A DNA stretch of 64,000 nt from Karstenula rhodostoma CBS 690.94. Lineage: Eukaryota; Ascomycota; Dothideomycetes; Pleosporales; Didymosphaeriaceae. The position numbers and the translations under genes are program-made. Positions 1-64,000 of the stretch are shown here, in pieces; within the stretch, counting starts at the first letter, position 1; each line of letters begins with the position of its first letter. Below the pieces are notes generated by a model. The model saw only the letters and a list, made by a program, of their open reading frames with translations. It was not told the origin of the DNA and did no database searches. Location of the stretch: contig MU001492.1 in the NCBI GenBank assembly GCA_010093485.1, positions 150,228-214,227 on the forward strand, written 5' to 3'.

Positions 1-49
1 ACATGTGCTGCCTACTCAATCTGCCCTCTCCACCCTACCCAAGGCGCAC

Positions 50-1054
50 TCACCTCGCCAGCCACTCCTCCACCACCCTTGTCGCCGGATACGTCCCCTC
101 GCCCAGCCTCAACAACATAGCCATATGGCCCTCGAAAAACTCCCCTTCAAACACCCTCACCTCGACCGCCGTCCCGGCCGCCAGCAACGCAGCCTCGAAC
201 TCCACCGCCTGCCGTACATCGCCGTGGCGCTGTGCCTGCAGGAGCAGGAAGGCGCGCGCGTTTGGGCCGCGGGCGTGGTATGTAGGGCTCATATCACGGA
301 GATGCTGTTCACGGTCGTCAGTTGCAGCCAGTCTCTGTTACAGTGCTCATCTCACAGCTATATCTTTCCCCAGCGCCGCGAACATGTTATCAGCGACCGG
401 CCCCAGGGAGTCTAGCATCTCAGCCGCAGCATTGAAGTTGCTCCCATCGATGGCCACCACGCCCTTGATCCCCCCGATATCCACGCCCACATTGGACAGG
501 TACGTGCCGTCCGTGCCCAGCAGACTGGCGACGTGAGCCCCGGACGAATGACCCATCAGCACGACTGCCCCGGCGTCGAACCCCAGCGTCGACGCCTGCC
601 GCGTCAGCCACGCGATGGCGGCCGCGCACTCCCCGACTTGCTGCGCGACCGTGACGGACGGGACGAGGGTGTAGTTTATGCTGGCGAACGCGTAGCCCTT
701 TGCCACGAGCCACTCCACCTTCCTGCTGCCCACGGAATCAAGGTACGTGCCGACGCGCCAGCTGCCGCCGTGGATGAATGCTATAAGCGGGGGCTTGGTC
801 TTTTGCGCTTGGGGGACGGAGGGCGCCCAGTAGCGCAGGATGTGGGTGGGTGATGGGCCGTAGGAGTAGTCTGTGCCTCCTGCGGGCACGTCTGCGTGCA
901 TCTGCGCCATGAGGTCGGCTACTCGTGAGGGGGTCGTGGCGTCGGTTGTGCGGCGGAAGATGTCCAGGCCGGTGATTTCGGCGCCGCGGGCGGCGATGGA
1001 GGTGGGGTTGTCTGGGGCGGTATCGCTTTCTGGTGTTTTGGTGCTGGGGTCCAT
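50..1054 (-). CDS. alpha/beta hydrolase, kynurenine formamidase-like
   Basis: Predicted cytosolic serine hydrolase of about 317 aa in two exons (1054-356 and 304-50). The 51-bp intron (355-305) has a GTGAGA donor and an AACTGAC branch point. I see an HGGSW oxyanion motif near residue 95, a GHSSG nucleophile elbow with the serine near residue 170, and a probable catalytic His in FEGH in exon 2. The YGPSPTHILRYW stretch before HGG resembles arylformamidases, which hydrolyse N-formylkynurenine in tryptophan breakdown, but general carboxylesterases share the fold, so the substrate is uncertain. The first in-frame ATG is at 1054; the longer open frame begins with TTG. Confidence 0.75.
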
Positions 1055-2467
1055 GACTGGTTGCAATGAAGATGGGAGGTAGTGGGGGGTTTCAGGGTGT
1101 TAGGATATATGGTATAAGGAGGAGATATCGTGGATCAACACATGTAATATGAATGATACTATATGAGAGGAAATCGGGACTCTTATGGTTTATGTGAATT
1201 TGGAAGTCTTACATATTTGTTTCTGCCTAAGCCGCGCGGCGATGGCAGCCTGGAGTCTCACGGAGTTGTACTTCGCGATGGCGTGCTCTACTCTGCGTAG
1301 AAACATTTTCAAACATCGCTTTATACTAATTCCTGGGCAGCAAGATCTTCTGCTATCCGTGTACAGACCGAGTTTTTTTTTTTTTTTTTTTTTTAGAAAA
1401 AGTAAGCTTCTATTAACTAGTATCTTAAGAGCATCTACAAACTAACCATTAGTAGTCATCCTTTAGGCCCATTTCCACACAAGGTTAGGCATCCCTTGGT
1501 GGAAAATGATGTGAGTAGTGAAAATACATTATAATAGTTTTATATGATTAGAACGTTCTTTTGGCCCAAGGGATAGACAATGACTGATGATTTGTGAACG
1601 GATGCTGAGCCTCGCAAATATGCTCTTCTACGGATCACGATCAAGGATCGCGAGCAAACGCCCGACACGCTCTTTCTAAACTCTTTCGCGTTTCTTGGTG
1701 ATATTCAGAAGGGTGGCAGCGCTATCTTTACAACAGGCGTCTACCAAGGTCGTTCTTTGGCTGGCTGCGAACAAACGGATACGTGAGTATATCTTGAGAT
1801 ATGCCAACAAAATGGTTAACAATCTGAAGCAAATCAGGGCGCAATGACTGATACTATCTTCCTTGGAGCACTCAAGACGTGGCAGTCTCGGATAAGCGTC
1901 TACAAAGCGGACGTGCGAAGGGATGCAATAAAGTATAAAATTTCTGGGAGGACACTGGTATCGGTACAAGACCTTCAAGTCACCATTGTGTATTGAGCCT
2001 TGTGTCAACAGTACAAAATGTTCGGACTAAGCTGAAGAAGCTATTGCAACTCCTTGGGACCTTACAGTCGGAGGCTACGTTGGACTCTGCTTTGATATGA
2101 GATATAACGAATATAACTAGATGAGAAAGCTTCTATAGGCTCTATACCACGATTTTAGATGTACACGGAGCAGTAGAAGCAGTGGTCGCCGTTCCCTCAC
2201 TGGAACAAACAAATCTCCGGCATACAAATAATCCCAGCTCCAGCAATGAACCAGAGGTCGTGTCCCTGTACGGTGTAAGTCGGACGGAATGTACCACTGT
2301 TTGCTTTTAATCCCGACAACATATATTATCCACTTAACCCATGTCTGAAGATCTGCTTGATGCCCGTACAATTGCAGGGTATAACGGCTGCTTTCTCACA
2401 CCTCAGCTTTGTAAACTACAATCGTAACGTTGGTGTTTGTCCATAAGGAATCTATCCACTCTGTACC
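1055..2467. other. intergenic region with a poly-T tract
   Basis: I see no credible gene here. The open frames are short, lack family motifs and lack sensible splice sites. A run of about 22 T lies at roughly 1373-1394. The first few hundred bases probably hold the hydrolase promoter. Confidence 0.5.
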
Positions 2468-3385
2468 TTACTTTCTCGTCAGCACAAGATCGTGAGGATA
2501 AACGGTAACATCAAAATCATATCTCTCCCGCCTGAGACACTCCAACGCCCACCTATCCACCGGATCACTCTTATCCAAGTGACTCTCGTGTTGTAGTAAC
2601 CGACGAAACTCGAATCCCTTGAACTCATCCACGTCGACATCAAGCGGAATACTCAAAAGCGTCAATGCCATCGACACTTCTTCCTCCCAGTGTAGCATAG
2701 GATTTGGGAAGCCGATATGGCCCGGCAGCTTTTTCCCGCGGCGCCACGTCAGCTTTTCGATTATGCCGTCCGCGAGCATCTGCGCAGCTAAGCGTGGCAC
2801 TTGCCAGTTGTGGTAGTGATGCCGCCTGTCCTCGCCCGAGGGGAAGCACCAGTCGATGGTGCGCAGGCTGGTGAAGTGCGTCGCGATGTATGCCATGACG
2901 CTGGGCCAGTGGTTGTAGCCCTTGCGATCACCCCCGGTGTGCAGCGACCAGTCCCTCCACGACAAATGCCTGATCTTTGCTTTCGCCGAGGCGGGGATCG
3001 CCTGCACGACTTGGAGGATGAAGCTTGCCCGTCTGCGCCAGTCGAAGCGGAAGGTGGTGTTGGCGTAGATGCTGTCGAGCATTTCGTGTCGGATCTGGCG
3101 ATTGAGGAACAGAACGGGGTTCGAGGCGAGATAGTGGTTTAATGGATATTTCTCGGTTTGCATGCCTTTGTAGTAGTAGACTCGCTCTCTGCATTGGTTT
3201 GGCATGGTAAAGGAAAGAGCTTCAGGAACGAGGTGGATGTAGATCTCATGTCGCAGTTCACGCGGAAGATCCAGGAAGGAAAGGGTTCGAGTAGTGGGAG
3301 TTTTGAGGCGCCGGGCGACGAAGGAAGGGTCCCCGGCTCCGTTTGCACGGAGCTGCGGTGCCCAATGGCTGTGCAAATTGTCCAT
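2468..3385 (-). CDS. hypothetical protein with N-terminal LPRELR (F-box/2EXR-like) motif
   Basis: Single-exon protein of 305 aa. Near residue 39 it has FLDLPRELRHEIYIHLV, the signature opening helix of a large class of fungal F-box-like or 2EXR proteins. The rest has scattered Trp and Arg and no recognisable catalytic motif. Proteins of this type are numerous and poorly characterised in moulds; some act as substrate adaptors of SCF ubiquitin ligases, but the sequence does not show this here. The ATG at 3385 is the first in frame. A second gene with the same motif lies at about 22.7-24.0 kb. Confidence 0.65.
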   Translation of the reverse strand: MDNLHSHWAPQLRANGAGDPSFVARRLKTPTTRTLSFLDLPRELRHEIYIHLVPEALSFTMPNQCRERVYYYKGMQTEKYPLNHYLASNPVLFLNRQIRHEMLDSIYANTTFRFDWRRRASFILQVVQAIPASAKAKIRHLSWRDWSLHTGGDRKGYNHWPSVMAYIATHFTSLRTIDWCFPSGEDRRHHYHNWQVPRLAAQMLADGIIEKLTWRRGKKLPGHIGFPNPMLHWEEEVSMALTLLSIPLDVDVDEFKGFEFRRLLQHESHLDKSDPVDRWALECLRRERYDFDVTVYPHDLVLTRK

Positions 3386-4756
3386 GGAGTTGGTAATGTT
3401 GATGTCGTTGGGTTGGAAGATGTTGCGAAAGATATAAAGCCGCCGCGGTCGCTGTGAGTCACGCGAACCGTGCGGCTACTGTCGGTGTCGGTGTTCTGCG
3501 ATCCTCAAGCTCCTTTGCGGCATAGTCGCGTATGAAATGGGAATGCTAGCTGCGCGCGATGCTTTCGTTATCTTTATCAAGCTTCGAAGATTGCATATTT
3601 CGGCATGTGACTTCTACCGTTGAAATTCGCAATTACTGGATGAGCTAAAGAGGCAAGCGATCTAATCAGAAAGCGATAACGATCAAAAGAGTAGGCCAGC
3701 GGGAGGACCCAGCTTGATTTGTTGGTCAGATCAGGAAAAGTGGTTCGTACGTTAATTGCAAGATTCTACGGTGTTTACGTAGATGTTAGCAAAGGAAACT
3801 CACGGGGTAAGACGCGGGGTCGTTTAGATCTTTGGGGTACAGCCGAGGCGCAGGGGTTATTGTGGTCGCCGATTCACGTATCGAGAATCCTACCGCCTAA
3901 CGGAGATTCTTCGGTCAGATCCGAGGTGGTTCATGATCGACACAAATGCCTGCACAACATGCAGAAGGATGCAGACGAAGCTGCGCACGAAAAGGGCAAA
4001 AGGTATGATTGACGACAACGTGAAAGAAGAGATCAGCTTCAAGACCCATCCTGGATGTAAGCTTCTTAGCGATGTGCACCGTATCCAAAGATAGTGGTGA
4101 GGTGTCGTTGGTTTTGAGTGGGGTCTAGCGCAGAACACTACCACAACGTCGCCGCCACTGAACCGTCTGCTTGCACTCACGTCCCAAGAGTTCTTGGCCA
4201 TATCTTGTACGTACGTACGGCAAGCTCATAGTCTAGGTCGGGTCCACCTTTTCGTTTTTTCCGATCGCCGAAGATAGCTGCTCCTACATGACGGCCCCTA
4301 GAAGCAGCACAACCCCGCCCCATCATCGCGAGACGCCAAACTATGCGATAAGAAGGGCAGATTTTCCGCTCCCCTGTCGATCTGAACCCTGCCCCTGTGG
4401 AGGCTTTTTCTCACCGGTGTTCGTGTCCCTCGTATTCCGTACCCAAAGCGCTCGCAGCCTCGGCCCCCACCCAATGACGTCGAACCACCCCGTCCCCCCT
4501 CGTGTCCACCCCCAGCCTCTGTGTTCCTCGCAATCAAACCCCGTAGGACGAGCCAGCAACGTGGCGCTCGCAACTCCTGATTCGCCTACTCCCTCTCGTG
4601 TCCTCAGCCGCTCCCTCCCCCGTTGCCCAGGTGCTATGATGTCGCATCCGCGCAAACATATACGAACAGAAGCCAGGCCCGCCTTTCGAAACGTTTCGTT
4701 TCGTCGCCATAGTCCCATCCCCTCTGAACGCCGTGCCATACCCCACGACTCGCGCC
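3386..4756. other. intergenic region between divergent genes
   Basis: About 1.4 kb between two divergently transcribed genes, so it probably holds both promoters. The stretch 4290-4750 is C-rich and open in several frames, but it shows no domain and is more likely 5' UTR or promoter of the gene that starts at 4757. Confidence 0.45.
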
Positions 4757-5916
4757 ATGCTCCAGAGTCCCGTCAGTCCAGAAAGCCCGGATGTCAAGCA
4801 TGGCGCGCGGGCATTCCCTCGCATGCACAATTACGAGCCGGGACTCGAGGTAGCCGAGAACCAGAACCGCGAGAAAAACGACAGAGACCCCGTCGTGGTC
4901 GTGCACTCACCCGTGGATGTCGACTCCCACGGCCGCTGGGCAGAGGCGCCGCAGCCGATCGATTCCACCTCCCCGCAGGCCATGGGCGATGCGGCGTTGG
5001 AAGCGGATCGCGGCACCACCGGCCGGACGGCATCGGATGCAGCCAAGGCTGAGAAGGGGTCGACGCTGGGCGGGAGCGAGAAGGGCGTGGCGAAACGCCG
5101 GTGCGGACTCGGCGGGAAGGCGTTCCTGCTTGTTATTCTCCTGGCGACGCTTCTTGCGGCCGCGGTCATCGGTGGCGCCGTGGGAGGCACGCAGGCGAAG
5201 AGCAAGCCATCGTAAGTGCAGTGCGCAATCGCATCGTCGAACCAAACCAAACCAACCCACCACCCCACGACTACTCCTAACCCTCTTCTCCCAGCCCAGC
5301 ACCAGTCACCACCTCAAACACGACCCAGCCACCCACCACCACCGCTCCACCAACAGGGGACAACCCCACAGCCTCAGAGCCGACCGGCCCCCACGTCCGC
5401 TTCCGCCTGCAAACCCACGACGACTACGCCTACAGGGGCACCATGCAAGTCTTCGAAGACGCGGGCCTCTTCCGTCCCCAATGGCCCATCCTCTCGTACA
5501 CGTGGACGCCCGCGCGGAGCGGCGATCTAAGCGACACGTCGCTGCTGCGGTGCTCGGTGGCGTTTTGCGCGAACCAGACGGTGCTGGGGTGGTGGGGGGT
5601 TTCGGTGCGGAAACAACCCGGTGACCCGGGGGGAAACCATTCCACCAACTTCATCCATATTGCGTGTGATGAGATGAATTTGAATCCCGAGTGTAGGGGG
5701 TTGGGGGAGGAGGGGGCGGGGAGGTGGGCGGCTACCAAGGATGATTACTCGCAGGTTCCGATAACGGTGACGGCGACGGGGACGGGGACGGGGGAGGGCA
5801 GGATGGAATCGACGACGGAGGCTACCGCTACGTCGGCGGTGAAGTCGAAGGGGAGTGAGAGGGCTACTTCGAGGTCGGGGGCGGAGACGAGTTCGGCGAG
5901 CAGAAGTCGCAGGTGA
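4757..5916 (+). CDS. single-pass membrane protein, Thr/Ser-rich, function unknown
   Basis: Two exons, 4757-5211 and 5295-5916, separated by an 83-bp intron with a GTAAGT donor and a CCCAG acceptor. The product is about 358 aa. The N-terminal ~115 residues are polar and probably cytosolic. A run of small hydrophobic residues (FLLVILLATLLAAAVIGGAVGG) after a KRRCGLGGK stop-transfer-like basic patch forms one membrane span. A Thr/Pro linker follows, then a Cys/Trp-containing extracellular-type part (residues ~190-300) and a Thr/Ser tail. The layout (short cytosolic head, one span, S/T-rich ectodomain) is common in fungal cell-wall sensor-like proteins. I do not recognise the family. The ATG at 4757 is the first in frame. 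Confidence 0.6.
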
Positions 5917-6035
5917 TTTGGTTTGTGCACGGCATTCAAGAGGCGTCTCTTCGTTATCCAATGGGATTTCATTTCGTGTACAATGGCGCTAATGTCATGA
6001 TTCACCTCCTATCCATACACCCCATCGCAACCCCT

Positions 6036-7532
6036 CTAAGAAGAGTTTGAGTTGTCGGCACAGCTCCAGGCCGCCGAACCGCCCGACGCGTTGTAGCTAT
6101 CGATGATGCCGACGACGGAACCATACGTGCCGGAAATCATGAGGAAGGTACCGGAGATGATGATGAAGAAGCACCAGCAGACCATCATCGTCCACTTGGC
6201 AGTCCGGGCCTTGTTCCAGTGGTCGTACAGCCACATGCCGCCCATGGGCTGGAAGCAGATGAGGGTGCCGAGGAGGGCGCCGACGAGGGAGACGAGGCCG
6301 CCAAAGACGGGGATGGCGCTCGCGATGACGTAGGCGGTGAGGGCGACGCCGCCCGTGGAGCCGATCCATGCGACCCAGTGGGTCTTTGTGTTGCGGGCGA
6401 GATGGGTGGTGCCGCGCAGGGAGCGGATGAAGAGGTACTTTGCAGAGAACTAGTGGGATTGTTAGGTTTGAGAACAGGGTCAGGGTTGCGGTTTTGAGGG
6501 ACTTACGTGGATGTACATGGTGGTGCTGACGATCAGACCGAGCAGGGCGATTCCGTAGCAGACCTTCTTCATGAGGGGTCCGGCAGAGCCAAGCGCGGGC
6601 GATGCGACGTACGAGCCGCAGTAGTAGTAGACGACTACACCAATGGCAATGTATACGGTCGTCATGATGCTCTGGCAGTAGACGAGCGACTTTGTGAAAT
6701 CACGGGGCTCGCGCATCTCGGAGACGATGTTGAAGTAGGCGGGTACACCGGCGTAGGCGAAGACAATGGACGACAGGGCGGCGAAAGCCTCGGCGGCACC
6801 GGGACTGCCGAACAGCTTGTAGTCGGACTTGAATTCTCCTTCTGTTGGGGCGCTGGACGGGCGGTCTTGGATGCCGACGGAGATGGTCAAGATCAGGATC
6901 GAGACTAAGATGCTGATGGTTCCGGCCCACGCCAGCCACGAGATCCTCCCCAGCGTCTGGATACTGCCCAGGGAGAAACAGACCACTGCGGCGACGGCAA
7001 CGAAGATGGCGGTGCAGGCGCCATGGCTGGAAAGCGCATTGAGACTGGTGGCGATGCCGAGGATACCGGAGCCCGCGACGAAGATGCAGAAGAGGGCGAA
7101 TGCGATGCCGAAGACCTCGTAGCCAAGGCGACCGAGGATCTTGCGGCCGACATCGTCCAGGCCGTACACGTCGGGATGGTTCACTTTGAACCTGCCCACG
7201 ATGTAACCTGACCAGGACGTGCAGATTGCAATGGCGATCAGGCAGATGACACCGGGGATGAGGCCCAGGACGTCGAAGACCTCTGGGATGGATAACACGC
7301 CGAGACCGATTTGGGTCTTGAGCATCAGCACGACGGCGCCTTTCCAGCCGACCTGGACAGCAAGGTCAGCGACGTGTGCGAAGCATGGGGTTTGGGTTCA
7401 ACTTACTGCGCGGTAGTTGGGACCCTCCTCGGTGAGCTCACCAAAGACGGCGTCTTGGGTGGTGCCCTGGGTGTCGACATAGTCGCCGCTCTCGCCTCCG
7501 TCGGCTGCAATCTTCTCGTCGTTGTGGAGCAT
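6036..7532 (-). CDS. neutral amino-acid permease (AAAP family, Mtr-like)
   Basis: Integral membrane amino-acid transporter of 461 aa in three exons: 7532-7407, 7352-6507 and 6449-6036. Introns are 54 and 57 bp with GTAAGT donors and phase-0 junctions. After a 42-residue acidic cytosolic head comes VGWKGAVVLMLKTQIGLGVLS, the conserved first helix of the AAAP/AVT fold. About ten further hydrophobic helices follow. The overall sequence resembles the Neurospora Mtr neutral/aromatic permease class. A plasma-membrane site is likely and a vacuolar AVT role is less so. It converges on the membrane-protein gene ending at 5916, leaving only about 120 bp between the stop codons. Confidence 0.85.
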
Positions 7533-9718
7533 GGTGAATGTGCGGGCGCGGTGTGAAGGAGGAACACCACAAGGACGACGAGGCAGAAAACAGCTGCAGC
7601 GGCATTGATATTTATCGCTGTGGAGGAGGCGCGGCGGTTCCCCGGTGGATTGGCGATTGTGGTGACTTTGGTGGGTATGATGTGGCCACTACGGCCAGCG
7701 GTGGGGTTGGTCCTCAGCATCAGGAAAGTAAGCCTCTCGACACGTGCATCCGGCCGCGCCGTGCACCGCGTCCGGCCCTCAAGGTATCCCCCCGGACCCT
7801 CTCGCCGGTATCGCTCTATCTGGTCCGCAGATAACCGAGTGTCATTGCGTGAGTCAACTATCAGCGGCCGTAGCTCGCGGGCCAAAGCCTACGGTTTCCG
7901 CGACTGTGCATGGCAGCGCGCAGCAGCCGTCGTGATGAGGTTCCGGAGAGAAGCTTTTAGCGATGGCCCGCAGCTACCGGATGCAGCTACGCCACCGGTC
8001 TTCGCATGCCATGGTTACGTTAGACCCCGCGAAAACTCTGCGGGGCAGCCAGGGCGACGACTCGCGCTGGCATCCCCCATAGGCTAGGACCTGCGTGCCC
8101 ATGGGGAGCCTCTCCGCCGCGCTGAATCCTGTACGTAAACTGGATGATGCGGATGCTGGTGCGCACGGGGGCAGATTGGACTGCGTGGCGGGGAGGCGTG
8201 TAGCCAGCGTCTAGGGCGACAATACAATAGCCGCGCCCAGCAGTTGGCGTTGGCAGTGCTTCTAGCGGCCTCACTACCGGGGAGATTGGGAGACGTCATG
8301 CTACGTGCTACTCGCGCGGTGCTGCATTCTTATCTGCCAGGTACCTGTCGTGGTGTTTCATCCCATGCGACCACCAATGAAGACACCAGCGCCGCCGAAG
8401 CCGCGCCGAGCTCGTTGCGGCTCTGCGGCGACTGCTGGCCTTGCAGGGATGATGCCGCCACCCACCGTCCAAGCCCAGTCTCGACGCGCCACTACTACGC
8501 CAGCTACTCCACGCAGAACATGTCGTGCTTCAGCCTAGAGTCGCTGTTGCCGAAGCAATCTCCCCGCACTTCCTGCACTGCCTTGAACGCGCGAACGTGC
8601 GAGTCGCCGAATAGCTTATCGAGGAGCAACGCTGCGACGGTTCTGGACCCGTCGCCCCAGTCGCAGACGCAGTCGCAGAAGTGCTCACGTGCGCAGTGGC
8701 AATCAACCCCAACCAAAGTCCACCCACCTATCTATCAGGAGGGAAATAATGACAAAAAGATCGAGTTATCGAGTGTGTAGACAAACATGTTGACAAAAAC
8801 CTGTTTCCCCTAGCTAACAGCTTAAAAACAAGCGATCCAGTGCGCCGTATTGCGAGACTAATTCTTCCCCATCTATCTATCGCATGTCATGTCATTGGAT
8901 AGCTAGCTGGGCAGAACTAGGACTATCGACCCAACAACCCACCACACGAACCTGCGCGAAGAAAGTTAGGAAGTAGGTAGAGGGATTTTGCTTTGCCACT
9001 CGCGCGTTGTGGATTAGTTAGTTAGGTTAAGTATTTTTGCTAGACATGCGCTAAAGAACCCAACCCAACCCGACATTTCATTTTAGCGATAACGCGGGCG
9101 ACTGAGTAAAGAAGGCACAACCACCCAATCCAATCCAATCCAACCCGTTAACCAGTTAGCCTGCCGTATAGCACAGTATGCATTCCCAGCGACACCGACA
9201 ACCCGCATCGCAGGTCCACCCAACAGCTCAATGCATGGTTTTCTGATTGTTGACTCGAACTACAAAGTAGTGACCCGTAAAGTGATAGACAAATATGGAC
9301 ATGGACATGGACTGCCGTCCAAAAGTGATACAAAAGGAACAGCTCAATGCATAAGACAAGTCGGCGAACCACCCCATCACCGCAAGAGAGGTGCTTGGAT
9401 CCCAGTCCGCCGTCCGTGGATGCCCATGCGTGGGATGTGATGTTTTTAAACCTTTGCGATGGGGGTGTTGCATGTGGGCATCGCAGCCAGGACCGAGAGC
9501 CGATATTTGCGTTCGGGAATGGGGGCACGTTGTCGTTGTTCTACATCCTGACGGCCCTTGGAGGCCCTAAGCCCGTAACTCTACAGATTGAAGCGTGGCT
9601 GGTGCATCGTCATGGATGTTGTAAAAGCGGAAGGCGAAGGCTGGTCCTTGGCTGGTGAAACTCGTCTCTGGAGGCCATCACAACTATTGCTCGACTCTGC
9701 TGTTCCCGTTCTTCATTG
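7533..9718. other. gene-poor interval between permease and Clr2 genes
   Basis: About 2.2 kb. I see no convincing coding sequence. A plus-strand open frame at roughly 8300-8780 and its antisense partners have biased composition (Ser/Thr/Arg) but no domain or introns. The interval includes simple AATCC-type repeats near 9120-9150. Confidence 0.45.
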
Positions 9719-9835
9719 CGCCAGATTGGCAACGATTGCAACCGTACGTGACCCAGCTCAGTAGATATTGCTGTCGCCAGATTGGCAACGATTGCAACCG
9801 TACGTGACCCAGCTCAGTAGATATTGCTGTCGCCA
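9719..9835. repeat. 56-bp tandem duplication across the Clr2 stop codon
   Basis: Two near-perfect copies of a 56-bp unit beginning CGCCAGATTGGCAACG occupy 9719-9835. The copy at higher coordinates contains the last codons and stop of the minus-strand Clr2 gene; the other lies wholly in its 3' flank. The coding frame is not disturbed. Confidence 0.9.
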
Positions 9836-11867
9836 AATGGCATCGTCGTGTCTTCGCCAAAGTTCATGAAGTCGTCGATGGCGAAATTGTTCTCGCCAGT
9901 TGCAGCACCCATACCAAGCTCAATGCCTTGCATCGCGGTTGCTGGTTTCTCATGGTCGCCTGGCGGATCCAGCCCATCAACAAGCCGGAGTTGCCCCGGA
10001 ATGGCACCACCAAAGGCTTCAAGGCGATCGGCTCGGAGGGTACCGGGTTCTTTGCTCTGACCGGTAGCGTCACCGCGGGCGTTCATCCAGCTGCCATTGC
10101 CGCCCTCCTTTTTCTGAACAGAGTCGAAGAAGAATTGCTGGAAGAGCACACTGATCTCGTACCAGCGGCCCTTGACGTCCTCGAGGGCCACGCGTTGATT
10201 CGCTGAAATGAGTTTCCAGTAGCAAAGCTCACTGGCAGAGGGCAGCAACGTCTGATTTCGCCAGTTCATGTCTTCTCGCATCCGGAGGGGCACGTGGTTG
10301 TTTGGTGGTAGAGCAGGAGGGCTCTTGGGGTTTGGCGCAGGGACAGTCGCATACGAGTACACGTCGCCTCGCAACTCAACTTTTGAATTGACTTGGTTGG
10401 TCCCGACAGTAGAGACTTTCTGAATGATCTCGCTGATTACCAGAACGTCGGATCCCAGGCCCAGTCGTAAACGGACCGGTTCGCCTCTCCAGACCTTTTC
10501 AGCCCCGTAATAGATCCCGTTCCAGTGGCGCTCCTCGCCTCCATTGTTGGGTATCATCTTTAGCCTCTCGAATGGTGTATACGTCATATCGATCGCCTTG
10601 GCGGCAAGTATGGAGGCATCGACCTCAGGATGGCCTTCCCACGGACCTGAGGCCAAGGCTTTCCAGTTGGCCTGATGATAACTGATTGTGGGGTTGTTCC
10701 GCAGATATTCGAAAGTGCACGACGGCACAGACCAGGCCAGCCAAGGCTTCACATCGGCGCCTGCCTCGACGACTTCCTGTGGTGGAGCGTGCCCCGGATA
10801 TGAGAGTGGCTGCACGCTGTACATGCCATTGTGGGTGCCGTTTGCGGATGTCCAGCGACGTGCTATAAGCCCTAAGCCAAAGGCACCGCCGGACCTCCGA
10901 AACCACACAACCTCACCGGGGCGGGCAACAAACTTGTTGTACTGGCTGTCAACTTGCTGGTCCACTGAGTGCGGTTGCGGGAGGGGCGTGGGCTCGAGCC
11001 GGGGCGGCGCCTTGATCAGCCCGGCATTGTGCTGGATAGTGGGCGTGGCGGGCTTCGTTACAGGGCTCTGGGCAGTGGGCGTACTGGGCGTGCCTACACT
11101 AGAGCGTCGGATGGGAATCGGAACGGTGTTTCGGTTGACAGGTACAGGCCCGTTTGGAGCGCTCATCGTTCTCATGGCACTGGGCGCATTGGACATAATA
11201 TCCGCAGGTCGCGCTGCCTGGGCGGGCTTCTCGACTTCGACCTGGTTAGGCGAGCAGATACGGCAGGTGCAGTTGCTGTAGTCGCTCGACTCGTCGGTGA
11301 GGAGCCACAGCAGATGCGGGAAGAACTCGACAGGACTTCGGAAACGCTTCCGGGGTCTGCATGGAAGGTTAGTATATGTGATTAAGAGCTGGTGCCCGAA
11401 TTTATAAGGGGGGAGGTAGCAGAAAGGTGGTGTCGCGTGCGATTACAGGCACTGTGCACAAAGTATACATACCCTTTGGGATAGCCATAGAGGTAGGCGT
11501 CTTGCCTGTCATGGCCGCCGCCGGAGTGGTTTTTAGACTCGCCATTGGTCTTGGACTTGATGTGCTCGTACAGCCTGTAGCCTTCGGGAAAGTCCCACAG
11601 GATGCACTGCTGCCATTTGTCTTCGTCTTCCTTGCGGCCAATCTCGCGCAGCAGCATGCCGCCCAGCTTCTTGCGCCAGTCGACGTGTTTCGCGTCGTCC
11701 TTGTCGATCAGGCGGTAGTAGTCGCTCTGGCCCTGCTCGTTGGGCGTGCGGTCGAGCTGCGCCTCGGTTGGGCCATTGCGGACGGGCGTGCCTTTGTTGT
11801 TAACAACGGTGCGGCCATCGGAGCGCTGCGGGAAAATTGGCCAGAACAGGGTCAGCGGCTGGCTCAT
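9814..11867 (-). CDS. clr2: Clr2-type transcriptional silencing factor
   Basis: Predicted nuclear silencing protein of 645 aa in two exons (11867-11473 and 11356-9814) with a 116-bp intron (GTATGT donor, TGCAG acceptor). The N-terminal part carries the Clr2 hallmarks DFPEGYRLYEH and DAYLYGYPKG. Directly after splicing come RKRFRSPVEFFPHLLWL and the NCTCRICS cysteine cluster. In fission yeast Clr2 is a subunit of SHREC, which brings Clr3 histone deacetylase and the Mit1 remodeller to heterochromatin. The C-terminal ~400 residues are the conserved second Clr2 region. The ATG at 11867 is chosen because the upstream extension of the frame has no ATG. The gene is head to head with a SNF2 ATPase. 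Confidence 0.88.
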
Positions 11868-12335
11868 GGCATCGACGGGTGCGCGTTGGCGCGTCCACCC
11901 TGGGTGCAGCTGTGGTGATGGAGCGGAGCGGGAGAGCGCAAGCTGGTGGTGGCTTGCTGAGCGCAACCTGGAATTGCGTTGCAGTCACAAATCGGACTTA
12001 AGCCGCGGCTTCTCCACTAGCGCGAATATTCTCACGACGCGCCGCGCCTTCCACTTCGACCGCGAGCATCATCGCTCCAAACTGTGTGAGTGATGACGGC
12101 AGGATTGAGACCGTGAGTCTGCCCGCAGTTCACCTCACTTCGCCTCGACGCTAATGTCTACCTGCTACTGTAGATCGGTTCGCTGTATTCACCTTCACCC
12201 TCACAGCCGTGCCATGCTTGCTTGCGCTCATGGCTGTTGTTTGCCTCCATCCCCCCGGTGACGCGCGCCACTTTGCCTTCACTTCGATTATCTTACCTCG
12301 ATAACACATATCCGAGGGCGCCCACGCACTGCAAA
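11868..12335. promoter_or_regulatory. shared divergent promoter of Clr2 and the SNF2/PHD gene
   Basis: 468 bp separate the two start codons, so both promoters and both 5' UTRs must lie here. I see no obvious TATA box. The placement suggests, but does not prove, co-regulation of two chromatin factors. Confidence 0.5.
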
Positions 12336-15300
12336 ATGCCTATAGAAACCCCGCCCAAGAGAGGAGGTGCATTGGAGCATCTCCTGGCGCAATTCGGAGC
12401 GCAACAATCAGCTACTTCTGCGACCAAAGCCAGGTCTCAAGCCAGGAGAGAAAGTTCCTTTGGGTCGCCGCAAACAGCATTGGTTGCCACGGAATCAGCT
12501 ACGCCAGCACACAACATTCAACCGAATCCACAGTCGGCCCACGTCATTCCCGATCTCTCAAACATATCTCACCCTACCACAGTTTCTTCTCCGAGCTGCT
12601 CGACCTCGACAGAAGACACAAGCGAGATCGAGAGCGAGAGTGAGGGTCCCAACAACTCCAGCACCCCGGTCCCCAAGACTTCCCTTGGCAGGGCCCGCAG
12701 GTCGTATGCACAGCTCGAGGGTTTGAAGATGGAGAACCGCCGAAAGGACCGCGATGAGGCTCCGCGACGAAGCACACGGGTTAGGAAGAGCGATATCCTT
12801 GCGTCTGACACCGTATACTATCTACCTACCCCGCCCTCCAAACGCAAGTCGGGCGCTCCGTCACCTCGCAAACTCGATACCGCCCGCGCACGACTACGGG
12901 ATGACATTGCGCGAAAGACTCAGGCAAAAGCCAATGGCTTCATTGTTGCTAACAAAGACCTCTTCCTGCCGCTTCTCCCGCCGCAAAACTATATTACGAG
13001 GCTAATTGCAAATGACCAGCCAGCATCCGTCGTGCAATACAAGCGTCTTCCTGCGCAACCCAAGGGTGTCAAGGCGACCATGAAACCCTATCAGCTTGAC
13101 GGGCTCTCCTTCCTCGCCTACCTTCACAACAACGGCTTCTCCGGCATTCTGTCGGATGAAATGGGTCTCGGCAAGACATTACAGACTCTGTCGTTGTTCC
13201 AATACTTGGAGGAACAAGACCGCGAGTTGGGTGTCGTCTCAGAGGAGTCGCGTCCGTATCTAGTCATTTGTCCATTGAGCGTGTTGAACTCTTGGGTCAA
13301 TGAGGCGCAAAAGGTAACCCATCCTACAATGCGTTTGCCGCAAAACAAATACTAACGATTGTTTAGTGGGTGCCCGAACTCAAAGTCTTGCGCTATCACG
13401 GAACACCGAGCGAGCGAGACCGCCTCAAGCGCGTTGCTCAGGGCCTCGAGGACCGATTTGGTAATGAAACCGCACAGGCGCGAGATCGCAAGGCGTCCAA
13501 GAAAGCGGGCCTCAAGGTGTCCAAACTACCAACCGAATCCGCTTCCGACTCGTACAAGATCATCGTCACAACTTACGACACGTTCAAGGCCGAGCAAAGC
13601 TGGTTCAAGCACTCGTTTTTGTGGCGTTATGTCGTGCTGGATGAGGGTCACATGATCAAAAGCAACGTTACTCAGATCTCCACCGCATTGAAGCGTGTTT
13701 CCTCAGAGCATCGGTTGATCCTCACAGGCACCCCGGTACAGAATGACCTTGTGGAGCTGTGGAGTCTGCTCGCATGGCTCCTGCCAGACGTCTTCACGGA
13801 CAATACACAGGCCTTGTTTAAGGAATCATTCGATCTGACTCGCGGACGCGCCAATCAGAAAACAATGGATGATGCTCGTCGACTTTTGGAGTTGATCATG
13901 CTGCGCCGCATGAAAGATAGTCCCGGTGTCGATCTGGGCCTTCCTCCGAAAGAAGAAGTACTATTGTACGTCCCACTCACGCCTATGCAGCGTTTTTGGT
14001 ACACACGATTACTTACACGTGTTGATGACTCAATGTTGGACGATCTGTTTGCAAGTGGAAAGAGCAAAGAGGTGGCCGCGCTTGAGGCAGGGAAGAAGGT
14101 GGACAAACTTCGACGCACGCAGCAAAATGCAGCCGTTTCCGATGACAAAGAACAGTGGGAAGAGACGGCAGAAATTGTGCGGCAGGCTGTCCAGACTGAG
14201 CAAAAAGGTGGTGCAGCGAATTCAGCATGGCGGAAGTTGATGAACTTGGTCATGCAACTGCGCAAGTGTTGCTCACATCCGTATCTCATCCCCGGTGCCA
14301 TGCCGGAGCCTTACTATGCTGGTCAACACATCATCCATTCCTCGGGCAAGTTCATTATGCTTGAGAAATTGCTCAAACACAGCATCTTCAATCAGGGCAA
14401 GAAGGTGCTAATCTTCTCGGGCTTCACGGAGACGCTGGACTGGTGTGAGAACATGCTTGAGATGATCAGCAACTTTGGTCAAGACTTTAAACATCTTCGC
14501 TTGGACGGAGGTGTGGGACGTGCTCGCCGCAACTTGGAAATGCGTCTTTTCAACGACAAAAAGTCCGATTACAAAGTCATGCTGCTCTCTACTCGAGCTG
14601 GTGGTCTAGGCATCACTTTGACCGCAGCCGAAGACGTCATCTTCTTGGATGAGGATTGGAACCCTCAGGTAAGCAAGCCTTTTCGCCATTTACATGGATT
14701 TCACTAATCTGGTATAGGTCACCATCCAAGCTGAAGCTCGCGCACACCGAATCGGTCAGCAAAAGAAAGTAACAATCTACAAGCTTTGCACCCAAGGCAC
14801 AGTAGAGGAGCAGATGATGGGTCGCATTCGCAAGAAGCTTTACCTCTCGACCAAGATCACCGAATCCATGCGAACAATGTTCGGTGAACACGTTTCAGAT
14901 ACGGGTGGCACTACGCTTGTTGGTGGTGATGCCCCGGAGATGAATACCTCTCAGCTCAAATCCCTTGTTCGTCGCGGAGCCCAAACCTTGTCGCATCCCG
15001 AAATCGATGTGACCGAGATGCTGTCTTGGGACTTGGAGACTATGTTACAGAAATGTCGAGACAAGCCTGCCGATCCCCTCCAGAAGACTGACGCCGACAA
15101 TGCGGAGGTCAATGAGCAAGAATGGCTCTCCGTGGTAGAGCGAGTCGAAACAGCCGTATTCGACGGCAAGCGCTATCAACGAAAGCTGGAGAAGGCAGGG
15201 CTTAAAGGCGCACCGAATATATCCAACATTCGTAAAGATCGTCGCCAACGCAAGGAGATGACGGTCATGGTGGATGGTTACGAGGTCAGCAAAGAGTCCC

Positions 15301-16166
15301 TCGACTGCGCTCAATGGGAGGCAGTTCCCACCATGGCTGGAAAGGATCCTCGTCTCGCAGATGCAGTGCGCGAAAAGCGTCACGAGTACCTCCACGAAGA
15401 GCACTGTCTCGCTTGTTTCCAAGGACCCGAGATAGGCCACATGGTAGAATGCAAGTCGTGCCCCCGGGCCCTCCACTTCGACTGTCTAGACGAAGAGTAC
15501 CAAGAAAAGGTCAAGGGATTCGCTGGTTTCTTCTGCCCTCAGCACTATTGTTGCGAGTGTGGCAAGAACACGACTGATGCAGGTGGACTCGTGTATAGAT
15601 GCCGGTGGTGCCCTCGCGGCTTCTGCGAGGATTGCATAGAATGGGGTAAGGAGGACCTGGAGCTGATCGGCGAAAATCTCCCCGAGTTTGAAATGATGCA
15701 TCAGCCTTCGGCTCAGACCGGATTCTACATTAAGTGTCCGGACTGCGTCGACACTATGCAAGAAGATCAAGAGAAGAGCGAATGGGTCGCAGAGATGGAG
15801 AAGAGCTATGCGGAACAACATGAGGAGTGGTTCAAGGAACAAGAGGAGGTGCAGCAACGTGTCGAGCAGCAGCAGGACGCGGCACAAGAGTCTCGTCGCA
15901 TGGACTCCGAGCTTCCAAAGGCTTCGACCTACCTCCAGGTACCTCTTACCGAACACGAGTGCGACTCTACACCGTCACTGACGGACAACTCGGCCACAAA
16001 CGACGAGACCGGCCTGACCACGCCGCGTGCGCAAACCTCCCAAACACGAAGCAAGAAGCGCATGACGAAGCTTGATTCGTACTCCACGGGTTCGCCCCAA
16101 AAGCGTGCTCGACCTGCTCAACAAGCCTGGACCAATAAGTACGACTTGTCGGACGATGACGTTTGA
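12336..16166 (+). CDS. SNF2-family chromatin remodelling ATPase with C-terminal PHD fingers
   Basis: Protein of 1,242 aa in three exons: 12336-13313, 13367-14668 and 14718-16166. Introns are 53 and 49 bp, both phase 0; the first has an ACTAACG branch point. The N-terminal ~240 residues are Ser/Arg-rich and disordered. The SNF2 ATPase follows: KPYQLDGLSFLAYLH near residue 250, the Walker A motif DEMGLGKT near 275, DEGH near 417 and LTGTPVQN. The helicase-C lobe has VLIFSGFTETLDW and the AHRIGQ motif near 770. Residues ~985-1075 hold a Cys/His-rich PHD (CLACF...CKSCPRALHFDC) followed by a second CxxC set (CCECG...CRWCPRGFCEDC), like the paired PHD/C5HCH modules of chromatin readers. A coiled, Glu/Gln-rich stretch and a basic tail end the protein. 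It probably slides or evicts nucleosomes; the subfamily (ISWI-like versus Mit1/CHD-like) is not settled. The first ATG is at 12336. Confidence 0.88.
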
Positions 16167-17010
16167 ACTTGGCCGTCGCCGCTCTGCCCTGATACGAGCA
16201 GCTGCCTTTTTAGATCGCGTGGACACCGCATGCTCACCGCATACTCTTCTATGAGTGCACCAATGGCAGCGAATGAACAGTGGAATGGATCTCATCTTGG
16301 ATAGGCGCACTTTGCATTCGTCAGCGTCTACGAACAACGCGAGGATCATATCGGACCTCGACGTAACTGCATCTACTGGCGTTTTGTGGGAGGAGGCTTT
16401 CTTTTCATGGCCATTAAGATATACCCGTTTGATTTTGAGGCGTTGTTGCACACGGTCACTGCGTCGTTGAATAGCTAGCCGGCTGTCTGACGCTACGAGT
16501 GTGCTGGTCTGCGGCAGGTTGGAATGGAGTATATGGCACTGATAGCTCAGAAATATACATGTGCATGCAGATGCAGGTAGTGCTTCCACGATTTATAGAA
16601 GTGTGTGATACTAGTGGGCAACTGATGTTCCATCTCGCCCTTGGGCAATTCATGAAGAAAAGTCACTCCCTTGTTTTTCTTGTAATCGAATCTCTGTGCC
16701 ATTTTCGAACTCTCTCTTCCATTTTCGAACTCTCTCTTGTCCTCGAGACGATTTCAGAGCTTTGTCTTGATTTAACCTTTGTCTTCTGCCGTTCTTTCAC
16801 CCTTGTGTACCTTCGCAACGCGCTCTTCACGATGTTCCAATTACCTACATATTATCCTTCGCATCAAGTTGGGATGCCTCTCCAAGAAACTAGCATACCT
16901 ACAAACGGAAGACTTGAAGGTGCAGCACCGAACCCCAGGAAAAGATATTGCGAAAAAAAGTTGACCATAATAAAGCTTTGATAGCTTCTGGAGAACATCG
17001 CTAATAGACC
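16167..17010. other. intergenic region with a 20-bp tandem duplication
   Basis: No gene is evident. A 20-bp unit beginning CCATTTTCGAACTC occurs twice in tandem at 16699-16718 and 16719-16738. The 3' part is the probable promoter and 5' UTR of the gene at 17011. Confidence 0.5.
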
Positions 17011-18480
17011 ATGGGGCAGTCAACATCCACTCCATCCAAACCTCAAGGATGGGTCACGGTCGCAAAGAAGCCACGCCGCGGTAATCTCACTGACGATGAC
17101 TTGAAGCTCATCGAAGACGCCTACCTTGATGCGTTTAACCTAAATAATGATGAAGTACTGCATCACTTGAACCAGGAACCAGACCAGCCTTCCACGGCGG
17201 TGCCTGTTTACTCGGCAGTCGAAGAAATGCTTAACAATAATGGCTACTTCTCGATGAAACTAGCACCGCCGTCCGAGTATCTCCAAGCAACCGAAGCTGC
17301 CCTACACCCCATCCTCCACTTCAACAACTTCGACACCAAGCTCCTCGGCGAAGACCGAGCACGAAAAGCCTGGGAAGAAATGCGCCCAGCCTTGTCTCTT
17401 GTCTCCGCATGGCTATCAGCACCCGAAGCGCGAAGAAGATTCTGGCATCGTCTCATGTTCGGGGTGCCTACCACCGACGAAACCGGTAATTACTACCTCG
17501 CGCGTTCCCCCCTCGAAGACGACTTCACCGGCGCCAGCGAGACCTTCTCAGCTGAACTGGATAATCTAGCACATAACCTCAGGTTTTACTGGATCCCGAG
17601 CAACACCCCCTGCGGTAGGAGCAGCACCTCCCAAGGTATATGCTTCTTCAACCTCAAATCCATCCCGGACCGCTTCAATAAGCCACTCCACGACGCCCTC
17701 AGGACCCGCAGCAACCCCGCAGCACGTAAATACCTCTCCGCATACGCCCCCCGCATCGGCCTCTCCACCATCTTCCTATACCACCTCCTGCGCCCTGCCC
17801 TGCGCCGCGACGACCGTTGCGCAGACATGCGGTACCAGCTCGCCATCGCAAAGACGCTCTGCCACGAGCTGTGTCACGCACTCTACAAAAGCCGCCTCCT
17901 CCCCAATACCACTGAACCGCACGTCTTCCTGCGCGATCAAGTGCCCGAGGTGGGCCTCAGCTTCGACTTCTTCCTCGGGGGCTCGCGGTTCGATCTGCGG
18001 AGTGGGAAGAGCTTCATCGGCCGCCTGGACGCGCGCACGTGGCAATTTATGCTGAGCTACCCGCGCATCGGCGCGCCTGTACCTATGGAGTGGGTGGGGC
18101 TGTGGTTCCGGAAGGACACGTGGGAAGCCGGACGCGAGGGCTTCAGAGAGGAGACCCTGTGGGGGAAGGCGCCGGAAGCTGTTGGAGTCCCCGGACCTGA
18201 CGTGTTCATCGCGCATCGGTATGCGCCTGGTAATGTTGCTGGGGAGCCGGGGCTGTTCAAAGAGGTGTTGTATGTGGAGAGGAAGGTGGTGGCGCCGGTG
18301 CAGGCGAGGGGTAAGGTAGATGGGCCAGGGGAGGGGGTGGCGTTGGAGGAGTGGTATGCGGAGGTGAGTCGGCAGGAGGTCGAGAGGGCGAGGGCGGAGG
18401 GGTTCGATGAGGAGGAGCTCGTGGGTCCTTGGGGTGGGTATGAGCAGTCACTGACGCGTTCAGCTTCAGAGAGGCTGTAG
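17011..18480 (+). CDS. putative N-myristoylated zincin-like protein, function unknown
   Basis: Single-exon protein of 489 aa. The start MGQSTS fits the N-myristoylation consensus (Gly2, Ser at position 6), and the ATG sits in a strong context (ACCATGG), so the start is fairly secure. Residues 285-289 read HELCH inside a hydrophobic helix (KTLCHELCHALY), the HExxH zinc site of gluzincin and metzincin peptidases. A candidate third ligand, the Glu of QVPEVG, lies ~25 residues downstream, as in gluzincins. There is no signal peptide or membrane span. I do not recognise a named family; a membrane-tethered intracellular protease or a non-catalytic relative are both possible. Confidence 0.7.
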   Translation: MGQSTSTPSKPQGWVTVAKKPRRGNLTDDDLKLIEDAYLDAFNLNNDEVLHHLNQEPDQPSTAVPVYSAVEEMLNNNGYFSMKLAPPSEYLQATEAALHPILHFNNFDTKLLGEDRARKAWEEMRPALSLVSAWLSAPEARRRFWHRLMFGVPTTDETGNYYLARSPLEDDFTGASETFSAELDNLAHNLRFYWIPSNTPCGRSSTSQGICFFNLKSIPDRFNKPLHDALRTRSNPAARKYLSAYAPRIGLSTIFLYHLLRPALRRDDRCADMRYQLAIAKTLCHELCHALYKSRLLPNTTEPHVFLRDQVPEVGLSFDFFLGGSRFDLRSGKSFIGRLDARTWQFMLSYPRIGAPVPMEWVGLWFRKDTWEAGREGFREETLWGKAPEAVGVPGPDVFIAHRYAPGNVAGEPGLFKEVLYVERKVVAPVQARGKVDGPGEGVALEEWYAEVSRQEVERARAEGFDEEELVGPWGGYEQSLTRSASERL

Positions 18481-19133
18481 TCGTCTTAGCCCTTTCAGAC
18501 TGTTAGATGAGTTGGTTTCGTAGAATGGGTTGACGGTGAAGAGGTAATAGACTGTGTGCCTGTTTGTAGTAGAGGACATGGACACTGTTCATTGTGATAG
18601 AGCCAGCATTATTTTGCTCGATCTTACTAAAGATAATAATACTCTTATTTCCTAGTATGTTAGAAGTGTACCCAATTTTGGAGAAGCCACCGCCATTCGC
18701 GAAAAGCATGAACAAAACTGCACACATGTATCGCTTCTCTATACTCCGATTTCAATACCTCATATGTGCTTCCGACTGACTCAGAAACACCCCACTAGGA
18801 TCCATAAGTCTCACAAGATTAGACGCCATTGTATGCTAGTAGTCTAAAACAAGGAAACGGTGGGTCATTTCTCCTTATGCACTATCCGGAGCCGTCCTAT
18901 ATAAAAAAGTTACTGCGAGTTTCAAACCTCTTGCTGCAGGTGCGTTCATATGTAACAGTGTTGTGCCTTAGCATTACAACACGCCCTCAGAACACCGAGC
19001 AGATGATTGCTATCTTCTCGCCGTGCAGACTGCTTGTGTGAACAAAAAAGCATCTATACCACACATATGGTCAAGAAGACAATAACGCAAAAAAGAATGT
19101 TTCCCGAAGGGCCGCTCAATGAGCGGACGATAG
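18481..19133. other. intergenic region downstream of the zincin gene; tRNA trailer at its end
   Basis: AT-rich, with no open frame that I would call a gene. The end nearest the tRNA holds a perfect 6-bp hairpin (CCGCTC/GAGCGG, about 19112-19126) and a run of six A at 19089-19094. On the minus strand these would be a trailer hairpin and a T6 Pol III terminator for the tRNA. Confidence 0.5.
19089..19094 (-). terminator. probable Pol III T6 terminator
   Basis: Six consecutive T on the minus strand about 40 nt past the tRNA 3' end. This is the first T run of four or more after the tRNA body, and a 6-bp hairpin lies between. Confidence 0.55.
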
Positions 19134-19177
19134 TGATGAGAGTGGGACTCGAACCCACGCCACTTACGTGACCAGGA

Positions 19178-19194
19178 AATAGTGTTAAGAGATA
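19178..19194 (-). other. canonical tRNA intron (position 37/38)
   Basis: 17 nt between G37 and base 38. It contains CTTAA at 19189-19185, which can pair with the anticodon-loop TTAAG, the usual anticodon-intron helix recognised by tRNA splicing endonuclease. Confidence 0.8.
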
Positions 19195-19207
19195 CCTTAA
19201 CCTGGCG

Positions 19208-19260
19208 CTAGGGATCTGTTAGTGACTGCTAAAGATAGCTAGCAAGCATTGTGAACTTAC
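19208..19260 (-). other. 53-nt spliceosomal-intron-like insertion in the tRNA D-stem
   Basis: The insertion starts GTAAGT, carries CACTAAC 14 nt before its end and finishes CCCTAG. This is the same donor, branch point and acceptor grammar, and the same length, as mRNA introns in this window. It contains a small perfect hairpin (TGCTA/TAGCA). Without its removal the D-arm cannot form; with it the tRNA is canonical. Confidence 0.75.
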
Positions 19261-19285
19261 CCATAACCAACTCGGCCATCTCACC

Positions 19286-19989
19286 GATGATTTGATGGAA
19301 GACACTCTCAACTTTTAGTATCTATAGCAAAATGATTTGAGGGTGTGTGCGCAGACGTCTATGCAAACTACTCCTACGCTACGGGAAGACGCACTCAGGT
19401 TTTACTTGAAAGGCCCGATCGGTGCGTGTTAAGCGAATCGGTTAGGGTCCGAAATTTTTCTGGTAGCGAGCCACAACGAAGAAATGTGATCTTGGCGAGC
19501 ACCTGATTCCTGGAGTATTTCACGTCTCCGAAACTGTAACTAAATAATTCGTGACTAATGTTCACACAGAGTAGACTGCCTCTCACGGGAAGGTGAATAC
19601 CGGGGATACAGTATTAGGTCAAGATTATTAACTTATACAGTAGCCTGAGTTACTCTAAATTACTATTCTGGTTCTTATTGGCAAATGGCTTAGATTATAT
19701 CCGGTCTTTATGTTCTTGTACATAAGAGATTGCTACAAGGGTTTCGTTTTTTGCTGTTGGCCACCGTGCCCTATGTTGTGCAGTGACAGACACGACCATA
19801 GGTAGCGCTGTACACATCACACTGAGCTCTACCGAACGATCCAGTCTTGTGGCAGGCGGACGTAAACCAAACCACAGTCCGTTCGATGATACGTGTAGCA
19901 TACGGTCGTAAACGCTGCGCTGCGTATACAGCGGTCCCTAGTCGTGAATGCTGCGCCATGCATACATCGGTACCCAAAGACCTGATCGA
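19286..19989. other. intergenic region upstream of the tRNA and downstream of CYB2
   Basis: About 700 bp with no credible open frame. Because both neighbours are on the minus strand, it should hold the CYB2 3' UTR and the 5' flank of the tRNA. Confidence 0.45.
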
Positions 19990-21714
19990 CTACAACCGAC
20001 TCTTGATGATAATGTTATTGCTTTCCGGCCTCCACATCTCGTTCAAAAGTCGTGTCGCATTCACCATCTCGGGCTTCAACTGGTCCAAGGCAGTGACACC
20101 CAGTAGACGCATGCCCAAAGTAAGCTCCTCGGCAAGCACTGCAGTGGGTCAATCTAGCGTCATCGTGGCTCGCTTGAATTCAATGAACTTACCATCAATG
20201 CACCTCTCCACACCCTGGCTCCCGTACGCCGCAAGCGCGTACATGAAAGGTCGGCCTACTCCAACAGCCGTCGCACCTAGGCAAAGTGCCTTGAGAACGT
20301 CGCTTCCGTCGCGCAATCCGCCATCGAGGAAAATCTCCAGCTTTCCAATTACCTCGGGGCAGTATGTGCGTATTTCCAACAGCGTCATGAGCGCGCTGGG
20401 CGCAGTGTGCAGTTGTCGACCGCCGTGGTTGCTCAGCAGGATACCGTCGCAACCGTACTCGTACGCCAGCTTCGCATCGTCGGCGGTCTGTATGCCCTTC
20501 AAAACAATGGGGCCCTCCCATTCCTTTCGTATCCATGCCAAATCTTCCCACGTTGTGTGCGGGCTCAGCTGGCCACTCACGACCCGTCCGCCCATTGCAG
20601 GCGCAAAATCGTTCTCGCCGCCGGCTTCCCACTCTGCAGTGCCCTCTTCCCCCAGGCCTACAGCGAGCGCCTCTTCCGCCTGCAGTACGCGATCGGCAGT
20701 CCGCTTGCCGAGAACTGGGGTGTCGACCGTTATCCAGATACCCTTGTAGCCAGCCTTTTTAACAATGTGCATCAGCTCGATAGCCTTCTTGCGTTCCACT
20801 GGCATATAGTATTGGTAGAACAACTGCGTCGGGCTCTTATTGTTTAGCCTTGTCTGCTCGTCTACATACGCTTGCATGATCTGCTCAGAAGTCTTTGTTG
20901 ACGCTGTGCTGACAACCATATGCGCACCTTTTCGCACTGCTCCACGGACCATTTCTGGCTCCGCTTCTGGATGGATGGCGCCCAATGTACCCATGGGTGA
21001 TATGTAGAAAGGATATTGTGAGGTATGTCCGAATATAGATCGCCGAGAGTCAACATCTCCTACATTGCGCATAACGCGCGGACGGAAGTTGATGCGGCCC
21101 CAGTCGTCAATATTCGTCTTGAGTGATAGTCCGGTATTTGCCGATGTGCTAGCATACACGATGCTCTTGTGCGGGAGCACAGCTCTCGCTGCCACCTCGA
21201 AATCTGGACACGACACACACATGCTAAGGTGGGGTATCTCTTTGTCTGTATCTGCGGAGTCTGCAGGTGCTGCGTTGACTTCCTTTTTCTCTCGCAGTTT
21301 TCCCAGAGTATCTGGATTGATAGATCCGATTATGCTCCCTTCCGGTAGATCGCTCACATAGTCCTAACAACAAGATTCAAATCAGCCCCGCTCATTTGTT
21401 AGATGGATTATTTTACTTACCAAGGGATGATATTTCTTAAATTCTTCGGTCGCATCCTGTCGCTGTGAGCGATGTGCATCCACAGCACAAGGACATCGAG
21501 AACATACCGTGCCAGCGTTCTTCAATATGATAGCTGCACCGCCCGGATGCTTAGAGAGAAACTTCGTGACATCGTACACTTTGGAATCGAGAACCTAAAG
21601 AGTGGGGGCGCAAGTGAGCGTCTGAAATTGGAGTCGAGGACGCAGGCAACATACAATCCAACAAGACTTCTTATTGTCATGCCTCGCTACTTCTGCGCCA
21701 TCGACTGCCGCCAT
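19990..21714 (-). CDS. flavocytochrome b2-like L-lactate / 2-hydroxyacid dehydrogenase
   Basis: FMN-dependent 2-hydroxyacid dehydrogenase fused to an N-terminal cytochrome b5 domain, about 500 aa in five exons: 21714-21655, 21594-21508, 21456-21421, 21363-20193 and 20138-19990. The cytochrome b5 domain (residues ~10-60) has the haem motif HPGG, split over three tiny exons. The flavin domain shows [34 protein letters not shown] (catalytic His) and [16 protein letters not shown]. The C-terminus after the last intron ends with [15 protein letters not shown], a family signature. Exon 3 has two in-frame acceptors six bases apart (CAG CGACAG); I chose the second because NAGTDATEEF matches the cytochrome b5 fold. 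Unlike yeast Cyb2 there is no mitochondrial presequence before the haem domain, so a cytosolic enzyme is likely. Confidence 0.88.
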
Positions 21715-22663
21715 CTTACAACGTCTACAGGAAATCAAGAGAGGACGGTGATGCGAATGTTGGTAGATAGCCGACCAACCGGCATCGGGGTATTTGAGGG
21801 GCGAGGTGGAACTAGGCGCGAAGGAGCGAAGCCGTGTGTCAGCCGAGGTCGGAGAGAACCCCGTTGACGTGCGGGCGTGCATTGCGCAAACTCTCCCGTA
21901 CCATCAATAGTGTAGCATGTAAATTTTATATCACCTGCAATTGTTAGTAGATCTCCAAGACGACGTGGCAGAAACGCATGCTTCTATGCATCTTGGGGTT
22001 GTTTGCATCTTCGCAACTCGTTGCAACACACGTACAAAGCTAGGAACACGAAGCAACCAATCCGAAGATACTAAATCAATACCACACCTTACGTGGAGAC
22101 AGTATTCTACACCTGCACAAAAATCAAGATCACAACACGATCGTTGTATCCAACTGCTCCCCTCACAGTAGATTTACTCTGTTGCTTCGTACATCCCCAG
22201 GTAACCTTCTAATATTTCTATATAATGGAGCTTGTCTGTGGCATACAGGACCGGTCACATGTATTTGACCGTACGCGATTTGGTACCATCTCATAATCTA
22301 CACACCCAGTTTACCCTTCCCCAGACAGCTCACCAAACTCGACTCTTATTACAAAGGCCAATCCCCTTTACAATTCCACTGTAAGTATACACCGTGTTGA
22401 GGTATAGCTCGAGGATTTCCTCGTTACATTTTCTTCTCAATAAATTGACAAAAAGGTATGGCGTTTTGAAGGGCGGACTGCCACTAAAACCAGAGACGGA
22501 ATTCCGGCAGTGGTTTGTTACAAACGGACCATATATACTTCAAAGACGACCAGTCATCTAGCGACACAATTGTCAATTGAACAAGAGAGTAGTAACGAAT
22601 GTATACCTTTTCCTCCATGCATACACATCTCAAAGCTCCACCGTAGCGCACTCCAGCGCTCCA
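21715..22663. other. intergenic region between minus-strand genes
   Basis: About 950 bp, AT-rich, without a supported gene. It holds the CYB2 promoter and the 3' flank of the frameshifted gene. Confidence 0.45.
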
Positions 22664-23969
22664 TTAATAACTCAGGAAGCTGCCAACTCCATACTCGTAG
22701 TTCCCTCCCCCGTTACCACCCAGGCGCCAGCGCTCGACGAAATGATGATGCTTGCCGAGGCTGAAATCGACGTCGTCCCAATGGACCCACAACCCACCTT
22801 CTTTGACAGTCGCTTTGATGCTTGTTGGGAAGTAAACATCATCTCGTATGCTCCGGTCTCGAGCGTACGTGTGCATTTTGATCTCGAGGCTACGAAGGCG
22901 CGGCAACCTCTCCTTCGCCGCGTCGAGAATCTCGTGGAACTTGAGGAGGTGGTACACGAGCTGCATCAGATTTGCCTCGTTGGTATGGCCTAGTTCTTCT
23001 CTTACGTGCACGGTCCGGTCGGGTGTCATGTATACAATGGATGGGTCATGGCTCGAGTCGTTGACAAAAGTGGGCTGACTGTGTGCGGTGTTAGCTGGAA
23101 GGTGATGTGTTTTGGAAGGACCGGATGAAGCACGCACATGTGCTGGAACTGGAATGTTCGCGCTGTATGCTCCCAGTAGATGTCCGAGAAAACGTCGTGA
23201 GGACCGCACCAGCTATCTAAAATGATACGCTCTATGTTGGGACTGAAGACACGACCAACGGTCTCCACAAGATCATCCGCAGATTCGAGTAGTTTCCAAC
23301 GGTCATCATTGAGTCGTTGAAGGTATCCGAGCGAGAGCATGACTGCTTTGTGCTGTATAAAGATGGGTTCTGTGATTTTGGTCCCGGGTTCTAGACGCTG
23401 ACCAAGTTCCATCTCCTGCTCGGTTGGGTCGTCTGCATGCCACATGTGCACGATCGGAATCTGTTCAAGGCAGTACTGGATGGCGTGGGAGCGCGCTTCC
23501 GAACAGACATTGCGCCGAGGCGCAGATCCCCCGTTTCTTTCTCTTCATGGATATAAACTCTTAGAAGTTGACCCTCAGGGCGATCTTTTTGATGTGACAC
23601 TAGCAAGTTATCCCCATGGTTGTAATAGACAAGTGTAGGTCCTCGCCCATGCCTACCGTAGGTACGCATGCCCTCGTTCTTACGCTCCAAGGAATCGTAC
23701 CCGGCGAAGGCCTGCCTGCGACGTTCTTTCCAGGGGGTTTTACGGGGTGGGGGTAAGTCCTCCACAACACTAGAACCATGTTCAGCTCATCCTGGTACGT
23801 CCTTGAGAGTGAATGTAAATTACTGCTTCAGAATTAGCGCGTTGTCCAACACAGAACAGTGACACGGAAGGAAAGTAAGGATACATGCCTGTTGCCATTG
23901 GATAGGAGCAGCCATAGCCCATATCATATCCCGCAGCTCTCGGGGGAGTTGGGCGAACGTTGCCGGCAT
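22664..23969 (-). pseudogene. frameshifted gene for an LPRELR (2EXR-like) protein
   Basis: The start at 23969 reads MPATFAQLPRELRDMIWAMA, a clear 2EXR/F-box-like opening. A short intron of uncertain ends follows (the best donor is GTATCC near 23890). A coding stretch from about 23770 runs in one frame to ETGDLRL. At a run of five C (23528-23532 on the plus strand) the natural frame shifts: NVCSEARSHAIQYCLEQ continues in another frame down to 23138. A normal 59-bp intron (23137-23079; GCTAAC branch point, CACACAG acceptor) then leads to the final exon, ending at 22664. One extra base in the homopolymer would restore the frame, so this is either a young pseudogene or an assembly error. Function unknown. 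Confidence 0.6.
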
Positions 23970-24223
23970 ATCGCAAGCGGAATGGTGGAACCGAGAACGG
24001 TGGGGTCACACCTCGATATGTAGGTATCGGATAGAAAGCTAGCCTATCTAGGCCTAGTGTGGTCTCGTGCGTTTAACACTGGGAAGGCCTCTCACAGTTA
24101 CATGGAAAGAGTGGGAAACTCCCATGGAGGCATAGCAATAGGAGTCAAGTCTCCTCGATTCTGTGCTTAATTGGCCAGCGATGCATGCTACGAAAACTAC
24201 CCAGTAGGCGTTGAATGTATAGT

Positions 24224-25963
24224 CTACAAAACATACGGCTCCGCGCCCTCCCCGAAAAGCAAATGCGGTTTTCGCTTTGCAAGATCCAAGATCGTCTGCG
24301 CGAAGACAGAGTTTGCCCACGCGAACCAGCTCCCTGTTCATCGTTAGCAGATCCCCTTGTAAAAATCTTTGACAGCGACTTACGCGTGTAATCACTCCAG
24401 TTGTTCACATTGATACTCTCATGGATCAATCCATTCCTGCTCACATTCTTCACACTGCCCAGACACTTCATGATCTCGGCGTCGCTCTCGCTCGTCATCG
24501 CCTGCACGAGCACGCTCATCGGCCACGCATGCTGGTACCCGATGTGCGGGCCGCCAATGCCGCTGAAGTCCTGGCCGGTGAGGTAGTACGGGTTGCCCTT
24601 CTTCTGCATGATCATCTTCCTCGTGTTTTGGTAGATATCATTGTTCGAGTCGGTGAAGCCGAGAAGCGGCAGTGCCAGCAGCGAAGGCAAGTTCGCATCG
24701 TCCATGAGAATGGACGACCCGAAGCCGTCCACTTCAAAGGCGAAGACGCGGCCAAACGACTTGTGCTGCACGACGCCGTGCTCCCAGACGCCGTCTTCGA
24801 TTTTTTGGCCCCACTCTTGCGTCTTCTTTGCCAGGTCCTTCTTGCCTGCTTTGCGAAGCAGGACAGCGGTGCGCTTAAGCTCCACGCTGATCATGGCGTT
24901 GGCAGGGATGAAGAAGCCGAGAATCGTAGCGTCATCGCTGGGGCGGAAGGCGCTTCTGACGAGACCAGTGCCGGCCGCGAGGGGGTTGCCGACGCCGCCC
25001 AGGTTCAGCGTCTCGGTTCCGGTGTTAGTCTGGCGCTGGAAGGTGTACTCGTTGCGGAGGAAACCACCCGTTTCTTCGTCGAATGTGGAGACAGATTGGT
25101 TCTCCAAGACGTCCAGAAGTGTCTCGAGCGCGAGCAGGAAGCGTGCGTTGACGAAGTCTGTGGAGCCAGTGTTGTTAAAAAATTGGTTGGCCAAAGAGAG
25201 AAAGTGAGCTAGAGAGTCGAGTTCGTACTTGCATTCGAATACAAACGAAGGCTCGTAAACTGGGTGCACAGTGTCACCGTCGCCCTGGGAGGTGGGACTC
25301 AGGCCGCTCGGAGGTGGCGGTTGGAAGGCATTGCAGTATGGCGATCCAATGACATACTCAGACTGGGTGTTGATTGCGCCCAGGATGAGCTTGCGAATCT
25401 CCTTGTCTTTCTTTGCCAAGGACTGATATTGGGCGAGCTGGTTCGTCGAGTCGCGGAGCCATTCAGCGTTGATGTCGCCTGTCACTATGAAGCTCTGCGG
25501 GCCTTTCCACGCAGCCGGATCCCACGACTTCCTGCTCGGTTTGGGCTTGACTGTGCCATCGGCGTGCCACCGCACTGTTGTATCGAGCGTGTTGGGGAAC
25601 GCGTTCTCAAAAATCCTTGCAAGATCTTTGTCGATCAACTTCTCATTCATGTCCTCTATGACCTTCTCGACGAGCGGCGATTCGAAGGTACGGCAGTACT
25701 TGGAAGGTCTTTGGGAGGGAAGCTCAAGCGGGCCCGAGCTATATGGTGGACTACAAGAGTGAGTCTAGAGGATTCCCGGTTGGGTCAGAGGCTTACTGCT
25801 GGCGCATCGCATAGTTCTTGTAGTCGGGACATGCGGCCTTGTACTTGAGAGGGTCGATGGGTGCTGCGAGTGGCTCCTGGAGCTGGGCGGTGACACCAGC
25901 GCTGGCAGACAACAAGCACAGAGACCATACCCCTACACGCTGGCGGTTCCTTTGCGGCCTCAT
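24224..25963 (-). CDS. secreted GH125 exo-alpha-1,6-mannosidase
   Basis: Predicted extracellular glycoside hydrolase of 547 aa that trims alpha-1,6-mannose from fungal-type mannans or N-glycans. There are three exons: 25963-25797, 25750-24384 and 24333-24224. Introns are 46 and 50 bp with GTAAGY donors and a GCTAACG branch point in the second. The N-terminus has a signal peptide (basic MRPQRNRQRVG, hydrophobic VWSLCLLSASAG, cut around VTA-Q). Family hallmarks are TGDINAEWLRDSTNQLAQY, LDSLAHFLSL, VDGFGSSILMDDANLPSLLALP and GIGGPHIGYQHAWPM. The C-terminal exon carries SWFAWANSVFAQ. It is divergent from CLP1. Confidence 0.9.
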
Positions 25964-26566
25964 TTTGGGTAGCTTGCTCGTGTTTTCGTTGGAAGTGTGG
26001 GGTGCGCGTAGGGAACGAGTATATGTAAGACGCCCGGCGGGAAATGCTTGGGCAGGAATGGCAGGGACGGAAGGAAGACGATCAGCGAGGCAGGAACATT
26101 CGCATTCTCAGGTCACGCTTGGCTGTGCTCCTCTGGCGCATTGAACAGAAGCGTGCAGCGGAGGAAGAGCTGTCCAGTGTCTCGAAGCGCGGCCCCGATA
26201 GCGAGATACCGTCATGGCGGATCGACAACTGTCTTGTTGTTCCGCTGCCTTGAAGCGCGCGTCTAGCATCAACCGCGCGACCCTGCAGTAGCTCTCGTAC
26301 CTCTCAACTTCTGCACAATCCCCTGCATCTACCGCCCAACTCTCCATTGTCTACATCTTCCGCTAACCTGACAGGTTATTACGGCCCGTGTGCACCAATC
26401 CCACATCGTAGCCAAGCAGACAAAGACGCACGCACCTTCAATGCCTGTTGCCTTTTGACTTCCCCGCTGCTCATTGTAATAGCTTCTAGCATAACCTCTA
26501 CCTTGCTCTCACACCTTAGAGCGTGCTATAACACATCCCTCTCAAGAACAACCCCAAAGCACAACC
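25964..26566. promoter_or_regulatory. shared divergent promoter of GH125 and CLP1 genes
   Basis: 603 bp between two start codons. On the GH125 side an ACATATACTC stretch about 60 bp upstream is a possible TATA element. No other site is claimed. Confidence 0.4.
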
Positions 26567-28145
26567 ATGATCGCCCTCCCCGGCCTCAACCTGGGCGCGC
26601 AAGCCCCCGAACCGCTCAACGTCCCCACCACCTCCGCAACCCGCACCCAAGAGCTCTCCGCAAACACCGAATACCGCTTCGAAGTCAGCTTCGCGCGCTC
26701 CCTCACCGTCAAGCTGCTCACGGGCACCGCAGAGTACTTCGGCACTGAGCTCGCCCCTGCCACAACATATACCTTCTCCGGCGCAAAAGGCGCAGTCTTC
26801 ACATGGCACGGCTGCAAGCTCGAGGTCGGCGGCGAAGCAGAGTCGGAATACGTCGCGGAAGAGACGCAGATGATGTCCGCCGCGAACGCGCACTTTGCGC
26901 TTGAAGCATTGCGCGAGCGCGCCCTGCAGACGCGCGACGCCGGGCCTAGGGTCCTCGTTGTCGGCCCCGAAAACGCAGGCAAAACGTCCCTCGTCAAAAC
27001 CCTCACAGCCTACGCCGTCAAGAGCGGCCAGCAGCCCACGGTCGTCAACCTCGACCCGCGGCAGGGCATGCTTTCCGTCCCGGGCTCTTTCACCGCCGCC
27101 GCCTTCTCCTCGATCCTCGACATCGAGGAGGGCTGGGGCAGCTCCCCGATATCCGGACCCTCCCCGACGCCCGTCAAGATGCCGCTGGTGTACCACTATG
27201 GCTTGCGGGATGCGGAGGAGGGCAAGGTGTTCCGACCGCTGGTGACGCGTATGGCGCTGGCGGTGACGAGCCGGCTGGAGGAGGACCCGGCGAGCAAGAC
27301 GGCGGGGTTCATAATCGATACCCCCGGGGCTGTCGCCCAGGGCAGGGCGGGCGTCTACGAGAACATAGAGCATATAATATCCGAGTTTTCTGGTGCGTGT
27401 GATGTGCTTGATCCATCCGTCCATCCGTATATTTCCCTTCTCTTCTGGTCGCCTACAACCACCTATCCTATCGCCCTACCACCCTATATCCCCTCCCACA
27501 CACAGGAAAAGCCTACTAACAACCCCAGTAACAACAATCTTCGTCCTCGGCTCCGAACGCCTCTACTCGGACCTCTCCCGCAAATACTCGTCCCCCAACC
27601 AACCCGACGCCATCCGCACCGTCCGCCTCGACAAATCCGGCGGCTGCGTCGACCGCACCGACGCCTACATGAAGGCCCTCCGCCACGCCCAGATCCGCGC
27701 CTACTTCTTCGGCAACGCCGACGCCGGCCTCGCGCCCCACAGCCAGTCCGCGGGCTTCGACGAGCTGAGCATCTTCCGCGTCGCTGAAGGTACGTTACCC
27801 CGACAAAGTGGCGGGGTTTCTACGTTGTTAACGGGGCTGGCAGGAACGGGCATGGACTTCAATGACGGGGGTGACGCGTACGGCGGCGCGCGCGAAGACG
27901 CCATCTACGAGCGCGTGACGCCGTCTTCGGACATTGTGAATAAGCTGCTGGCCATTACGACGGCGCCGCCTTCGGATGCGCATGCGAGTATTAGAGACGC
28001 CAGTGTGCGGGGGTACATGTATGTGGCGGAGGTGGACGAGGCGAAGAAGAGGGTCAAATTGCTGGCGCCACAGCCGGGGCAGGTGCCGGGTACGGCGGTC
28101 GTGTGTGGGAGTTGGCCGGAGGACGTGCCGAGTTTGGTTGGGTAG
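26567..28145 (+). CDS. clp1: mRNA cleavage and polyadenylation factor CLP1
   Basis: Nuclear subunit of cleavage factor IA, which takes part in pre-mRNA 3'-end formation. The product is 462 aa in three exons: 26567-27392, 27529-27789 and 27844-28145. The N-terminal beta domain is followed by the P-loop GPENAGKTS at residues 133-141. NLDPRQGMLSVPG and GFIIDTPG are the other nucleotide-binding segments of the CLP1/Grc3 polynucleotide kinase-like family. Intron 1 (136 bp, TACTAAC branch point) restores FSVTTIFVLGSERL. Intron 2 is 54 bp, has no in-frame stop and is recognised by its GTACGT donor and GGCAG acceptor; removing it gives VAEGTGMDFND. The CLP1 and IPK2 stop codons converge 99 bp apart. 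Confidence 0.92.
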
Positions 28146-28244
28146 GACGGTGAAGGGGGAAATATATTGGAGGTACGGTACTAGAGGGTATCTGGCGGTC
28201 TATGGACCGACGCAAGCAACCAGAGACGAATGAACAGAACCCGC

Positions 28245-29317
28245 TCACGCCGCCTCCGCAGCATCAAGCTCCTTTTCCGCCTTGTCCAGCAGCTCTTTCA
28301 GGATGGCCGTCGTGCTCCTCATCCCCCGTAGTGCGTTCTCATCAGGCCCCTGTCCAGGCGTCCACGTCGCATGCGCAAAGTCAATCATCTTGACCGCCGC
28401 CAACTGCGGCAGGTCTTCTTCCTCGTCGCCCTCCTCCCCGCCCGCCGGTGCACTCCGCAGCCGCGCCTTCGTCCGCGCATACTCGTCCACATCGCCCTCA
28501 TACACCAGCAAGATACTCGCAGAGTACATCCTGCTCTCCTTATTCTCAAACGCCCTCGTGATATCCTTCACCTCCCCCAGAAAATACGCCAGCACCTCCC
28601 TCGCCCGTTCCAGCTCCTTCCCCTGCCGCCCCTGCCCGTGGATGTAGCTCTCGAACCCCTCGTTGATATCCGCCTCCGCGAACTTCCGCCCGTACATCTT
28701 GTTGTACACCCAGTATCCGCCGTCGGCGTCCGCCTCGACGAACTTCCCGAGCTCCTCCGGCGCCTCAGGCACAGGCTCCCCCTTGTACACGCGCATGCCC
28801 GCAATCCTGAACCCCAGACTCCCCGACGTCGTCTCAGCGCTGACTTTATCCAGCCGCGCGCGCTTCTCAGGCTTCGCGGCGTCGTCCCAGAGCTGCGCGC
28901 CCAGCTTCAGATCCAGCACGTTAGGCTTCTTGAACCCGTGCGTGATGTTCTCCAGCACGATGTGCAGCTCCGTGTCCAGCTTCTTGCCGTGCAGGCGCTC
29001 GACCGCGCCCTCGGCGGTGGTGATGGTGCCGGACTCTTCGGGCGCGGCGGACGGGTCGGCGGAGAGGGACAGCGTGCCCATGAAGGTGGGGAGGTGCGGC
29101 GCGAGGTCTGGGTGCGAGGCTGAGATGGACTCGTAGAAGGCGATTTCGGCGGCGGTGCAGGGCTTCACGACGACCGCGCCTGAGGGGTCGGAGAGCACGC
29201 CGTCGCTGGGTGGTGTTATTTGGGAGGAGGGGTGGGGGGGAGGCGGGGTGCTTACTGGCCTGCTGCGGCGTTGCCGAAGGCTTGGAGGGTGGAGGGATCG
29301 AAGGCCTTTTTGCTCAT
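28245..29317 (-). CDS. inositol polyphosphate multikinase (IPK2/Arg82)
   Basis: Kinase that phosphorylates inositol tris- and tetrakisphosphates, feeding nuclear inositol phosphate signalling. The product is 340 aa in two exons (29317-29256 and 29205-28245). The 50-bp intron joins AAAG to HDGVLSDPSG, matching the conserved GHDG start of this fold. PNVLDLKLG is the PxxxDxKxG inositol-binding motif. GSLGFRIAGMRVY and the C-terminal VKMIDFAHATW supply the SLL/IDFA-type catalytic segments. An acidic insertion (GGEEGDEEED) precedes IDFA, as in yeast Arg82. The gene is head to head with PDX3. Confidence 0.92.
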
Positions 29318-29770
29318 CGTGGAGGATATGTGAGTTGTGTTTGGAGAGAATGTAAGAGCGTTGCTACGGGCGGGAATGTTGCCTAATTGTTGGCGCGTAA
29401 GCTGTTGTGAACCCCGCGTTTCAGGGTCGAGTGAGGCAGGACCCTGGGCTAGTTCTCGACTGACTCGGACCAGTGCATACATCCCACCGTTTGATCGTCT
29501 TTGATCTTCAACCTGTACTCACAAAAAGCTGTTTCGAACACACCTAGATATCCTCCAGACAGGTCCTACCTGTGCTGAGCTTCCAGCTCCATGCAATTGC
29601 CTAGCCATCAACGAACAGTCTAAGTCCTCGATACGCGCTAACTTCCATGACATCACCCCACCTGTTCGCTGAAGAACTTTGTAGAATCTCCCGCCTGTCA
29701 ATGTCACGTCAGCCTCCCAAAGGACCTATAACTCCTCTACCGCAGCCCGAGAACGCCTGCGTCCCTCCCT
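29318..29770. promoter_or_regulatory. shared divergent promoter of IPK2 and PDX3
   Basis: 453 bp between start codons. No TATA-like element stands out. Confidence 0.4.
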
Positions 29771-30568
29771 ATGCTACCGCGCCGCACTCCGCGCTTCATT
29801 GACTCTTTCCGCCGAGCAAGAACCACGACACCACATCTCCACAGTACACCCTCCCACCTTCCACTACGCGCAATGCTCCACTCCGCCGCCCCCTCAAAAC
29901 GCATCTTTGCGCCCACGGGCGGCTCCACCGACCCCGGCCACGCCGTCCAATACCAGCGCGGCGCCCTCTCCCCCTCGGACCTGTCCCCCTCCCCAACAGC
30001 CCAATTCCACACCTGGTTCAACGAAGCCCTCGCCGCCAACGTCTACCAGCCCGAAACCGTGACCCTGTCCACCTGCTCGCTGCCCGACGGCAAGCCCTCG
30101 GCGCGCGTGGTCTTCATGAAAGAGCTCGACGACCGCGGCTTCGTCATCTACACCAACATGGGCACCTCGCGCAAGGCCGCCGACATGGCGAGCAACCCGC
30201 AGGCCGCGCTGACGTTCTGGTGGCGTGAGCTGGAGCGCCAGGTGCGCGTCGAGGGGCGCACCGAGAGGCTTAGCCCTGAGGAGTCGCAGGTGTACTATGA
30301 TACAAGGATTCGGGGGAGCAGGATTGGCGCGTGGGCGAGTCCGCAGAGTCAGGTGCTTGAGGGGAGGGAGGAGTTGGAAAAGAGGGTCGAGGAGGTAGAG
30401 AAGCGGTTCGAGGGGGAGGAGAAGATTCCTGTGCCGGAGTTTTGGGGTGGGGTGAGGGTTGTGCCTGAGGTAGTGGAGTTTTGGCAGGGGAGGGAGAGTA
30501 GGCTTCATGATCGGTTGAGGTATAGGAAGGAGGGGGAGGGGTGGGTGGTGGAGAGGTTGAGTCCATAA
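29771..30568 (+). CDS. pdx3: pyridoxamine 5'-phosphate oxidase (PDX3)
   Basis: FMN enzyme that oxidises pyridoxine and pyridoxamine phosphate to pyridoxal phosphate, the last step of vitamin B6 salvage. Single exon, up to 265 aa. Family motifs are ARVVFMKELDDRGFVIYTN, SRKAADMASNPQAALTFWW, RQVRVEGRTERLS and, near the C-terminus, WQGRESRLHDR. The ATG at 29771 gives a 34-residue extension (MLPRRTPRFIDSFRRAR...) rich in Arg, Ser and Thr with one acidic residue, which could be a mitochondrial presequence. A second in-frame ATG at 29873 would give the usual cytosolic form of 231 aa. Confidence 0.92.
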   Translation: MLPRRTPRFIDSFRRARTTTPHLHSTPSHLPLRAMLHSAAPSKRIFAPTGGSTDPGHAVQYQRGALSPSDLSPSPTAQFHTWFNEALAANVYQPETVTLSTCSLPDGKPSARVVFMKELDDRGFVIYTNMGTSRKAADMASNPQAALTFWWRELERQVRVEGRTERLSPEESQVYYDTRIRGSRIGAWASPQSQVLEGREELEKRVEEVEKRFEGEEKIPVPEFWGGVRVVPEVVEFWQGRESRLHDRLRYRKEGEGWVVERLSP

Positions 30569-30864
30569 GGGAAGGCTAGTTGAAAAGTTCGAACCTGCAG
30601 TTGTATGTGGAGTCATCTACGATGCATAACTTCTGGACGTGTTGATCATAAGGCGCGTGTTGGTGTGATGTTTCGTTGACCCACGATTTTGCTTTGTCAA
30701 CCGATATGACATTAAGGCGCGTCACGTGCACCGACCTTCAAATACACCAAACTCGCCCGCTTCAAATGACATCGAAGTCCCCCATCATACCAGAATCACC
30801 TTCAAACTATCGATTGTCGACTCTTCACGCGCTTTTGCACACCTTCAAACTACAATCCTACAAG

Positions 30865-31554
30865 ATGTGTCCACCCGAGGCCCTCACCTCCCTCACACCC
30901 TCCTCTATCTCCCCACCCTCCCTCACCTCCATAATCCCCGACACCGAGCTCAGTCAGTCAGCCTACTCGCACGCCGCCTCCCTCCTACATCCCTCTATCC
31001 TCAACCACAGCATCCGCCTCTACCTCTACACCAAAACCCTCGCAGCAGCAAAAACCTCAATCTACTACACCAACCCCGCGAAACACGACCAGCTCTTCGT
31101 CGCCTGCCTGTTCCACGACATCGGCACCACGGAGACGTACAACGGGCCTCAACGTTTCGAGGTCGAAGCCGCTGATGCCGCCGTCGCGCATCTCTCCAAG
31201 TTCGGGGTGAGTGGAGAAGACAAGATGCAGGTGTGGTATACGATTGCGCTGCATACGTCTAAGGGGATTGTGCATCGCATGGGCGAGCTGCCTGCGCTTA
31301 TGAGACGGGCGCTGGATGTCGAGTTTAGCGTTGCGGATTGGAAACATGTGGAGGGTATTGATGATGTGGTCGGGTTCAAAGCGAGGTTGGAAGAAGGGTA
31401 TCCCAGATTGGACATTGAAAAGGTTTTGGGAGATGCGGTTGCACTGCAGGCGGTTCAGAGGCCGGGAAAAGCGCCGAGTGCGACGTGGCCGGGGAGCTTG
31501 TATCGGGCGTATTTGGAGGACCCGGATTGGAAGGGCGTGAATAAGGGATTCTGA
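30865..31554 (+). CDS. HD-domain protein, cyanamide hydratase-like
   Basis: Predicted metal-binding HD hydrolase of about 229 aa in one exon. NHSIRLYLYTK and CLFHDIGTTETY supply the H...HD metal ligands, and VWYTIALHTSKGI the later His. This arrangement matches the cyanamide hydratase/urea hydro-lyase branch of fungal HD proteins, which hydrate cyanamide to urea; related proteins have unknown substrates. The start at 30865 is chosen because the fold begins nearby. In-frame ATGs at 30766 and 30706 would add 33 or 53 residues of low-complexity sequence. The gene converges on the Hikeshi gene with 140 bp between stops. Confidence 0.8.
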   Translation: MCPPEALTSLTPSSISPPSLTSIIPDTELSQSAYSHAASLLHPSILNHSIRLYLYTKTLAAAKTSIYYTNPAKHDQLFVACLFHDIGTTETYNGPQRFEVEAADAAVAHLSKFGVSGEDKMQVWYTIALHTSKGIVHRMGELPALMRRALDVEFSVADWKHVEGIDDVVGFKARLEEGYPRLDIEKVLGDAVALQAVQRPGKAPSATWPGSLYRAYLEDPDWKGVNKGF

Positions 31555-31694
31555 GAGTGTAGTAGGCTGTCGAAATAATAGAGCCGTTCAAGAATCCTTT
31601 GCGCTTCGAGCTCAACCCTTCGTGGTTTTTGCTTCTTACACCGCCGGCGGACGATGTGCATCTTCTCCAAAAAGATCCACGCGCAGGTAGACAT

Positions 31695-32324
31695 TTAGCC
31701 ACCATCGCTTCTTTCCAAAAAGCTTGGGTCGTGCTCAATCTTGTTCTCAAACTTCGTCCACCACGCCTGGAAAGCCTTCAACGGCACCGTGTCCCCACTG
31801 CCCCAGCTCGTGAGGAAGTCGTAGCAGTTTTTGATGATGCGCTGCGCCAGCACCTTCGTCGTGACGGGATTCTGCCGTAGAACCATCTCGGTGCCCGCAT
31901 TCAGGTTGACAGAAGCTTGCGCCTTCGTCTGTTCAAGGTTCGCGGCAACCTGCATTGCAGGCTCCACCGAGATGCCAAGGGCCAGTGGAGGCACCGCAGA
32001 GCCATTCAGAGGTACTGCTCCATCAACCATGGCATCCTCGTCGCCTACACCTCCACCTGCCGGGCCGCCGGCTTTGTTGTTGACCTTGAATATAGCGCTC
32101 GGTTTCTCGTTCGCGATCGCGCCTAGAAGCTTGAACTCGGACGTGTTGGGCAGTTGCGCGTACACTGCAGCGGCCGTGCCATCGGGTAACGTCGTTCCTG
32201 GGAGGAGAAACACCACGATGTGCGAAAACGAGGGTACCGAGGGGATTTGAAAGGCGAATTGGGTCTCGGAGACAGCTTGCGCGTCGGCGAGGACCGGGCG
32301 GCCCGAGACGATGACGCCGAACAT
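31695..32324 (-). CDS. Hikeshi/OPI10 family protein
   Basis: Single exon, 209 aa. MFGVIVSGRPV, FSHIVVFLLPGTTLPDG and IFKVNN form the conserved N-terminal domain. The C-terminal NCYDFLTSW and PLKAFQAWWTKFENKI are the family's terminal helices. In animals Hikeshi imports Hsp70 into the nucleus during heat stress; the yeast member OPI10 was found through inositol phenotypes. A Gly-rich acidic insertion (GGPAGGGVGDEDA) sits in the middle. The ATG at 32324 is the natural family start. Confidence 0.9.
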   Translation of the reverse strand: MFGVIVSGRPVLADAQAVSETQFAFQIPSVPSFSHIVVFLLPGTTLPDGTAAAVYAQLPNTSEFKLLGAIANEKPSAIFKVNNKAGGPAGGGVGDEDAMVDGAVPLNGSAVPPLALGISVEPAMQVAANLEQTKAQASVNLNAGTEMVLRQNPVTTKVLAQRIIKNCYDFLTSWGSGDTVPLKAFQAWWTKFENKIEHDPSFLERSDGG

Positions 32325-33156
32325 TGCTTGGGCTATCAACCAGAAATTAGTGCAGAGAGTGAGTGCGTGTGTAATCAGTTTACTGCCGTCTTCATCGCGA
32401 GGTTTTGTGGGAAGTTTATGGGTCGATCTGCAAAAGTTCGAGGGCTTTCCCGCGGTTTCCCTTCGCTTCTGCGTCATAGCGTATACCCCACCTGCTCTCC
32501 TCCTCCAGACCCCTGCCAGCACCAATACATCTTCGTTAACAACATTAGGACAAAGAGGTGTAGTATCATTATCCATTTCCTGATTGTCCTTACAGCCTGA
32601 ACAGCCAAGGAGTATCACGTCTCGTTTTCGATAGAGGGGCCGAGTCGCATAACCAATCACACTCATCCTACAGGGTCACCACGAATAATTGAACGATCAT
32701 CCCGACCCAGGTAACCGTGCATCAGAATATATGTCCTCATCAGAAGAAGCCTTCTATTTCGGTGCAACTAGCGGGTACACAGAGTGCATACCAATACGCA
32801 ATCCTTGAACATGCAGCACGTGCATTGTTGACGCACATCTTCCATTCCTCAACTCAAGGCCAATCACTGATCACGGACGATTGCACAGAGCCAGTCAAGT
32901 GCCCCCTGAAATCGCTGAAAACACTTCGCCAGGGGGTTGTCTGGTGAAACTAGTCATAATAGCTTGGTACACGCGCCGGCCTGCGGTCACCACATGGACT
33001 GAAGAATGCCACCCGTTGTCGCCTGTCAACGCTCAAACCATCTAGGGCAGCGACTTCCTAACGTTGTTAGAGACAAAGCTGTGGGATAAAAGGTCAAGTC
33101 TGGGAGCATTGAGTGAACAATTTACTGTGGACTTGTCATGTCTATGGTTCGAAATA
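32325..33156. other. intergenic region between divergent genes
   Basis: About 830 bp between Hikeshi and the secreted PAN-like protein. No supported gene; it should hold both promoters. Confidence 0.4.
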
Positions 33157-35061
33157 ATGCTTTCCCACAGTTTTCTACTCTCGCTACTGCCTCTGGTGCA
33201 GCTGGCAAATGCTGAACACTTGGAACCACAAAAGGCCTTCGATCCCTTTCACTCATGCTCAGACTGCTTTCGAAGTTCTTGGACACAAGGCCCGGAGTGC
33301 AAAACCAACACGATCCTGCTGTCAACGATCAGTCGTCTACTGAACCCGTGAGTAAACTATGATTTTTTACAGGGTGTTTGCTCAATCTTCAACCAGACCA
33401 GCGGCGGCTACGCCTACGTACGCACCCTCACAATGGTGCTCAGACTATCTCCGCCAGACAGATCTTGTCACTTTCAGAGTCAATGTCACAGCTGTATCAA
33501 CATCTACTAGCGTCGAATTCTATCAACCGATTGTCACGAAGACCGAACTGAGGTAAGTTGGTATCAACCGTGCAATGGGTTTATCTGATCCACGCGAAGC
33601 CATCCGACCCTGACAGCATTATGTCCTGTGCCTTCAATCGGGATGGAGTGTGGTTGGGACAGCAACACCATCAGCCCGATTGAACAAGGCCTGGACGGAT
33701 CTGTTTTGAATGACGGCATCGCCAGTGCAGAGGAATGCCACCAAGCATGTCTCCAGCGGCCGGCTTGCAGAGCCTACCGCTGGGATGGAAAGATTGGCAA
33801 CCCTTGCGCCATCTTCAATGTCGGAATCGGCCCCAATGCGGCCCATCTGATCAATCCGACGCCAGGTGGAACCCAATGGTGGGATCGTAACTGCCCGGTC
33901 GATATCCCTGCCGGTTGTACGTTGGGCCGGTATCCGTATAGCAACGCAACCGCAGTGCCTCCACAGGCGATCGCTCCCGCAACGCCGTCAGCCTTGCCCA
34001 TCATCACACCAGCCCCAGTTGCTACGCCAGGAGCGGTTGCCAGTGCGCTCTCTCCACCTGAGGTTCCTCACGTGCCTGTACAAGGTCTGCCACCTCCACC
34101 AGTTATACCAAGTCCGCCAAACCTTTCCATCCCTCCCAGGCCACCTATTCAGTTCAGTTTGCCAGGGTTACCGGTTGTACCCAGTCTACCCATCATACCA
34201 GGTCCGCTAAGCCTACCGATTCCACCAAATCTTCCCATCCCTCCCAGTCCGCTTAATCCACCCAGACCATCTATTCAGTTCAGTTTGCCAGGGTTACCGG
34301 TTGTACCCAATGCATCCAACCTACCAACTCCGCCTAATCCACCCAGTCCATCCAGTCCGCCTGGTCCGCCTCGTCCACCGATCCAACCCAATTCACCAAA
34401 GCTACCGCTTGTACGCAGACAAGCCAAACTACTAGGTGCACGCCCGCCCCTTGTACTCCAGACTAGTTCTCAAAATATACTGAGGCCGACACCGCCGGCC
34501 GTACTAGATGCACGCCCGCCCCTTGTACTCCAGACTAGTTCTCAAAATATACTAAGGCCGACACCGCTGTTCATCCCACCAGCCGCGAAAGGTCGAATTC
34601 CCCCGGCCGCGAAAGGCTGGATTCCCCCGGTCGCAAACGGTCCACTGCTCCCCCGCGTACTCAATCCATCGCCGTCAATCAACCCAAATGCACCACCAAC
34701 ATTTGTCCCACGACCCCCATTCCGAAACATGTTGGCCCCAAGTACCCCACCCCGACCAACTCCACGTGCCCTAGCGAAGCGCAGCATCCCTTTCCCGCCC
34801 TACTTCGCCGACCTGAATTACATCTGGTCCAGCGTCTACGTCACGCCTGCGTGTAGCTGTATCATCAGCTCTGCACTCCCGCCGGTGCCCAGTAGCACCA
34901 CGAGCACCATCACGAGGCACAATGCGACACTGGTAAGTATGATTGTTGGTGTGGGTAAGATATGTGCTAATGAGGAGCAGATTGTTACGACGACGACTGT
35001 GGATCCGTTTACGGTGACGGTCACGCCGAGGGAGGCTACGGTGTATATTAGTGTTGCTTAG
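33157..35061 (+). CDS. secreted PAN/apple-like protein with proline-rich repeats
   Basis: Predicted secreted or wall protein, about 565 aa in the model join 33157-33347, 33397-33552, 33663-34932 and 34981-35061. It starts with a signal peptide (MLSHSFLLSLLPLVQLANA). A PAN/apple-like module follows (AEECHQACLQRPACRAYRW...CAIFNVG), then ~230 residues of Pro-rich sequence with two repeat families. A Thr-rich tail ends VTTTTVDPFTVTVTPREATVYISVA, as in many fungal wall proteins. The last intron (48 bp) has no stop and is called by its splice sites. The 5' half is uncertain: the natural-looking acceptor at 33616, which would keep the typical CPVPSIGMECG, is out of frame by one base. The gene may therefore carry a frameshift or use the 110-bp intron given here. 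Confidence 0.55.
34147..34308 (+). repeat. 126-bp-spaced direct repeat in the proline-rich region
   Basis: The block beginning ATTCAGTTCAGTTTGCCAGG occurs at about 34147 and again at about 34273, coding twice for IQFSLPGLPVVP at a 42-residue spacing. Confidence 0.8.
34437..34567 (+). repeat. 72-bp tandem repeat in the proline-rich region
   Basis: Two nearly identical copies (starting about 34439 and 34511) code for ARPPLVLQTSSQNILRPTP. Near-identity at the DNA level points to recent duplication. A shorter PPAAKG repeat follows directly. Confidence 0.85.
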
Positions 35062-35559
35062 GGCATTGAGATTCTTGAGAGGTGGAGGTGGTAAGGTACG
35101 GGGTGGATTTGAGTTGTGCCTCGCCTCTCCTCTGAACAATGTTTGTCTTTGTCAGTCGCTACGTGTATGTTCCTCCTACAAACAAACACTTCATCGTCGC
35201 GATTCTCTTGAAAGTGGAACCTCTTGATTCTCAAAAGATGTGAGCACCGCACTAACTGCTATTGGGGCCAAAAGATCCCCCGGTGTAGATGTCACAATGA
35301 AGGGGTTTACTGGTGTTTATCGTATCTTTGCATAAATCTTTTATGCCTTGTGGTGCAACGTACAGCAGACGGCGCAAAGCTACAGCGTGACGTCGTAAGG
35401 TCATGTCCAGGCGGGCAAACATATTCGCATGCATCACACACAACATCTGTTCGATAGAATAGAAGAGATTCTCAGAGCGGGATTGTACGTGTGAATATCG
35501 AATATGAATTATTAGGTTATGGTTTTGTAGACGTATCGTAGAGTGAGTTACTACGCGGA

Positions 35560-35890
35560 AGGTTTCAACTGCCTGTTTGAGCAACTCGTCATTCCTCTTC
35601 CCAACGTCCGTCATATGCGCCTCTTGTTCCCCTCTACCATGTGTGCTTCCTAACTCATCTTGCCTTCGTGGACCCGAGGATCCTCATCTACTTCCATACC
35701 TCTGTCCCTGAAATGCTTTTGAGCTCGGAGAAATTAGCCTAGACCTTGTTATGGATATTCTGGTAATCCAGGGCGTATCTCACAAAGACGAGTGGAATCT
35801 TGTAGCGAGATTGACAATAGCGACTGGCCATTTGGAGCGTGATGACCAGTTCGAGATCCGGTATAACTTTGCTAGGATGAGTTGGGTATC
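35560..35890 (-). pseudogene. decayed protein-coding fragment, family unknown
   Basis: On the minus strand one frame reads HPSKVIPDLELVITLQMASRY and on to VRYALDYQNIHNK before a stop. After a frame change VDEDPRVHEGKM appears, and after another EEQEAHMTDVGKRNDELLKQ. These stretches have the feel of real protein but lie in three frames with a stop between, so I read this as a broken gene. The family is not identified. Confidence 0.4.
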
Positions 35891-38800
35891 TCCAGCTCTG
35901 ATCGTATGAGTTCAGCCTTGGGTCACTTTGTCTCGCATGAGTTACGATATCCTGTTCCTCGGCTCTTGTCTGTGGCGAGGGCCGTGTAACAGTGTAACCT
36001 TGAGCTCTGGCTGTAATCGGTGTGGTTAGTAGATCTCAGGCAAAGAGGTTTGGGTTTGCTGTCATTACGTGTACCCTGCTAGCGGTTTTGCGTCCTGATC
36101 CGGCAGACTTTGCGCGGCGACCATGGCTCAGGGTTAGGTTCGAGGTCCGTCAACGTGACGGAACTGACATGCAATCCAAGAAAGTCCTAACTGCGAGCAC
36201 GGCTTAACCTCCGAACCGGAAAGCAGCAGTTTAAACTGTTCTAAGTAGTCATAGGTTCCGTAGATCTCAAATATACTCTCGACGGGCGTAGCGGGCACAA
36301 CGAGATTGATAATCGTATCATTTTCTCATTCAAAGTTTGCGTGACGTAATCTCACTGTCTTATCATACTTAAATAGAAAACAATAGTTTGGTGGCTGGAT
36401 AGAACTTCTAGATAGTCGAGTAAGAGAGAGCAAGCATTATAAGTCGCCATCATGTTTTCGACAGCCAGCTGACATCTATCAAGGTGTTAAGATCTAGCAC
36501 TACTCGTCGAAGATATATCTCAACCCAAAAGTCTCCATGAGGTTTCATCTCCGACCCTCTTCAAAAAAAAAATGTGGTATTCTAATAGGACAGTGCTTGC
36601 AATGATTGGCATTGATTTCACCCAGGGCGTGGTTGTTGACATTTCGTCACATTCTCATCAGAAGATCTGTTTGAACTTATGGTAGCCACAGAGATTGTCA
36701 GGACAGTAACCGTGTGGTATCCAAATCCGACTAAGAAAGACTTTGACAGGACCAAGAGAAGATATTTTCGAATCCACAGACTGAACTTAGAGATAATTCA
36801 TTCCCTTCTGAGTCTCTTTATCATATGTTTGCTCTTTCAGCTGGTGCCAGAGAACACTTTCTGAGTTCGCCCACAAATAAGATACTTGCATTTGCATTTG
36901 CATTTGCTCTGCAGACTTCCCCTGGTATTGGTCTATTGGATGCGATCTTACGCTGACTCAATTCATGCATCCACGGAGGCACCTCATCCTTTGCTCGTTG
37001 CTGCAGGATCTACAGCACGCGCCCATTGGACAGAAATATCGCGAATATCTCCGTGAGGTGGTGAGCCCTCCGCTCTTGAGACTCCGTGGGCAACTCCCCA
37101 ACGCGATATTCACCCAATCGATGATCGCCACCTTCTCATCCCCATACTCCTCACGAGAGCGTCTCCCTGCTTCGATATTGCAGTACCGGAACACATCATC
37201 ATCCGTGGGCACTGCACGAGCTAGTCCTGCCCAGATACAGTTGCCGGCAATCAACACGCGCGCTGCATCCACTTCCAGTGTAAAAATAGTATTTTTCCAT
37301 TGGCAACCCGCTGCTAATTGATTCGTCGATCTCTAAGTATCTTTCTGGAGGGCTCACGTATCGGTCTTATTGCCTATTAGAAAGGTACGTGTGTCGGCGA
37401 TGGCGAATGCTGATTCGTGGAAGAACATGGTGCGTGCATTGTATTGCTGCAAGCCACGAAACGGTGATGCAAGGATGCACGCAAGGTCACAGTCTTTAAA
37501 ATGCGTACGTCTTCCGTTGTGACCGCGAAAAATGATCTACGAACACCTCTCGATGACGCGTGAAAGAGGCGGCGGTTGGGCTGATGCCCAAGTGAATAGG
37601 AGGCAATCAGCTGAATACCCGAGCGGCATCCAACGCATCGAACTCAATACCATTCCGAGACGACTGCATTTCCCTGAATTGATTCAAAGATGGTGAACAT
37701 CGTGTATGATGGTGTCAGGTTCGACTTTTCGGTTCTGGTGTGATCGAACTCGGCGGAAAGATCCACTTTGACTACCTTGGCTGCTGTCCTGCCTCGATAA
37801 TCAGACAACAACTGCTACTGGGGTGGTCTCCTGCATATCGAGGCAATCACCTTTGGATCCTTTGGTCATTCCAGGCTCATAATGTATCGCAGCCAAACCA
37901 CAGGCTATGGCTACATCCTCTTTTGGCGTTGCGATGTTACATGGTGCAGGACAGGAAAAAATGCGTTTGGGTAACATGCATTTCGAAAGTGGCTTGATCT
38001 GGGATGGTTGTGCTGCTGTAGCACACGGAAATGCGAAACGAACGTACTATTCGTCGACGACGTCGCACCTCCTCGCAATCCATCCTTGAAACAAAGCAAC
38101 CGCTCGCTGATACCTGCGTCTCTAAGATCAGAACGCTGGGGCGAGGCCCGTTAGTCTCTTTCTCTAGCGATGCTTGCGGCGGGCAACCTCGCATCGACTT
38201 CTCGAGGGCTCCTTCTCGCAACGTCGCCACCGTCGCATACCCAACCACAACCCGTTTTGTACAGCGACGCTATTCCATCTTGGCATACGACCTGTTCGCA
38301 GATGCCAAAAACTCTTCAAGCGCTGACGTGCGCATGTAAACTCTTGTTCAATGCATATTAGGCTGGGGTGGGTTCACCGGCTTAGGCAGGACGTCTACGC
38401 TGGCGTTTGTGCTTTCTAGGCTTGCGGGCGTTCCGTGGCTCCTTCCAAGACACAACCGCTCAACAACAACCTCTCATCATACCACTTGATTTTAAACAAG
38501 CGTTTCCCAATACGATTTTAACACCAAGCCAGACGAGAAGGACGTTTGCGGACGGCGGCCGGCTGCGAGCGTGATCACGAGGCCTTATCGGCTGGGGCGT
38601 CGTGGCATCGCAGGAAACTAGTTGCAGAACGATGTACCACACCGCTGCATCCGTCAGTTCGCTTGGAGACGATTAGCATCTCCTCCGTCTGTTAATGCGG
38701 TATATGCGTCGAATAGGGCTCATGAAAATGCGCAAGTTGAGTTACTCTCCCCATATTGAATGCAGGCAAGTTCTTTCCTTATACGCATGATCAATATCAG

Positions 38801-41800
38801 GAGAGAGCAACCGATTGGAGTATACTAATTCCGGAGGGTAGCTGCGTCTTGGTGCGAAGGAAGAACTCTTCAGCATATGCTTACGGTCGTAGCTTCGGAC
38901 GTTTTGAAGGTGACATGAACCAACTGTGCGCTTACAGCCCGACTCACTCAACGTCGAAAGCAATAGGCAGAGGCTAGGGACTCGGAATTCGTACCCAGAG
39001 CGTTCACCCACGAAATCCCTCAAAGTTGGAATTGTCAAGACCCTTCCGAGCGATGGAAGGGTTGATGGGGTGGAGATGCGAGATCGGAGGATGATGCCAA
39101 GGCCAAACGAAGTAACGTACAGCGACAGCGATAGCGAACGATACAGCAGACAGCGCTTGGCTAGAGTAAAAGAGAACCAACGAGACTCAGTGGGCCATCG
39201 ACTACATATATGCTCATTTCTGCAACGATAAGAATTAACGACCGGGTTTGGATTGGTGGATGCTCATCTATCTTGCTGAGGTTCGAACACTTGTCAATCG
39301 ACTCCATTCGCGCCATACACGCTTCGAACCAGGGAAAACCAGACCCAGATTTATCTCGACTTCAACCATATCCCACTTCACAATGAAGTAATGGTTCCAA
39401 GTACCTACCACGACCCTGTCAATAGGACTTCCGAGACCGAACGCGAGAGTCGCCACCATGTGCTCGGGACATACCTGTGAGCGTTCGTAAGCGGAAGAAT
39501 CGATGTTCCTATGACGAAGCCCACCTCTATGCAATTAAGCTGGCTGGATACGGACTTCTTGACTCCCGCGCGACAGTACCTCGTCGACCACATGAACGGA
39601 ATGCTCAATGATCACATTTGCGACAACATTTGATTACAGACCCACACTTCCCAATAAATTGTGCACAATTCTTTTGGACATCCGAGGAGACCGAATGATC
39701 ATAATCGAGCTCACAGCCTTTCCGTCTTCCGCAAGCGAACGAAGGAATCGGTGATCACATATCAGCGTCCCAACGCTTCTGGCTCGATAAGCCTCGCTGA
39801 CACGAACAATCAATCCAATATTGAGTATCTATTTCCGGTACCGGCGCAGCTCTTGAGCCAACAACGTCCGTGCCACGCAGTTCTTCATGTGACAGCTGTG
39901 AATGCTGCATGTCGCACATCTCCAAGAATCTGCGGAGCAGCTGACCCCTTTGCCACTTGCCACTTATCAGTCGTGTTAAGTGGCTGGTAACTTGGCGGGT
40001 GCAGGATCCACAACCGCCTAAATCTGTAGCTGCAGTATCAGAATGCGGAGACATATAGCAAGGGGCTACTTTCTAAGACCACGATCGAGAAACCCAGGCA
40101 TGGCAATACGGCGTGGACAACAGAAGCCGAAAGTCTACCCCAGACAGCTCGCGCAGCTGAATACGGTGTGGCATATCGTATGCTTTGCATGCAGCTCTCT
40201 GCATCTATCGGCAAACCCTGCTTGGCTCTCGCTTCTCTGTCGTTGTCGCATTACCTGGTGCCCCTCAATCGATCTCGAAACGCCGGGCCACGGTCCTTGA
40301 GTTTCCGTCTACTCTACTTTTTGTATTTTCAAGTAGCGGAACACATGTCAGAGCAGGCTTCTGAGCGCTCGACTGTTCAACATTGCCACCATATCGGAAA
40401 AGGTCTACACTTGTTGCAAGCAAATCAGATTGTCATAGCGTATGGCTAGCTTTTCCACGAGATCTTGTCTCTACCAAAGAAACATGTCCGGGCTCGATCT
40501 TACCGATTTGCCACGAAGCCGACACTGCCAACATCAGAGTACAAGATGGGCATGTACCACCCCGATATTCGAAATGACCCGTTGCCTGCATGTTGAGAGC
40601 ATAATATGGGGAGCTTCACAATTTTTCGATACCTCTTGCTGAATAGGGCCGACTCACCATGATCCTGTACCTTATGAGATCTTGTAAGGTCTACCCCAGG
40701 TATTCGCTGATCATCTTCAGCCGTTGCACTTGCGTCATGCGGTGTATACGCGTGAATCTGTCCGAGCGTCCACGTTCATCCATCACGCCATCGCTATGCG
40801 TTTCGATAAGCTCTACAGCCCGCGTGTGCCATTGTCAAATGATGGTAATACTACTGTGGCAGTATTGAGGCACGGATGATCATTGTAACGTGGTGGCTCT
40901 ACGTGCAGCGAAGGTTGAAAACTCGACCCTGGGAAAGCTGAACAAAAGAATACGACAAACGGATACGCGGTATTATGCGTATCAAGCGTTCGAACAGCTG
41001 GACTATACCTTTGAATTGCTCGCGACCTGGGTCACATGGTATCGATTTACAGGACGTAATATTCTGATGGCGCAAAGTCTATACAACCTCGCCTGGACTT
41101 CCGTCCGCTTTGGTACACCTAAGCGACACAGACAGCTAATATACTAGCCGGCACTTTGGGCTGATGCGCATGTACATCCCAAACACAACTACTACCTACA
41201 TTTTTCTATATGCTATAAATGTCAGGCGTGGCTGATTACATTGGTCGAAGTACACGGCTTTGACGAGAATATTCCACTACGCATTTCTGCTGCATTAGCA
41301 CCATGCAGGTCGCCAACTACGACTCGGAAGGCCGGAGTGCCAAGAGCCGGATTGAGGATCTCTGGTCATAGTATCATGTCGCTTACAGATACGAAGCCTT
41401 AAAGAGATATCCACGTGCGCCTGTTGTACAAGAACGCGGACGTGGAGAAGGTCCGATACAAAAATGGAGACGAGCATGTAACACTCGCTCAAAAGCATTA
41501 CGAAATGAAAGAGAAGAGATCGAGATTGAGTGACTAATAATCGATTCAGCCAAGCTCTTGTCACTATACTACTCCATGCCACCGATCGCACCGTCATACC
41601 CCCTGGAAGGATTCAACCTTTCGGCGGTTCATTGTGCGGCTCTTTACATACACAACCTCAATACTTTCTATTGCAGTATTTGGAAAGGCTTCCCAGATCT
41701 GGAGAGCTCTACACGTTCACGTAAAATATCTTAACAGGAGTCTGCTAAGGTCACGATTCACGGCTGAAATTCTCCAAGGCCGGGCTTTAGGCTAAACAAC

Positions 41801-42363
41801 CGAAGTCTGTCCCAAGGCGGTCGCAAGCCACTCCAAAGGAGCAAGATGCAGCCCGTCCTAGAAAAGTGTCGCTTTCTTGGTAAAAGGAAATGTTCGATCG
41901 AGGCGAATCAAGCCTAGGAAGGATCTGCTAGAGTGTACAGAGGGGTACATGAACAGGGAAAATGAGGTATCCCCGGGACCGTTAGCGGCCCAACGCTACC
42001 GCGGGTCTATTCCTCCACATGTGCAAGCGCAGATCCTGTAGCTCGCTTCTGCTTTGGCTGCTGCGGGCACTACTGAACGCTGCCCTCGCGTGCATGCCGT
42101 TGCGTGCGTCCGCTGACGAACACTCGCCGCTCGAAGCCGGAGTACGGGCCCCCGTACCTGAATGGTTCACAGTAGTAGCAAGATCTTGTGGGGTATCTGT
42201 CCGGTTATCGATGTGTTCGACTCACGTCACTCAACCTCAGTCTACCATGGAAAACTCTAGCAAAATGTTTCGCTGCTAGCCAAAACCACTTCATCTAATA
42301 CCGTTCTAGAAGACCTACTAGCGCGTGTTAGCTGCAGCAATCATGTCCAGGAGGCCAGCCACA

Positions 42364-42590
42364 GCTCAATCAATAACTCGTGCTTTCGGAGTGCAATTCC
42401 ACGGTCGCGGGGATGGCGTCCAGTAACAACATTACATCAAATTTCCCTGCTGACGGCCAAATGACAGACCTCAATTCTGTGGTAGTTTGCGTTGAGCCCT
42501 GACAGCATCTAGCGTATATGCTTGCCGCGTTATTCTCCGCGTGCCCTTTCACAGCGTGTGCGTCCGTGCCGCATTGCAGCAACTGCATGG
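42364..42590 (-). pseudogene. possible ankyrin-repeat relic
   Basis: A minus-strand frame contains LLQCGTDAHAVKGHAENNAA, which resembles a degenerate fungal ankyrin repeat of the LLxxGADVNAxGGxYGNAL type. Only one unit is visible and neighbouring frames are broken. Confidence 0.25.
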
Positions 42591-45173
42591 TGGGGTCGTT
42601 ACCCAGGTTTCTTCGTCGCTTTCATTTGCACAAATGAAGTCTCCACGACTTGCAATCTCCACGATGCCGGAAAGTGTGGAGGAATGTGGAGGGCCGCAAC
42701 AGCAGAATGTGGCAGCTCAGCACCGCAGTAGGGGTGGCTTCGACATCCGCAGCGTATTCGTCTGCCGTACTGCGGTGTTACCATTGGAATTGTACTGACC
42801 TGGATTGAACTTGCCACGTACCGCACCAACCCTGGTTGTGCGGAGCGTAAGGGGCGGGTACTCGAGCACTGATGGAACCCGTACATCATCTCAACAAGTG
42901 CCGATGCGAAGACAGCTCGCAAGCTATCACGGACCGTGCGCTCGGCCTCACCGTGCTGTAGATAGATGGCGCGACGCTCATGGTGCGGTCCGAACGTGCC
43001 TCTGTCAAGATGAAATTGCGATGTGGGCAATGGACCACTCCGCAATGGATGCGGGCAGCGGACAGCCACGCACGCAAGTTGACCCCACCACTCCAGATCT
43101 CCAAGTCATCAGACTTCGGCTGTACCTAGTTCAGAAGCAATACCAAATAACAGCTGGCCAACAACGAGGCGCATCCAAGTAGCACAGAGATGATCATGGC
43201 CATGGGACCAATGTAGATCTGGGGTGCATTGCATTGAGCGACAACCTGCATCTCTCAAATCCAAGGTTTTTCAACACCTTCCATACATACACGGGGCCAC
43301 CAGAATACGAGCAGTGCCAAGTCCGAAGTATCCTGCTGGTATAGGAAACGACTGAGCAGGATCGTCTCTGGGTGGAGAGGCTGTGTTGAAGGACCAGCCC
43401 TCACTCACTGGCCGCTCAACATTGAGAAGCTGCACGATCAATGTTTTTGCGTCGTCCTGGATTCTACGTAAGACGGCGGAATGTGGATGGGCACCTTCTT
43501 CTGTTGGGCAGCTTCGGCAACCACGTCGTGCGGGAGACGATACCGTAGCAGTGAACTGACAACTGACATGGCGTACAGGTGTGGCACGAACCTGGTAGCG
43601 AAACAGTGACAAGTCCCAGGTGCTACCACGTACCCAGGTACGTACCCACTTCATCACTGACCAACTGCACCTCAGTAATTCACATCACATGGCCAACCCG
43701 CCATCGACTGCATTCGTCCAGCTTTTCTCTGCCCCTAATCCGCGTCATTGTTCTCGCCACTTGCCGCAGCCTCCACTGTGAGTAGCATCGAATCTCCGAA
43801 GACGGTTTCGGCGTCAACAACGAGACGACCGCGATACAGGTCGGTTGCCTCCGCTAACACGGCCCAGCGGAGCCACGAAGCAAATCGGCTCAGCGGCAGT
43901 CGTCGGCGGCGCGGCCCCCCGTCAGCATGTCAGCCTCCAACAGCAAGCCATGACGGCAGTGGCAGCAAGGTGCGATCACCGATGCCTTCTCGCGCGCGCC
44001 TATTCAGTCCAGGAGGCACATCCTGCCCATGACTCCAATATGTCCACATCCACTGCTTCGACGTGGCCCGTGGGCCATGATATCAGTAGGGATCACGGTG
44101 CGCACTCCGACACCAGAAAGCGACGGTTGCACTGCCAGACTCCCGACGGAGCGCGGTCAATCGAGCACAGTGGGCACCGGTGGTCGGCTCCAGACTGGCG
44201 AGCACACCCGGGCCTTCACCTGTGCTGCTTCATGCAGAGAGAGGCGTGGCTTGCAGTCGACTACTTGCGCCATCCGGCCCCCGTCCTGAAACAGCATTCC
44301 CAGCCATAGTACCAGAAAACGGAGGAACGCCTCTTACTGCGCGAGCACCACCGCATGCGCGCCGCTGGCTAGTCCGTTGCAAGACGGCCGCCCACGACGC
44401 CCTTACTCCATGAGGCGCATGCAGCGTGCAGCGACCTGAGATTTGAGTTGTTCGCGCCGTCGGTTCGACTGGCGCGCACGCAAGGCAGCATTAACGTTTG
44501 TTATAGACAGGCTGTCGGTGCTATAGGACTACGCCGCTCTGGGCGGCTGCGTTGATCGACCGGCGGCGCCTATCCGCTCGCCCTGCCATGTACTATCCGC
44601 CTGCCTTCCGCCATCTCGTGATGCCGACGCGACGCGACGCAGCGGTCCCGGCCCTGGTCCGGCTTGTGGATCCTTCCCGTGCCTGCAAAAGTGTTCGAGA
44701 AGGTGTTCGCAACAGCGAGCTAGCACCGAGGCCCCGATATCTCTTCTCCACTATAGACGGCTCATGACTCGCTTTTTGTGGATTTGCATGTATAGTGATT
44801 GCAAGTAAGAAGGGATTTTGATGGGTGCGCGGGACTAGACAGCATCGCTAAAGTGACAAGAGACGAATGCGAATGCGCCGCCGTTTCGAAGGAAGGATAT
44901 CGTTTACGCAGTGCCAAAGCGGAAAGGGGGAATAGTGGTATAGAGGGGGAAAAAGTGCAAACCCAGCCACCGCCAACAAACACGACGCCAGCGCCAATAC
45001 CAAGACCAGATACCTCTATGTATCATAAATCATTTCCAAATCCGTGAAGCCATAAATCCTCGCCCGAAATACCCGGGTATAATAGAAATAAAAAAGCAAT
45101 ACGTGTACTGCAATGTGAAGGGGTGCGTCATACTCCCAGAGGGAGACCATGTGGCGGTGTGCCCGCGGAAAAC

Positions 45174-48100
45174 CTACAGCGCGAGACCAGTTCCATCACC
45201 GCTCCAGCGGTACAGGCTGAGCATCTCGCGTCTCCGCAGCTGCGCGAACTCGGCATTTTCGTCCATGCCGCGCCCACGCACCTGCTGTAAAGCCGAGCGC
45301 ATCACCTTGCGGAAATTTCTCTGCAATGTTTGGTCAGCATCATCGTCTCTTATTCTCCGAGATTGTGGGGAGCGATGCATGTGAGGCGATTGAAACGACG
45401 AGGGATGGGGCTGAATGCAGCAAGTTCGCGTCCCAGACGGGTAATAGGGTGGAAGCACGAAGCTGCAACTGCGAAACCCGGGTACAGGTGCTTCAAGGGG
45501 AATTGCAATGTAAGAGTCTGGGGAGACTTACCTGGTACTCGGTATTGAGGGTTACGATACACGCTTCATGCGCTCGGACGATCGTCTCACAAGCCTTGAC
45601 GACGTTGGGGTTGGCTTCACCTTGCAGCTTGTCGGCTATGAGGAGCAACAGGAAGCTCCCCTGCAAGAGGTAGATTCCGAAGAAGAAAGGCATGAAGCTG
45701 AGATCAGGATCGAGTTCCAGAATTTCGTTGAGCGCTTCAGCAGCTGCGACCGCGTGGCCGGTAGCATCAATGAAGCTCTGGGATGATATCCAGAGATCAT
45801 TGTCGTCGAGCAGTGAGATGGGGTCCCATTTGCCGTTGAGTAGTATATGAAGGGTATGCATAATGTGCGTGCCGTACGCGACTACGATTCTTGCGCGCAT
45901 GAGCGACTCTTGAGCTCTAGTGGTCGTAGAGTTCACTGATCGAGCGGACGGTGTACCTGGGTGGATCGGTTCCTGAATTTCGGCGTTTGCGTCTGCGATG
46001 GCTCTTGCCTTCAACTCTCGAAGCGAATGGTCAAACACCTCTAGCTGCCGTGTGATTTCCGCCGCATGGTCGTCCCAATTGGTCTTTGAGCCGAATCGGG
46101 GATGGTTTCTTGCATGGTGGACTTCAACGATTTCGCCCAGAATACTCATCAAAGGGAGAAAGAATCCAAATGTGGATGTCCCAGTGCACTCATATATGGG
46201 TCCTGTGCTTCGTCGAACGGTAGGATCTGAGAATGATTGAGCGGAGTTTCCAAAGAGAGCCGGTGATTGCCATACGTCATCAGAAACAGGTGTCTGCAAA
46301 TCGCTGCACTCGATATCGAGCAGCGACAACGGCCTGTTGTAGCATAGTGCTAGGTGCCGATCTACTGTGTACAGCATCCACCAAACACGACGTCGCTCTT
46401 CTCGTTGCTCCTCGGTGAGATTGGCTGAAGCATTTTGACCAGATGAAGGACCGCCAACACGCTCTGATTCAAGGTCGGATCGGGCTTGTGGGTTTTCCTC
46501 GGGCGGTGGGGTCAACGGCACCTCTTTGCTAAGTTTCAACTCCCTAGCCAAACTCCAGGCAGCGTTCCACCATCGCAGCGACGCGGCCTTGTACTCACTG
46601 GCGCTTATGACGACTGCAAGATTAGCGTATGTACAGACATCATCAATGCCACCTGGAGCGCCAGCGGAGCTAGCTGCGTAGCTTCTCTGCCACATGCCTT
46701 CGCCAGGTAATCCTATTTCCGGGTCCTGTGTTGAGATGCCAAAGTTGTTCATCGTTTCACCGGAGCTGAATGTTGGGCTCGCGTCTTCGACTTGCGATTG
46801 GTGTACCAGGGGCTTCAGGAGGGATATGGTCAAGTTGATGAGCTTCTCCGACAACTGACTTCTTGCGGATGGTGACGAAGCCAGATACGGCGACTCGCTC
46901 GTCAGACATCCGATCCAGAGCATGCTAGCCAGCAGCGCTGGGCTACACACGCGTGGGGCATTGTGTCGCAAGAACGACTCTTTTCGGAACACGTAACAGA
47001 GCACGTATGGGCTTGTGGGCTGCATGAACGCAGTACTAGAGCTCTGAAAGTAGAGCTCCAGCAAATCACAGGCCAGAGAGACGGGCATTACAGTCGTCAG
47101 ATGAGGCACCAGGGGTGCAAGAACCGGGTATCGCAGTTGTTGGGAGCTCGACGGATGTGCGTTCGGGTATATGGTCGCAGACGGGGACGGCAGTGACAGC
47201 CAGCTTGGCGAGCCAGAGACAGGGGAGGTCGTGATGTAGCCCGGTAACGGTGATTCTGCATGAGGCATTCTGAACGAGTTCGGAGGCCCTTGTGCGCTTT
47301 GTGGACTCATCATCTCATAAGGGCTCTGTGCATATTCGGGCATGTTGGAGGGAATGATGGAATGCATCATCTGGTGAGGTTGCTGGTACGCACGATTGAA
47401 GTCGTCCATGGAGGCGTACTCTGGGATGGAATGACTGTGCATTGGCAAGCCCTGAGTCTGGATCCGCGGTGGCTGCATGGGATGGTGCATGCTCTCCCCC
47501 ATCTGGTCCTCCGGAATGGAGTCGATGGCGCTCATGCTCATGGTCCGTGATACTGGGTTGACGCCTGGGAACATGGCGGTGCTGTCCATATCACGGGTAG
47601 TAGCGATGCTGGCGGATCGCACAGGTTGTGGAAGGTTGGGCGGAGGCAAGTCAGGCAGAGGTCGTTGGCCCTCGGGTAGCTCAGCAGCCGGGGAGGACTC
47701 CTTCTGGTCGTCAGGATAACCCGTACCGCGCGACTGAGGGCTCCCAGACGTGGATTCGCCAGAGGGTGGAGCGGTGCCATTTGTGGCGGCTGCTGCTGCT
47801 GCTGCCAGGTCCTTTCGAGATGCCTTGCCGCGCTTCTTGCGCTCGCGCATGTACTCGCATGTTAGACCGAACTCTGCGATGTGGTTAGTGTCACGTTCGT
47901 TTGACAGCGGCGACAGCTGTCAAAAACGCTCGGTGGACCCTGTGGGACATACCTATACAGTGGGCGCACTACGCGACGTTAGCAACTAGTCAATGTCATC
48001 ACGGCGAAGTCAGCTACTCACAGGTGCCTTGCCATCGCACTTCGTCCGCAACTGATTACACTGATCACACGCTCGGCTGATTCTACGTCGCACTGGTCCT

Positions 48101-48354
48101 GAAGCGGAAGCACCTCGTCCTGCGCGTTCGTGCAGCATCGCATCACGCTGGCTGCGCGGAGCTGCAGCAAGAGGTCCGTTGGCGTAGGGTAGGCGGTGCG
48201 GCTTAACGAGGCCTTTGCCTGGAGGAAGGACATGTCGGTTCTGATGGAACTGCAGCGCGTACTGCGAAGCCCCCATGTGCTGGGCAGCGAAGTGATGTTG
48301 ATGCTGCATTGGTGGAGGAAACTGCTCGTATTGGTGGAGACTTGTCGACATCAT
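45174..48354 (-). CDS. xlnR: XlnR/Xyr1-type Zn2Cys6 activator of (hemi)cellulase genes
   Basis: Nuclear transcription factor of about 945 aa. It is the main activator of xylanase, cellulase and xylose-use genes in filamentous fungi. There are four exons: 48354-48022, 47968-47953 (16 nt), 47873-45532 and 45320-45174. The binuclear zinc cluster has Cys at residues 96, 99, 106, 112, 115 and 122 ([11 protein letters not shown]...CAHCIEFGLTC), followed by [19 protein letters not shown], diagnostic of XlnR. The middle is the fungal-specific TF domain ([21 protein letters not shown]). The last exon ends [19 protein letters not shown], the XlnR C-terminus. Introns 1 and 2 (53 and 79 bp) cut the zinc cluster on both sides of a micro-exon; intron 3 is 211 bp. 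The start is the tandem ATG at 48354/48351. Confidence 0.93.
47953..47968 (-). other. 16-nt micro-exon of xlnR coding for CAHCI
   Basis: Flanked by GTGAGT...GCGTAG upstream and GTATGT...TCGCAG downstream. It supplies zinc-cluster cysteines 4 and 5. Without it the cluster loses two ligands and the frame shifts (16 is not a multiple of 3). Confidence 0.85.
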
Positions 48355-51300
48355 CCTTCTAGTGCCGGGCTCGGCCGCAACTGCACCGCTCAACAACGAC
48401 GGATAGGGTTCAATGGCGGCGGCGTGGAAATTAATCCAAAGTGGAATGGAGATAACAGAGGAGGGAGAGTAGATGATACGCTATGCGTGGTCGAGGTACG
48501 TTCAGCGCCGGGCTGGGAGAGATGTCGTCAGGACGGATGCAGGTCAGAGGAAGGTCCACGCTGCTCTTTTGAGAGGCAGCCCGTGTCCCTGAGTACAATA
48601 TAGGTAGCTGCCGGCCGCAGGCTTCTCCGCCTCGAGCCAGGTCATGTCTTAGTGGTGCCCGCGGGGTATAGCACAGGCTGCCAGTGCGTGAGGTGCAGGG
48701 TGGCCAATACCGGATGGCATGGGCAGAGACGTCCCATCTCCGGGTCTACTAGCTGCGTCGCGCGTCAGAAAACTGCTGGGCCACATGGGCTGCTCCAAAC
48801 GAGATGGGCAATGGCTTCTGCACGCCGGGTTCTGGCCAAGGCCTCATGTCCCCAGTCATCACGCCTCAGCAGTCACCCCAGCACGTCCCAGGGACCCTGG
48901 TATAGCGCAACGCTTCCACGTTAAGCACAGGGCACAAAGCCGCTTGATCGTCGGTGCCGCGAGCTTGAGCGGATGCACCCCAAGCTGGTCGCCGCGTCAA
49001 GGCCCGCAATCAAAAACGATATTGCTTGATCGGTGCCATCCCAGCCCTATATGTGCTCGTCTTAAGAGCGCCATACCGTACCGATGCCGGCTAGAGGTAC
49101 CGTTATGTACCCCCGTACCGCCAATGCCACCATCAGATCCGTCGCTCGACTGACTGGCGATTTAGAAACGACCTGCGCCATGATTGGGGGGCCCACAGCC
49201 CACCTCTGTGCATTTGCCAACAACACCTCAGCGTGGCACGGGATCGTCAACTCGACGCAATCGACAGCCTGCTGTACCCTATTATCAGTATGCGCTGCCC
49301 GGTTGTAGAGTCCTCGAACAACGAGAACCAAGTTGCTGCCCCCAGCTGCGACCGACTACGATTCATGGCTAGTCTTCCGCCACTCTGCCGGTCATCGCAT
49401 CCTGGTGAATAAGTCCTTCAGCAGCCTGTGCGGATCAGCCTTTCATCCAGAATTTTCCCAGAAGAAGCCGGTGGGCATGAATCAATGCTAGCCAGCGATG
49501 CTCCGATGGAATCGGACTGAGGGTCTTCCAAAACACTTCGATCTTCCGCGATCCGACCTGGAAACAAGTCGCCTTTCAAACACCTTCTCGAAGGCGAACG
49601 CATGAACGTGCTCTCCGTGATCAAGCTTGGTCATGCGCCTCGTAAAGGTCCCCAAAAAAAGTTGAACTTTCAAATGGTCACCTGCGTGTGTGGAGAGACA
49701 GCGCAAGCTGTCATCTATAATACCTCAGTTAAGATAATAAGAGGTCCAGAATCAGAGGCCATGCCACGGCCAAGCAAAGTGGCGTACGAATGTTGCAAAC
49801 GGCGCGCGCTTAGACACACTGGCCGGCCCTCGTCACTCATCCAGACATTTTCAAAGTGTAACCGAATCCGCTAAAACGGTGGCTTCAACGGTGGAGAAAA
49901 CGTGGTCTTGCCGTTGCATGAGCCGTCGAGAGCCTATCATGCCGCATCCGCCGCATCCATTGATGGGTAGATTCTGGTGATTGGCGGGCATTCAAATGCC
50001 AGCGGATCGCTCCGCATTTCAGCGCCTGGCATCTCACCTTACCCCATTCACTGTCTCGTGCCTTTGACGTCTTGGCAGCATTCGGCTGCAGGAACGTGTG
50101 TCGAGAGTGGTGCGAACATCTGGTTACGTTGACGGGTCTGGCGATCAATAGCGCAGCTCCGCAAACACGAGTGACCGGCAATTCACAGTCAGGGTCATCG
50201 TTGCAATTAGCCAAGGAAGCTTCGCTTCCGAGGCCATCTGCATCCAAGGCCTGGGGGACCGTACCATGGCATAAAGTTGTGAAAGATGTGAAAGACAAAG
50301 AGCTTATTGACGAAGAAGGCTGAGTAGGATGTCCAGGCGCCAGGCGACTAGTCCTAGAAGATGATCGACTCGTCCTCGCGAGAGCTGGGGCGGGAAGAAA
50401 AGTGGTCGTCACTACACCGCTTCGGGAACGGATGGTTTTCTCCGTTCGTACCCAACCCACAGACTTCGGGCGAACCGTTCGTCGCTCGTGCTCCGTGGTC
50501 TGGCTACCTGTTGAGGCGTTCCATAAAGTTCGCGTCGACGTCGGTTAGCGGCAAATGGATCAGACCAGAGACTTCTCTGCAAAGGTGGTCCACTGATGGT
50601 GGAGTTGCATCCTCCATAGGCACTGTTGCCGTGCGGGAAGAGAACAGGGAACGGAGGGACCTTGACTAGGATCACTGCCGAATCCTTCTGCCACTCGGTC
50701 TAGGCCGAAACCGCTAGCGTTCACACTTCGCTCCCGATCAGCAACGGTCCGACTAACCTCCACGTGGATTAGTGGAAACCACAATTCAGTGCAATGTGCA
50801 ACAAATTGCAGCCAATGAGCACTCCAGGATTTGGGAATATATCAGAGGCTGCAGCATCTCAGTAGCACCTGTACAGCTGTCCGCCCGTTATTTGCGAGCT
50901 GAGTAGTTTGATGAGAAGCATCGTCGTGGAGTTATTGTGATGAATGAGACTGAGCTTACATGATATCATTACCGATGTTGAGAAATCGGTAGAATGTCTC
51001 GTGGGGGCTGTCACCTCACATTGTGCGCTCCTCTGATAGGTCATGCTCCGTGTTTGGAGTTGCATCCAGAGGTTCAAACCGGGTGGCAGTCGACGCGTAA
51101 CTTTGCTGCTAGACGGATGATGTCAACCTACACCGATATTTTCAACGAAAGTCGAGCTGGTGACTATATGAAAAGCAGCAGTCGCTTTGCGATGTGATCT
51201 GCAAGCCATCTCAGGCCTCGTACGCGGCGCAAATCATGACGACTGGGAGGTTCATGTTCCTTCCACCGAGGATCAGCGTTTGGTGGCTGGAGGATCAGGA

Positions 51301-52149
51301 TCTGGCGAGATGACTTGGGCGTGTTCCTCAGCGCCGAAGTCGGTTCGGCTGTCCTAGATCCCGCCACGAGCGCCATCGCAAAACAAGGCTCCGCACCCAG
51401 AAGAAAGCCGAAAACGATCAAGGGAACATAAATAGGGAGGACATGTTCACGCCGTAAGAGAACTGCCGACTGACGGGGCGGTTGCTGACAGCCTCTGCTC
51501 ACTCCCAGCGAAGAGGCTCCCAGCATAAAAACGCTTTGGGCCCCAACAAAATCTAAACACAGCATGGCGAGGCATAGGTACCACCAACAATGAGACCTGC
51601 ATGGCGGCCTTCCTCTTGTGGTCGTAGCGAGATAATCTGCCTCGTCCACCCCCTTGACATGCTATGCACAATGAAGATCGTGCAGCATCCGAATTATACC
51701 AGGGAACGCGCAGAGGCCGTTTTTTGGCCCTGCGAAAGTCGACATCTCTGGAAACGCGGCGGGTGTGCTCGCGTTCGCGCGTCTTTGGCAAGTGAGACCG
51801 GTTTCGTTGTCCTCGTGCCACAGGGATCCCCTTAAAGTGGAAGCCTCGTCCGAACAGCCACAGTCGAGCGGCACAGGCCTTCTTGTAAAAGGTTGTGGGC
51901 GTGCAGAGAGAGAGAGAAGTCGTGAGAAAGACGAAGATGGTCAACATGTGAGGCTGTCAGAAGGTGAAAAGCGCCGCTAGCCGAGGGCACTAAACTTGGT
52001 GGGGTCGTGGCTTCCAAATCTGCTCGACAAATACGTCACCCCGCTGTGCGGCGACTTTCTCGACACCGAAATCGAACACACCCCATAGCAATCCGGCATT
52101 GACATATACACTCAGTACATATACCCAGCCTCACCATCGACACGGCAAC
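48355..52149. other. gene-poor 3.8-kb interval upstream of xlnR
   Basis: Holds the xlnR promoter and long 5' flank on one side and the aldehyde dehydrogenase promoter on the other. The open frames here (for example near 49.9-50.5 kb and 51.4-51.9 kb, minus strand) show no domains or plausible splicing. I do not call a gene. Confidence 0.45.
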
Positions 52150-53659
52150 ATGTCAGTCGAGACTATCACGACCATATCACCGGTCACCAACAAGCCAATC
52201 CTCACCCGCAATGGCCTATCGGATGCCGATCTGCTCTCCATACCCGAAACTGCTGCACGTGCTTTTGAGTCCTACCGCCGCACTTCTCTCTCAGATCGAC
52301 AAGCAATTGTCAAGAAGGCATTGAAGCTACTGGATGAGCGCCAAGATGCTTTGGGCAAAGAGCTCACTGAACAGATGGGCCGTCCTATCAACTACACACC
52401 CAAGGAGGTCACGACTGCCGTAGCACGCGGCGAGTACATGCTGAAAATCAGCGAAGAAGCCCTGAAAGAGACCGAAGGTGAAGCAGAGAAAGGCTTCAAA
52501 CGTTACATCAAAAAGGTCCCCGTAGGACCTGTTTTGATTCTTTTCCCATGGAATGTGTGTTCATTGTACGAATGTTACCAACAACCTCTACTGACCTAAT
52601 GCTAGTACCCATACCTGACACTGGTCAACTCACTAATCCCAGCCTTGCTTGCGGGCAACTCTGTGGTATTGAAACCTTCTCCCCAAACGCCTACGAGCGC
52701 GGAGCAGATCAAGCAAATCTTCGCGGACGCCGGTCTGCCTGAAGGCGTCCTGCAGATCTTCCATAGTGGGTCTATCACTCAGATTGAAGCCATAGCAAGG
52801 TCACCAAAAATTCAGCTGGTTTGCTTCACGGGGTCTGTTGCGAACGGACTCGCTGTACAGACCGCCGCTAGCGACCGTGTACCGATCCGTGTCGGGCTTG
52901 AGCTTGGAGGCAAGGATCCTGCATATGTCCGATCCGACGTCGACATCAAGTGGGCGGCCGAAGAGATTGTCGACGGTGCAGTCTTCAACTCGGGCCAGAG
53001 CTGCTGCAGCGTGGAGCGCGTCTACGTCGACGAAAAGATCCACGACGAGTTTGTCACTGCTCTTCAAGATGTGTTGAAGGGCTACAAGCTCGGTAATCCA
53101 ATGGAAAAGGATACGCATGTTGGTCCAGTGGTTTCCTCGCGGTCCGCGGACTCCATCCGTGCACATATCAAAGACGCCCTTGCGAAAGGCGCTAAAGATG
53201 CAACTCCGGACAACGCGTCCTTCAAGTCTCCTCCAGCGGACGGAAACTTTGTTGCTCCCACGCTTTTGACCAACGTGGATCACAGCATGGCGGTGATGAC
53301 CGAGGAAACGTTTGGTCCTGTGATTCCAGTGATGAAAGTCAAAAACGACGCCGAAGCTATCAAGCTCATGAACGATAGCCAATTTGGGTTGACGGCCAGC
53401 ATCTGGACCAAGGATACCGACAAGGGTCACGAGCTCGTTGACGATGTCGAGGCTGGCACTGTGTTTGTCAACCGATGCGATTACCCTGCACCAGTAAGTA
53501 ATCCCTCTTGATTTCTCGCGAGCATGTGATAACTTGGATCTGTAGGACCTCGCCTGGGTAGGGTGGAAGGACTCTGGAAAGGGCCAGACGCTTTCCAAAT
53601 TTGGATTTGACCAATTTGTCAAGCTCAAGAGCTTCCATGTGAAAGATTACCCGAAATAG
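52150..53659 (+). CDS. NAD(P)-dependent aldehyde dehydrogenase
   Basis: ALDH-superfamily enzyme that oxidises an aldehyde to an acid; 468 aa in three exons: 52150-52554, 52606-53493 and 53546-53659. Introns are 51 and 52 bp, all junctions phase 0. VPVGPVLILFPWN and NSVVLKPSPQTP bind the cofactor. FTGSVANGLAVQ and LELGGKDP provide the Glu (about residue 234), and FNSGQSCCS the catalytic Cys (about residue 268). EETFGPVIPVMKV and the C-terminal KDSGKGQTLSKFGFDQF complete the fold. There is no targeting signal, so it is probably cytosolic. Its short N-terminus places it nearest the bacterial-type succinate-semialdehyde/Sad group rather than the 500-aa ALDH1 type. The substrate is not deducible. 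Confidence 0.88.
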
Positions 53660-54606
53660 ATTGCCTGTACACGGTATGACAAACCCTCTCCTGGTTTGAA
53701 ACGCTGTGTTTCTCGCTCCTAACAACCATAGACTGGACAAGAAATTTCCACAGCGCGGGCAACCCGAACACGACATTGCTTGTGGACCAGACTGGTAATC
53801 AGGTAGTGTTATACTAGGATAGCAATTGAGCGATGCTTCACAATACACGGATTCGTATGTCTACGACACTCGTTCGCAGAGTGGAACGGAGCGTCGCCTA
53901 TATGCAGCCTTAATATTACCGCTTCCAGAAATCAGCAAGGCGGATCTTCGTATCATCGCGTCTCAAATGCGTGTTTTGGTACCTGAATGAGAAATGAGCG
54001 CCATATGCAAGGTCGGTGGTACAACGGGTGCGTGACTGACCAAAAGATATCGCGGCCGCCAACGTCACGCGTCAGTCCAGTGACACGAATCTGCGGCTCG
54101 ACTCTGAAGGTCTTAGCTGTTCCTAATATTGCTCTCACACCTCGTAAACACTCCACCGACATCCCCTCAGATACAACCGGCTGAGGAGTTCTAACAATCA
54201 AAAGCTACAGTGACAAAGTCCTTGCGCATTCCAGTCACTGGTAGAAATTTCTGCCTATCCCATCCTCCGATTACGTGGCAAGGAATGTAGTACCTTGAGA
54301 TTGACTCGTCACAGCAAGGAATCACTCGCCCTCGCTCCACCAGACCCGTCGCGTGGCAGAGCGCAGGTCTCCCATTGCGTGGGAAACTGTTTCATGCCAC
54401 TTCCTTTATAAACGCCCGCCCTTGGGGGATCGAGAGTGCCTCTCCTCGACCCGTCTCCATCCCCCGTCATACGACCTGGTCTTCCGTACCTCGACGTTCT
54501 CGCTATACTTTCTTTTTGACACATTACAAAGCCCGCGTCTTTCTACCAGTCGTTCAACCCCCAGGCTCCACCTTCCAAACAACTCACCCGGCATCCTCCT
54601 CGCACC
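53660..54606. other. intergenic region
   Basis: No supported gene. The last 200 bp form the promoter of the gene at 54607 and contain a TATAAA element. Confidence 0.45.
54407..54412 (+). promoter_or_regulatory. TATA box upstream of the acylated-protein gene
   Basis: TATAAA in CCTTTATAAACG, 195 bp before the ATG at 54607, in an otherwise C-rich promoter. Confidence 0.45.
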
Positions 54607-55559
54607 ATGGGCTTCAAAAACGCCGTCAAAAAGATCAAACGCACCCTCCTATGCTGCAGGAAAGAGAAGAAAAAGCCGCTGCTGAAAATTGTACACCTCG
54701 TCTGGCTGCACACGTCGCTGCACGCGCACACTTGCGCTAACCCTTACCACAGAGACCCACGACCGACGTGCGCCGCATGGACATCACAGAGGGCATGCCC
54801 GACCTGACAGAAGCAGAGTAAACCCCCCATCCATACCCCCCTTCACCATTTGTTCCACACACTGACGTCGTCACCCCCAGTGCAAAGCTCATCCAAGAAA
54901 AAGCAACCCACGACGCTTACCGCCTCCTCAGCCTGCAATCCCACCCTCCAACCCAACCCGCCACGCCCACTGACCCCGACCCCGACCCCTTCGCCTCCTC
55001 CGCTGCCCTCTCCCCTACCCGAACTGACCCCTTCGCCTCCGCCGCCCCCTCCGCCGCGGCATCAACTACCCACCTCCCCGCGCCGTCGCCGTCGCCGTCG
55101 TCCGCCCACTCCTGGAGCAGACTGAACCCCCTGCCTGCAGAGGACGGTGCAAAGGACGCAGACCCCGGTGTGGGCAAGAAGATATGGGATACCACGCGTC
55201 GGTTGTCTGGGCTGAGTCTGAGTCGCCGGAGCAGTACGCGCGATGGCACCTTCTACACTCCCCATAAACAGGGACGACACAGCGAACCTGCCGCAGGTGC
55301 CGCGGGCGCCGCAGGTGTGGTTATTGAGCTTGATGACGCGCATCAGCCGGACGAGAGGGAGGATACGAAGGCGGGTGCGAGTGTGAGTGTGCGGGGGTTT
55401 GAGGTTGTGGAGACGGTTGGGGGGACGGCGCCTGGGAAAGGGGCACCGGGGCGGGGGAGGGTGGTAAGTAGTCCGTTGATTGAGAGGGCGGGGAATGCGA
55501 TGGAGTTGGGGGAGAGTAACGATGAGGAGGCGGAGAGGAGGCCGTTGGTTAGGGTGTAG
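54607..55559 (+). CDS. small, probably lipid-anchored protein, function unknown
   Basis: 275 aa in three exons: 54607-54690, 54753-54817 and 54881-55559. Introns are 62 and 63 bp with GCTAAC and ACTGAC branch points. The N-terminus MGFKNAVKKIKRTLLCCRKEKKK combines Gly2, a polybasic stretch and a vicinal Cys pair, which suggests myristoylation plus palmitoylation and a site on the inner face of a membrane. The middle (residues ~60-130) is Pro/Ser/Ala-rich and low in complexity. The C-terminal ~140 residues hold KKIWDTTRRLSGLSLSRRSS and an acidic ending. I recognise no domain. Confidence 0.7.
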
Positions 55560-55916
55560 GGGTGGTGAGTGTGGATGCTGTTATACTTGTACGTGTAATT
55601 GTATGTTTAATAGCGGGTGGATGGATGGGTTGTTTAGACTGCGATAAGAACGTGGGGATGATGGCTGGACGGGAGAAGCAGGACGGTATGACATGATGCT
55701 GTGTTGGATAGATGGATAGATGCTATAGAGCCGGTGCGTGTGCAAATGCGTGCACTGCGCTGCATCCTAGCAGGGTATTGCCCCTTCCAGTCTGCGGCAA
55801 GGCAATGCAGTGTATCTCGAAAAGTCACCGTATGCTTCACCCGCATCGCAACACCCATGCTTGATCATAACGCCCGGCGATGCTGCGTACTCGTGCCTGC
55901 AGTCACAGATTCCACG
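55560..55916. other. short intergenic region between convergent genes
   Basis: 357 bp with simple GGAT/GATGG-type repeats. No gene seen. Confidence 0.4.
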
Positions 55917-57762
55917 TCATACTTTGAACACGCTCGACTTACTCCTCACCCCGTCAAACACGCACGTGTTATCCACAGGCACGTACTGCTCCGTAATGAC
56001 CTTGATGACCTCCTGACTCACCATGCCGCCCGTCAGCGCAGCGATATTATGCAGCTCGCCGCCACCAGCGCGCACGAGTTCCCGTGCCAGTTCAGCAATC
56101 TGCGCTCTAACAGTGTCGTACTCCTCCTCGTCAATCGTGTAGCTCGCCTCTTTGACCAGGCTGTCCACGAGCTTCAGCGCAATGCTGGTGACTTTCCCGG
56201 TGTCGGAGTCGACGTCGGCGTCGGACGAACCGGGGGTTTTCGAGGCGCGAGCGAGGTCGTCGAGGGTGTGTGTTGCGGTGTATTTGTCCCAGGCGAGGAA
56301 AGCGATGTAGATGGGGACGAGGGCGTCGGGGAAGGTGAGTTTTTGTGCTGCATCCCAAAATTAGTCTTGCACAAACAGCCAGGACAAATAAATCACATAC
56401 CTAGCGATTTGGCGTTGGTTCCGAACTTCAAGTCGCCCTCCGCCGGCACAATGTGGAACGGTCGTCCACGAACGAGCTTGATGTGCGCCGCGTTCTTGCA
56501 GAAGGCTTCTACATCCTTCTCCTCGATGTGCGTGCTCAAATTCGCGTTGCGCTCCAGGAACCGCACGCTCTCCAGCACTTCTGCGAGGTCTTTCCGCGCT
56601 TTCGACTTGTATACGTTCTGCAGCTGGATGTAGTCTGCCGATCGCGCCTTCATGTCCGGTACAGCGCCGGGCACGGGCAGCACGCCGTACTTTGTGTAGA
56701 AGAGGCCGATTGCGTGCGCGATGACCCAGAAGGGCGGCGAGTTCTCGCGTATTATGACGCACTCTGGTGACTTGAAGATTTCTTTTACGGTACTGCTTGG
56801 CTCTGGTGGGTTGAGCGACTTGAGGACTGCGGATACGGCTTCCTCAAAGTTCTCCTCTCCGCCTTCGGGGGTGTCTGTCCGTGTGGCAGCCTTGACAAGA
56901 TCTCGGAAGGCGGTCTTGTCTTTGTAGTTCTGGGGCACTTGGCCGTTATTATCCTTCTTCCAGACTTCGAGGTAGTGTAGTAGAATGGCAACGTAGGGTA
57001 TGTGACCGTGGTCATCGGCAGCCATGCTCTCGAGGCCCTCCGTCTTCTCCTCTGCGTATGCAAGCAACTCGGGCCATGGTTTCAGCAGCCGCAGGTCAGT
57101 GGTAGTTTCGGGACTTGGGTGTGTGTCGACAATGGGAAACGCTGGCGGAAGGTGTATGGAGAAATGCGAGTAGAAGCCGACGGAGTGTATATAGAAGAGC
57201 GGGACGAGTGCTTGGTCTGCGTGCGCGGCGAGCTTGGTGAGGAGCCCTGGTCGGATGGGCGCGGTTACGATGATGAGCGTGTATGGTTCAAGTGCATCGG
57301 GCTGGGCGAGCCACGATTCTACGGGCTGTGATGGAGTCAGCAGGCATTTATTTGGTGTATGTGCATACTCACTTCAGAGATGAAGTGACCTTGCACATCT
57401 GGATTGAGCTCCTTGAGCAGATTGCACGTATGCTCTGCGCGGAAGCCACCCAGATGCTCCTCTTCCAGGAAGAAGTTCACGCCCAAGTCTGCCTCGTCCA
57501 CAAGCGCCGAGTCTTGTATCGTGAAGTTGCCGGCGCCGGGCAGCACCAGGTTCTTTAGCGTCTCCAGGCCAACAACACCCGGGCCGGAGTTTATGAGGAG
57601 TATGTGCGAGTTCTCGAGGGCAATTTGGCCGGTGGCGCCCCATAGGCGTAACTGGCGGTCGTACCTGCGTCGTTTAGAAGGTACTCAGACGCTGGGGCGC
57701 GAGCGCTCTTACTTCTTCTCCTTCGCCGTGGGGCCTTGTACGGGAGGAGGGAGGTCTGCCAT
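55917..57762 (-). CDS. ula1: NEDD8-activating enzyme E1 regulatory subunit (ULA1/APPBP1)
   Basis: Non-catalytic half of the heterodimer that activates NEDD8/Rub1 for cullin neddylation; 565 aa in four exons: 57762-57713, 57664-57373, 57325-56401 and 56347-55917. Introns are 46-53 bp. The N-terminus [18 protein letters not shown] is the signature of E1-like ThiF folds, followed by [20 protein letters not shown] and [36 protein letters not shown] and the C-terminal [22 protein letters not shown] complete the adenylation-like fold. There is no catalytic Cys motif, as expected for this subunit. It is head to head with ribose-5-phosphate isomerase. Confidence 0.92.
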
Positions 57763-58079
57763 CTCAAAGTAGGTACGAGGATACCGGAAGCTTCAGCAGG
57801 GTTGAACGCGTAGACGAGAGTGAATGTCTTCGTGTCGCGCTCCAGGATGCTCCAGGCACCTGGTCGTTCTGCCGCCGCACACCGCCACGGCCCACGCCGC
57901 CCGGGCTACGCGCCAAGCTAATGGCGGGGCACACTTCGCGTCACTCTTCCGCGGCGGTTGCCCCTCAGTGTGCGATGGGTCCCGCGGCTCGAGCCAGAGT
58001 AATTCTTGACGTTAATTGTCCGTCTGCGACTTCGGCCTTGGTTTCAATAGCCTCCAGATACCACTTTCGGACTCCGTTT
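57763..58079. promoter_or_regulatory. shared divergent promoter of ULA1 and ribose-5-phosphate isomerase
   Basis: 317 bp to the upstream candidate start of the isomerase (58080), or 545 bp to its conventional start (58308). No TATA box is obvious. Confidence 0.4.
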
Positions 58080-58307
58080 ATGAGCTCCCCTTCCCTGTCC
58101 CTCCGCCTTTTATATCGCATCACTCCGCAGGGTCATTGCATCAGTCGACAGAAACGCCAATTGAGGAGATACACCACTCAATTGACCACTTGTACATCTT
58201 TCCCACCTTCCTCCAGCAGAAGAGCACTTCACAGCAGTTTCTCCGCGCGTCTTCTCGGCCCTCTGCCCTCCTCACACGCCTCGCGACTCTTCTCCAGCTC
58301 GCCCACC

Positions 58308-59219
58308 ATGTCCGACGCAACTGTTGAGTCCGCCAAACGCGCCGCCGCGCAGCAAGCTGTAAAAGACCATTTCGACCCCTCTGCGACCAACGTAGGCATC
58401 GGCTCCGGCACCACCATCGTCTATGTCGTCGAGGCCATAAAAGCCGTCTCCACGAACCCCGCCATCCGCTTCATCCCCACGGGCTACCAATCGCGCCAGG
58501 TCATCGTGCAAGCGGGCCTGACGCCCGTGGCCTTCGACTCTCTTCCCGAAAACACAATGTTTGACGTGGCTTTCGACGGCGCAGACGAGGTCGATGCGGA
58601 GCTGAATTGCATAAAAGGCGGCGGCGCGTGTCTGTTCCAGGAGAAGCTGGTCGCGGAACGTGCAAGGAAGTTTGTTTGTGTCGCTGGTAAGTTTCTACCT
58701 TTCTCTCCACTACCGTAGACGAAGGAATGGGGGATGCTAAATTCAATGCGAACAGACTACCGCAAAAAGCAAGACCGCCTCCTCACCGTCTGGCCCACCA
58801 TCCCCATCGAAGTCGCCCCCATCGCCGTTCCCACTGTCCTCAAGGGCCTGCGCACCCTCGGCTCTGATGGCCCCAAGCTACGCACCACTTTACTCGAGAA
58901 GTCCGGGCCCCTAAAAACAGACCAAGATTTCTTCATCGTAGACGCGCCGTTCAAAACTTTGCTCTGCGAGTCCGACGTAAAAGCAGGGAAAGGCAAGGGC
59001 GATGGCAGCGACGGCACGTGGGAGGTCAACAAGCTGAGCCAAGCCATCAAAGCGCTCACAGGTGTGCTAGAGGTTGGCATTTTCTCTGGCCTGAACGGCC
59101 CAGACGCCGAAGCAATACGGTCGACGGATGGTGTCAGCGCGGTGACGAGCGGGCAGAAGCCCGTGGCGGTGTACTTTGGCATGCAAGACGGCAGCGTCGA
59201 GGTACGGACGGCGAAGTAG
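58308..59219 (+). CDS. rki1: ribose-5-phosphate isomerase A
   Basis: Interconverts ribulose-5-phosphate and ribose-5-phosphate in the pentose phosphate pathway; 280 aa in two exons (58308-58686 and 58756-59219) with a 69-bp intron. [16 protein letters not shown] is the phosphate loop, AFDGADEVD and [13 protein letters not shown] the catalytic segments, and [10 protein letters not shown] the C-terminal loop. The frame stays open upstream, with an in-frame ATG at 58080 that would add 76 residues: many Arg, Ser and Leu, no Asp or Glu, ending RLFSSSPTM. That is what a mitochondrial presequence looks like, so two isoforms are possible. I annotate the conventional start, which sits in a strong context (CACCATGTC). 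Confidence 0.92.
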
Positions 59220-60051
59220 TGCTTCCGCCTCCTATGCGACAGTGATGTGGGAGATTTTACCTTGTTTGGGTGTTAGTTGAAGTAGGTGCGCTTGGGTAGC
59301 GACTCGACTTGTTCGGGCGTGTTAATTCATGTATGTGAGATATGATGTCGATCTACAGTTCGGCATAATCTGATATTCGAATTGCGTATTCGACATGGCG
59401 AGAGCATCCATACTGTACACCAATGTAGTTGCTAACGAGGCAGGAGCCCCTGGCTGCACGGAAGTAGCGCACCACCAAATGTGGAGGGAGCGCCTGTTAC
59501 AAACACCTCACCCTCACCCTTATCCTTACTTTTACTCTTACTTTTACTTTTACTTTTACTTTTACTTTTACTTTTACTTTTACTTTTACTTTTACTTTTA
59601 CTTTTACTTTTACTTTTACACCTTACAACAGTCACCTTAGCCTGCACACCGCGTTAAGGAAACCGGTGCTTTTGGGTCGATTTTCTATTACAGTGACAAT
59701 CGGAGAACAGCGAATCGCGAATCGGCCTTAAACTCCTATCGCGGTCGAGTACACCGCCATACACAACCACGCTGTACGCGCCGCCTGCAAATGACCGTCT
59801 GAAAACATCAGAGCCAGAACAACTGCTGCATTAGTAGCCGATGCTCCTATTAAATGTTCTTTCCTGTAATTGGTATCAGAGAAGATAGAGCCTCATGAAG
59901 AGGTGGACGCGAGACAGTGCAGGGTGCTACTGGAAACACACAGCCACATGCCTGTACTGACACCACTGCGCAGCAGCAGGACTTTCAAGGCTCTTGAGCT
60001 GCGTCACGCAGTAGAAGATGCCCTTCTTCCTTTTCATACACATCACATCCA
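59220..60051. other. intergenic region with a (TTTTAC)n microsatellite
   Basis: No supported gene. The open frames through the array (alternating Tyr-Phe on plus, Lys-Ser on minus) are products of the repeat. Confidence 0.55.
59526..59619. repeat. (TTTTAC)n hexanucleotide microsatellite
   Basis: About 13 perfect tandem copies from 59541 to 59619, with imperfect copies before them. The unit differs from the TTAGGG telomere repeat. Confidence 0.95.
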
Positions 60052-60719
60052 ATGTCTACACCTGCGATACCCCTCCAGACTCTCAGTGCAGCCGGAGCTG
60101 CAGTACAGCCTCCTCCACTCCCAATCACTCCGCCTCAGCAACCTACCCCAGCAACAACGCCGCCTCCAACCATTACACTAGCAGCAGCACCCGCCCTAGC
60201 AGCAGTACATGGGCACGTAGCCACGGCGACAGCTGTTCGATCTCCATCTGGATGGCGACTTGTAAACCTCACATGGCAGGATCTTGTTGCCCTCGTCGCA
60301 GTTATCGGGTTCGCTACTACCATGTACTACGGTTGCCGAGCCGACGTTACGGGCGCGAAAGGCTTGTCTTATACAGTCCAGAGCTGGTTTCTATCAGCAT
60401 GGAGCGCAAAGAAGGACTACTGCGAGTTCAAAAGGACGTGCAAGGCAAGTAGCCCCCCTGAGGGATGACGACGGTGTTCCTGCTAATTAGTTTGGTTATG
60501 CAGAATGACACAGAGTGCGACCCTGGTTCTCCTCCGGTCAAGCGTTATGCACGCACGTGGAGCCGGGATCTTCTACCGTTTACTGCGCTGTCTTCGGACA
60601 TGCTCTTGTGCCCATCGTACCTTTCTCTGGTGGAGGTTCTGCAGGTTGCTTTGGCGGCGTTATCTGCTCTTGTGGCGGTTCTCGGTCTGCGCGAAAATTA
60701 TCGGGCTTCGAAACGTTAG
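60052..60719 (+). CDS. small membrane protein with two predicted spans, function unknown
   Basis: 202 aa in two exons (60052-60444 and 60504-60719). The 59-bp intron has a GC donor in the consensus context AAG|GCAAGT, a TGCTAAT branch point and a TGCAG acceptor; splicing gives TCKNDTECDPG in frame. The N-terminal ~60 residues are Pro/Ala/Thr-rich. LVALVAVIGFATTMYYG and YLSLVEVLQVALAALSALVAVLGL are the two candidate spans. Between them lie WSAKKDYCEFKRTCK and CDPG, a pattern found in lineage-specific fungal membrane proteins. No named family. Confidence 0.6.
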
Positions 60720-61766
60720 ACGGCACACGGTGGGTTCGCACTCGTGCCTTGACGCATTGCACTGGGTCTTTGGTATAGCTGTTTCGGTTCTTGATCTGTG
60801 ATGTTTATGAGAGTTGGGTTTTGATATCTTTCGTGAACGGTTGTTGGAGTGAATGTTGGAAATTAGCGCTTCCATGCTTCTACACACTCTTTCCACTAAT
60901 ACCTATCATTCACACGAGCTGCATACCGCCTAGCGTTTCAAACACCGTTATCGGCTTTTACGAACAACAGTGGTCATCCATATCCTCTATCTACCATGTG
61001 GTCCCAGTCTATTTCTCTCATCTACTCATCGTTTCCCTTTGGCAAGAGTGGTACTCTTTCTCGCGCCCAGTCCACCTACCACCAATGAGAAACATAATAT
61101 CCGAGATAAAAACGACCTTATCGAGTAGCCACCAGTGACAGTTTGAGAAAAGCGCATCGTGCGGTGGGCTAAAGTCCTATACTTGTTGACTCTACCCGGA
61201 CGCGCGTTGGGATATCAGTTAGGCTTTCACATAACCGCAGGAACACCTCCTCATTATTCCATGACGAGAAACGGAATCAGTGATACCACTGCACGTGAAG
61301 TACATTAGCGTTTGTCGCTACCTTATAGCCGAAGACTAGCATTATGATACTCGCACGTATGCTAGCCTTCAGCGTTGGTGCCTGACCTCACCACCCGAGC
61401 TAGGTAGGGAAACGCGGGCTCCTAGTGCGAGGGAAGCGAGTCGAAATCGTACACACGACAAAGCGATGCCCCCCGTTCACGCGGGCGTTTCCATAACTAG
61501 GAAAGGTTAGTGGCTGCATCTCACGTCACATATGATCGGCTTGATATAGTTTCGATACGTCCACCGCGCGTCAACGAGTTGAAATTCATGCTATTTAATA
61601 ATATTGGCGTTGAGAAGCGAAGAGAAGCGAAAGTCGTCCATCCATCCATCCACCCATCCATGCCAAAAAAAAAGAGCGTCAAGCTCACGACGTCGTCATC
61701 GTAGAAAAGAAAGAGAAGCGAAAAAGAAAAGAAAGGAAAGGGACATGTGGAGTGTTGCATGTACGT
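60720..61766. other. intergenic region
   Basis: About 1 kb without a supported gene. CATCC and GAAGCGA simple repeats lie near 61610-61660. The last part is the 3' flank of the LPMO gene. Confidence 0.45.
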
Positions 61767-63366
61767 CTAGTGCCTGCGGTGCACCCTGTGCTTGTACCCC
61801 CCGGCAGTGACAGTGACATACTGCGTCTCAGTCACGACCTCGACCTTGTACTTCACGCCGTTCTCATCCACAGCCTCAGCGGCAACGGGCGTCGGCGTCG
61901 GCGCGACGGCGTACTCCGAGGCGGGCACCTTGACGGTGGACGTCACGGCGGGCTTGGCGACCTTGATGGTCGAGGTGGACGGGGAGGCATCGCCGTATGC
62001 ACCGCCTTCGAAGGAGAGCAGCGAGACAGTGGAAGAGAAGGACGGAGTCTCGATGAAGGATGCAACAGTGCTTGAGGGAGCGGGCGTCTCGATGGCATCG
62101 GACTTGGGCTCATACGCGGAGGGCGCCAGAGCAGGTGCGGACGTGAACGCCGGCGGTGCGCTGGACTTGGGCACCGCAGCAGAGGACTTGGATACAGCAG
62201 CAGACGACTTGGGCGCAGTAGAGTCAGACTCGATGATGCCGCCGCCTACAGGCTTGATGATGAGTCCGATGTCGATGGTCTCGCGCTTGGGGGTAAGGAT
62301 CTTCCCCTTGTTGGGCGGCCCGTTGAAGTTCTTCGCCTTGCACTGGTCGTTGATGGCCTGGCACTTGTCGTTCCAGAGCTGGCACACCTTGCCACCCGTC
62401 GGCGGGGCCTCGGCCCAGCACACCTCGCCTTGCTTCCAGCAGTCCTCACCCGAGGCCCAGCAACCGGTTTCGTCGCTGTAAGAAGCGACTTCCTTGGCGC
62501 ACCAGTTCGCGTTCTGGGCAACGCAGGAGGAGGGCACGAGACCCTCGGTCTGCTGGAGCTGTGCGTCGGAAGCGAGGTTCGCAGTATGTGTGAAGTTTGC
62601 AACGGCCGGGCCGGGGACCTGGTACTCTGCGTTCTTGCCCAGGTAGATATTGAACTTGACGGAGGACTGGCCGTCGGTCACGTATTCGGGGCCTGGGATC
62701 GCAATTGTGCTCTCAGGGACCAAGTTACCAGTGCTCTCGAGGAAGATTTGCGCGCAGCCAGCGTAGAACTGGGCTTGGCCGTCGGTAGCATTGTGCAGAG
62801 CCACAACTTCCGGACGAGCCAGGTAGTAGCCCCCCTCGAGGCCCTTCGGAAGCTCTACCGAAAGGCGGCCCTTGTTGTCGATGAGGCGGTCGGTGCACCA
62901 CGTGTCGGTGTCGGCGTGGTATCCGTCGTCCATGAGCTTGAACCAGCCGTCACCGGCACCCTTGTCGTCGATGGCGGAGGCAACCTTCTTCAGGTACACA
63001 GCACAGGGGCCGTGGTGGGGTCTGTCAAGGGGTTGCTTCGATGGGTCATCGGGCCAGGAGCGCATTTCAAAGGTCAGGGTGGAGCCGTCCTTGACGGGGT
63101 TGACAAAGTTGACGCCTTTGGTTCCGTCGACGTTGCAGGCCATGTCGTCACTGCTGTAGTCCACGAGGGGAAAACTGGCTTTGGCAGGGTCCTTTCTCAT
63201 GCGGATACCGGCAGCATCTCCCTGAGCGCTGTCAGGAGCAGATCTAAATACTGGTGTATTGACTTACTTGGCTCTCTCCGTCGACATAGAGGACAGACCA
63301 GACGGTGTGCGACATAACGGTAGGCGCTGCAGCAAGAGCCGCGAAGAGAATAGACTGAGTCTTCAT
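61767..63366 (-). CDS. secreted AA9 lytic polysaccharide monooxygenase with a long C-terminal tail
   Basis: Copper enzyme that oxidatively cleaves cellulose or related beta-glucans; 517 aa in two exons (63366-63268 and 63221-61767) with a 46-bp intron. The signal peptide MKTQSILFAALAAAPTVMS is followed directly by His20 (HTVWSV), which becomes the N-terminal histidine of the copper brace. The second brace His lies in RPHHGPCAVYL (residue 102 or 103), and QFYAGCAQIF gives the axial Tyr region. After the ~230-aa catalytic domain comes a Cys/Trp-rich segment (CWASGEDCWKQGEVCW), known from AA9 proteins without a CBM1. A Ser/Thr/Pro-rich tail of about 170 residues ends VTVTAGGYKHRVHRRH. No CBM1 or GPI signal is visible. 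XlnR, encoded 14 kb away, is a plausible regulator, by family knowledge only. Confidence 0.92.
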
Positions 63367-63490
63367 GCTGAACTTTTGGAATAACTCTTTCCGTGCAGAT
63401 CGGTCTTGTTTTAAAGGTAAGGCGTAGTATAGACACACGAACAAAGCAAGTCACTAGGACCTTCGACACAAATCTCTCAAAGGAACGAAA

Positions 63491-63859
63491 ATGTCGACTG
63501 GCGACGTGACAAAGAGCGAAAAAGGGGCTGAGCGCACCCGAAAGAAAGACAGTAAGTTGGATGTGAAGTCCGACGCAGGTAATGAAGGGGACGATCATCC
63601 ACGCGGGGAGCCTGGGGGTTTTGATCTCGGTCCCAGCCCGCTCCTGCAGGCAATCATCACGGCGGACCGCATCCCTGCAGCGAAGGCCAAAGCGCAGAAA
63701 CTTTGTTTCCCCCTCGGGAGCCATCTCGTCTTCCTTGCAACATATCCGAGCGGCGCGCCTGTGGCCTGTCGATCTGGGCCCTTGTTCATGTCAGAAACCG
63801 AGCGTGCGGCAGCCATGAGGTTAAATCGGCGAATCAGCGCGCGACGCCGTGCGCTTTAG
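63491..63859 (+). CDS. hypothetical small protein, weak
   Basis: A 122-aa open frame with a true ATG, divergent from the LPMO gene and only 124 bp from its start codon. The first half is charged (Lys/Asp/Glu/Arg) and the second half mildly hydrophobic. No motif or splice site supports it; it could equally be LPMO promoter sequence. Confidence 0.25.
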   Translation: MSTGDVTKSEKGAERTRKKDSKLDVKSDAGNEGDDHPRGEPGGFDLGPSPLLQAIITADRIPAAKAKAQKLCFPLGSHLVFLATYPSGAPVACRSGPLFMSETERAAAMRLNRRISARRRAL

Positions 63860-64000
63860 GGAAACATGAAACATAAACGGAGGCTCTTGGGCTTGGCGCT
63901 AGTAACCCACGTACGGAGCGACAAACGCTTGTGGCGTTCTCCGAAACCCGCTAGCTCACCCATCGCACTTTAATCTCAGCCCCTCACAATACTAACTGCG

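Follow-up and report, generated by a model that had tools for sequence, protein, structure and literature searches.

Candidate spliceosomal introns in nuclear tRNA genes of Karstenula rhodostoma

The interrupted tRNA-Leu(AAG) gene

The window, the whole stretch of 64,000 nucleotides of Karstenula rhodostoma DNA that was analysed, carries on its minus strand a tRNA-Leu(AAG) gene (19285-19134) that is broken in two places, by an insert of 53 nt and by an ordinary tRNA intron of 17 nt, as the original prediction had described. Viewed from the 5' end, exon 1 (positions 1-24; 19285-19261) is followed by the 53-nt spliceosomal-type intron in the D stem (19260-19208), which has the layout GTAAGT...CACTAAC...CCCTAG, and then by exon 2 (positions 25-37; 19207-19195) containing the anticodon AAG. 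The ordinary intron at 37|38 (19194-19178) separates exon 2 from exon 3 (position 38 to 73; 19177-19134), which holds the long variable arm and the T arm. The earlier placement of the insert at 24|25 agrees with the standard tRNA numbering. Within the insert the branch-site-like CACTAAC (19224-19218) lies closer to the 3' end than the 14 nt first given for it, with 10 nt following the motif and the branch-like A at 11 nt from the intron end. The sequence CTTAA in the 17-nt intron could pair with the anticodon loop, as judged by eye. The other Leu(AAG) genes share the sequence of exon 1 without change over the part that is co-linear with it.

The promoter boxes, scored against consensus sequences, are both intact, with the A box TGGCCGAGTTGG (19278-19267) placed upstream of the insert and the B box GTTCGAGTC (19154-19146) in the 3' part of the gene. 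A TATA-like TATAGA (19326-19321) lies 41 nt 5' of the gene, and a run of six T resembling a Pol III terminator (19094-19089) lies downstream of it. Taken together, the conserved bases, stems and Pol III signals of the gene are those expected of a nuclear tRNA-Leu(AAG), which it appears to be. Between the gene and the T run the trailer contains a hairpin CCGCTC..GAGCGG (19126-19112), variant forms of which occur at other Leu(AAG) genes; the Leu trailers of the window gene and of loci L010-L013 all have this hairpin or a variant, then TTCGGGA, before the T run. Another common trailer motif, similar to AAATCCTACGAAGTCGAGGAT, is found at the Arg(TCT), Arg(CCG) and Leu(CAA) genes.

The Rfam tRNA model covers the same span with 30.4 bits (cut-off 29) and an extra stretch in the D arm. 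ARAGORN calls no tRNA on the raw window, and when anticodon-loop introns of up to 80 nt are allowed the unspliced gene is misread as Val(CAC) with a score of 101.3. Taking out the 53-nt insert yields a call of tRNA-Leu(AAG) at 112.5 with a 17-nt anticodon-loop intron. In a control for chance, the rule GTNNG...CTRAH...YAG with a length of 42-74 nt was applied to both strands of the window, giving 157 intron-like segments, and removal created a tRNA only for three overlapping segments at this gene. None of 4,608 such removals made a tRNA in 20 random sequences of 64 kb that shared the first-order composition of the window. When every possible stretch of 40-71 nt around the gene was taken out in turn, 5,196 products in all, three scored above the GT-AG product and none tied with it; these three are Cys-like artefacts scoring 114.4-114.6.

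The likeness to mRNA introns of the window, also claimed at the outset, can be followed in a small sample of 11 candidate mRNA introns given by an open-frame rule, with a median of 51 nt (range 46-84) and similar signals, and in one protein gene. Introns of 53, 79 and 211 nt interrupt this gene, which encodes an XlnR-like protein (45493-47850, minus strand), and the 53-nt one has the same layout as the tRNA insert, GTGAGT...GCTAAC...TAG.

Interrupted tRNA genes across the genome and their splice signals

At least 25 tRNA genes with GT-AG inserts are present in the genome of K. rhodostoma, a filamentous ascomycete (Pleosporales, Didymosphaeriaceae). A DNA search with the window gene retrieves three further Leu(AAG) genes and two Leu(CAG) genes, all broken in the D arm, with inserts at 18|19 (four genes) and 10|11 (one gene) compared with 24|25 in the window gene. 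A further 19 interrupted genes were identified among fetched B-box candidates, by splice-aware scanning, by visual inspection, and by searching the genome with the joined exons of 11 tRNAs. The B-box patterns have 301, 185 and 125 matches, of which 100 each were listed and some of those fetched, so that 25 is a lower bound. The interrupted genes found comprise five Gly(GCC), four Leu(AAG), three His(GTG), two each of Leu(CAG), Pro(AGG), Pro(TGG) (one being a variant gene), Ala(CGC) and initiator Met, and one each of Glu(TTC), Val(TAC) and Arg(CCG). The anticodons of the Arg gene and the variant Pro gene are our own reading, as ARAGORN names them Gly(CCC) and Ser(TGA). Mapped onto the standard numbering, the inserts occupy 12 positions (3|4, 10|11, 13|14, 15|16, 18|19, 20|21, 24|25, 25|26, 38|39, 46|47, 53|54 and 60|61) and thus range from the acceptor stem (3|4) to the T arm (60|61). 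The ordinary 37|38 intron is also present in 23 of the 25 genes.

For comparison, at least 81 other tRNA-like places, at least one of them decayed, were collected from the Rfam and joined-exon searches and from some fetched loci; the Rfam search of the genome, in which 62 of 1,177 candidates were scored, served as a starting point only. A second joined query (Tyr, Thr, Arg, Asp and other isoacceptors) gives 38 matches that are nearly all unbroken, and the inserts are therefore concentrated in certain isoacceptors. A Leu T-arm pattern applied elsewhere matches 30 loci in viral contigs, among which no fungal Leu gene was recognized by eye, and has no match in genome contigs.

Several loci were left out of the 25. 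L088, L100, L101 and L103, on C9 and C3 with several clustered on C9, have a B box, a T run and a long stretch between the halves, and L089, L096 and L106 are partly decayed; for these seven, either GT-AG removal leaves no clear tRNA or decay was judged by eye. L106 and L096 have ...AACAG|TTCGA in the T arm and may be further split genes or decayed ones. On the minus strand of L011 (about C10:1112090-1112432) two split genes, one for Leu(AAG) and one for Gly(GCC), stand in tandem about 50 nt apart with T4 alone between them, perhaps forming a single transcript.

All 25 inserts have the form GT...AG with G at +5, an extended 5' splice site, and end in CAG (15 inserts) or TAG (10 inserts). Their lengths are 48-67 nt, with 21 of the 25 falling within 48-53 nt, a size that rules out group I and group II introns, whose catalytic cores are hundreds of nucleotides long. 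Each contains [CT]T[AG]A[CTG], the A of which is 9-13 nt away from the 3' end of the intron, two of these motifs being weak (CTAAG and TTAAT). Twelve of the inserts besides that of the window gene were found by exon similarity or by eye, independently of any filter on splice signals.

With anticodon introns of up to 40 nt allowed, ARAGORN calls a tRNA in 25 of 25 genes after insert removal, against 1 of 25 with the insert present; this single call is the Arg gene, at a lower score. The ends of all 25 resulting tRNAs are as expected to within two nt. Removal of the insert thus restores the tRNA in silico in every case. The exactness of removal was assessed by making every 40-71-nt removal around each gene and scoring the products on tRNA structure alone. 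For each of the 10 genes with acceptor-stem or T-arm inserts (five Gly, three His, the variant Pro and Arg) about 4,400-5,200 removals are possible, and none of the others scores as high as the GT-AG one. In the other 15 genes the insert lies in the D arm, the anticodon loop or the variable region, where scoring by structure often leaves the ends unfixed, with ties or higher-scoring removals. Removals that score higher number, for example, 6 in Leu C5 (with 34 ties), 28 in Pro C12 (27 ties) and 5 in initiator Met C8 (9 ties); Leu(CAG) C17 has none, and one tie.

Function, transcription and origin of the interrupted genes

The 53-nt insert is very probably a true GT-AG intron of the spliceosomal kind, with at least 24 others like it in the genome, and would belong to a Pol III precursor that is processed by the spliceosome and then by the tRNA endonuclease. 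Among the options of the original prediction, the one it put first, a spliced tRNA with a spliceosomal-type intron, fits best, and 24 further genes appear to be of the same kind. In the proposed pathway Pol III would transcribe the split gene and the major spliceosome, the presumed enzyme, would take out the 53-nt intron in the nucleus; the Sen complex and a ligase would then remove the ordinary 37|38 intron, this order of steps being the probable one, and end processing would complete the tRNA.

Every copy found of five tRNAs is interrupted, namely His (3/3), Leu(AAG) (4/4), Leu(CAG) (2/2), Ala(CGC) (2/2) and Arg(CCG) (1/1), and the joined-exon genome search, with 33 of 33 candidates scored, gives no uninterrupted copy of any of them. 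The search for other Leu(AAG) genes that the original prediction had proposed gives the same picture for the five additional Leu genes: two Leu D-arm patterns (16 and 6 matches) yield an ARAGORN tRNA at Leu(TAG) only and no uninterrupted Leu(AAG) or Leu(CAG). The His gene pattern (loop TTGTGG plus T arm GGTTCGANTCC) has one match, which is not a tRNA. Since histidine codons need tRNA-His, the interrupted His genes must work, unless the assembly lacks an uninterrupted one or an unusual one was missed, and since all found copies of the five tRNAs are interrupted, translation should depend on splicing of the inserts. As a separate observation, a decayed Leu-like tRNA gene (L074, C5:1284137) lies about 24 kb from an intact Leu(TAG) gene.

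The interrupted genes might instead be pseudogenes, with intact copies elsewhere serving the cell. Uninterrupted copies do exist for initiator Met, Glu(TTC), Gly(GCC), Pro(AGG), Pro(TGG) and Val(TAC), and decayed copies occur in this genome, but the truly dead relatives (Gly L201 and L202 and Val C4:727068) are visibly decayed and look different from the interrupted genes. The exons of the latter are intact while their introns differ: the uninterrupted initiator Met gene (C2:516155-516226) is identical over 72 of 72 nt to the spliced C5 and C8 genes, whose introns are at different places, and the His genes of C9 and C16 have exons that are 100% identical and introns that are 84% identical. The match between uninterrupted paralogues and spliced exons shows that the insertion was exact; the uninterrupted Val(TAC) paralogue has only 80% identity. 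Splice signals are kept in 25 of 25 inserts. The intact exons, together with the families for which no uninterrupted copy was found, argue against the idea of dead duplicates, which is considered very improbable. The same idea, raised for the window gene in the original prediction, fails for the families in which all copies are interrupted and was rejected for the window gene itself, whose exons are intact and for which no uninterrupted Leu(AAG) was found. A different enzyme could also be responsible, with the tRNA endonuclease removing the inserts as it removes the non-canonical introns of archaea and Cyanidioschyzon. Archaeal introns likewise occur at positions such as 3|4, 20|21, 25|26 and 53|54, and among eukaryotes such introns are described in nucleomorphs and a red alga (consulted portions of PMC4090602). 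The 4-bp central helix of the endonuclease type, which reaches three of four pairs in five genes, is nevertheless complete in 0 of 25 (24 testable) by a simplified test using two registers, and all inserts share GT-AG and branch-like signals that an endonuclease would not need. The helix test answers a point of the original prediction, according to which a bulge-helix-bulge at the junction would favour the endonuclease. Endonuclease removal of the inserts is judged extremely unlikely.

A further alternative concerns the polymerase, as spliceosomal introns are normally found in Pol II transcripts and their removal would be ordinary if Pol II transcribed the interrupted genes. Sixteen of the 17 split genes listed have a TATA-like element at a distance of 38-67 nt upstream, which would suit this explanation, as would the A box interrupted by the intron in three genes, Leu(CAG) C17, Glu and Val. 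Set against these are runs of at least four T within 44 nt downstream in 17 of the 17 split genes listed and a B box that is intact in 20 of 25 genes, the five losers being the five Gly genes; four of these five have an extragenic B box, GTTCGANYC, located 37-84 nt beyond the gene. The other 22 split genes have an uninterrupted A box, and inserts at 53|54 keep the B box with the final AG of the intron supplying its first G. Also against Pol II is the U6 snRNA gene, a Pol III gene in other organisms, which has B-box-like sequences at its 3' end and downstream here as well. Transcription of the interrupted genes by Pol II is judged distinctly unlikely, and the promoter signals point to Pol III as the probable polymerase. 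The U6 gene itself (L087, C3:1527600-1528250) is a full-length Rfam match and has no intron.

The downstream B-box pattern was noticed after the fact. Besides the Gly genes, both split initiator Met genes have a downstream GTTCGANYC, which is found at 0 of 18 other split genes (two with less than 150 nt of sequence to check) and at 2 of 51 uninterrupted genes, one of these matches being the next tRNA gene. The looser GTTCRANYC occurs downstream of 3 of 51 uninterrupted genes, the third being the uninterrupted initiator Met gene with its B-box-like GTTCAATTC. Because the uninterrupted initiator Met gene has a downstream box too, this box is not tied to splitting in the initiator Met genes. Some of the downstream B boxes at the split Gly loci L182, L195 and L183 resemble remnants of the 3' half of a second tRNA-Gly. 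An element with a B box, GTTCGAATCCCAC[TC]CTGATCTTTACC, recurs at C1:2714639, C2:1139731, C5:1811632 and C14:448842, each time with T runs after it, and perhaps represents a SINE-like family.

How the introns arose is a question compatible with the spliceosomal interpretation, and one possible answer is that introner-like or other mobile introns were copied into tRNA genes; Dothideomycetes are known to have introner-like elements. Of 264 cross-family intron pairs the most similar is that of Leu(CAG) C17 (L079, at 10|11) with Pro(AGG) C5 (L178, at 20|21), clearly alike though genes and positions differ (z 7.1; none of 4,000 shuffles does as well). This likeness suggests that one tRNA gene received a copy of the intron of another. 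Only four of the 264 cross-family pairs reach z 4, however, with 260 below it, and the window insert by itself has no second match in the genome search made with the window gene. The introner option of the original prediction has this one clearly similar pair in its favour, and as an origin of the introns it is regarded as unlikely. Among paralogues with the intron at one position, likeness is high for His (z 10.2-11.8), for the two Pro(AGG) genes (z 8.7) and for 7 of 10 Gly pairs (z 3.4-11.0), so the His, Pro(AGG) and Gly introns probably predate those duplications. By alignment the introns of initiator Met C5 and C8 are not alike, nor are those of the two Ala(CGC) genes. Compared with the other Leu(AAG) introns, that of the window gene is placed 7 nt further on, and it ends in CTAACAGATCCCTAG, similar to the CTAACAGTCCTAG at the end of the C10 Leu intron (alignment z 2.2); a shift or re-insertion relative to the other Leu(AAG) introns is possible. 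The three tRNA-His introns (L197, L188 and L187) share a possible internal hairpin CCTCT..AGAGG.

Comparison with known systems

It is likely, when the separate lines are combined, that translation in this fungus, and probably in its relatives, is spliceosome-dependent; that Pol III transcribes all His, Leu(AAG), Leu(CAG), Ala(CGC) and Arg(CCG) genes, whose products need both spliceosome and endonuclease; that an extragenic B box took over at tRNA-Gly; and that at least one intron was copied between tRNA genes. Ordinary tRNA finders miss such genes, which may accordingly be widespread and unnoticed. The splicing of tRNA and of mRNA is taught as two separate systems with separate enzymes, and if the interpretation is true both act on one precursor. 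Essential tRNAs would then need the spliceosome, directly tying splicing capacity to translation, and the genes would be a natural setting for testing whether Pol III transcripts are generally accessible to the spliceosome. They would also open a new place for studying how introns are gained under tight structural constraints, and might explain why essential tRNAs are overlooked by gene finders in fungal genomes.

The yeast U6 gene (SNR6) has its B box downstream of the gene, past the terminator. The extragenic B box at four of five split Gly genes, and at the initiator Met genes whether split or not, is similar to this arrangement, with the difference that the downstream B box here follows tRNA genes. 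The ordinary eukaryotic tRNA intron at 37|38 is cut by the Sen complex and has no GT-AG signals, whereas the inserts described here lie elsewhere and have GT-AG. In the portions of PMC4090602 consulted, tRNA introns outside 37|38, several per tRNA, are described for archaea, nucleomorphs and Cyanidioschyzon merolae; such non-canonical introns lie in the D and T arms and in archaea also at 3|4, and arm insertions in the tRNA genes of other eukaryotes are treated there as supposed pseudogenes. The introns of archaea and C. merolae are of the endonuclease, bulge-helix-bulge type, and the mechanism in nucleomorphs is unsettled; the present inserts differ in having GT-AG and a branch-like site and no complete bulge-helix-bulge helix.

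The consulted part of the tRNAscan-SE 2.0 description presents its search for non-canonical introns as one for archaea (PMC8450103), and the consulted parts of PMC4033280 and PMC11782384 contain no mention of spliceosomal introns in tRNA genes. No published report of spliceosomal introns in tRNA genes was found in the open-access literature, in keeping with the original prediction, which knew of no tRNA precedent. The nearest parallels are in other RNAs. The U6 snRNA of fission yeast has a GT-AG intron in a Pol III transcript that is removed by the spliceosome (PMC8917221, as far as consulted). The tRNA inserts resemble the U6 intron of S. pombe and others in being GT-AG introns in a proposed Pol III transcript, from which the spliceosome would likewise remove them, and differ from it in extent, with one snRNA gene in that case and at least 25 tRNA genes, 11 isoacceptors and 12 positions in the present one. 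Nuclear rRNA genes of lichen-forming and other ascomycetes have short spliceosomal GT-AG introns, and yeast removes a tested 57-bp one from Pol I transcripts (consulted part of PMC8527467). The inserts share with these rDNA introns a short GT-AG form in a structural RNA not made by Pol II, but those belong to rRNA and Pol I, whereas the present ones lie in tRNA genes. Spliceosomal introns in RNAs not made by Pol II are thus already known, and tRNA would be a new, essential RNA class for them.
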